Made by a program: the position numbers and the translations under genes. A model generated the notes under the pieces. The model had not been told where the DNA came from. It made no database searches and saw nothing but the letters and a program-made list of their open reading frames with translations. DNA of 27,431 nt, from IMG/VR virus record IMGVR_UViG_3300029448_000044, positions 29,613-57,043 of that record. The stretch is one strand, 5' to 3'. Shown piece after piece: positions 1-27,431 of the stretch (positions are counted from its first letter, which is position 1; each line of letters begins with the position of its first letter). Source of the DNA: a virus.

Positions 1-1787
1 GCACAAACAACTGCTGCTGCACTTTTAGTTAATTGTAATTGTCCTTCTAATGAAGTATTGCCTGATACTCTTACTGTTCCTAAGAAACCTGCTGCACCAC
101 TTACTGTAGCTGTGCTTAAAAGATTAACTGCACCACCAACTGATGTTGCTCCTGCTACTGATAATGTACTTTGTAAATGCGTAGCTCCTACTATAGTAGT
201 TGTTGAACCTACATATAATGTACCACCAATAGTTGCATTATTAACTGATATATTACCTGCAATAGACATTGGTACATTTGTAAGATTACTACCATCACCA
301 TAAAAAGCACTAGCACAAACTTTAGAACTTACATGTACATCTCCTTTAACTGTAACATTACCACCTAATGATACATTACCTGCTACGTCTAATGTTCCAC
401 CTATAGTTGTATTACCACTTACTCTTACTGTACCTAAGAAACCTGCAGCTCCAGAAACTGTGGCAGTAGATAAAAGATTAACAGCTCCACCTATACTTGC
501 TGTGCCACCTATAGAAGCATTACTTGCTACTGTTAATGTACTTGCAAGATTTACTGCACCTCCTACAGATAACGCACCACCTATTGATGCAGCTCCTGCA
601 ATCGTTGTAGTACCACCTATATTTAATCCACCACTTATAGATGCATTTGTTTTAAATGTAGCATCACCTGAAACTGTAACAGTAGATGCAAAAGTTCCTG
701 CACCTGTTGTAATTAATGTACCACCTATAGATGTATTACCATTAACATCTAATGTACTATTAATAGATGTTGCATCTTTAAATGTTGCTGTACCTACTAA
801 TGTTGTAGTTCCTGATACTTGTAATGTACCTCCAACAATAGCATTTGATACAGAAATATTTCCTGTTATATTTACAGGAACATTAGTTAGATTACTTCCA
901 TCTCCATAAAAGGCAGAAGCACATACTTTAGAACTTACATGAACATCACCTTTTACAGTTACATTACCACCTAGTGAAACATTACCTGCAACATCTAATG
1001 TAGATGCAAGTGAAGTAGCTCCACTAACTCGTACTGTTCCTAAAAATCCTGCTGCTCCTGATACAGTTGCTGTGCTTAATAAATTAGTAGCACCACCTAT
1101 AGTTGTAGCACCTGCTATAGAAACTGTTGATTGTAAATGTGTAGCACCTGAAACACTTAATGTACTATTTAATCCTACTGCACCTACTACAGATAAGGTA
1201 CCACCTATAGATGCATTATTTGTAACTCTTAATGTAGATACAGATACATCTCCTGATGTAGGAACATTTGTTAAGTTAGAACCATCACCATAAAAAGCTG
1301 AAGCACATACTTTAGCATTAGCAGCCTGAACATTTGTTCCTGCTATTGTAACTGTTCCTCCAATATTTACATTACCTGATACAGAAACATTAGATTTAAA
1401 AGTTCCTGCACCTTCTACAGTTACAGTAGATTTTAATACAGTAGCTCCTGATACACTAGCAGTTCCACCTACTGTTAAATTAGTTATTGATACATTTCCT
1501 TCTATTGTTGCTGTTACTCCAGATAAATTAGAACCATCTCCATAATATGAAGATGCACAGACTTTACCTGTTACTAATAAATCACCTGATACAGATACAT
1601 CTTCTCCTACACCAAATGTACCACCAACATATACTTGACCTGTTGCTACTTGTAGTGCTGTATTTGTTCCATCTCCTGTTTGTACTTGAACTAAACTTGC
1701 ACTTACTCCTTCATTAGCAGATACAGCAGCTATTTTTAAAAGTTCTTTATAACTATTTGATATTAATTTTCCTTGTAATGTACTCAT
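1..1787 (-). CDS. Tail fibre / tailspike-like protein, repeat-rich (partial, C-terminus outside window)
   Basis: The frame starts with ATG at 1787 and stays open to the window edge, so about 595 residues are present and the C-terminus is missing. The N-terminus (MSTLQGKLISNSYKELLKIA) is followed by long runs of short Ser/Thr/Gly/Val repeats of the pattern GGTxxVSGAxxxxSTxxVxG. A YGDGSNL motif recurs near 1540, 1290, 900 and 295, in three cases within VCASAFYGDGSNLTNVP. Such repeats suit a trimeric beta-structured fibre, and the YGDGSNL motif is one I recall from marine phage fibres. The start overlaps the stop of the zinc-ribbon gene (ATGA). Receptor binding is inferred from family and position, since the tip domain is not visible. 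Confidence 0.85.
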   Translation of the reverse strand, partial: MSTLQGKLISNSYKELLKIAAVSANEGVSASLVQVQTGDGTNTALQVATGQVYVGGTFGVGEDVSVSGDLLVTGKVCASSYYGDGSNLSGVTATIEGNVSITNLTVGGTASVSGATVLKSTVTVEGAGTFKSNVSVSGNVNIGGTVTIAGTNVQAANAKVCASAFYGDGSNLTNVPTSGDVSVSTLRVTNNASIGGTLSVVGAVGLNSTLSVSGATHLQSTVSIAGATTIGGATNLLSTATVSGAAGFLGTVRVSGATSLASTLDVAGNVSLGGNVTVKGDVHVSSKVCASAFYGDGSNLTNVPVNITGNISVSNAIVGGTLQVSGTTTLVGTATFKDATSINSTLDVNGNTSIGGTLITTGAGTFASTVTVSGDATFKTNASISGGLNIGGTTTIAGAASIGGALSVGGAVNLASTLTVASNASIGGTASIGGAVNLLSTATVSGAAGFLGTVRVSGNTTIGGTLDVAGNVSLGGNVTVKGDVHVSSKVCASAFYGDGSNLTNVPMSIAGNISVNNATIGGTLYVGSTTTIVGATHLQSTLSVAGATSVGGAVNLLSTATVSGAAGFLGTVRVSGNTSLEGQLQLTKSAAAVVC

Positions 1788-2068
1788 ACTGAATCCCAAA
1801 AGTTTGGAACTGGCGTATCACTTTCCCAAGTAAAATCTGCCTGGTCCCATGTTTTATTTCTACCTAAGTCATCTGGCCTTGCATTTCTGATAGCTGGGTC
1901 TTCACTAACATCTGGTGATTGATTTTGTGGATGATTTTTTAAATCATATCTACCATCAAAACAAGTTGGACAACGTAATGTATTGTAACTACTTAGTCTC
2001 ATTATTCTTTGTGGATAAACAAAACCACATTCATCGCACATTCCTAATGCTCTTTTAATTGTTGCCAT
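1784..2068 (-). CDS. Small zinc-ribbon protein in tail module
   Basis: This 94-residue protein carries an N-terminal four-cysteine zinc ribbon: C11-x2-C14 and C33-x2-C36. The rest is hydrophilic and Trp/Asp-rich, ending PVPNFWDSV. It lies between a gp4-like adaptor and the tail fibre with 1- to 4-nt overlaps on both sides, so it is translationally coupled to tail genes. A structural or assembly role is inferred from position only, and I cannot name the family. Confidence 0.8.
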   Translation of the reverse strand: MATIKRALGMCDECGFVYPQRIMRLSSYNTLRCPTCFDGRYDLKNHPQNQSPDVSEDPAIRNARPDDLGRNKTWDQADFTWESDTPVPNFWDSV

Positions 2069-2748
2069 TATATAATTCTCAATTTAGGTTTAAAATAGAT
2101 ACTGGCTCTCTCTTTATCTTCTTCCATTGCTCTTTTTAAAAGCTCTTCATAATTTGCTTTTAATAATGTTAATCTCTCACTTGGTATGCCTGGTCTTTTT
2201 AGACCCATATAATAAGCAAGCCCTGCAGTTAGGCAAGGTAAAAATCTAACTGGGGCATCTGCATTTTGATTAAATGATTTATTGGTGTCTTGTACCTGAC
2301 GAATTAATTCTATTTGAAGTAGACCGGTAGAATTATCTGGTACTGGATATAAAAATAATTTTGGATTAGCTAAATTTCTTTTTACAGAATATTGTGTTGG
2401 TCTGCCTGCTTGAAACTTATTTGGTATAATATGATATTCTTCAAATGATTTTCTTTCTAATTTAGTCTCGGCTGATGTACTATCTGGCTGATATGTAACG
2501 ACTAAAGCATCTATAGCTGATGAAGCTAAATCATATGTTGTAACACTTGTCGCTACCGTAACAGTTGTTGTATCAGTGTTCCAAAGTAATACTCCTCTAT
2601 TTTGCCAGTCATTTAACATTAAGTTAATAGAACGTCTAGCAGAAGCTGGCTCATGGCCTAGTGTTTCTTCACTGCCAATCATCTCCATAGCTTCTTGAAT
2701 TACTTCATCTATGTCTAAATTAAAATTATATGTTCCTGATTGTGCCAT
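2068..2748 (-). CDS. P22 gp4-like head-tail adaptor / tail accessory protein
   Basis: This 226-residue protein has an N-terminal helical region with the pattern SARRSINLMLNDWQNRGVLLW, then a beta-rich middle and a helical C-terminus. That pattern is what I recall for podoviral tail accessory factors of the P22 gp4 type, which form the ring below the portal. It overlaps its upstream neighbour by one base and its downstream neighbour by one. A second protein of identical length at 6679-7359 has a comparable architecture, so the two may form successive rings of the connector. Family assignment is from memory of motif and context. Confidence 0.7.
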   Translation of the reverse strand: MAQSGTYNFNLDIDEVIQEAMEMIGSEETLGHEPASARRSINLMLNDWQNRGVLLWNTDTTTVTVATSVTTYDLASSAIDALVVTYQPDSTSAETKLERKSFEEYHIIPNKFQAGRPTQYSVKRNLANPKLFLYPVPDNSTGLLQIELIRQVQDTNKSFNQNADAPVRFLPCLTAGLAYYMGLKRPGIPSERLTLLKANYEELLKRAMEEDKERASIYFKPKLRII

Positions 2749-3545
2749 TATGTTGTCTTATTTTTTATGTATATAATTTCAAAAGCAGCAGATACATCAA
2801 AACTTACACTAGCTGATGAAGATAATGCTCTTACCTCAATATCTGATTTTTCTGTAATAATTGTAGGAACTGAAAATGTCTCTTCTACATGCATACCATT
2901 TGTAAGTGACTTAACATCCTTAGATTGAAAAACTTCTCCAAAAGGTCTTATACTTAAAATTAGTTTACATACTGCAGGAGTATTTGTTGATGTTCCATTT
3001 GATACATCATACTGCACTAAAAATCCTGTATAACCAGAAGGCATTGTCCATAAACTCATTAAAGATTGATTAGAACCTTCAACACCATTTATTGTTGCAT
3101 ACTTATTAGCAGGAACTCCATTTGTAACTGTTCCTGTACCTGCATAAATAACTCCTGCATTCTGTCCACCAGTTCCTGCACTACGAATAATCATACGATT
3201 AATTCTTAAATATTCTTTTGTTGTATTAACAGCAGTTTGACCATTGAGTGTTACTGTTTCGTTTATTTCATTATAATCTGCATCTAAACCAAATAACTCT
3301 ACTGTTCGTGCTCCAGTTCCTGCTGCTGCATCTGCTGTATTTGAACTTGAAACTTTTAAAACTGTAGCTGCAGATAAATAACTATATAAACCACCTTCTG
3401 ACCATACTGTTTCAAGAGAATTACCTACTGTAGGATTATTACCAAATTTAAATATATGTTTATGATGTAGTATTTGACCACGAGCAACCTGTAATTCAAA
3501 AGGTTCTGTTGTTCCTACTTGTGATATTGAACGATATACTGTCAT
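2748..3545 (-). CDS. Putative virion structural protein (tail region)
   Basis: The protein has 265 residues, is beta-rich and Gly/Thr/Ser-rich, and shows no membrane segment or signal peptide. The region with GLDADYNEINETVTLNGQTA resembles conserved structural proteins of marine podoviruses as I remember them. It sits between a small basic protein and a gp4-like adaptor with overlapping starts and stops, which supports co-translation with tail genes. No enzymatic motif was found. Its exact virion location is unknown. Confidence 0.7.
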   Translation of the reverse strand: MTVYRSISQVGTTEPFELQVARGQILHHKHIFKFGNNPTVGNSLETVWSEGGLYSYLSAATVLKVSSSNTADAAAGTGARTVELFGLDADYNEINETVTLNGQTAVNTTKEYLRINRMIIRSAGTGGQNAGVIYAGTGTVTNGVPANKYATINGVEGSNQSLMSLWTMPSGYTGFLVQYDVSNGTSTNTPAVCKLILSIRPFGEVFQSKDVKSLTNGMHVEETFSVPTIITEKSDIEVRALSSSASVSFDVSAAFEIIYIKNKTT

Positions 3546-3838
3546 GCTTTTTTATACTCTTTTCTAATTACTTCTTTACCTTTTTTAAATATACTAGCTA
3601 TCTTATGTTTATTCATAACCTTTGCTCTTTGTTCTCCGACAGTTAATATCTGTATTTTTCTAGCAAAAGGTTTTCTAATTTTTTTTACTTTCTTAACCGT
3701 ATCTCTTGCATCTTTTTCTGTTGCAAACTTTATAGATACTGTATCTTTAGGGTTCTCATCTGTATATAATCTACGACCAGAACCCTTAGGTTTTTTTCCT
3801 GTCCCTACCTTAGGGTCTTTTCTTTTTTTTGTAGCCAT
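3542..3838 (-). CDS. Small basic phage protein (GSGRRLYTDENP motif)
   Basis: The protein has 98 residues and is strongly basic, with Lys/Arg clusters at both ends. The N-terminal motif PKVGTGKKPKGSGRRLYTDE is one I recall from many marine phage proteins of unknown function. The middle contains a short beta/alpha segment (DTVSIKFATEKDARDT). The start ATG at 3838 has only a weak purine run before it and lies inside the 26-codon ORF at 3805-3885, so it may depend on translational coupling. Binding to nucleic acid or a role inside the virion is possible from the charge but not shown. Confidence 0.75.
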   Translation of the reverse strand: MATKKRKDPKVGTGKKPKGSGRRLYTDENPKDTVSIKFATEKDARDTVKKVKKIRKPFARKIQILTVGEQRAKVMNKHKIASIFKKGKEVIRKEYKKA

Positions 3839-3885
3839 CTTTTCTTTTGTTCTTTTAAGTATATATATAATGTTTGTCTACTCAT
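3805..3885 (-). CDS. 26-aa leader-like ORF overlapping the basic-protein gene
   Basis: ATG at 3885 is preceded 5 nt upstream by a perfect AGGAGG (plus-strand CCTCCT at 3891-3896), one of the strongest ribosome sites in the window. It encodes MSRQTLYIYLKEQKKRWLQK plus six more residues and stops at 3805, overlapping the first 34 nt of the 98-aa gene in another frame. It could be a leader that delivers ribosomes to the weak start at 3838, or a real small peptide. Its existence rests on the ribosome site and uninterrupted frame. Confidence 0.45.
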   Translation of the reverse strand: MSRQTLYIYLKEQKKRWLQKKEKTLR

Positions 3886-3965
3886 TTACACCTCCTAATT
3901 AAAGTTAGTGCGTTTCTTCAGCTACAGCTTACTTCCAACTCAATGAGTCAAACGATTATATTATT

Positions 3966-4040
3966 TTATATTATTGCACAAGCATAGCAGTTAATTTCTA
4001 AACCTACATGTACTTCTTTTATTACTGGTTTACTCCACAT
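3966..4040 (-). CDS. PqqA-like small peptide
   Basis: This 24-residue ORF begins MWSKPVIKEVHVGLEINCY and ends in ACAII. It matches the PqqA layout (MW-x-KP, an acidic residue at 9, G13, E15, Y19), with E15 and Y19 in the same positions as the Glu and Tyr that are cross-linked to make pyrroloquinoline quinone. The start lies 4 nt after the stop of the 87-aa gene, with a purine-rich AAGGGA about 8 nt upstream. No PqqB-E genes are in the window, so modification would need host enzymes. The ORF is visible in the sequence; the PqqA relationship is inferred from motif spacing. An alternative is an unrelated short peptide with a chance match. Confidence 0.65.
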   Translation of the reverse strand: MWSKPVIKEVHVGLEINCYACAII

Positions 4041-4044
4041 ATGA

Positions 4045-4308
4045 TTATCCCTTCTTTGTTTTTTTCTTTTTAAATGTTGATACAAATGTAGGCTTACCAC
4101 CTACTCCTTGTTTCTTAGCTCTTTTTCTCTTCACTGCAGACCTTCTTTCACCTGCTGTCATTTTTTTAGCTTTGGCTAATGGAACACATTTAGGATACTT
4201 ACGTTTACTACCTTTTGCTTTTTTTCTACCACAAGGTTGAAACTTACCATTCTTTTTAGGTGCTCCTATATCTACCCATTTTTCTCCTACCCATTTACGT
4301 AAACTCAT
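4045..4308 (-). CDS. Small Lys/Arg-rich phage protein (WVGEKWVDIGAP motif)
   Basis: The 87-residue protein starts with SLRKWVGEKWVDIGAPKKNG and continues with a Cys-containing basic core (QPCGRKKAKGSKRKYPKC) and GERRSAVKRKRAKKQ. The N-terminal signature and basic C-terminal half recall a widespread phage family of unknown function. The two cysteines are spaced about 15 residues apart. Its start overlaps the stop of the 59-aa gene (ATGA), making it part of a coupled series of basic small genes. Nucleic-acid binding is a guess from charge. Confidence 0.75.
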   Translation of the reverse strand: MSLRKWVGEKWVDIGAPKKNGKFQPCGRKKAKGSKRKYPKCVPLAKAKKMTAGERRSAVKRKRAKKQGVGGKPTFVSTFKKKKTKKG

Positions 4309-4484
4309 TTCTTTTTCCTACGAGTAGTCTTTCTTTTTTTCTTAGTAGTTTTCTTTTTCTTCTTGCCACCAGGTTTTATTTTACCAGAACAAACTGCTGA
4401 TGCATACATATTAGCGTATGCTGATGGATATACATCAAATTTTCTTTTTGCTGCTGCCTTACCTTTTGGACAAAGTTTGGCCAT
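4305..4484 (-). CDS. Small basic protein with KFDVYPSAYAN motif
   Basis: This 59-residue ORF starts at ATG 4484 and encodes MAKLCPKGKAAAKRKFDVYP followed by SAYANMYASAVCSGK and a tail composed almost only of Lys, Arg, Thr and Gly. The KFDVYPSAYAN core is a recurrent motif of small marine phage proteins as I recall them (function unknown). It overlaps the preceding 45-aa gene by one base and the following 87-aa gene by four bases. It is probably nucleic-acid- or virion-associated, but this is not demonstrated. Confidence 0.75.
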   Translation of the reverse strand: MAKLCPKGKAAAKRKFDVYPSAYANMYASAVCSGKIKPGGKKKKKTTKKKRKTTRRKKK

Positions 4485-4621
4485 TACTTAGCTCTACCAC
4501 CAGCTTTTTTCTTTATCACGCCACCTTTAGACATGTATTTAGATTTCATTCCAACCATTTTACCGGCTTTTTTTCCTATTACTTTTCCTTTTGCTCTGTA
4601 CTTTGTTTTCATTCCTGGCAT
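4484..4621 (-). CDS. 45-aa Lys/Gly-rich protein
   Basis: ATG at 4621 is preceded by GGAG about 7 nt upstream. The product is short and basic, with repeated GMK(S/T)KY units (PGMKTKY, VGMKSKY) and an ending SKGGVIKKKAGGRAK that resembles the GGKVIKKAGGG segment of the 85-aa protein at 6422-6679. It overlaps the last 62 nt of the 240-aa gene in another frame. It is unrecognised beyond this similarity. Confidence 0.6.
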   Translation of the reverse strand: MPGMKTKYRAKGKVIGKKAGKMVGMKSKYMSKGGVIKKKAGGRAK

Positions 4622-5282
4622 TTTTATTCTCCTTATATAAGTTATTAAATGTTATTTCAGGGTCAGTATAACTATCGTGTATCTCTGCTGCATGTATATG
4701 CTGACTTGGTATAAAATCTGGTGCACCTTCACCAGCAACCCATAAAGCAGGACTTGTTACTCTAACTCTATTATTAGGTAAAGCTACGATATTACCTGTC
4801 CATTTTCCTGCATCAATTAATTGTAGTACATGATTTTGTTTATGTTGTGCAGGACAATCACTAATATCACTATCAGTAAAATCAACAGTAAACATGTAAC
4901 GACCTTTATAAAATTCGTTATCTATTTTACAATACCAGGGACTAGCTGTTAATAAATCTAACCTTACTACGCTATGTGTTCTTGAAGAACAATCCCAAGG
5001 TTGTGCTAAGTGAGTATCCATTCTCTCTGGTATCTCTTCTAATATCTCATCTGCTATTAGTGCTGTAATTGGCATTCTAGCCCACATTGCACCCCCATGA
5101 ATATTAGGTTCATCTTCTATTCCAGTGAACATCACTTGAAAACTTAAACATCTATCTGGTATTGTATTAACTGCAAAAGCAATTCCATGTAATACTTCAC
5201 CATGATAATTAAGATGATTATGTGTAAACTCTTTTCTTACCCAACATTTAAAATGGGGAATATTGCTTATTAAATATGACAG
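4560..5282 (-). CDS. Conserved marine-phage hypothetical protein, probable CTG start
   Basis: The first ATG in frame is at 5135, but the frame stays open upstream to the TAA of the 99-aa gene (5283-5285). The added residues SYLISNIPHFKCWVRKEF look like the N-terminus of a conserved marine podovirus/cyanophage protein I remember. The codon right after that stop is CTG (5280-5282), preceded by GGAGG 6 nt upstream, giving 240 residues. The middle contains EPNIHGGAMWARMPI and a VALPNNRVRVTSPALWV segment. The last roughly 20 residues are a basic tail overprinted on the 45-aa gene. Function is unknown, and an infection-cycle or virion role is possible. Confidence 0.7.
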   Translation of the reverse strand: MSYLISNIPHFKCWVRKEFTHNHLNYHGEVLHGIAFAVNTIPDRCLSFQVMFTGIEDEPNIHGGAMWARMPITALIADEILEEIPERMDTHLAQPWDCSSRTHSVVRLDLLTASPWYCKIDNEFYKGRYMFTVDFTDSDISDCPAQHKQNHVLQLIDAGKWTGNIVALPNNRVRVTSPALWVAGEGAPDFIPSQHIHAAEIHDSYTDPEITFNNLYKENKNARNENKVQSKRKSNRKKSR

Positions 5283-5582
5283 TTAGCACCTCCATCTGCG
5301 TCTTGCTTGTCTTAATCTTGAGTTAGGGTCTTTAGCTGCTTTAGGAAACTTTTTCATTTGTCCTGCAGACCTAGCACAGTAACTCCTTCTTCTTGCTGCT
5401 CTACTTTTACTTGGATTTTTTTCAGTAACAGCAGTCTTTAATTTACTACCAGGATTTTGTCTCCTGTATTTTTTTACGCCTTTTTCAGTTAAACCGGCAC
5501 CTTCTTTAGTGGGTCTTTTATCTCCACTTTTAATCGACATGCCCTTCATACCTTTGCCTTTACTTTTCTTCTTCTTAGGCAT
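5283..5582 (-). CDS. Small basic Cys-containing phage protein
   Basis: The 99-residue protein is rich in Lys and Arg. The N-terminus is KKKKSKGKGMKGM, followed by GLTEKGVKKYRRQNPGSKLK, a conserved-looking core RRRSYCARSAGQMKKFPKA, and the ending RQARRRWRC. This combination matches a family of small phage proteins of unknown function that I recall. It overlaps the 64-aa gene by 8 nt and is directly followed, without a gap, by the CTG-start gene. Its last codons supply the GGAGG used by that gene. Confidence 0.75.
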   Translation of the reverse strand: MPKKKKSKGKGMKGMSIKSGDKRPTKEGAGLTEKGVKKYRRQNPGSKLKTAVTEKNPSKSRAARRRSYCARSAGQMKKFPKAAKDPNSRLRQARRRWRC

Positions 5583-5769
5583 CTTCTGTTTTATATTCGG
5601 TTGATTCTTCTTTTATCTGAGATTCAATAGTTCCTCTAACTTGAGGACCTTTTCTAGCTGCACCATAGCCTTGACCAGTTGGCCTAGCTACAACATCATC
5701 TAGTTTATAATTGTTAATTACTTTACCTTCAGCACCGATAATTAAATCTTTTCCTACAAATTTACCCAT
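5575..5769 (-). CDS. Hypothetical 64-aa protein
   Basis: This short hydrophilic protein starts MGKFVGKDLIIGAEGKVINN and has a Gly/Arg-rich centre (ARPTGQGYGAARKGPQVRG) and an acidic C-terminus. No known motif is recognised. It lies between the 133-aa and 99-aa small genes with a 3-nt gap and an 8-nt overlap, so it belongs to the same transcription unit. Confidence 0.65.
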   Translation of the reverse strand: MGKFVGKDLIIGAEGKVINNYKLDDVVARPTGQGYGAARKGPQVRGTIESQIKEESTEYKTEDA

Positions 5770-5772
5770 TGT

Positions 5773-6174
5773 TTATCCTTTCTTGTATAATGATGCAACT
5801 AATGTATTACCATCAATTTTACCACCTTTAGATTTTCTAATTAGTCCACCTTTTTTAAAAGGTTGTTTTTCTTTTATTTGTTTATTAAATTCTTCTCTAA
5901 ATTCTTTTTTAGTTAATACTTTATTATCTGGTGCACCTTTTATTGCAATTCTACGAATTATATGTCTTAGTGGTAATAAAGTCCCTGTCCCACCAAATCT
6001 TTTTCCATATCTTTCTTTTAATTGTTTTTTACTTTCTTGGGGCATTTCTTCGCCCATAACAGTTGTATCATAAAACATTTTTTTATACTCTTTAAATGAT
6101 TTTTCAAAATCAGGAGCTGATTGTTTAGATTTTACAATATTTTTTCTTGCATTTTTTGATTTTTTATCAGACAT
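5773..6174 (-). CDS. Small Lys-rich protein with C-terminal GGKI...LVASLY motif
   Basis: The 133-residue protein is highly charged and mostly helical, with a Lys-rich C-terminal third. It ends in KGGKIDGNTLVASLYKKG, a motif shared with the next upstream 81-aa protein (GGKIGDKLVASFYGG) and, more loosely, with the 85-aa protein. Its start overlaps the upstream stop by one base. No function is recognised. The shared tail suggests a common partner or common destination, for example the capsid. Confidence 0.7.
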   Translation of the reverse strand: MSDKKSKNARKNIVKSKQSAPDFEKSFKEYKKMFYDTTVMGEEMPQESKKQLKERYGKRFGGTGTLLPLRHIIRRIAIKGAPDNKVLTKKEFREEFNKQIKEKQPFKKGGLIRKSKGGKIDGNTLVASLYKKG

Positions 6175-6419
6175 TATTCACATCCTCCATAAAATGAAGC
6201 AACAAGTTTATCACCTATCTTGCCACCTTCTTTAGCTGCTATTCGTTTAATTGTTTTTTGTTTTACTTTAATATTTTTTTGTGGTGATTTAGTTCTTTTT
6301 GGTTTTACACTAGTTTCTTGTAAAAATCTTTTCTCTATTGCTTTATCAAGTTCTTTACCAGTTAAACCTTCTTCTTCAAGTTCTTCTTTAATTTTTTCTT
6401 TTATTGCATCATTATCCAT
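6174..6419 (-). CDS. Small protein with C-terminal GGKI...LVASFY motif
   Basis: The 81-residue protein has an acidic/basic helical first half (KEKIKEELEEEGLTGKELDK) and a basic second half ending EGGKIGDKLVASFYGGCE. The ending is nearly the same as that of the 133-aa protein encoded next. A single cysteine sits two residues from the C-terminus. It is separated from the 85-aa gene by 2 nt. Function unknown. Confidence 0.7.
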   Translation of the reverse strand: MDNDAIKEKIKEELEEEGLTGKELDKAIEKRFLQETSVKPKRTKSPQKNIKVKQKTIKRIAAKEGGKIGDKLVASFYGGCE

Positions 6420-6421
6420 AA

Positions 6422-6679
6422 TTACATTCCTTTATAAGACGAATTAACCATAGAGTCACCTTCTTTATTTATTTTAATGACTCCTCCACCAGCTTTTTTA
6501 ATTACTTTACCACCATACATTTTACCAATCATTTTATCACCATCGCCCATTTTAGCTTTAATAATTTTTTCTTTTAATGGTTTTGGTAAATTTTTTTGGT
6601 CTCCTATTAGATATTTATCTTCTTTCATTTTATTGCCTCTTGTTACTTGTAAATTTATATTACTTCTATTAATAGCCAT
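6422..6679 (-). CDS. Small Gly/Lys-rich protein with duplicated GDxM motif
   Basis: The 85-residue protein starts MAINRSNINLQVTRGNKMKE. The second half contains two versions of a GD-x-M-[IV]-x-x-x-Y-x-G motif: GDKMIGKMYGG and, near the end, GDSMVNSSYKG. These resemble the C-termini of the two following genes. A GGKVIKKAGGGVIK run lies between them. The start overlaps the stop of the head-tail adaptor gene (TAATG). Function unknown. Confidence 0.7.
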   Translation of the reverse strand: MAINRSNINLQVTRGNKMKEDKYLIGDQKNLPKPLKEKIIKAKMGDGDKMIGKMYGGKVIKKAGGGVIKINKEGDSMVNSSYKGM

Positions 6680-7359
6680 TAGTCTGAATTCTTTACTACT
6701 GGATTTGGACCACCTAAAGGATTAGCTGGACTTTGCATATCATCTCTTCTAGTTCTTCTAGCTTGATTTCTAAGAGCATTTATAGAACCTTGAAACTGTT
6801 GTTCCATAGTTGGAATTAAAGAATAATTTTTCATAAATACCATTGACTCTACCATACATGCATCAAATAAAGCATTGTAACAAAACTCACTAAAATAATT
6901 AGAAGTGGTTGCACTTGTTCCTGTTGCACTAGATAATGCTAATGGTCTTTTTGTATATTGTATTTCACCAGTTAAAGTTGATGCTGGTGTTGGTACAACG
7001 TAAATCTGTGTATTTGTTTTTCTAGAATAATATCTTGGTATACCTGTTGATGTACTTGCATGTGGAAAATAATCAATTGCGTACTCGTAAGGTCTTTGTA
7101 ATAATGGTGTTATATTAGAAGATGCACTTGTTTTATAATTAACATTTCTAACAACTAAAGTACCATCTGGTAAAGATACTACTGGGTCTCCAGCAGTAAA
7201 TGTAAAACTTGAATAATTATCTAAACCAAAATCATCTAGTTCTTTCATTAAACGTAATTCTGCTTTTTCAATAATAAAAGGTATTTGTGATTCATACTCA
7301 GAAGAATCATTTTCTGTTGTATTAACTAAATCTGTTTTTAAGTATGAATACGAAGGCAT
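6679..7359 (-). CDS. Head-tail connector / phage adaptor protein
   Basis: The 226-residue protein has an N-terminal helical segment (YESQIPFIIEKAELRLMKEL), a beta-rich middle (DPVVSLPDGTLVVRNVNY; NTQIYVVPTPAS) and a helical C-terminus ending in an Arg-rich and Pro-rich tail. This layout is typical of phage adaptor proteins that attach below the portal, as I recall them. It follows the capsid gene and an 89-aa structural protein and shares length with the second adaptor-like protein at 2068-2748. Confidence in the adaptor role is moderate. Confidence 0.7.
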   Translation of the reverse strand: MPSYSYLKTDLVNTTENDSSEYESQIPFIIEKAELRLMKELDDFGLDNYSSFTFTAGDPVVSLPDGTLVVRNVNYKTSASSNITPLLQRPYEYAIDYFPHASTSTGIPRYYSRKTNTQIYVVPTPASTLTGEIQYTKRPLALSSATGTSATTSNYFSEFCYNALFDACMVESMVFMKNYSLIPTMEQQFQGSINALRNQARRTRRDDMQSPANPLGGPNPVVKNSD

Positions 7360-7362
7360 ATC

Positions 7363-7632
7363 TTATCCTACTATTAAAGTTACACCACCATTAGCACCAG
7401 GAGATGAAACACTTACGGTTCCTTTACATTTAATGCCTAATTCTCCAATATAAATATCTGCTTGTCCACTAGCAGCAACTTGAAATTTAATTTTACTTCC
7501 TTCAGAATCTTCAATATCAAATGTTCCAGTTACCGTAGAGTATGCATGTATTGCTAATATACGTGTATCACCTTGAGTTGTTACGATAACTCCGGTGCCT
7601 TGACTAAATTTAGATGTAATATTTGTCGCCAT
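7363..7632 (-). CDS. Small beta-rich structural protein
   Basis: The 89-residue protein is composed mainly of beta-strand-prone segments (GVIVTTQGDTRILAIHAYST; GTFDIEDSEGSKIKFQVAA) and is Gly/Ser/Val rich with no charge clusters. It lies between the capsid gene and the adaptor gene, a position common for capsid decoration or head-completion proteins. No named family is recognised, so the structural role is inferred from composition and place. Confidence 0.65.
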   Translation of the reverse strand: MATNITSKFSQGTGVIVTTQGDTRILAIHAYSTVTGTFDIEDSEGSKIKFQVAASGQADIYIGELGIKCKGTVSVSSPGANGGVTLIVG

Positions 7633-7654
7633 GTGAATTCCTTATATAAGTATA

Positions 7655-7680
7655 GGAAGGCAGAGTAACTCATACCTTCC
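7655..7680 (-). other. Hairpin in the gap after the major capsid gene
   Basis: A perfect outer stem GGAAGG/CCTTCC encloses an inner GAGT-T-ACTC stem. It lies 14 nt downstream of the capsid stop and 23 nt before the next start. There is no T-run after it on the minus strand, so it is more likely an RNA-stability, processing or partial attenuation site than a full terminator. Confidence 0.45.
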
Positions 7681-7693
7681 CATAAATTTGCTA

Positions 7694-8611
7694 TTAGGTT
7701 CCTGGATTTCCGAAAAACCCTCTCCAGTCAGACACGCCAAAAGAATATCTTTCTCTTGCTTTAAATCTGATGTTTCCGGTGTCGAAATCAGGTTCCATTT
7801 TAGTTTGTAGAGGTGTTCTATTGAACATCTTTGTACCGTTTGGCACGTCAGTTTTAATAAAGTATGCATCACCATCATTAAATCTTCTGTTGACATAGAA
7901 ACCATCAGGAACTAATCCCATGTGTCTTATGCCATTGATGTCGTTATTTTCACTTCCAGTTTTACCTGGGGTATTTAAAATAACGTCAGCAACGAAAATT
8001 AAATCAGTTGGTATATGCAATGACATAGCACTAGCACCTATCAAAATTCCTCTATCATCTTTAGTTTGTTGAATCTGTATTAAAGATGTTTCAAGTACAG
8101 TTTGTGATAAGTCTGCGTTAGTACCATTGTTTGCTTTATTACTCTGAGTTCCACCAATTACTACAGGGTGAGCTGTACTAATGAATGCTTGACCATCGCC
8201 AATAGCAGAACTTCCAGCAGTAAAAGCCTCATTGAAAACTGAAGCAGCTTTCTGTTGCTTTGTATTTGCCATTGCTCTAGCTAAACCTTTTGCTCTTAAC
8301 TTTGCGAAAGTGTCATAGAGGTTATCCTCCATTGCTTCCTCAGTAATAGCAAAAGCTAGTGCGATAGTTTCGTTAGTGTAACGAGCTGTGTAGCTCTCAC
8401 TAGCGTTATCAAAAGTTACAGCAGCACCTTCGTTTTTAACTGGTGCAGTACCGAAACCGGTAAATAAAACTTCCTCTTCGAAAGCTCTATCCGAATTCTC
8501 TATTTCATATAGAGGTTCGTGTTCATTATTAACTTCTCCATACTCCAATCCAAAGACTGTATTCAATCCAGGAAGGAGCTCTTTGCTTATAGCACTTCTA
8601 TTTATTGCCAT
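7694..8611 (-). CDS. Major capsid protein (HK97-fold, Mu gpT-like)
   Basis: The 305-residue protein begins AINRSAISKELLPGLNTVFG and shows features I associate with Mu gpT-type HK97-fold capsid proteins: an N-terminal helical arm, YTNETIALAFAITEEAMEDN (spine helix region), a STAHPVVIGGTQSNK loop, and a C-terminal FKARERYSFGVSDWRGFFGN. It lacks an obvious cleaved delta domain, so the separate scaffold gene at 9791-10741 fits. It is followed by a hairpin that may protect or tune its mRNA. Its base composition is less AT-rich than that of the neighbouring small genes, as expected for a highly expressed gene. Confidence 0.85.
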   Translation of the reverse strand: MAINRSAISKELLPGLNTVFGLEYGEVNNEHEPLYEIENSDRAFEEEVLFTGFGTAPVKNEGAAVTFDNASESYTARYTNETIALAFAITEEAMEDNLYDTFAKLRAKGLARAMANTKQQKAASVFNEAFTAGSSAIGDGQAFISTAHPVVIGGTQSNKANNGTNADLSQTVLETSLIQIQQTKDDRGILIGASAMSLHIPTDLIFVADVILNTPGKTGSENNDINGIRHMGLVPDGFYVNRRFNDGDAYFIKTDVPNGTKMFNRTPLQTKMEPDFDTGNIRFKARERYSFGVSDWRGFFGNPGT

Positions 8612-8633
8612 GTTTTATTCCTTTCCTAAATTA

Positions 8634-9266
8634 TTACGCCAAAGAGACTGTTGCCAATAGAGAGTTATATCGATGTGCATTGACATAACATTCTACGATT
8701 GGATATTGGTCCGTTGAAGCTACATTACCATTAACAGAATCACCGTCAATACCTTTTCTTCCTACAACTCTAATATGAGCACCTACAGAGGTACCTACTG
8801 CAACTGCAGCAGCGTTTAGAGCGTGAGAAGATTGTCCAGTAATTGTGCTACCTGCTGATGTAGAAACAGTATAGTTTTTGACTATAGCTAATTCACCATC
8901 AGATAAAGTTGCATCGGCCTGAACAAAATAAGTTTGTGCAGGGTCTGTAATGACATGAAGTTTAACGTCAGAAACACTTGTTCCACCAGGGAAGTACCTA
9001 GAGAACTTTGGTTCCCCATTTTGTACATATTGACATCCTTGGAAAACACCTGATATTTTCATTGTTGCTAAAACATTAGGTGTAATAGTTCCTCCTGCGT
9101 CAATAGCTATAACATCTCCAGCATAAATATCATTAGGTATTAAACTTACGATACCGATTGCTGAGTTTGATACAGGCTGTACAATTTGACCATATCCTTC
9201 AGTATTTGGCTGACCATCTCTTTTTCGAGCAGGGAGAAAACCAAATGGATTAAGACTTGTAGCCAT
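8634..9266 (-). CDS. Putative capsid decoration / minor head protein
   Basis: The 210-residue protein has an N-terminus of the form ATSLNPFGFLPARKRDGQPN, which I recall for head proteins found just upstream of capsid genes in marine podoviruses. The rest is beta-rich, with repeated short strands and Gly turns (GDVIAIDAGGTITPNV; GAHIRVVGRKG). It sits between the scaffold-linked protein and the capsid gene with its own GGAG-type ribosome site (AAGGAGAATT before ATG). A decoration or minor capsid role is inferred. Confidence 0.65.
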   Translation of the reverse strand: MATSLNPFGFLPARKRDGQPNTEGYGQIVQPVSNSAIGIVSLIPNDIYAGDVIAIDAGGTITPNVLATMKISGVFQGCQYVQNGEPKFSRYFPGGTSVSDVKLHVITDPAQTYFVQADATLSDGELAIVKNYTVSTSAGSTITGQSSHALNAAAVAVGTSVGAHIRVVGRKGIDGDSVNGNVASTDQYPIVECYVNAHRYNSLLATVSLA

Positions 9267-9299
9267 AATAATTCTCCTTGAAAAAAAGTTGTTAAAAAA

Positions 9300-9791
9300 T
9301 TAGTCCTGAAACTTAGGGGCTCTTCCTTTTGTAACAGAACTTCTACTTGTATTACTTATAGGCATCTGTGAATTTGATTGACCCATTAATTGTTGATTAA
9401 CAGCATCCATCATTTCCCTAGACTTATTTAAGTAATGATTCTTTTTGGCCTCTAGTTTGAACGTAGGTATCTTACCTAACGCTAAGTCTCCACGACAGAC
9501 TACTCCACTATACCGGCCTTCCTTCCTCACGACAGAAGTTGCTCCCATCTCTGGAACCTCCTGAGGAGTTACAAACTCCCAGCCTTGTTGTTGCTTCTTA
9601 CCAATGTTTTGATAATCTTCATTACCTTTTAAATCGATACGAAGCCACCCTAAGGTCATGCCTGAATTCTTGAACTTATCCTCAACTTCTTTTGGAATTT
9701 GAGTTTGATTAGGTTCTTCGAATACATACTCTGTTTGTGCTCTTTCGTTGGTTTCCCTAGTTTGAGAACTACGTGTATTATTTCGTGTCAT
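9300..9791 (-). CDS. Scaffold-associated conserved hypothetical protein
   Basis: The 163-residue protein has a disordered, polar N-terminus, a compact centre (GMTLGWLRIDLKGNEDYQNI; GWEFVTPQEVPEM; YSGVVCRGDLALGKIPTFKL) and a helical, Gln/Asn-rich C-terminus. It starts one base inside the stop of the scaffold gene, so the two are translationally coupled. I recall similar proteins beside scaffolds in marine podoviruses without a known role. A head-assembly function is inferred from place only. Confidence 0.65.
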   Translation of the reverse strand: MTRNNTRSSQTRETNERAQTEYVFEEPNQTQIPKEVEDKFKNSGMTLGWLRIDLKGNEDYQNIGKKQQQGWEFVTPQEVPEMGATSVVRKEGRYSGVVCRGDLALGKIPTFKLEAKKNHYLNKSREMMDAVNQQLMGQSNSQMPISNTSRSSVTKGRAPKFQD

Positions 9792-10741
9792 TATTTACCT
9801 CCACGTTGCGTATTGATTGTTGTATAGTCACCTTCAGATTTAGTTACCTTCATCTTCTCGGCAGCATACTGTTCAAGTGGTATTCCCCATTTATTAGCTA
9901 GTCGAACATCTTCTTGAGATAGTTTAACTTTCTTTGGGTTAGGAGAGGAACGTGACCCTCCTGCAACTACTTGAGATGGTGATGACGCTCCATCATTTCG
10001 TTCTGTTTGTGCTGGCTGTTCCTGAAACTTACTAGGAAAAGCTGCACGAATTCTTTTATCTATTTCTGAATAGAAATCTTCATCATTAGGACTGTATCCT
10101 TCATTTTTTAATTCAGCATCAATTGCTAAAGCTGATGCAGTCATGATGTTATCTTTACCAAACCATTCATTATTTGCTTGCCAATCTACAGCTCTTGGGT
10201 CTGGCTGAACAGGTTGTTGCACTGGTTGTTGTTGCTGTACCTGTTGTTCTTGTTTTGGCTGCTCAGTAAATTTACTTTTTGTTACTGCAACATTCTTTAA
10301 ATCTGTTTGTGCTTCATTTAATGCTTCTTGGGCTTTTAATAATTTTTCTTTATCTTGTGCCTCAAAAGCATCAGCATATGCACTTCTTGCTAAATCTAAT
10401 TTATCTTTTAATTGTTTTTCTGTTGCATCTAAGTTTAATTTACTGACTTTATTAAACTCGTTTTCTTTTGTACTGTATGAATTTTTTAATGTTTCATTTT
10501 GTTTAATTAGTTCAGCTATCTGTTCGTCTCTTTCTTTTCTTTGACGAATTAACTGTCTAATTCTTTTTTCTGCACCTTTAGTTTGAATACCATCTAGTTC
10601 TTTTTCTTGTGGTTCTTCTTTCTTTTCAGGTGTTGGTTCAGGCTTTGCCTCAACTTTTTCTTCTTCTTTACCTTCTACTTCGTATTCTACTTTTTCTTCT
10701 TCTTTTTTTGAGACTTCTATCTCATTCCAATTGTCTTCCAT
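9791..10741 (-). CDS. Capsid scaffolding protein
   Basis: The 316-residue protein has the classic scaffold layout. A very acidic, Glu/Lys/Pro-rich N-terminus (residues 1-50) is followed by a long coiled coil (about 55-150), a Gln/Pro linker (QQVQQQQPVQQPVQPDP) and a basic C-terminal end that typically binds capsid subunits. It lies upstream of the decoration and capsid genes and has its own promoter (10791-10819) and a good GGAGG ribosome site. No protease motif was seen. Confidence 0.8.
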   Translation of the reverse strand: MEDNWNEIEVSKKEEEKVEYEVEGKEEEKVEAKPEPTPEKKEEPQEKELDGIQTKGAEKRIRQLIRQRKERDEQIAELIKQNETLKNSYSTKENEFNKVSKLNLDATEKQLKDKLDLARSAYADAFEAQDKEKLLKAQEALNEAQTDLKNVAVTKSKFTEQPKQEQQVQQQQPVQQPVQPDPRAVDWQANNEWFGKDNIMTASALAIDAELKNEGYSPNDEDFYSEIDKRIRAAFPSKFQEQPAQTERNDGASSPSQVVAGGSRSSPNPKKVKLSQEDVRLANKWGIPLEQYAAEKMKVTKSEGDYTTINTQRGGK

Positions 10742-10756
10742 TTATTCCTCCGTTGT

Positions 10757-10780
10757 GCACGAAACAAACGCATTACGTGC
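10757..10780 (-). promoter_or_regulatory. Hairpin in the scaffold mRNA leader
   Basis: GCACG and CGTGC form a 5-bp stem around a 14-nt loop. It lies between the -10 box of the scaffold promoter and the GGAGG ribosome site, near the expected 5' end of the transcript. It may stabilise this mRNA. Confidence 0.4.
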
Positions 10781-10790
10781 TTATAATACT

Positions 10791-10819
10791 ATTATACCAC
10801 ATTTTCAAAGAAAATGCAA
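10791..10819 (-). promoter_or_regulatory. Sigma70-like promoter for the scaffold-capsid genes
   Basis: On the minus strand TTGCAT (10814-10819), a 17-nt spacer ending GTGG, and TATAAT (10791-10796) form a near-consensus promoter. It starts just after the GroES-like gene stop. The spacer is almost identical to that of the terminase promoter. Initiation about 7 nt after the -10 would give a leader of about 43 nt before the scaffold ATG. Confidence 0.75.
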
Positions 10820-10821
10820 GT

Positions 10822-11247
10822 CTAAAATGAACCTTTTGTTAAATTAAATGTAGGGTCTAAGTGAGTTGGTTCGTCTACTTTCATTATTACTTGGTCATCA
10901 AATAATAATAATAACTTTATTCCCTTATAAAATAGTTTTTGACCAGCATGTTTACCGTAACAAATATAATCATCTACGTTACACCATGGGCCATTAGGAA
11001 ACTTCTCTTCATCTTTATAAGCTAAGTTACCTATCTTTAATACTCTACCAACTGTTGTTAAGTATGATATATCATCTTTAACAGCATCTGGTAATAATAT
11101 ACCACCTTTTGTTTTAGATTTAATACTTATTGGTCTTACTAAAACGTGGTATCCTGGTAATTCTGGTAAAACATCTGGGTCTAATTTATCATCATCAGAT
11201 ATCCAAGAATTATTTTTCATTGCTTTACCTAAAGCTACTTGCTGCAT
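10822..11247 (-). CDS. GroES-like co-chaperonin
   Basis: The 141-residue protein contains a Cpn10 beta-barrel: PGYHVLVRPI (about 31-40), a mobile-loop region SIKSKTKGGILLPDAVKDD (41-59) with GGILL in place of the GGIVL of bacterial GroES, then LTTVGRVLKIG, and the C-terminal strand IKLLLLFDDQVIMKV. It is longer than host GroES (about 97 residues) because of an N-terminal extension of about 30 residues and a C-terminal tail of about 20. T4 gp31 is the known precedent: it replaces GroES for folding the capsid protein. Here the gene sits directly upstream of the scaffold-capsid promoter, fitting the same job with host GroEL. Confidence 0.85.
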   Translation of the reverse strand: MQQVALGKAMKNNSWISDDDKLDPDVLPELPGYHVLVRPISIKSKTKGGILLPDAVKDDISYLTTVGRVLKIGNLAYKDEEKFPNGPWCNVDDYICYGKHAGQKLFYKGIKLLLLFDDQVIMKVDEPTHLDPTFNLTKGSF

Positions 11248-11432
11248 TAATCTTCCTCCATTCGTTTTTTCATTATATGCTTTATAGTTTCTCTACACCA
11301 TTCTATACTTGATATAGAACCAACCATCTGCCTATAATGAGGATAATCTTCAGCAGACCCATTACCTAATGTAATCTGTAAAGTTTTAATTTCCTCATCA
11401 TATTTTTTTAAAATTTCATCTATAATTTCCAT
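11247..11432 (-). CDS. Small helical protein near portal
   Basis: The 61-residue protein is charged and helical, starting MEIIDEILKKYDEEIKTLQI and continuing with DYPHYRQMVGSISSIEWCRE. The pattern of a short helix, YxxYRxMVG and a second helix recurs, as I recall, in small genes between portal and scaffold of marine podoviruses. It overlaps the GroES-like gene by one base (TAATG) and the 63-aa gene by one base. Function unknown. Confidence 0.7.
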   Translation of the reverse strand: MEIIDEILKKYDEEIKTLQITLGNGSAEDYPHYRQMVGSISSIEWCRETIKHIMKKRMEED

Positions 11433-11623
11433 TAGCTACCTTTTGGTGGCAAGTAAGAAGAAGCAGGTTGTCTTTCATTTAAAACACCTTTTCTTGCTCT
11501 CGAGCCAACAGCACCAGTATCAATAGTTTTACTAGTGAAATCACCAAATGTCTTTTTCTTCTCTACTACATGAGTAGGCTTACCATCAGTAATTCCTTTT
11601 ACATCATTCTTATAATGCATCAT
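11432..11623 (-). CDS. Hypothetical 63-aa protein downstream of portal
   Basis: A short polar protein with Lys/Gly/Ser-rich composition (KKKTFGDFTSKTIDTGAVGS) and C-terminal Pro/Gly (ASSYLPPKGS), probably disordered. It begins 2 nt after the portal stop. No family is recognised. Confidence 0.65.
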   Translation of the reverse strand: MMHYKNDVKGITDGKPTHVVEKKKTFGDFTSKTIDTGAVGSRARKGVLNERQPASSYLPPKGS

Positions 11624-11624
11624 G

Positions 11625-14141
11625 CTATTCTCCTTTATCTAGTTTAGTTATTAAATCTATTACATCTTTATCTTCTTTTTGTTCTACCTCGGCTTGTTTC
11701 TTAGCAGAATCAAAAAGCATCTTTTGTTGTTCTAATTGTATCTTTTCTTCTTCGATAGCAAGTTTTGTCATAGCATCTAATTGTTTTAGAGCTTCTCTAC
11801 TTGTTCTATCATCAACACCTTTTTGTGCTCTAAGAGCTGTTGTAATACCTTTTTGTTCAGCATCCATCATTTGACCTTGACGCTTAATATCTAACTCTTG
11901 TGCCTCGATTGCTATCTTTGCATTTTCTTTAGCAGCATCAAGTTTTAATTTTTCTTTTTCTAATTCTACTTTAGATTGTTCTAATGCTACTAACTGTTGT
12001 TCTGGTGTCATTTGTTTACCCATTGCCATATTTGCATTGAGAACATCTTGAGCAGCAGCAGCCATAACAGCTTCTACATCTGTAGGTGTTCTAGGTTGTT
12101 GAGGCATTTGCTCCATCATAACTCTTGATGTGCCATTCATTTGTTCTTGATATTTCATTATAGAATGTTCTTGTATATTTGCTTCTAATATAGGTTTTAA
12201 TCTAGCCATAACAGGACTTGCTCCATTCATAGGGTCTGAGAGATAAGCCATTTTTACTTGGATATGAGCATCATGATTTTGACCTGGAAAGGCTGCAATA
12301 GGGATACCTTTTGTTGCTGCCACAATATCAGACACTGGGTCTAATGGTTGAGGTTGTGGAGCTGTAGGTAATATCTCTTCTATGTTTGGCATATTCGCAG
12401 CATTTAATATTGTTCTGTTTAATGCTTCTAGATTGAACATACCTGGTGGTGATTGTTGTGCCATTTGTAATGCCATATTAGCTAACATCATTCTATGTGC
12501 ATTAGAAGGTATATTAGGGTCACTTACCGGTATAACATCGACAACACCATCAAAATCTTTTCTAAATATTTCTCTACTTGCATTAGGAACATCATAAGGA
12601 TATTCATTAGGTAGATAATCATAATCTATCTCTGCAATAATTTTAAATTCATCTCTTTGTGATTTATGTAATCTTTTGTGAATGCCAGAGAAGAACTTAC
12701 TAGAGGCTTCAAGTAAAGCCATAGTAGTTCCAACTGGTCCATAGGAGGCAGCATCAGAAACTATTTGTTCTGTGCTGTCTGCAAACTTCTGACCTGCAGC
12801 AGTTACAAATCCAAGCATATTGTATAGAACTGAGGAAGGCTCTTTATATGGGAGAGGAACAATTGCCTTTTGTAAATCTATACCAGTTGCTTCGACCTCC
12901 TTGAACTCACCAGGAGCAATAGGTTCGTTGTCGCCCACCATTCTTACTCCTTTTGCCTTAAACCCTCCAGGTAGATTAGCAAACTGTCCAGCATCAACAA
13001 GACTCCTCATTGCTGCAGTTGCTGTTAATGTTAAGTTACCTAAGAAATGTATAAGGCCTAACCCATAGAAACTAAATCCTGGAACAAATTTGTAGTGGAC
13101 AAAATGCATCCTTTTTTCTTTATTTGTATCACCGGCTCTATAGTTTCTACGAATACTCAATATTTGACGAGACTCCTGTTCTACAGTTACAATATAAGGA
13201 GCATACTCGCCTTCTTCACATTCTGGGTCAGGAATGTCAAGATGTACGTGTTGTTCTAATAAGACGTATTGTGGGTCATTGTCTGCTGTCGGTGCAATAC
13301 CCATAATCGTATTTAATTTTTCTGATAGTGTTGTTTGAGAAGGATTAGATGCATCAGGTAAATCTACATCTGCATATATTCCAGACTCAATATCTCTTTG
13401 CATATCTATTGGACTACGATAAATAACATGCGTATATCTATCTGCTTTTCTTAAATTAGAAGCATAATATGATACATAAAATTGGTCAATAGGTACAAAC
13501 TCTGAAACAGGTCTTTCTAATCCAGCATCATAATATACTTTCTTAATGGCAGAACCAATGAGAGGTAAATGAAATAACATTCTTTCAAACTCATCAAAGT
13601 ATTCTGGCATCTGCTCAGTTAATTGATAGTTCATAAAGTTTTGAACTCTATTTGCCTGTTCTTGTTTCTCTACAGTTTGACTACCTAGTATCTGTGCCTT
13701 TACAGGACCTCCAGATGGAAATAATTCTTGAGAGGCTTTTGATTGAAACTTTACAGCAGATTCAATTAATAATGGATGTACGGCAGTACAAGCACCTTCA
13801 AAAGGTTCTGTTGCATCTTCTAATTTTAATCCTAATAAATCAAATCCTCTTTCGAACATTGAATCCCATTCACCTCTGGATTCTTTATCTGATTGAAAGT
13901 TTTCAATAACATCATATGCAATATCTTTTAATAAACCTTCATCCATATCTACAGCAAGATTAGTATAATATTCTTTTGCTGTTACTTCTTCTTCTATATT
14001 CTCTTCACCAAAGTTTACTACAACTCCACCATCTGTATCTACCTCAAAAGATACATTCTCATCTGCTGGTGCTGTGGCATCTATGGATACTACATTTGTT
14101 GTTTCTTCTTTTTGTTCAAATGGATTTTTTTCTATTGCCAT
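11625..14141 (-). CDS. Portal protein (P22-like, long form)
   Basis: The 838-residue protein has an acidic, disordered N-terminus (1-55), then the portal core with ESRGEWDSMFERGFDLLGLK, AVHPLLIESAVKFQSKASQE, FFxMLFHLPLIGSAIKK-like segments and SFYGLGLIHFLGNLTLTATA. The C-terminus is a long coiled coil rich in Gln, Glu and Lys (about 690-838), equivalent to the barrel helix of P22-type portals. Portal dodecamers form the DNA entry channel and dock the terminase. Length exceeds P22 gp1 (about 725 residues). It lies directly downstream of the 392-aa gene with a one-base overlap. Confidence 0.88.
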   Translation of the reverse strand: MAIEKNPFEQKEETTNVVSIDATAPADENVSFEVDTDGGVVVNFGEENIEEEVTAKEYYTNLAVDMDEGLLKDIAYDVIENFQSDKESRGEWDSMFERGFDLLGLKLEDATEPFEGACTAVHPLLIESAVKFQSKASQELFPSGGPVKAQILGSQTVEKQEQANRVQNFMNYQLTEQMPEYFDEFERMLFHLPLIGSAIKKVYYDAGLERPVSEFVPIDQFYVSYYASNLRKADRYTHVIYRSPIDMQRDIESGIYADVDLPDASNPSQTTLSEKLNTIMGIAPTADNDPQYVLLEQHVHLDIPDPECEEGEYAPYIVTVEQESRQILSIRRNYRAGDTNKEKRMHFVHYKFVPGFSFYGLGLIHFLGNLTLTATAAMRSLVDAGQFANLPGGFKAKGVRMVGDNEPIAPGEFKEVEATGIDLQKAIVPLPYKEPSSVLYNMLGFVTAAGQKFADSTEQIVSDAASYGPVGTTMALLEASSKFFSGIHKRLHKSQRDEFKIIAEIDYDYLPNEYPYDVPNASREIFRKDFDGVVDVIPVSDPNIPSNAHRMMLANMALQMAQQSPPGMFNLEALNRTILNAANMPNIEEILPTAPQPQPLDPVSDIVAATKGIPIAAFPGQNHDAHIQVKMAYLSDPMNGASPVMARLKPILEANIQEHSIMKYQEQMNGTSRVMMEQMPQQPRTPTDVEAVMAAAAQDVLNANMAMGKQMTPEQQLVALEQSKVELEKEKLKLDAAKENAKIAIEAQELDIKRQGQMMDAEQKGITTALRAQKGVDDRTSREALKQLDAMTKLAIEEEKIQLEQQKMLFDSAKKQAEVEQKEDKDVIDLITKLDKGE

Positions 14142-15319
14142 TATTTAGTTCCTCTCTTTTTTAAATCTTTTCTAATTTGATTTACTTCTTTTAAATCTAA
14201 TACACGATTAACTTTCATCTCTCCACCTATTAACCATGAACCTTCCATATTAGGATTTGTTTTATATCTATAACTTCCACCTTCTGGAACATAATCTAAA
14301 TCAGCTTCTCCAGCTATTATGCTGCCATCTTTTTTTCGACCAGCTCTAGAGTTTGCAATATCTTGATAATCTTTTTTATCATTACTAAATTCAACTTCTG
14401 CCCAAACTCTTTTTGCTCCTTCTCCTGTTTTAGAACCTGGTTGTGCTAAATGAGAGGCATCTGGAACTGTATCTCCATGCCAACCTGGTCTGTACTTTAC
14501 AGAAGGAACTGCTCCAAAACCTATAGATTTTTTTGATGTATCAGAAACTTTAAATCCTGCCTCTATTAATTTTTTTCTTTCTTCAGCATTTTTAATTGGT
14601 TTATAATCCATACTTCCACTTGTAGTTGGTTGTTGTTTTCTTCCTTTATTATCTAAAAAATAAAAACCTTTATCAGCTTTCATCCATTGATTAATAGGAA
14701 CAGGTGTCTTAGAATCAACATATAAAGGATAGATATTACCATCATCTTTTTTTTGAAATACTTTATAACCTTTAATTACATCTTTAGGTTCTTGTCCTTT
14801 AGGTACAAAGTTTGGATTAAGATATTCTTTTGATTCTCCAATTTCATCTGCTATTTTATTCATATTCATTTCAGTAGCAGGTTTATTATTTTGTTTTAAA
14901 ATCTTTTTAATATTTTCTATTGATGTTAGTTCTGGTAATCTTTTAGCTGCAGCTTTAGCAACTTGTATTCCTTTACCAGCTACAGGTATTGTTCCTAATC
15001 CTGCAAGAATAGTTAGTCCACCTTTTAGTGCTGCCTCACCAAACTTACCTTCTTTAACTGCATCTTTAGTTTCTTCAAACATCTTCTTAGCTTCTACTGC
15101 TGATATAGCTTCACCAGTTCCAGGTGCAACTTCAGCAACAAACTTTTGTGCTGGTGGTAATTCTTCATACATGCTATATGCTTTATTAATATAATCACCT
15201 AGTTCTTTTTGTTGTACTTCATCTAATTCATCTAATTCAAAATTATCTTCAACAGGTCTATCAGATACAGCAGGCATCTGTGTAGCTAATTGTGCATATA
15301 ATTCGTTAATTTTATTCAT
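14141..15319 (-). CDS. 392-aa protein with pretoxin-like segment and RPGWH domain
   Basis: The N-terminal 90 residues are acidic and helical. Residues 98-125 (GGLTILAGLGTIPVAGKGIQ and on) form a Gly-rich hydrophobic hairpin resembling the pretoxin segments that precede toxin domains and segments of some phage virion proteins. The C-terminal half has a compact domain with YPLYVDSKTPVPINQWMKA, YRPGWHGDTVPDASH (277-290) and VWAEVEFS. I recall this RPGWH-type domain from large polyvalent phage proteins, but its activity is unclear to me. The gene lies between terminase and portal and has its own promoter, whose -10 ends 6 nt before the ATG. It could be an ejected protein, an effector or a head protein. 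Confidence 0.6.
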   Translation of the reverse strand: MNKINELYAQLATQMPAVSDRPVEDNFELDELDEVQQKELGDYINKAYSMYEELPPAQKFVAEVAPGTGEAISAVEAKKMFEETKDAVKEGKFGEAALKGGLTILAGLGTIPVAGKGIQVAKAAAKRLPELTSIENIKKILKQNNKPATEMNMNKIADEIGESKEYLNPNFVPKGQEPKDVIKGYKVFQKKDDGNIYPLYVDSKTPVPINQWMKADKGFYFLDNKGRKQQPTTSGSMDYKPIKNAEERKKLIEAGFKVSDTSKKSIGFGAVPSVKYRPGWHGDTVPDASHLAQPGSKTGEGAKRVWAEVEFSNDKKDYQDIANSRAGRKKDGSIIAGEADLDYVPEGGSYRYKTNPNMEGSWLIGGEMKVNRVLDLKEVNQIRKDLKKRGTK

Positions 15320-15325
15320 ATATAT

Positions 15326-15354
15326 ATTATACCACTAAACTCGCCAATATGCAA
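15326..15354 (-). promoter_or_regulatory. Sigma70-like promoter, leaderless arrangement, for the 392-aa gene
   Basis: TTGCAT (15349-15354), a 17-nt spacer ending GTGG and TATAAT (15326-15331) lie over the terminase stop. Only ATATAT separates the -10 from ATG at 15319, so transcription starting about 7 nt after the -10 begins at the start codon itself. Confidence 0.75.
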
Positions 15355-16846
15355 CCCTTTTTTTATTTTTTATTTCTTCTTCCATATAAGGGTCATCAGG
15401 ATGTGTTAATCTCCAGGATTCTTTCATGTAATGAATTGCCATTGTCATAGCATCTACTTGGTCATCGTGAGCAGCATTTGGGAATTGTAAAATCTCTGTG
15501 TACAAATCATCAGACCATTTTTTATTTTTAGGTAACCAAACTCTACCGGCTTCAATCATTGGCGATGCTGCGTATACTCTGGATACTTTATCTTTATCTG
15601 GAATGTAATCTTGTACTGGTAGTCCAGCTCTACGCATATCTTGTAGTAATGATTGCCCTGATGCTTTCTTTTCTATGATACATACATCAGGATTAAATTC
15701 ATCGTATAAGACTTGGGCAATACGTCTTAGTTCTGGATATTCAAATCTGCCTCGCATATTACCTAGTAGAATTAAATGAGGTTGAAACTCTTCATATCCT
15801 TGTTCATTTGCTGAGAACCTGTGAAAGATACCCCAGGTTTGTATTACGCTGTAGTCTGCTGTTGTTTTTGTTGAGAAGGCAGTATCATATGTTTGTATAA
15901 TAAAATCACAAGCAGGTGGTTCATCATATTCCCACCACTGTAGCCATTTCTTTTTTATTAGGCCACCTTCATCAGGGGTAGGGTCCTGCATGTATAAGGC
16001 ATTCCAATATCTAGCACCATTTGATGCTCTTATTTCTTGTTCATCAATCTTTAATGACTCATCTGTCTTCCATTCTGGAAAGTATGAAGAGCCTACAGGT
16101 AATTTTAATAACTCGGCACTAGCTTCATCTAGCCATGCTGGTATTCTTATTACCTCCCAAGGTAGAATAGATGCAAATTGTGATTCTTGTTTTAGTAACC
16201 ATCCACATAAATCATCATAATGGTACCTAGTATTAATTATGAGAATACTTCCGTTAGGCATAATACGAGTTCTAAGACCTGCAGGGTACCATTCTTTTAC
16301 ATATCTTCTTCCTGCCTCTGAGTATGAGTCTTCTTCAGACATCACATCATCAAGAATTGCTATATGTGCTCCTCTTCCTGCGATTTGGCTTTTGACTCCT
16401 GCTGCATAGTAGCTGCCTCCTTTGTTTGTTTTCCATTTTCCGGCTGCTCTAACGTCTGTCCTAAGAGAAACACCTTTAAATACGTTTTGAAATTGCTTAG
16501 TTGATACGATATCTCTAACAGACCTACCGAAATCGCTAGAGAGCTGGTCGCTATGAGAGACTGTAAGTATTTCATGTTCAGGATTCCTTCCAATATACCA
16601 AGCTGGGAATAATTTAGAGCATATTACGGACTTAGAACTTCTAGGAGGCAAGAAAACCATCAGCCTTTTTATAGTTCCTTCTTCTAATAGCTTTAATTTT
16701 TCTGATATTACTTCTATGTGTTTACCCATTTGCCAGTCAGAGACTAATGTAGGGGCAAATAAACGTACAAATGTAAGAAAATCTTGCTTGGAATGGTATT
16801 TTATATTGTTATACCATTTGTTTTTATAATTAATTACCTCTTCCAT
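15335..16846 (-). CDS. terL: Terminase large subunit
   Basis: With start at ATG 16846 the protein has 503 residues. The ATPase has a variant Walker A near residues 66-73 (LPPRSSKS) and a Walker B in HIAILDDVMSEED. The nuclease domain has FIIQTYDTAFS, DVCIIEKKASGQS and AAHDDQVDAMTMA, giving the expected Asp/Glu/Asp metal ligands. The upstream in-frame ATG at 16864 lies inside the promoter spacer and cannot be on a transcript made from it, so the later start was chosen. The -10 ends 6 nt before this ATG, predicting a leaderless mRNA. The enzyme packages DNA into the prohead through the portal. No small subunit gene was recognised here. Confidence 0.9.
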   Translation of the reverse strand: MEEVINYKNKWYNNIKYHSKQDFLTFVRLFAPTLVSDWQMGKHIEVISEKLKLLEEGTIKRLMVFLPPRSSKSVICSKLFPAWYIGRNPEHEILTVSHSDQLSSDFGRSVRDIVSTKQFQNVFKGVSLRTDVRAAGKWKTNKGGSYYAAGVKSQIAGRGAHIAILDDVMSEEDSYSEAGRRYVKEWYPAGLRTRIMPNGSILIINTRYHYDDLCGWLLKQESQFASILPWEVIRIPAWLDEASAELLKLPVGSSYFPEWKTDESLKIDEQEIRASNGARYWNALYMQDPTPDEGGLIKKKWLQWWEYDEPPACDFIIQTYDTAFSTKTTADYSVIQTWGIFHRFSANEQGYEEFQPHLILLGNMRGRFEYPELRRIAQVLYDEFNPDVCIIEKKASGQSLLQDMRRAGLPVQDYIPDKDKVSRVYAASPMIEAGRVWLPKNKKWSDDLYTEILQFPNAAHDDQVDAMTMAIHYMKESWRLTHPDDPYMEEEIKNKKRVAYWRV

Positions 16847-16852
16847 AAGTTT

Positions 16853-16881
16853 ATTATACCACATTTTTACAGAAAAGGCAA
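16853..16881 (-). promoter_or_regulatory. Leftward late promoter for terminase (leaderless arrangement)
   Basis: TTGCCT (16876-16881), a 17-nt spacer ending ATGTGG and TATAAT (16853-16858) are followed by AAACTT and the ATG at 16846. The spacer is nearly the same as in the scaffold promoter. It is the first leftward promoter out of the divergent control region. Confidence 0.75.
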
Positions 16882-16911
16882 CTAAAAATATGCCTATATA
16901 GAATATTATAT

Positions 16912-17030
16912 GTTTTATATAATATATATAATATATATAATATATATACTTTATAATTTCAAGTAGTAATATAAAAAAAATATAATAATAATAATTAATA
17001 TATTAATATTTATAATATTATATATACTAT
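16912..17030. other. AT-rich tract of the divergent region
   Basis: Almost pure A and T, with three tandem units of about 9-10 bp of the form TATATAATA near 16917-16950 and further runs of TA and ATA. No gene fits here. It could be an easily melted element next to an origin, or simply spacer between divergent arms. Confidence 0.5.
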
Positions 17031-17034
17031 ATAG

Positions 17035-17066
17035 ACTCGGCCTCGTCTATAAAGCCGAGTATTTTT
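17035..17066 (+). terminator. Terminator-like hairpin in the control region
   Basis: A perfect 7-bp GC-rich stem ACTCGGC/GCCGAGT (17035-17041 and 17054-17060) with a 12-nt loop is followed by ATTTTT on the plus strand. It stands out against the AT-rich surroundings. It would stop rightward transcripts entering from the left arm and so insulate the early region. Confidence 0.5.
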
Positions 17067-17186
17067 GTAAATATGTCTCAGGGTCATATATATATATATA
17101 ATTACCTGCAATTTTTTGGTGGTGGCCTAGTAAAAATCTTTGCAGCTTTTCAGTTCCAGAAAAAACTATAGTTATGCTGCATCAAT

Positions 17187-17299
17187 TGAGAATAGTTCTC
17201 ATTCCTATTGCAATTATCTAGCATTGAGAATGCTTCTCATTAGCATTAATACTCTCTAGCATTGAGAATAGTTCTCATTATCATTGATAATCGTTCTCG
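17187..17299. promoter_or_regulatory. Cluster of four Fur/Irr-box-like palindromes
   Basis: Four 15-mers occur: TGAGAATAGTTCTCA (17187-17201), TGAGAATGCTTCTCA (17225-17239), TGAGAATAGTTCTCA again (17263-17277) and the degenerate TGATAATCGTTCTCG (17285-17299). Start-to-start distances are 38, 38 and 22 bp. They match the 7-1-7 Fur box (TGATAATNATTATCA) and the AGAA-N3-TTCT core of alphaproteobacterial Irr boxes. They may bind a host Fur-family regulator, a phage repressor, or an origin protein acting as iterons. Confidence 0.65.
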
Positions 17300-17405
17300 T
17301 CTAGGTAGTTTATACAGATTGTCTTGCACGTGTATAAAAAATAGGCAAATGCCTAAAAACTAAGCATTATTATAAAAACAATATAGACACGCTAAACTAT
17401 AGAAA

Positions 17406-17566
17406 GTCAAATAAATGACGGCCTAAATTGTTATATGTCAATAAAATGACTATGCTTTAAATGGCCTATTTTAATTTATAAGGTATAAAGATACCTTAAA
17501 TTATAAAGTTAATAGACGGCTATTATATGGCCGTTATGAAGGTTTTATCTTTGCCAATAAAGGCAA
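17406..17566. repeat. Array of small hairpins, three with A-rich AATAAA-type loops
   Basis: In order: GTCA-AATAAA-TGAC (17406-17419), GTCA-ATAAAA-TGAC (17437-17450), TAAGGTAT-AAAG-ATACCTTA (17479-17498), ACGGC-9 nt-GCCGT (17516-17534) and TTGCC-AATAAA-GGCAA (17551-17566). A similar TAGGCA-AA-TGCCTA lies at 17342-17355. They precede the first early gene and could be protein sites, an mRNA leader structure or part of an origin. Confidence 0.5.
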
Positions 17567-17579
17567 TATTTAGTATAGA
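17551..17579 (+). promoter_or_regulatory. Candidate rightward early promoter 1
   Basis: TTGCCA, a 17-nt spacer and TATAGA lie 86 nt before the first early gene. The -35 resembles the phage TTGCCT/TTGCAT boxes, but the GTGG spacer end is missing and the -10 is weak. Its -35 overlaps a hairpin. Confidence 0.35.
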
Positions 17580-17597
17580 TTTTTATTAATTATTTAC

Positions 17598-17626
17598 TTG
17601 CATTTTTTAAAAAGCTATGAGACAAT
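17598..17626 (+). promoter_or_regulatory. Candidate rightward early promoter 2
   Basis: TTGCAT, a 17-nt spacer and GACAAT sit about 40 nt before the ATG at 17665. The -35 and spacing match the phage promoters, but the -10 has only four of six consensus bases. Confidence 0.35.
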
Positions 17627-17664
17627 TTATTATTATTAACAAAATAAAATGAAAGGTTTTAATT

Positions 17665-17901
17665 ATGAAAGAATCCATTTACGGCTTAAGAGCCTTTAAA
17701 CAAGTAAGAGAAATAAGTAAGCATTGTAAATATCAGTTAAGCCCTCAGGGGTTGCATAGTGATATGACAGACTTTGCCTATAAACTTCAAGAATTTATTA
17801 CAAGCGAAGTTATGACCGAAGAAGAACAAATAAAAAACTTTGGTTTTTCTTTAAATGATATATGGGTTACTATTGTTAAACAACAAAAAGAAAGGGTATA
17901 A
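17665..17901 (+). CDS. First early gene, hypothetical 78-aa protein
   Basis: Starts MKESIYGLRAFKQVREISKH, with an AAAGG-type ribosome site about 10 nt upstream. The protein is mixed-charge and helical, with two cysteine-free halves except for one Cys (HCKYQ). It is the first gene of the rightward arm, a position where host-takeover proteins are common in phages. No family is recognised. Confidence 0.7.
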   Translation: MKESIYGLRAFKQVREISKHCKYQLSPQGLHSDMTDFAYKLQEFITSEVMTEEEQIKNFGFSLNDIWVTIVKQQKERV

Positions 17902-17902
17902 A

Positions 17903-18190
17903 ATGGATAAAGCTAAATTAGAATTACTAAAAAAATTAAAGCAAAGGCAAGAGGATATCTGGTCTGGATTTTCTCAAGTAATAGAAGAGGCCGAAGAGTT
18001 TATCGAAGATGTAAAAGAGGCCGAAGACAAAGAAATAATAGAGTATAAAGACGTAGAAGACTTAGAGGTCTTTTATGATGACTTTATCGACAATCTAAAA
18101 TATCAAGCCGAAATATTGCAAGACGAGGCACAAAATGCCATTGACAGATTTGAAGGCATTTATAATCTATCTTATAAAGATGTTAAGTAA
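17903..18190 (+). CDS. Hypothetical acidic coiled-coil protein, 95 aa
   Basis: The chosen start (ATG 17903) is one nt after the stop of the previous gene and has AAAGG upstream; an earlier in-frame ATG at 17855 lies within that gene. The protein is rich in Glu, Asp and Lys, with long helices (EEAEEFIEDVKEAEDKEIIE). Strong acidity could mimic DNA, but this is only a composition-based idea. Confidence 0.7.
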   Translation: MDKAKLELLKKLKQRQEDIWSGFSQVIEEAEEFIEDVKEAEDKEIIEYKDVEDLEVFYDDFIDNLKYQAEILQDEAQNAIDRFEGIYNLSYKDVK

Positions 18191-18207
18191 TATAAATTTT
18201 ATTGTAG

Positions 18208-18227
18208 GGCTATTAATTTTAATAGCC
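18208..18227 (+). terminator. Hairpin between early genes
   Basis: A perfect 9-bp stem GGCTATTAA/TTAATAGCC with a 2-nt centre, 17 nt after the previous stop. The bases after it are not a clean T-run, so it may be an mRNA-end stabiliser or weak terminator. Confidence 0.4.
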
Positions 18228-18265
18228 TTATGATAAGATTTATTAACATAACCAAAGAGGCAAAA

Positions 18266-18526
18266 ATGAAAAAAGAAATAGACACAGAATTAATAAAAGA
18301 AGAAGTCTTTATAAGTATGAAAGACGAAATACAAAGACTAAATAAAAAAATAGATTATCTAGAAGAGCTAGACCGTAAAAACTTTTTACAAGTTATTAAA
18401 TTGCAAAGAGTAATTGAGAAATATGAAAATAGCTACATTGAATTATCAAAATATGATGAGCTACACAACAATTATATAAATGCATTACAAGTTATTAACA
18501 ATAAAAATAAAGAGGTGATAAAATGA
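18266..18526 (+). CDS. Hypothetical coiled-coil protein, 86 aa
   Basis: The start at 18266 has AGAGG about 6 nt upstream; an earlier ATG at 18230 has none and lies against the hairpin. The protein is helical, with a heptad-like core MKDEIQRLNKKIDYLEELDR. The stop overlaps the start of the GP88-type gene (ATGA). Function unknown. Confidence 0.7.
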   Translation: MKKEIDTELIKEEVFISMKDEIQRLNKKIDYLEELDRKNFLQVIKLQRVIEKYENSYIELSKYDELHNNYINALQVINNKNKEVIK

Positions 18527-19173
18527 AGGTACGATTTACAAGGTTATCTAAAAATAATAAAATCGGTTATATGCCGGTAACTACTAGCGAACCCAGTTCG
18601 TGCCCTAGTTCGTGCCCTTTAAAACATAAAAATATTTGCTATGCTAAAAAGGGTAAAATGCGAATGATTTGGAATGAAGTAGAGAACGGCATAAGTAAAA
18701 GGCATAATACAAAATTTAATAATGATTATGACAGTTTCATAAAAGAGATTCACAGATTGCCAAAGGGTACTATTTGGCGACACAATCAAGCTGGCGACCT
18801 TGCCCATAGTGGCAATAATGAAACTATTGATTTTGATTTATTGAAAAGATTAGTAAAAGCTAACAAGGGAAAAAATGGTTTTACTTATACTCATAAAACA
18901 AATGATGCTAATAATTTTGATAAAATAAAATATGCTAATAATAACGGATTTACTGTTAATTTATCGGCCAATGATTTAGAACACGCCGACCAATTAAAAA
19001 AGCATAATCTACCTATTGCCACCATTGTAGGGACTGAACCGGTTACGAAAACACCGGCCGGCCATAAGGTGAAAATGTGCCCTAATCAAAAAAATAAAAG
19101 TATTAAATGCGAATTGTGCCAATGGTGTAGTCGTAAGGATAGAAAGTTTATTGTTGGATTTTTAAAAGATTAA
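18523..19173 (+). CDS. GP88-type cysteine-rich phage protein
   Basis: The 216-residue protein has an N-terminal C27-x3-C31-x7-C39 cluster (CPSSCPLKHKNICYA), a central WRHNQAGDLAHSG motif, then GFTYTHKT and NGFTVNLSANDLEHAD. A C-terminal Cys cluster follows TPAGHKVKMC (CPNQ..KCELCQWC). This pattern is what I recall for the mycobacteriophage gp88-like family found in many phages and plasmids. The conserved Cys sets suggest a zinc or Fe-S site, and the role is unknown. It is by far the largest gene in the first 8 kb of the right arm. Confidence 0.75.
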   Translation: MKVRFTRLSKNNKIGYMPVTTSEPSSCPSSCPLKHKNICYAKKGKMRMIWNEVENGISKRHNTKFNNDYDSFIKEIHRLPKGTIWRHNQAGDLAHSGNNETIDFDLLKRLVKANKGKNGFTYTHKTNDANNFDKIKYANNNGFTVNLSANDLEHADQLKKHNLPIATIVGTEPVTKTPAGHKVKMCPNQKNKSIKCELCQWCSRKDRKFIVGFLKD

Positions 19174-19185
19174 TCAGAGGTAACT

Positions 19186-19350
19186 ATGAAAAAAATACGT
19201 AGTAATAAATATGATTTATTAAATTATTTTTTATATGATAAAAAGTATCTAAGTAAGGCCTATATTAATCACGTAGAAAAGTTCTTTAATAATATAGGAA
19301 AAACAAATAACAGATATAGATATAATAATTATAAAAATAATATATTATAA
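19186..19350 (+). CDS. Hypothetical 54-aa protein
   Basis: ATG at 19186 follows AGAGG by about 5 nt. The product is very rich in Lys, Asn and Tyr (MKKIRSNKYDLLNYFLYDKK, ending RYRYNNYKNNIL), reflecting the low GC. No family is recognised. Confidence 0.5.
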   Translation: MKKIRSNKYDLLNYFLYDKKYLSKAYINHVEKFFNNIGKTNNRYRYNNYKNNIL

Positions 19351-19373
19351 TAATATAAATAATAATTTTAAAA

Positions 19374-19424
19374 CACTTTTAAAGATATTTAAAATTTAAA
19401 TCACTTCTAAAGATATTTAAAATT
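19374..19424 (+). repeat. Two 23-bp direct repeats
   Basis: Two copies of CACTT(T/C)TAAAGATATTTAA and the next four bases AATT start at 19374 and 19402, 28 bp apart, with one mismatch. They lie in the 120-nt gap before the 68-aa gene. They may be a protein-binding or attenuation site. Confidence 0.5.
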
Positions 19425-19470
19425 ATTATTTATAAAAATAAAATTAACAATAACAAAGGAGTTATATAAA

Positions 19471-19677
19471 ATGAATAAAAATATATGTTTAGAAGGACTT
19501 ACTGCCTTTGCTTGGATATTAGATAGAAATAAATGTAATAATCTTAAAAACGGATTAGAAACATTTATGAAAATACCTAATGGAGTAAAGCAAGAATGTA
19601 AAAATCAAGTAAAGAATACACAACATAAAAACATAAAGAATTTTATAAAATTTTGTATTGCAAATAAAGGAGAGTAA
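19471..19677 (+). CDS. Hypothetical 68-aa protein
   Basis: Preceded by AAAGGAG 8 nt before the ATG. The protein starts MNKNICLEGLTAFAWILDRN and is basic, with four Cys residues that are not arranged as a zinc finger. It is the first gene of a new coupled run after the direct repeats. Function unknown. Confidence 0.65.
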   Translation: MNKNICLEGLTAFAWILDRNKCNNLKNGLETFMKIPNGVKQECKNQVKNTQHKNIKNFIKFCIANKGE

Positions 19678-19679
19678 AA

Positions 19680-19856
19680 ATGATGAATTATCTTAACAAA
19701 AGAATAAAAGTAATAGACCAAGAAATATATGGAAAGTGTATTGTTGAACACGATACGGAAGTTGTCATAGAAGATGAAGATGCAGAAACATTAGATAACC
19801 AATTATGTTTTAAGAAATCAGAAGTAGAAATAGTAATGGAGAGTAAAAATGAATAA
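19680..19856 (+). CDS. Small KRIKV protein, paralog A, 58 aa
   Basis: Two adjacent ATG codons (19680 and 19683) follow GGAGAGTAA of the previous gene; either may be used. The core NKRIKVIDQEIYGKCI and the ending VEIV align with the 55-aa protein at 22078-22245 (NKRVKVIEENIYGKVI ... VEVV). The alternating pattern suggests a small beta-barrel of SH3/KOW type. Function unknown. Confidence 0.6.
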   Translation: MMNYLNKRIKVIDQEIYGKCIVEHDTEVVIEDEDAETLDNQLCFKKSEVEIVMESKNE

Positions 19857-19998
19857 AGAAAAATACCAAAAAAAGTATAATTATTATTTCATTCAAAATA
19901 ATTATTATACACCATTATTTAAAAAAGAAATTAAATTATTGGAGATAGAGTATAAAAAAAAGTTTAATGAAGATATTTATTATAGAAGGATATTTTAA
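19849..19998 (+). CDS. Hypothetical 49-aa protein
   Basis: The start overlaps the previous stop region (ATGAATAA), with GGAGAG 6 nt upstream. The product is Lys/Tyr/Asn-rich (MNKEKYQKKYNYYFIQNNYY) with a short helix. No family is recognised, but ribosome site and coupling support it. Confidence 0.5.
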   Translation: MNKEKYQKKYNYYFIQNNYYTPLFKKEIKLLEIEYKKKFNEDIYYRRIF

Positions 19999-20023
19999 AA
20001 AAATAAAAATAGGAGAGATAAAA

Positions 20024-20311
20024 ATGAATAACAAATATGAAAATACATTTATACAATTTAGAACTTTTATATATCAAGCTAAAAGAGTATATGGATATTT
20101 AAGAGTAACTAAAGAAGGATTAGAAGGAGAGTATATAAGACTAAATAAAAAAGATTTAATAAATAGATTAGACTCTTTATATTTAAAAGATAAAGATAAT
20201 TGGTTAGAGGAAATAGATGTAGATGCTTTTCATTTTCATACTAAAGAAGGTAAGGTCTGGTACTTTGGCCAGAAGTGGTTAGGTAGACCATTAGAAGTTT
20301 ACATAGATTAG
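20024..20311 (+). CDS. Hypothetical 95-aa protein
   Basis: The start at 20024 follows AGGAGAG by 7 nt; an earlier in-frame ATG at 19967 overlaps the previous gene. The protein contains GYLRVTKEGLEGEYIRLNKK, DAFHFHTKEGKVWYFGQKWL and ends GRPLEVYID, so it looks like a compact alpha/beta domain. No family is recognised. Confidence 0.7.
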   Translation: MNNKYENTFIQFRTFIYQAKRVYGYLRVTKEGLEGEYIRLNKKDLINRLDSLYLKDKDNWLEEIDVDAFHFHTKEGKVWYFGQKWLGRPLEVYID

Positions 20312-20321
20312 GAGATAAAAA

Positions 20322-20549
20322 ATGAAGGATAAAAGATTGGAATTAACTGAATGTCAAATAAAACTTCTTAATGTTATAGAAGAAACCGGTATACAATTAG
20401 TTGACATATTATCATTACTAGTTAAAGATTGTGGCCAAAGTAATAAATATCTTGATGAAGGTTTTCAAGATTTTAAAGACAAAATAAGAAAACAATTACG
20501 AGATGATATAAAATTTTTAGAGTGGAGATATGGTAATGGAAGTTTATAA
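20322..20549 (+). CDS. Hypothetical 75-aa protein, paralog of 21184-21390
   Basis: Preceded by AGGAG 7-8 nt before ATG. The core LTECQIKLLNVIEETGIQLV followed by DILSLLVKDCG is similar in pattern to LTKREQLILDFLKDNNVDMA/EIIDVIIKVNG of the 68-aa protein at 21184. Both look like small all-helical proteins. Function unknown. Confidence 0.65.
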   Translation: MKDKRLELTECQIKLLNVIEETGIQLVDILSLLVKDCGQSNKYLDEGFQDFKDKIRKQLRDDIKFLEWRYGNGSL

Positions 20550-20566
20550 TATATGGAGATAAAAAA

Positions 20567-20731
20567 ATGAATGAATACAAGTACATAAGAGAACAAGTTG
20601 AGATAAGAGATAGCTACAGAAATAATATGATAAGTTTAGAAGAAGGTATTGACAAGCTAATAGCGATTGGATATTCTTGGGAAGAGGCAAAGAAATTTTT
20701 AACTAAAACAATAGAGGAGATGTTAGTATGA
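20567..20731 (+). CDS. Hypothetical 54-aa helical protein
   Basis: ATG at 20567 follows GGAG by 9 nt. The protein (MNEYKYIREQVEIRDSYRNN ...) ends with a helix GYSWEEAKKFLTKTIEEMLV. Its stop overlaps the next start (ATGA). Function unknown. Confidence 0.6.
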   Translation: MNEYKYIREQVEIRDSYRNNMISLEEGIDKLIAIGYSWEEAKKFLTKTIEEMLV

Positions 20732-20934
20732 GTAGAAATAATTTAGACATAGCTATGTTAATAACTGATGCTATCTTAAATGAGTTTGAAAAGAATGGTA
20801 AAGTAAATATACCACTAGACGAACATAAGTATTCATTTGATTTGCAAGATGTAATTCAATTAGAATTAGAAAAGATAACTAATGAGGAATCTGTAAGATT
20901 AATAAAAGAACGTAATAAATATGGAGGCAATTGA
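20728..20934 (+). CDS. Hypothetical 68-aa helical protein
   Basis: Starts MSRNNLDIAMLITDAILNEF, coupled to the previous gene by ATGA; GAGGAG lies upstream. It is an acidic helical protein with no recognised motif, ending NKYGGN. That ending supplies the GGAGG ribosome site of the next gene. Confidence 0.65.
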   Translation: MSRNNLDIAMLITDAILNEFEKNGKVNIPLDEHKYSFDLQDVIQLELEKITNEESVRLIKERNKYGGN

Positions 20935-21182
20935 TGAGTCAAACTAAAAAAAATATTATGGAGCAAGATGATAAGACTTGGAATATCATAGAGGATACTA
21001 TGAAGGAAAGTGAATCATTAAGCGAGGCTATAAAAAAAGTTGATAGGCTTATGATACAAGGAGTAATAACATTACCTTTGGATTGTGCTAACTGGTACGA
21101 ACTAATAGACCAGATGCGTGAACACTGGCAAGATTTATGGATAGGTTGCACGTCTTGGTCAGCAGATACTACAGGAGAATAG
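20934..21182 (+). CDS. Hypothetical 82-aa protein
   Basis: The ATG at 20934 is preferred over a TTG at 20931 because GGAGG is 6 nt from the ATG and only 3 nt from the TTG. The protein has an acidic helical N-terminus (DDKTWNIIEDTMKESESLSE) and a Trp-rich C-terminus (NWYELIDQMREHWQDLWIGC). Function unknown. Confidence 0.65.
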   Translation: MSQTKKNIMEQDDKTWNIIEDTMKESESLSEAIKKVDRLMIQGVITLPLDCANWYELIDQMREHWQDLWIGCTSWSADTTGE

Positions 21183-21183
21183 A

Positions 21184-21390
21184 ATGCAGATAGAAAAATT
21201 AACTAAAAGAGAACAATTAATACTTGACTTTTTAAAAGATAATAATGTAGATATGGCAGAGATTATAGATGTTATTATTAAAGTAAATGGATTTGTAGGT
21301 GTAGGATTAGTAACTCTAGAAGAGTACATAGCAAAGGCTATTAAGAAACATCACAAATATGAATCACTAGATAAAATAATGAATGGATAA
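21184..21390 (+). CDS. Hypothetical 68-aa helical protein, paralog of 20322-20549
   Basis: Preceded by AGGAG about 6 nt before the ATG. It has the same LT-x2-Q-x2-L pattern and hydrophobic spacing as the 75-aa protein encoded about 860 bp upstream, so a duplication is likely. It is helical and soluble. Function unknown. Confidence 0.65.
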   Translation: MQIEKLTKREQLILDFLKDNNVDMAEIIDVIIKVNGFVGVGLVTLEEYIAKAIKKHHKYESLDKIMNG

Positions 21391-21395
21391 TAAAT

Positions 21396-21584
21396 ATGAT
21401 ACAGAATAATATAAAAAGAAAAGAGCAGTTACAAAATTTAACAAGCAGTATTGTTAGAATGGAGAGAGAGTTAGAGATAGTTAAGAACTCTATCAAACAA
21501 TTAATAGATAAAGAGATAGAGGAGCTAGAAGAATTAGATAGGTATGCCAACCAACAAGCAGACTTAGAAAGGGAGAGTGCGTAG
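21396..21584 (+). CDS. Small coiled-coil protein, 62 aa
   Basis: Almost the whole protein is a predicted coiled coil (SIVRMERELEIVKNSIKQLI, then DKEIEELEELDRY). The ATG at 21396 has a poor ribosome site (GGATAATAAAT). The last codons contain GGGAGAG, the ribosome site of the next gene. It may oligomerise. Function unknown. Confidence 0.6.
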   Translation: MIQNNIKRKEQLQNLTSSIVRMERELEIVKNSIKQLIDKEIEELEELDRYANQQADLERESA

Positions 21585-21769
21585 TGAAGTTAAGACCAGA
21601 ACAAACTGTTAAGAATAAATTAATATCTATACTAGATGATATAGAGGAGAAGTTAGAGGAGATGCAGACAGAGGAGTATCAGCTAAACACTGAAGACTAT
21701 GATTTAAATAAAGATTTATTTAAGTTGTTGCGACTAATTGATATGGCAAGGAAGGAGTTAAAGAAGTGA
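21584..21769 (+). CDS. Small helical protein with GTG start, tandem paralog 1
   Basis: The GTG at 21584 overlaps the previous stop (TAGTG) and has GGGAGAG upstream. The 61-residue protein starts MKLRPEQTVKNKLISILDDI and ends ARKELKK. It aligns with the next gene (MKLTKEQIDKVKQTIADLER ... LKEELKK), so the two are tandem duplicates. Function unknown. Confidence 0.65.
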   Translation: MKLRPEQTVKNKLISILDDIEEKLEEMQTEEYQLNTEDYDLNKDLFKLLRLIDMARKELKK

Positions 21770-21933
21770 AGTTAACAAAAGAACAAATAGATAAAGTAAA
21801 ACAAACTATAGCAGACCTTGAAAGAAAGATAGAAGAAATGGAACAACAAGACTATATTACATTTGATTTAGGTAAAGACCTACAGAATATATCTTATATG
21901 GTTGATGTATTAAAAGAGGAGTTAAAGAAATGA
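21766..21933 (+). CDS. Small helical protein with GTG start, tandem paralog 2
   Basis: This 55-residue gene starts with GTG at 21766, overlapping the previous stop, after GGAG. It shares the MKL-x2-EQ start, the helical middle with (E/T)xDLxKDL and the E-LKK end with the preceding gene. Both duplicates keep the GTG start, which suggests the whole gene with its ribosome site was copied. Confidence 0.6.
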   Translation: MKLTKEQIDKVKQTIADLERKIEEMEQQDYITFDLGKDLQNISYMVDVLKEELKK

Positions 21934-22085
21934 ATTATGGATTTTATTATTTATCTGGATTTTTATTTGTATCCGGTGTATTATTAATAGCTAACACTGA
22001 AGATAATAATAGCTTGGTAGGTGGAGCAGTATTAATTATGTTCGGTTTCGGATTTATATTTATGGGAAGGAATGTAGATGATTAA
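21930..22085 (+). CDS. Small membrane protein, 51 aa
   Basis: The start overlaps the previous stop (ATGA), with GAGGAG upstream. Two hydrophobic segments are separated by a polar turn: GFYYLSGFLFVSGVLLIA, then NTEDNNS, then LVGGAVLIMFGFGFIFMG. This two-span hairpin resembles small phage inner-membrane or holin-like proteins, but its place among early genes makes a holin role uncertain. Confidence 0.6.
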   Translation: MNYGFYYLSGFLFVSGVLLIANTEDNNSLVGGAVLIMFGFGFIFMGRNVDD

Positions 22086-22245
22086 CAAAAGAGTTAAAGT
22101 AATAGAAGAAAATATATATGGAAAAGTTATTGGAGAAACATCTAGTCAGTGGATTATAAAACCGGAAGTTGAAACAATGGCATCTGTATTTATGGATAAT
22201 AAATTATATTTTAATAAAACAAAAGTAGAGGTAGTAAATGAATAA
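22078..22245 (+). CDS. Small KRVKV protein, paralog B, 55 aa
   Basis: ATG at 22078 lies inside the end of the membrane-protein gene, with GGAAGG upstream. The product begins MINKRVKVIEENIYGKVIGE and ends KTKVEVVNE. It aligns with the 58-aa protein at 19680-19856, sharing NKR(I/V)KVI, IYGK and LxFxKxxVE(I/V)V. Probably a duplicated small beta-fold protein. Confidence 0.6.
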   Translation: MINKRVKVIEENIYGKVIGETSSQWIIKPEVETMASVFMDNKLYFNKTKVEVVNE

Positions 22246-22453
22246 AAACTTAACACCAAAAGAACATTGGGAATTACATCAAGGCCTATGGACAATGCTA
22301 GGTTGTGATATGGAATTAAAAAAGAAACATAGAAATACTATTGTGTATGTTGATAGAAAGACTGATAGGTATTATTCCTACTCATCAACATCAGGAAGTA
22401 TTTATTTAGGGGACTCATTAGGATATTTAAAGGAGAAAAGAGATGCCAACTAA
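22238..22453 (+). CDS. Hypothetical 71-aa protein
   Basis: Starts within the previous stop region (AAATGAATAA), with AGAGG upstream. The protein contains KEHWELHQGLWTMLGCDM and a Tyr-rich centre (DRKTDRYYSYSSTSGSIYLG). Soluble, no family recognised. Confidence 0.6.
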   Translation: MNKNLTPKEHWELHQGLWTMLGCDMELKKKHRNTIVYVDRKTDRYYSYSSTSGSIYLGDSLGYLKEKRDAN

Positions 22454-22619
22454 AGCTAAAAAGAAAATAAAAAAGAAACCTAAAATTACTTGGGGTTGGA
22501 TATATGGAGATGAATGTCCGGAACTGTTTGAACATTTTGGATTTCCATTTCCGAATGCAGATGATAGAATAAAAGTAAAGTTTGTTAAACACGAATCGAG
22601 AGAGGATTATGATAAATAA
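22443..22619 (+). CDS. Hypothetical 58-aa protein
   Basis: Overlaps the previous gene by 11 nt; GGAG lies about 8 nt before the ATG. A Lys-rich N-terminus (MPTKAKKKIKKKPKITWGWI) is followed by an acidic/aromatic half (CPELFEHFGFPFPN). Function unknown. Confidence 0.55.
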   Translation: MPTKAKKKIKKKPKITWGWIYGDECPELFEHFGFPFPNADDRIKVKFVKHESREDYDK

Positions 22620-22854
22620 TAACAAATATTTAAGTGCAGATGAATATATAGAATATACTTGTGAGCAAGCAGATAAGATTATGCAGATGAAATTAGATAA
22701 AGACTATGATAATTATATTACTTATGATGAGGCCGGCAAAGAAATAAGTTATACAGAAGAAGGTCAAGATATATTTATAGAGATATTAAATGCAGTAGAA
22801 CAATGTTTATCTGATGTAGGTATATATAATGAAGAGGATAGAGATGATACATAA
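22609..22854 (+). CDS. Hypothetical acidic 81-aa protein
   Basis: The start at 22609 has AGAGAGG upstream; an earlier in-frame ATG (22582) lies inside the previous gene. The product is acidic (DEYIEYTCEQADKIM; TYDEAGKEISYTEEGQDIF) and ends EDRDDT. Function unknown. Confidence 0.6.
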   Translation: MINNNKYLSADEYIEYTCEQADKIMQMKLDKDYDNYITYDEAGKEISYTEEGQDIFIEILNAVEQCLSDVGIYNEEDRDDT

Positions 22855-23110
22855 ATCCATAACAGATAAAGGGAAAGACTATTACCTATCAGCAGATAAT
22901 GTTCTGCATTGGATATCTGTTAATGAACGTGAGTTACCTTTTTTAAAGAAAGCTATTAATAATAATATAAAAGGTGCAATATCAGATTACTATTACCGGC
23001 AGGCATACATAAGAGAGATGCGACATTACTTAAGAACCGGCACCTGGATTTCAGACTTTTATGGAGAGAACCAAGAATTTAAAACATTTTGGAGAGTTAC
23101 ATATGGATAA
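22844..23110 (+). CDS. Hypothetical 88-aa protein
   Basis: The start at 22844 follows GAGGATAGAG and overlaps the previous stop; an earlier ATG at 22829 is unlikely. The protein has LSADNVLHWISVNERELPFL and an aromatic, basic C-terminus (YREMRHYLRT-like segment IREMRHYLRTGTWISDFYGE). Function unknown. Confidence 0.6.
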   Translation: MIHKSITDKGKDYYLSADNVLHWISVNERELPFLKKAINNNIKGAISDYYYRQAYIREMRHYLRTGTWISDFYGENQEFKTFWRVTYG

Positions 23111-23270
23111 GAACTTAATAGATATTCAAGAAGAGCTGAAGAAGACCATAAGAAAGTTATCTGATGCTGAATGGGAAGGAAGAGAAGGCGAAATAAAAAC
23201 CTTGACGACATTAGAAAAACATTATAGATTATTAATAAAACAAGGAGAGTTATATGAACCAAGGTTCTAA
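23103..23270 (+). CDS. Small helical protein, 55 aa
   Basis: The start at 23103 has GGAGAG 7 nt upstream and lies in the end of the previous gene. The product is a charged helix pair (MDKNLIDIQEELKKTIRKLS; TLEKHYRLLIKQGELY). Function unknown. Confidence 0.6.
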   Translation: MDKNLIDIQEELKKTIRKLSDAEWEGREGEIKTLTTLEKHYRLLIKQGELYEPRF

Positions 23271-23544
23271 AAATAAAACAAAATTAAAAGTAGTAAAGCT
23301 AGATGATAAAAGACCACTAGGAGATGAAGAACAGATTAATTTAGTAACAGAAAAAATGTATGATTTATTTGATGATATACAAGATAAGGTAACTATACCT
23401 AATACTATTATTGCTGTTCAGTTATTAGTTACAGACCTAGCGTTTGATACTGCACCAAATAATACAGTAGCATCAAGTATGTTATTAGATATTATTAACC
23501 ACAGATTAAGAATTGAAGTAGAGAAGGAGTACAAAGATGAGTAA
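23254..23544 (+). CDS. Hypothetical 96-aa protein
   Basis: Preceded by AGGAGAG 5 nt before ATG. After a basic start (MNQGSKNKTKLKVVKLDDKR) comes a helical body with VTIPNTIIAVQLLVTDLAFD and a C-terminal KEYKDE. Its last codons form the AAAGATGAGTAA junction with the next gene. Function unknown. Confidence 0.65.
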   Translation: MNQGSKNKTKLKVVKLDDKRPLGDEEQINLVTEKMYDLFDDIQDKVTIPNTIIAVQLLVTDLAFDTAPNNTVASSMLLDIINHRLRIEVEKEYKDE

Positions 23545-23797
23545 ATATACATACGTTGTAGAGGAATGGTCTACTGATTCTAGAAGATATACAGTAAAGT
23601 CAGATAGGAAACTTACTGAATCAGAATTACAAGACTGCTACATAGAGGCCGGCATACCAGATGAAGGAACGACTACTAAAGTTGATGAGATACCTAATGG
23701 TAAAGTAAATGTTACAGTTTACTATGATGGCACAGACTATGGAGATGATGGACAAATGGAAATAGTACAAGGAGAGGAGAATTTAAAAGATGAGTAA
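23537..23797 (+). CDS. Hypothetical acidic 86-aa protein
   Basis: Starts MSKYTYVVEEWSTDSRRYTV and continues with SELQDCYIEAGIPDE and a strand-rich C-terminal half (GKVNVTVYYDGTDYGDDGQM), ending LKDE. It is a compact alpha/beta protein with no recognised family. It is coupled to both neighbours by the same 12-nt overlap sequence. Confidence 0.65.
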   Translation: MSKYTYVVEEWSTDSRRYTVKSDRKLTESELQDCYIEAGIPDEGTTTKVDEIPNGKVNVTVYYDGTDYGDDGQMEIVQGEENLKDE

Positions 23798-24113
23798 ATA
23801 TATTATATATACACAAGATAACTGCATATATTGCACAGAGGCAAAGTCTTTACTAGAAGATATGAATGTACCTTATGAAGAGAGAAAACTAGATACGGCA
23901 GAGAAGGTTAGGAGATTTAAAAAGGCCGGCCATAAAACTGTGCCACAAATCTATGAACACATAGGAGGATTTCACGAGCTAGAAGATTATTTTTTTGGCG
24001 AAGAAGTATCGTTTAATCCAGATATAAAGCTCGTGGAGAACACTAAACCAAAAGGTAAGGTGATTCCCTTCAAAGGAAAAATAGGAGCTATATCAGGAGA
24101 TAAAGATGAGTAA
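23790..24113 (+). CDS. Glutaredoxin
   Basis: The 107-residue protein has the glutaredoxin fold signature: YIIYTQDNCIYC with active-site C12 and C15, TVPQIY with cis-Pro at about residue 52, and GGFHELEDYF (about 59-68), which fits the glutathione-binding region. A C-terminal extension of about 35 residues with a basic KPKGKVIPFKGK end is unusual. Phage glutaredoxins commonly supply electrons to ribonucleotide reductase; no reductase is in this window. The start overlaps the previous stop through the shared junction sequence. Confidence 0.85.
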   Translation: MSKYIIYTQDNCIYCTEAKSLLEDMNVPYEERKLDTAEKVRRFKKAGHKTVPQIYEHIGGFHELEDYFFGEEVSFNPDIKLVENTKPKGKVIPFKGKIGAISGDKDE

Positions 24114-24273
24114 AAAAATTAAATGTCAAAAAGAAGGTTGCTCTAATAAAGCATACCCAGAAGATATGGAGAATAGAGCATCTAATCTTTTATTATGTGA
24201 TGATTGCTATACAGAAATAAGGTATTTACTTGCAGATTATTTAGATATACACATACAAGATATTAAGATATGA
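24106..24273 (+). CDS. Small zinc-ribbon protein, 55 aa
   Basis: ATG at 24106 overlaps the glutaredoxin stop (GATGAGTAA). The product has C-x4-C (KCQKEGCSNK) and C-x2-C (LLCDDCYTE), consistent with a four-Cys zinc ribbon, followed by a helical tail. It may bind nucleic acid or protein. Function unknown. Confidence 0.65.
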   Translation: MSKKIKCQKEGCSNKAYPEDMENRASNLLLCDDCYTEIRYLLADYLDIHIQDIKI

Positions 24274-24277
24274 AGTG

Positions 24278-24306
24278 TTGCACAAAATGAATATCTGTGG
24301 TATAAT
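24278..24306 (+). promoter_or_regulatory. Rightward promoter of the shared phage type
   Basis: TTGCAC (24278-24283), a 17-nt spacer ending CTGTGG and TATAAT (24301-24306) match the three leftward promoters, including GTGGTATAAT. It is placed 5 nt after the zinc-ribbon stop and would drive the genes leading to the primase-helicase. Confidence 0.7.
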
Positions 24307-24321
24307 ATACATAGGAGTCTG

Positions 24322-24477
24322 ATGAAAATACAAAAGATATCCAGTATACCAAATCTTGTTATAAAAAAAATACTTGACACAAGATATAGATTTACACAGA
24401 AAAAAAGAAAGAGAGAGAAAGATGTATGTGATAACACATTACCGACTTCTGGCAATACAAAAAATAAAAAAATGTAA
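24322..24477 (+). CDS. Possible 51-aa ORF directly after the promoter
   Basis: ATG at 24322 has AGGAG 4 nt upstream, starting about 16 nt after the -10. The product is basic (MKIQKISSIPNLVIKKILDT ... KKRKREK). It overlaps the next gene in another frame by 56 nt. It could be a leader ORF, and coding is uncertain. Confidence 0.35.
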   Translation: MKIQKISSIPNLVIKKILDTRYRFTQKKRKREKDVCDNTLPTSGNTKNKKM

Positions 24478-24634
24478 GTGGACAGAAACATTTCCCATTG
24501 ACCAGTTAGTAGATGATGATAATAATCTATTAACATTTAATACTAAAGAGGAGGCACTAGATACTTTAGAAGATTGGGGAGTTAATATGAACATTGCTCA
24601 CGAAGAAGGTGTAAGGATAGAAAGAATTCATTGA
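24422..24634 (+). CDS. Hypothetical 70-aa protein
   Basis: The start at 24422 follows a GAGAGAAAG purine run; an in-frame ATG at 24374 would add 16 residues of Arg/Lys/Glu and has no ribosome site. The product begins MYVITHYRLLAIQKIKKCKW and has NTKEEALDTLEDWGVNMNIA, typical of a small alpha/beta protein. The stop overlaps the next start. Confidence 0.55.
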   Translation: MYVITHYRLLAIQKIKKCKWTETFPIDQLVDDDNNLLTFNTKEEALDTLEDWGVNMNIAHEEGVRIERIH

Positions 24635-24726
24635 TGTTAGAAATATTTATGCTATATTATTTCTTAGGAGGCGTGGTAGTAGGAATATTTATTGTACTAC
24701 TTGCGTATTTATTAACAAGAAAATAG
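24634..24726 (+). CDS. Single-span membrane peptide, 30 aa
   Basis: ATG at 24634 overlaps the previous stop (TGATG). Nearly the whole product is one hydrophobic span (MLYYFLGGVVVGIFIVLLAY) with a short basic end (LLTRK). Function unknown. Confidence 0.5.
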   Translation: MLEIFMLYYFLGGVVVGIFIVLLAYLLTRK

Positions 24727-24735
24727 GAGTAAACT

Positions 24736-24963
24736 ATGTATGACCCTGTTGTAATTAACATACTAGAAAAAAACGTAAAGGATTTACAATCACAATTAAC
24801 CAATGCAATGAAAAGAATAAAGGCATTGACTGATGAGAATTATAAATTGCGTAGACAAATCGGTATAGAAAAAGATAATGGAAAAGACATTGTCAATAAC
24901 TCTAGTGGAGTATGGTTAGGAGATGCAGAGATGCCTGATGCCGGCCATTTAAAAGATGAGTAA
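24736..24963 (+). CDS. Small leucine-zipper-like protein, 75 aa
   Basis: Preceded by TAGGAG about 8 nt before ATG. Residues 10-45 form a coiled coil (LEKNVKDLQSQLTNAMKRIK, then ALTDENYKLRRQ), followed by an acidic tail ending HLKDE. Probably a dimer. The stop lies in the fourth AAAGATGAGTAA junction. Function unknown. Confidence 0.6.
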   Translation: MYDPVVINILEKNVKDLQSQLTNAMKRIKALTDENYKLRRQIGIEKDNGKDIVNNSSGVWLGDAEMPDAGHLKDE

Positions 24964-25096
24964 CGAAAGACAAAGAAGATTTAAAGTCACCGGAAGGTGG
25001 TTCAACAAACCAATAAAAGTAAAATACTTATGGGTAAATAATATTTTTCCAATATTATTACTTGTAAGTTTATTTTTTTTATTATATAATAATTAG
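24956..25096 (+). CDS. Small single-span membrane protein, 46 aa
   Basis: ATG at 24956 overlaps the previous stop (GATGAGTAA). A basic N-terminus (MSNERQRRFKVTGRWFNKPI) precedes one hydrophobic span (IFPILLLVSLFFLLY). By charge the N-terminus would stay in the cytoplasm. Function unknown. Confidence 0.55.
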   Translation: MSNERQRRFKVTGRWFNKPIKVKYLWVNNIFPILLLVSLFFLLYNN

Positions 25097-25106
25097 GAGA
25101 ATAATT

Positions 25107-25292
25107 ATGACTAATCTCTGGGATAAAGACGAAAAAAGAATGTACAGAAAGTTATTTAAGGAGTACAAAAGAGAAGGTTGCTCTAATGAAGAAGCTCGAA
25201 TGTATGCAAAATTGGATTGTAAAAATAGCATAGGTTTAGATATTGATTCAGCAGAACAGCTTTATAAAGATACTCTGGAAGATTTCTCTTGA
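25107..25292 (+). CDS. Hypothetical 61-aa protein
   Basis: Preceded by TAGGAG 9 nt before ATG. The product (MTNLWDKDEKRMYRKLFKEY, then REGCSNEEARMYAKL) is charged and helical. Its last codons overlap the -35 of the following promoter. Function unknown. Confidence 0.6.
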   Translation: MTNLWDKDEKRMYRKLFKEYKREGCSNEEARMYAKLDCKNSIGLDIDSAEQLYKDTLEDFS

Positions 25293-25316
25293 CATTATGA
25301 AAAAGTTTATTATAAT
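25289..25316 (+). promoter_or_regulatory. Strong sigma70-like promoter upstream of primase-helicase
   Basis: Consensus TTGACA (25289-25294), a 16-nt spacer and consensus TATAAT (25311-25316). Unlike the other phage promoters it has TTGACA and no GTGG. It would add transcription of the primase-helicase and downstream replication genes. Confidence 0.65.
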
Positions 25317-25365
25317 ATATAAATATATATATAATATTATTAATAATTATATTATTAAATATACT

Positions 25366-25443
25366 ATGATTTTATTTATGTTATTATTATTATTATGGAT
25401 ATTATATATATTTATTATTATGTTTTATTATACATTTAAATAA
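25366..25443 (+). CDS. Possible 25-aa membrane peptide
   Basis: ATG at 25366 opens a frame of almost only Leu, Ile, Phe, Met and Tyr, ending at 25443. There is no clear ribosome site and the DNA is nearly pure AT, so the frame may be accidental. Confidence 0.3.
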   Translation: MILFMLLLLLWILYIFIIMFYYTFK

Positions 25444-25455
25444 AGGAATATAAAT

Positions 25456-25533
25456 ATGTGGTTAGAAGTATTATTAATATATACAGTTATATATACATTC
25501 ATAGGATTAAGTAATTCTGCGAGTATGTTATAA
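25456..25533 (+). CDS. 25-aa peptide coupled to primase-helicase
   Basis: AAAGGAA lies about 7 nt before ATG 25456. The product (MWLEVLLIYTVIYTFIGLSN and SASML) is hydrophobic. Its stop overlaps the primase-helicase start (TAATG), which has no strong ribosome site of its own, so translation of this peptide may feed the larger gene. Confidence 0.5.
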   Translation: MWLEVLLIYTVIYTFIGLSNSASML

Positions 25534-27170
25534 TGCAAAGTAAATGGATAAGTAGAGGTAGATGCCCTTCCTGTAATTCCAGTAATGGATATAACATTCA
25601 TGCAGATGGACACGCCTTCTGCTTTTCCTGTAACAAAAGATTTAACAATGTAGGAGAGGCAAAGATGGAAACAAAAGTTGTAGAGATGCAAAGTAAAGTT
25701 CCTAATAATGGTGAGTATGGGAGTATCAATGATAGAAGAATATCAGAGGATACTGCCAGAAAATACAGAACAAAGATAAGAACAAATGGTTCAGTAATAT
25801 CTCATCATTACTACGAATATTACAATGCAGAGAGTAGCCATATAGCTACAAAGATTCGCCAAGTAGAAGGTAAAAAAATATGGTCACAAGGAGATATGGG
25901 AGATGCCTTACTGTTTGGACAGAATTTATTTAAGTCTGGTGGTAAGTATATAACTATCACTGAAGGTGAGATAGATGCTATGTCTGTGTATGAAATGTTA
26001 GGAAGTAAATGGGCAGTAGTATCAATTAAGAATGGAGTTCAAAGTGCTGTACAGAATTGTAAACAACACCTAGAATATCTAAATAGTTTTGAAAATGTTG
26101 TTGTATGTTTTGATAACGACAAGCCTGGAGTTGAGGCCTCACAAAAGGTTGCCCAATTGTTTGAGCCTAACAAATGTAAGATAGTTAGACTTGACCATAA
26201 AGACCCTAACGAATATCAAAAGATGGGTAAGGCCAAAGACTTTGTGAGAGATTGGTGGAGTGCAGAATCCTATACACCGGCAGGCATTTTAAACTTAGCC
26301 AAGCTAGGAGATTCATTATACGATGAGGAGTATTGTGAAACTATTCCTTATCCTTGGAGTGCAATGAATGAGAAAACTTATGGTATGCGAACAGGGGAGT
26401 TAGTTACATTTACTTCCGGTGCCGGTATGGGTAAGTCTTCTATTATGCGTGAGCTTATGCATCACATTCTAAGAAACTCTAATGACAACATAGGAATACT
26501 AGCACTAGAGGAAAGCACAAAGAATACTGCATTTAATATTATGTCAGTGGAGGCTAATGAAAGATTATATATCAAGGAGATACGTAATCAATTCTCTAGA
26601 GAGCAATTAAACAAATGGCAGAAAGATACCATAGGTTCTGGTAGGTTCTTTGCCTTTGACCACTTCGGTTCTATCAGTAATGATGAGATACTTTCCAGGG
26701 TTAGATATATGGCAAAGTCTTTGGATTGTAAATGGATATTCTTAGACCATCTATCTATCTTGGTTAGTGGTCAAGACGAAGGAGACGAAAGAAAATCTAT
26801 TGATGTGTTGATGACTAAGCTACGTTCTTTGGTAGAAGAAACAGGAGTAGGTTTATTATTAGTATCACATCTGAGAAGACCAACCGGAGACTTAGGCCAT
26901 GAAAATGGTAAGGAGGTTACCTTGTCGCATCTTAGAGGTAGTGCAAGTATTGCTCATCTATCTGATAGTGTAATAGCATTAGAAAGAAATCAGCAAGCAG
27001 ATGATGAGGTCATTGCATGCACAACAACAATTCGTATTCTCAAGAATAGATACACAGGAGAAACAGGAGTAAGTTGTTACTTGCATTATGATAAAAAATC
27101 TGGTAGGATGTCTCAGATAGATAATCCTTTTGAGGATGAGTTTAATAATCAAGCACAAGGAGTAATATAA
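25533..27170 (+). CDS. T7 gp4-like DNA primase-helicase
   Basis: The 545-residue protein matches T7 gp4 (about 566) in length and domain order. An N-terminal zinc ribbon has C11-x2-C14 and C30-x2-C33. A TOPRIM primase core has EGEIDA (144-149) and FDNDKPG (193-199). A DnaB/RecA-like helicase has Walker A SGAGMGKS (295-302) and Walker B-like WIFLDHLSIL, followed by LLLVSHLRRP and HLRGSASIAHLSDSV. It unwinds DNA 5' to 3' at the fork and makes primers for the phage polymerase. It overlaps a 25-aa peptide stop by one base and is followed with no gap by the next gene. Confidence 0.93.
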   Translation: MQSKWISRGRCPSCNSSNGYNIHADGHAFCFSCNKRFNNVGEAKMETKVVEMQSKVPNNGEYGSINDRRISEDTARKYRTKIRTNGSVISHHYYEYYNAESSHIATKIRQVEGKKIWSQGDMGDALLFGQNLFKSGGKYITITEGEIDAMSVYEMLGSKWAVVSIKNGVQSAVQNCKQHLEYLNSFENVVVCFDNDKPGVEASQKVAQLFEPNKCKIVRLDHKDPNEYQKMGKAKDFVRDWWSAESYTPAGILNLAKLGDSLYDEEYCETIPYPWSAMNEKTYGMRTGELVTFTSGAGMGKSSIMRELMHHILRNSNDNIGILALEESTKNTAFNIMSVEANERLYIKEIRNQFSREQLNKWQKDTIGSGRFFAFDHFGSISNDEILSRVRYMAKSLDCKWIFLDHLSILVSGQDEGDERKSIDVLMTKLRSLVEETGVGLLLVSHLRRPTGDLGHENGKEVTLSHLRGSASIAHLSDSVIALERNQQADDEVIACTTTIRILKNRYTGETGVSCYLHYDKKSGRMSQIDNPFEDEFNNQAQGVI

Positions 27171-27338
27171 ATGTTATTTAAATTAATATACAAAGACAAA
27201 AGTCCTGAAGTAAAACGAACAGTAGAATTAGAAGGCACATATACACTAGAAGAGGCACGAGAGAAACGTGCTTGGTTGAAAGAAACTTACAACTGGTATA
27301 GTCCAAATGTAAGAGTTCTTATAGAGAGAGTAGAATAA
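27171..27338 (+). CDS. Hypothetical 55-aa protein
   Basis: The ATG follows the primase-helicase stop directly, with AAGGAG 8 nt upstream. The product has a strand-helix-strand pattern (MLFKLIYKDKSPEVKRTVEL, EEAREKRAWLKETY, NVRVLIERVE). Function unknown. It is probably part of the replication operon. Confidence 0.6.
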   Translation: MLFKLIYKDKSPEVKRTVELEGTYTLEEAREKRAWLKETYNWYSPNVRVLIERVE

Positions 27339-27339
27339 A

Positions 27340-27431
27340 ATGAAATGCTATAACTGTAAAACAGAATTAATATGGGGTGGTGACCACGACTGTGGAGATG
27401 ATGAGAACCACGCTATAGTTACAAACTTATA
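27340..27431 (+). CDS. Small Cys-rich protein (partial, cut by window end)
   Basis: ATG at 27340 opens a frame that runs off the window end. The visible part MKCYNCKTELIWGGDHDCGD has C-x2-C and a further His/Cys, as in the first half of a zinc ribbon. It starts one base after the previous stop. Its full length and role cannot be seen. Confidence 0.6.
   Translation, partial: MKCYNCKTELIWGGDHDCGDDENHAIVTNL

Follow-up and report, generated by a model that had tools for sequence, protein, structure and literature searches.

Why should neighbouring small proteins of a phage end in nearly the same short sequence while the remainder of each protein differs from the next? This question is raised by three consecutive genes in a stretch of viral DNA of 27,431 bases, which we term the window and which comprises positions 29613-57043 of a 57,043-base virus record. 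The virus, an uncultured marine phage, is related by its capsid gene to SAR11/Roseobacter podoviruses, with a major capsid protein (7694-8611; phrog_371, PF25209) that is 51-56% identical to those of DSL-LC04, the pelagiphages HTVC027P and HTVC023P, 023Pt_psg01 and the Roseobacter phages CRP-901/902. A profile of the capsid alignment matched no solved structure, and an AlphaFold model of the capsid protein was unusable (mean pLDDT 40). The three genes belong to a block of head genes on the minus strand that encodes, in reading order, the terminase large subunit (15335-16864), a 392-aa protein, the portal (11625-14141; phrog_1216), GroES (10822-11247), the capsid protein, a SU10-like head-tail adaptor (6679-7359; PF24175, E 3.7e-17), the 85-, 81- and 133-aa proteins under study and a 64-aa protein (5575-5769), followed on the same strand by further small lysine-rich proteins. 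The adaptor gene bounds a variable cassette on one side and the 64-aa gene bounds it on the other; relatives of the 64-aa protein form this border in 92 non-redundant loci. A GroES-like co-chaperonin adjoining the head genes, as seen here, is also annotated in HTVC023P, HTVC027P, CRP-902 and DSL-LC04. A conserved 191-aa protein at 4560-5135 matches phrog_3704, which is labelled ferredoxin, a label that looks doubtful.

The first gene of the cassette encodes the 85-aa protein (6422-6679, pI 10.0), which carries an N-terminal MAINRSNI motif, and is followed on the minus strand by genes for a basic 81-aa protein (6174-6419, pI 9.4) and a basic 133-aa protein (5773-6174, pI 10.2). Genes overlap by a single base at 6174 (133- and 81-aa genes) and at 6679 (start of the 85-aa gene and stop of the adaptor gene), which ties the cassette to the adaptor gene. 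The initial annotation had described these three reading frames and quoted their ends, both of which are correct, and had proposed that the proteins share a C-terminal motif and are dissimilar elsewhere, an observation that we confirm. Pairwise BLASTP supports the common motif for the 133- and 81-aa proteins, which align in the tail only (11/19 identical, E 0.002) through the sequences that we term tag A, GGKIDGNTLVASLYKKG at 5776-5826 and GGKIGDKLVASFYGGCE at 6177-6227. The end of the 85-aa protein, GDSMVNSSYKGM at 6425-6460, is divergent and alone falls below the threshold (E<0.05) of the tag-A profile described below. The 133-aa protein has no significant match to the 85-aa protein (best E 4.3), and the 81- and 85-aa proteins align weakly (16/35, E 0.001) around an internal copy of the motif, GDKMIGKMYGG, located at 6509-6541 of the 85-aa gene. 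Since 26 members of the MAINRSNI family do pass the threshold, ending mostly in GNKFIQSFYDKG or GNQFVQSFYDKG, we regard the end of the window's 85-aa protein as a divergent copy of tag A. The start of this protein also resembles that of the capsid protein (MAINRSAI), and in other loci there are ORFs of about 30 aa that consist of a MAINRS-type start plus lysines. This type of start is possibly a second, N-terminal signal.

Homology searches assigned no function to the three proteins or to the other bodies that carry the tail, as their matches in Pfam and PHROGs were weak and chance-like. The 133-aa protein matches nothing in Pfam at E values up to 1 and nothing significantly in PHROGs, and its AlphaFold model was unusable (mean pLDDT 50). 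A peptide scan of IMG/VR with this protein found no relative; four clustered relatives are present in other loci, so this type of scan misses relatives. Searches of a phage collection by tblastn with the small proteins, two other cassette proteins and two 20-aa tails returned nothing or two meaningless matches, the queries being short and of low complexity.

Does the tail exist as a defined element outside of the window? A 17-column profile of tag A, derived from 11 tails, was used to search the 4,815 unique ORFs of 35 aa or more in 172 loci, among them the window's own genome and stretches of isolates. This search of relatives for small proteins ending in the motif, which the initial annotation had called for, recovered 73 ORFs at E<0.05, with the match ending 0-2 residues from the C-terminus in 72 of them and 8 residues before the stop in one. 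Shuffled ORFs and reversed ORFs each gave no match to the profile. The consensus of tag A is GGxIxGNxLVASxYxxG, and all 73 tagged ORFs are basic (pI 9.35-10.8). Two degenerate DNA patterns of the tag found 18 and 13 stretches of IMG/VR containing 33 matches, of which 32 coincide with an ORF end; the remaining one, in L099, is near an ORF start on a contig without other signs of kinship. When one such pattern was applied to a collection of bacterial genomes, none of the eight stretches found had the match at an ORF end.

The tail is carried by many unrelated bodies. Clustering of 81 tag-A proteins (73 from the profile and eight with variant tails added by eye) by masked BLAST (E<=1e-5, 40% coverage) gave 16 body clusters; masking still leaves the 97-aa and 138-aa bodies of L105 joined as one. 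An initial, unmasked clustering, which was replaced by the masked one, had given 10 clusters by merging lysine-rich bodies. The body of the 133-aa protein is common to five clustered sequences, and the body cluster of the 81-aa protein has 14 tagged members in 32 loci. The tag-A counts come from overlapping, adaptor-anchored samples of one clade, and those of the KPRG tail discussed below from a sample chosen by the motif itself; consequently, all cluster numbers are lower bounds from which no frequencies can be read.

How one tail came to be on so many bodies is apparent from close relatives. Genes for an 80-aa protein in L036, a 119-aa protein in L034 and 128-/133-aa proteins in L106/L012 are 90-100% identical in DNA over their last 60 nt and 87-100% identical over the next 120 nt downstream, compared to 47-63% at 60-90 nt before the end and 13-40% beyond 90 nt, where the bodies are encoded (ungapped identities counted back from the stop, with the body-sharing L106/L012 pair left out). 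Identity of the tail and downstream DNA combined with divergence of the bodies indicates that a body was replaced at the tail boundary while the tail and the downstream gene were kept. In a separate comparison, seven tails on largely unrelated bodies have 64% protein identity, with a pS of 0.56 versus a pN of 0.24 and with different codons at 43% of identical residues. Here the tail is old and is conserved as a protein across bodies. Within families, the relative constraint on tail and body is mixed. For example, pN/pS for tail versus body is 0.53/0.94 in the 85-aa family, 0.51/0.91 in the 133-aa family, 0.24/0.73 in the 97-aa family and 1.03/1.31 in a single pair, but the order is reversed in the 81-aa family (1.26/0.71), so that the tail does not always appear to be more strongly constrained than its body.

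The initial annotation had noted that homologs without tails would count against a common tag. This objection does not apply to the two clear families, those of the 81-aa protein (14 members) and the 133-aa protein (5 members): both were picked by their tail, but a search for tail-less body homologs added no member. Overall, 120 ORFs are similar to tag-A bodies and 47 of these are not tagged according to the profile. About half of the 47 carry variants of the tail with the same architecture (NKEVSQFYDKG, HNGNDIVAAGYTKIA, GDKFVAAQYGGQ), and 20 are proteins of 82-313 aa whose likeness to the 85-aa family lies mostly in the VRNKMGFKK..GGK..KRAGGG piece and whose tail is ALRGFGxxRK or close to it. 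Among the others are an L108 ORF that forms a fusion with the downstream gene, an HTVC027P ORF without such a tail and four small lysine-rich repeat proteins. There are additionally truncated ORFs that resemble the 81-aa family and have no tail, of 35 aa in L019, L020, L022, L102 and L103 and of 45 aa in L144. A piece of the 85-aa family in proteins with an ALRGFGxxRK-type end constitutes direct evidence of domain shuffling. The initial annotation had offered a tag on unrelated bodies and the remains of domain shuffling as alternatives; both are supported and belong together, with bodies exchanged at the boundary of a tail that is found on 16 body clusters and that is kept at the protein level between unrelated bodies.

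The cassette is itself highly variable. In relatives, the slot between the adaptor and the 64-aa protein contains a changing set of small basic proteins, and the distance between these borders ranges from 69 to 1,297 bases in the 92 non-redundant loci that have both. At least one profile-detected tag-A gene is present in the slot of 27 of the 30 closest relatives and of 42 of the 92 loci, from which we conclude that tag A is dispensable in this clade. Slots that lack tag A often have no ORF beyond one of about 30 aa, are empty, or encode proteins with a different tail. Tag-A and KPRG proteins are together in one slot in L064, L074, L148 and L151.

Two further tails were recognized. Tag B is KPRG[VWFC]GxA, in most cases with RG[YF]G after it. 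P[RT]GxGxA occurs in 26 ORFs of the adaptor loci and is within 15 residues of the end in 24 of them, versus 1.6 in shuffles, and the 23 good KPRG proteins of these loci, which reach 882 aa, form 12 body clusters. An IMG/VR scan for KPRG found at least 120 stretches; among the 79 new loci listed, 107 of 113 ORF matches are within 15 residues of the C-terminus, and the tail is present on at least 34 body clusters. Two or more KPRG genes with different bodies, mostly side by side, occur in 23 of 73 loci among the matches listed. Ten proteins encoded next to KPRG genes in six of the listed loci include the terminase large subunit in five loci, a portal in two and a phrog_3704 protein in three. The third tail, ALRG[FL]GxxRK, is followed by a single residue in all 24 ORFs that contain it. 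In the cultured phage HTVC023P, gp32 (245 aa, adjoining the portal) and gp51 (127 aa) are unrelated to each other and end in IRGVGAAIRGHKFIGVK and SRGGGAAVRGMGFKGVF, respectively, and their tails (IRGVGAAIRG and SRGGGAAVRG) resemble tag B. As far as can be judged from their sequences, the KPRG and ALRGFG tails behave like tag A.

Several additional observations concern these tails. KPRG-tailed genes often form runs of two or three next to the terminase and portal genes (L180-L258), and KPRG tails are also present in the adaptor-side slot of L128, L131, L149 and L155. Relatives of the window's 191-aa phrog_3704 protein recur beside KPRG cassettes in L183, L198 and L253. The window also encodes an AKLCPKG protein (4305-4484) that has a lysine-rich end without the tail; RGxGAA/KPRG tails are instead present on similar proteins, namely gp51 of HTVC023P and those of a cluster around L182. 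The ALRG[FL]GxxRK tail is found in L043, L044, L048, L062, L063, L066 and others, in proteins whose central part has a piece in common with the 85-aa family.

Tails that bind one partner would be expected to resemble each other within a genome. For KPRG tails on different bodies, mean likeness is 0.771 within versus 0.702 between genomes (1/20,000 permutations, 22 loci), and tag-A tails have a likeness of 0.631 within versus 0.528 between genomes (64/40,320 permutations, 8 genomes), with kinship of the genomes uncontrolled in both comparisons. With near relatives dropped, the tag-A signal weakens to 14/720 permutations for six genomes and 14/120 for five. Gene conversion as an alternative source of this likeness would give the same pattern.

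What, then, may the tails do? We propose that they are modular C-terminal docking tags that most likely load small basic proteins into the assembling virion, a reading on which we place about half of our belief. We infer that the tag would bind a common phage partner, such as the capsid, portal or scaffold protein, and thereby deliver the tagged proteins to the head during its assembly; the bodies would be interchangeable cargo, which may leave the virion along with the DNA and target host functions. The initial annotation's suggestion of a packaging tag is plausible given the position of the genes and the parallel to phage T4 drawn below. The same position among head genes would also be expected if the tails anchor minor structural proteins, decoration or assembly factors rather than internal cargo, on the head exterior or neck, and a shared docking surface there would equally explain why tails are alike within a genome. 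We regard this possibility as doubtful, as the basic nature of the bodies, and the way in which close relatives gain, lose and swap them, are a better fit to variable internal cargo than to a structural component. We also think it unlikely that the proteins act in the infected cell, with the tail docking them to one phage or host factor involved, for example, in transcription, DNA condensation or as a defence target. Basic, lysine-rich bodies with the tail as their sole shared part are in line with such a role; however, location in the head block and the one-base overlap with the adaptor gene suggest that these genes are probably expressed late, with the adaptor.

The body swaps that share 87-100% of their DNA at the tail and downstream raise the question of whether the tail is mainly a recombination handle, that is, short shared DNA at gene ends that promotes body exchange and whose protein sequence has little function. 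This has a low probability in our view, as the tail is nearly always C-terminal and, between other bodies, is kept as protein despite many synonymous changes (pS 0.56, pN 0.24). A short C-terminal sequence could also be a degradation or processing signal. We give this explanation hardly any credence given that ssrA-type degrons have a small hydrophobic end, which is unlike the Y-x-x-G/K/V with which the tail ends, and that such a signal provides no reason for location in a head-gene cassette. Double-glycine leader peptides were considered and rejected; in those, the conserved part is an N-terminal leader, the reverse of tag A.

Comparison of our preferred reading, the loading of small basic proteins into the virion, with known systems identifies two parallels. 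Encapsulin cargo-loading peptides are described as short sequences at the C-terminus of various cargo proteins that direct them into a shell of the HK97 fold (PMC7925596, PMC8346489), and tag A is likewise a short C-terminal peptide on various bodies. However, comparison by eye with the peptides quoted in PMC7925596 indicates that the GSL core of family-1 peptides is absent from tag A (VAS-[LFIY]-Y); what remains is a slight likeness, a serine plus a hydrophobic residue, that amounts to analogy only. The 64-aa protein contains PTGQGYGAAR (5653-5682), which is identical in 7/10 positions to the proposed family-2B encapsulin motif PTGLGTSAAR, a level reached by 0/200 shuffled proteomes and 5/300 shuffled motifs. 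Unlike C-terminal encapsulin cargo peptides, it is located in the middle of the protein, and we treat the likeness as a lead only. It is quite improbable that C-terminal "zip codes" (GGxIxGNxLVASxY, KPRGxGxA, ALRGFG) in several marine phage lineages form a general cargo-loading code of HK97-type capsids, a counterpart and possibly ancestor of encapsulin peptides that serves hypervariable, host-delivered cargo. Within phages, the HTVC023P-type pelagiphages, CRP-901/902, DSL-LC04 and Pag-Yong1 have a related capsid and, in the stretches compared, a similar order of head genes; tag A was not seen in these stretches. Our search of mainly open-access journal articles found no description of such C-terminal tags in phages.

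The nearest working parallel appears to be the set of internal proteins of T4. The internal proteins IPI, IPII and IPIII are reported to be small and basic, with bodies that vary between related phages (PMC3012670, PMC9026906) and so diverse that only the targeting sequence is conserved (PMC3012670). As with the tag-A proteins and their 16 body clusters, one short conserved terminal sequence is present on very different bodies. Judged by its capsid, the window phage is an HTVC023P-type rather than a T4-like phage, and Pfam and PHROG scans of the tag-A bodies named no internal protein. The tested point of mismatch is the position of the tag, as the T4 targeting sequence (CTS), which has 10-19 residues and is removed by the prohead protease, is N-terminal, whereas tag A is C-terminal in 72 of 73 matches. 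If the tags do load virions, then dozens of small marine phage proteins that lack annotation would be recognizable as cargo by their last 20 residues, and this cargo could be catalogued in metagenomes and assayed for anti-defence activity. The tag could also be tried in a laboratory phage system as a signal for loading a fluorescent reporter, and it would be the C-terminal equivalent of the targeting sequence of T4.
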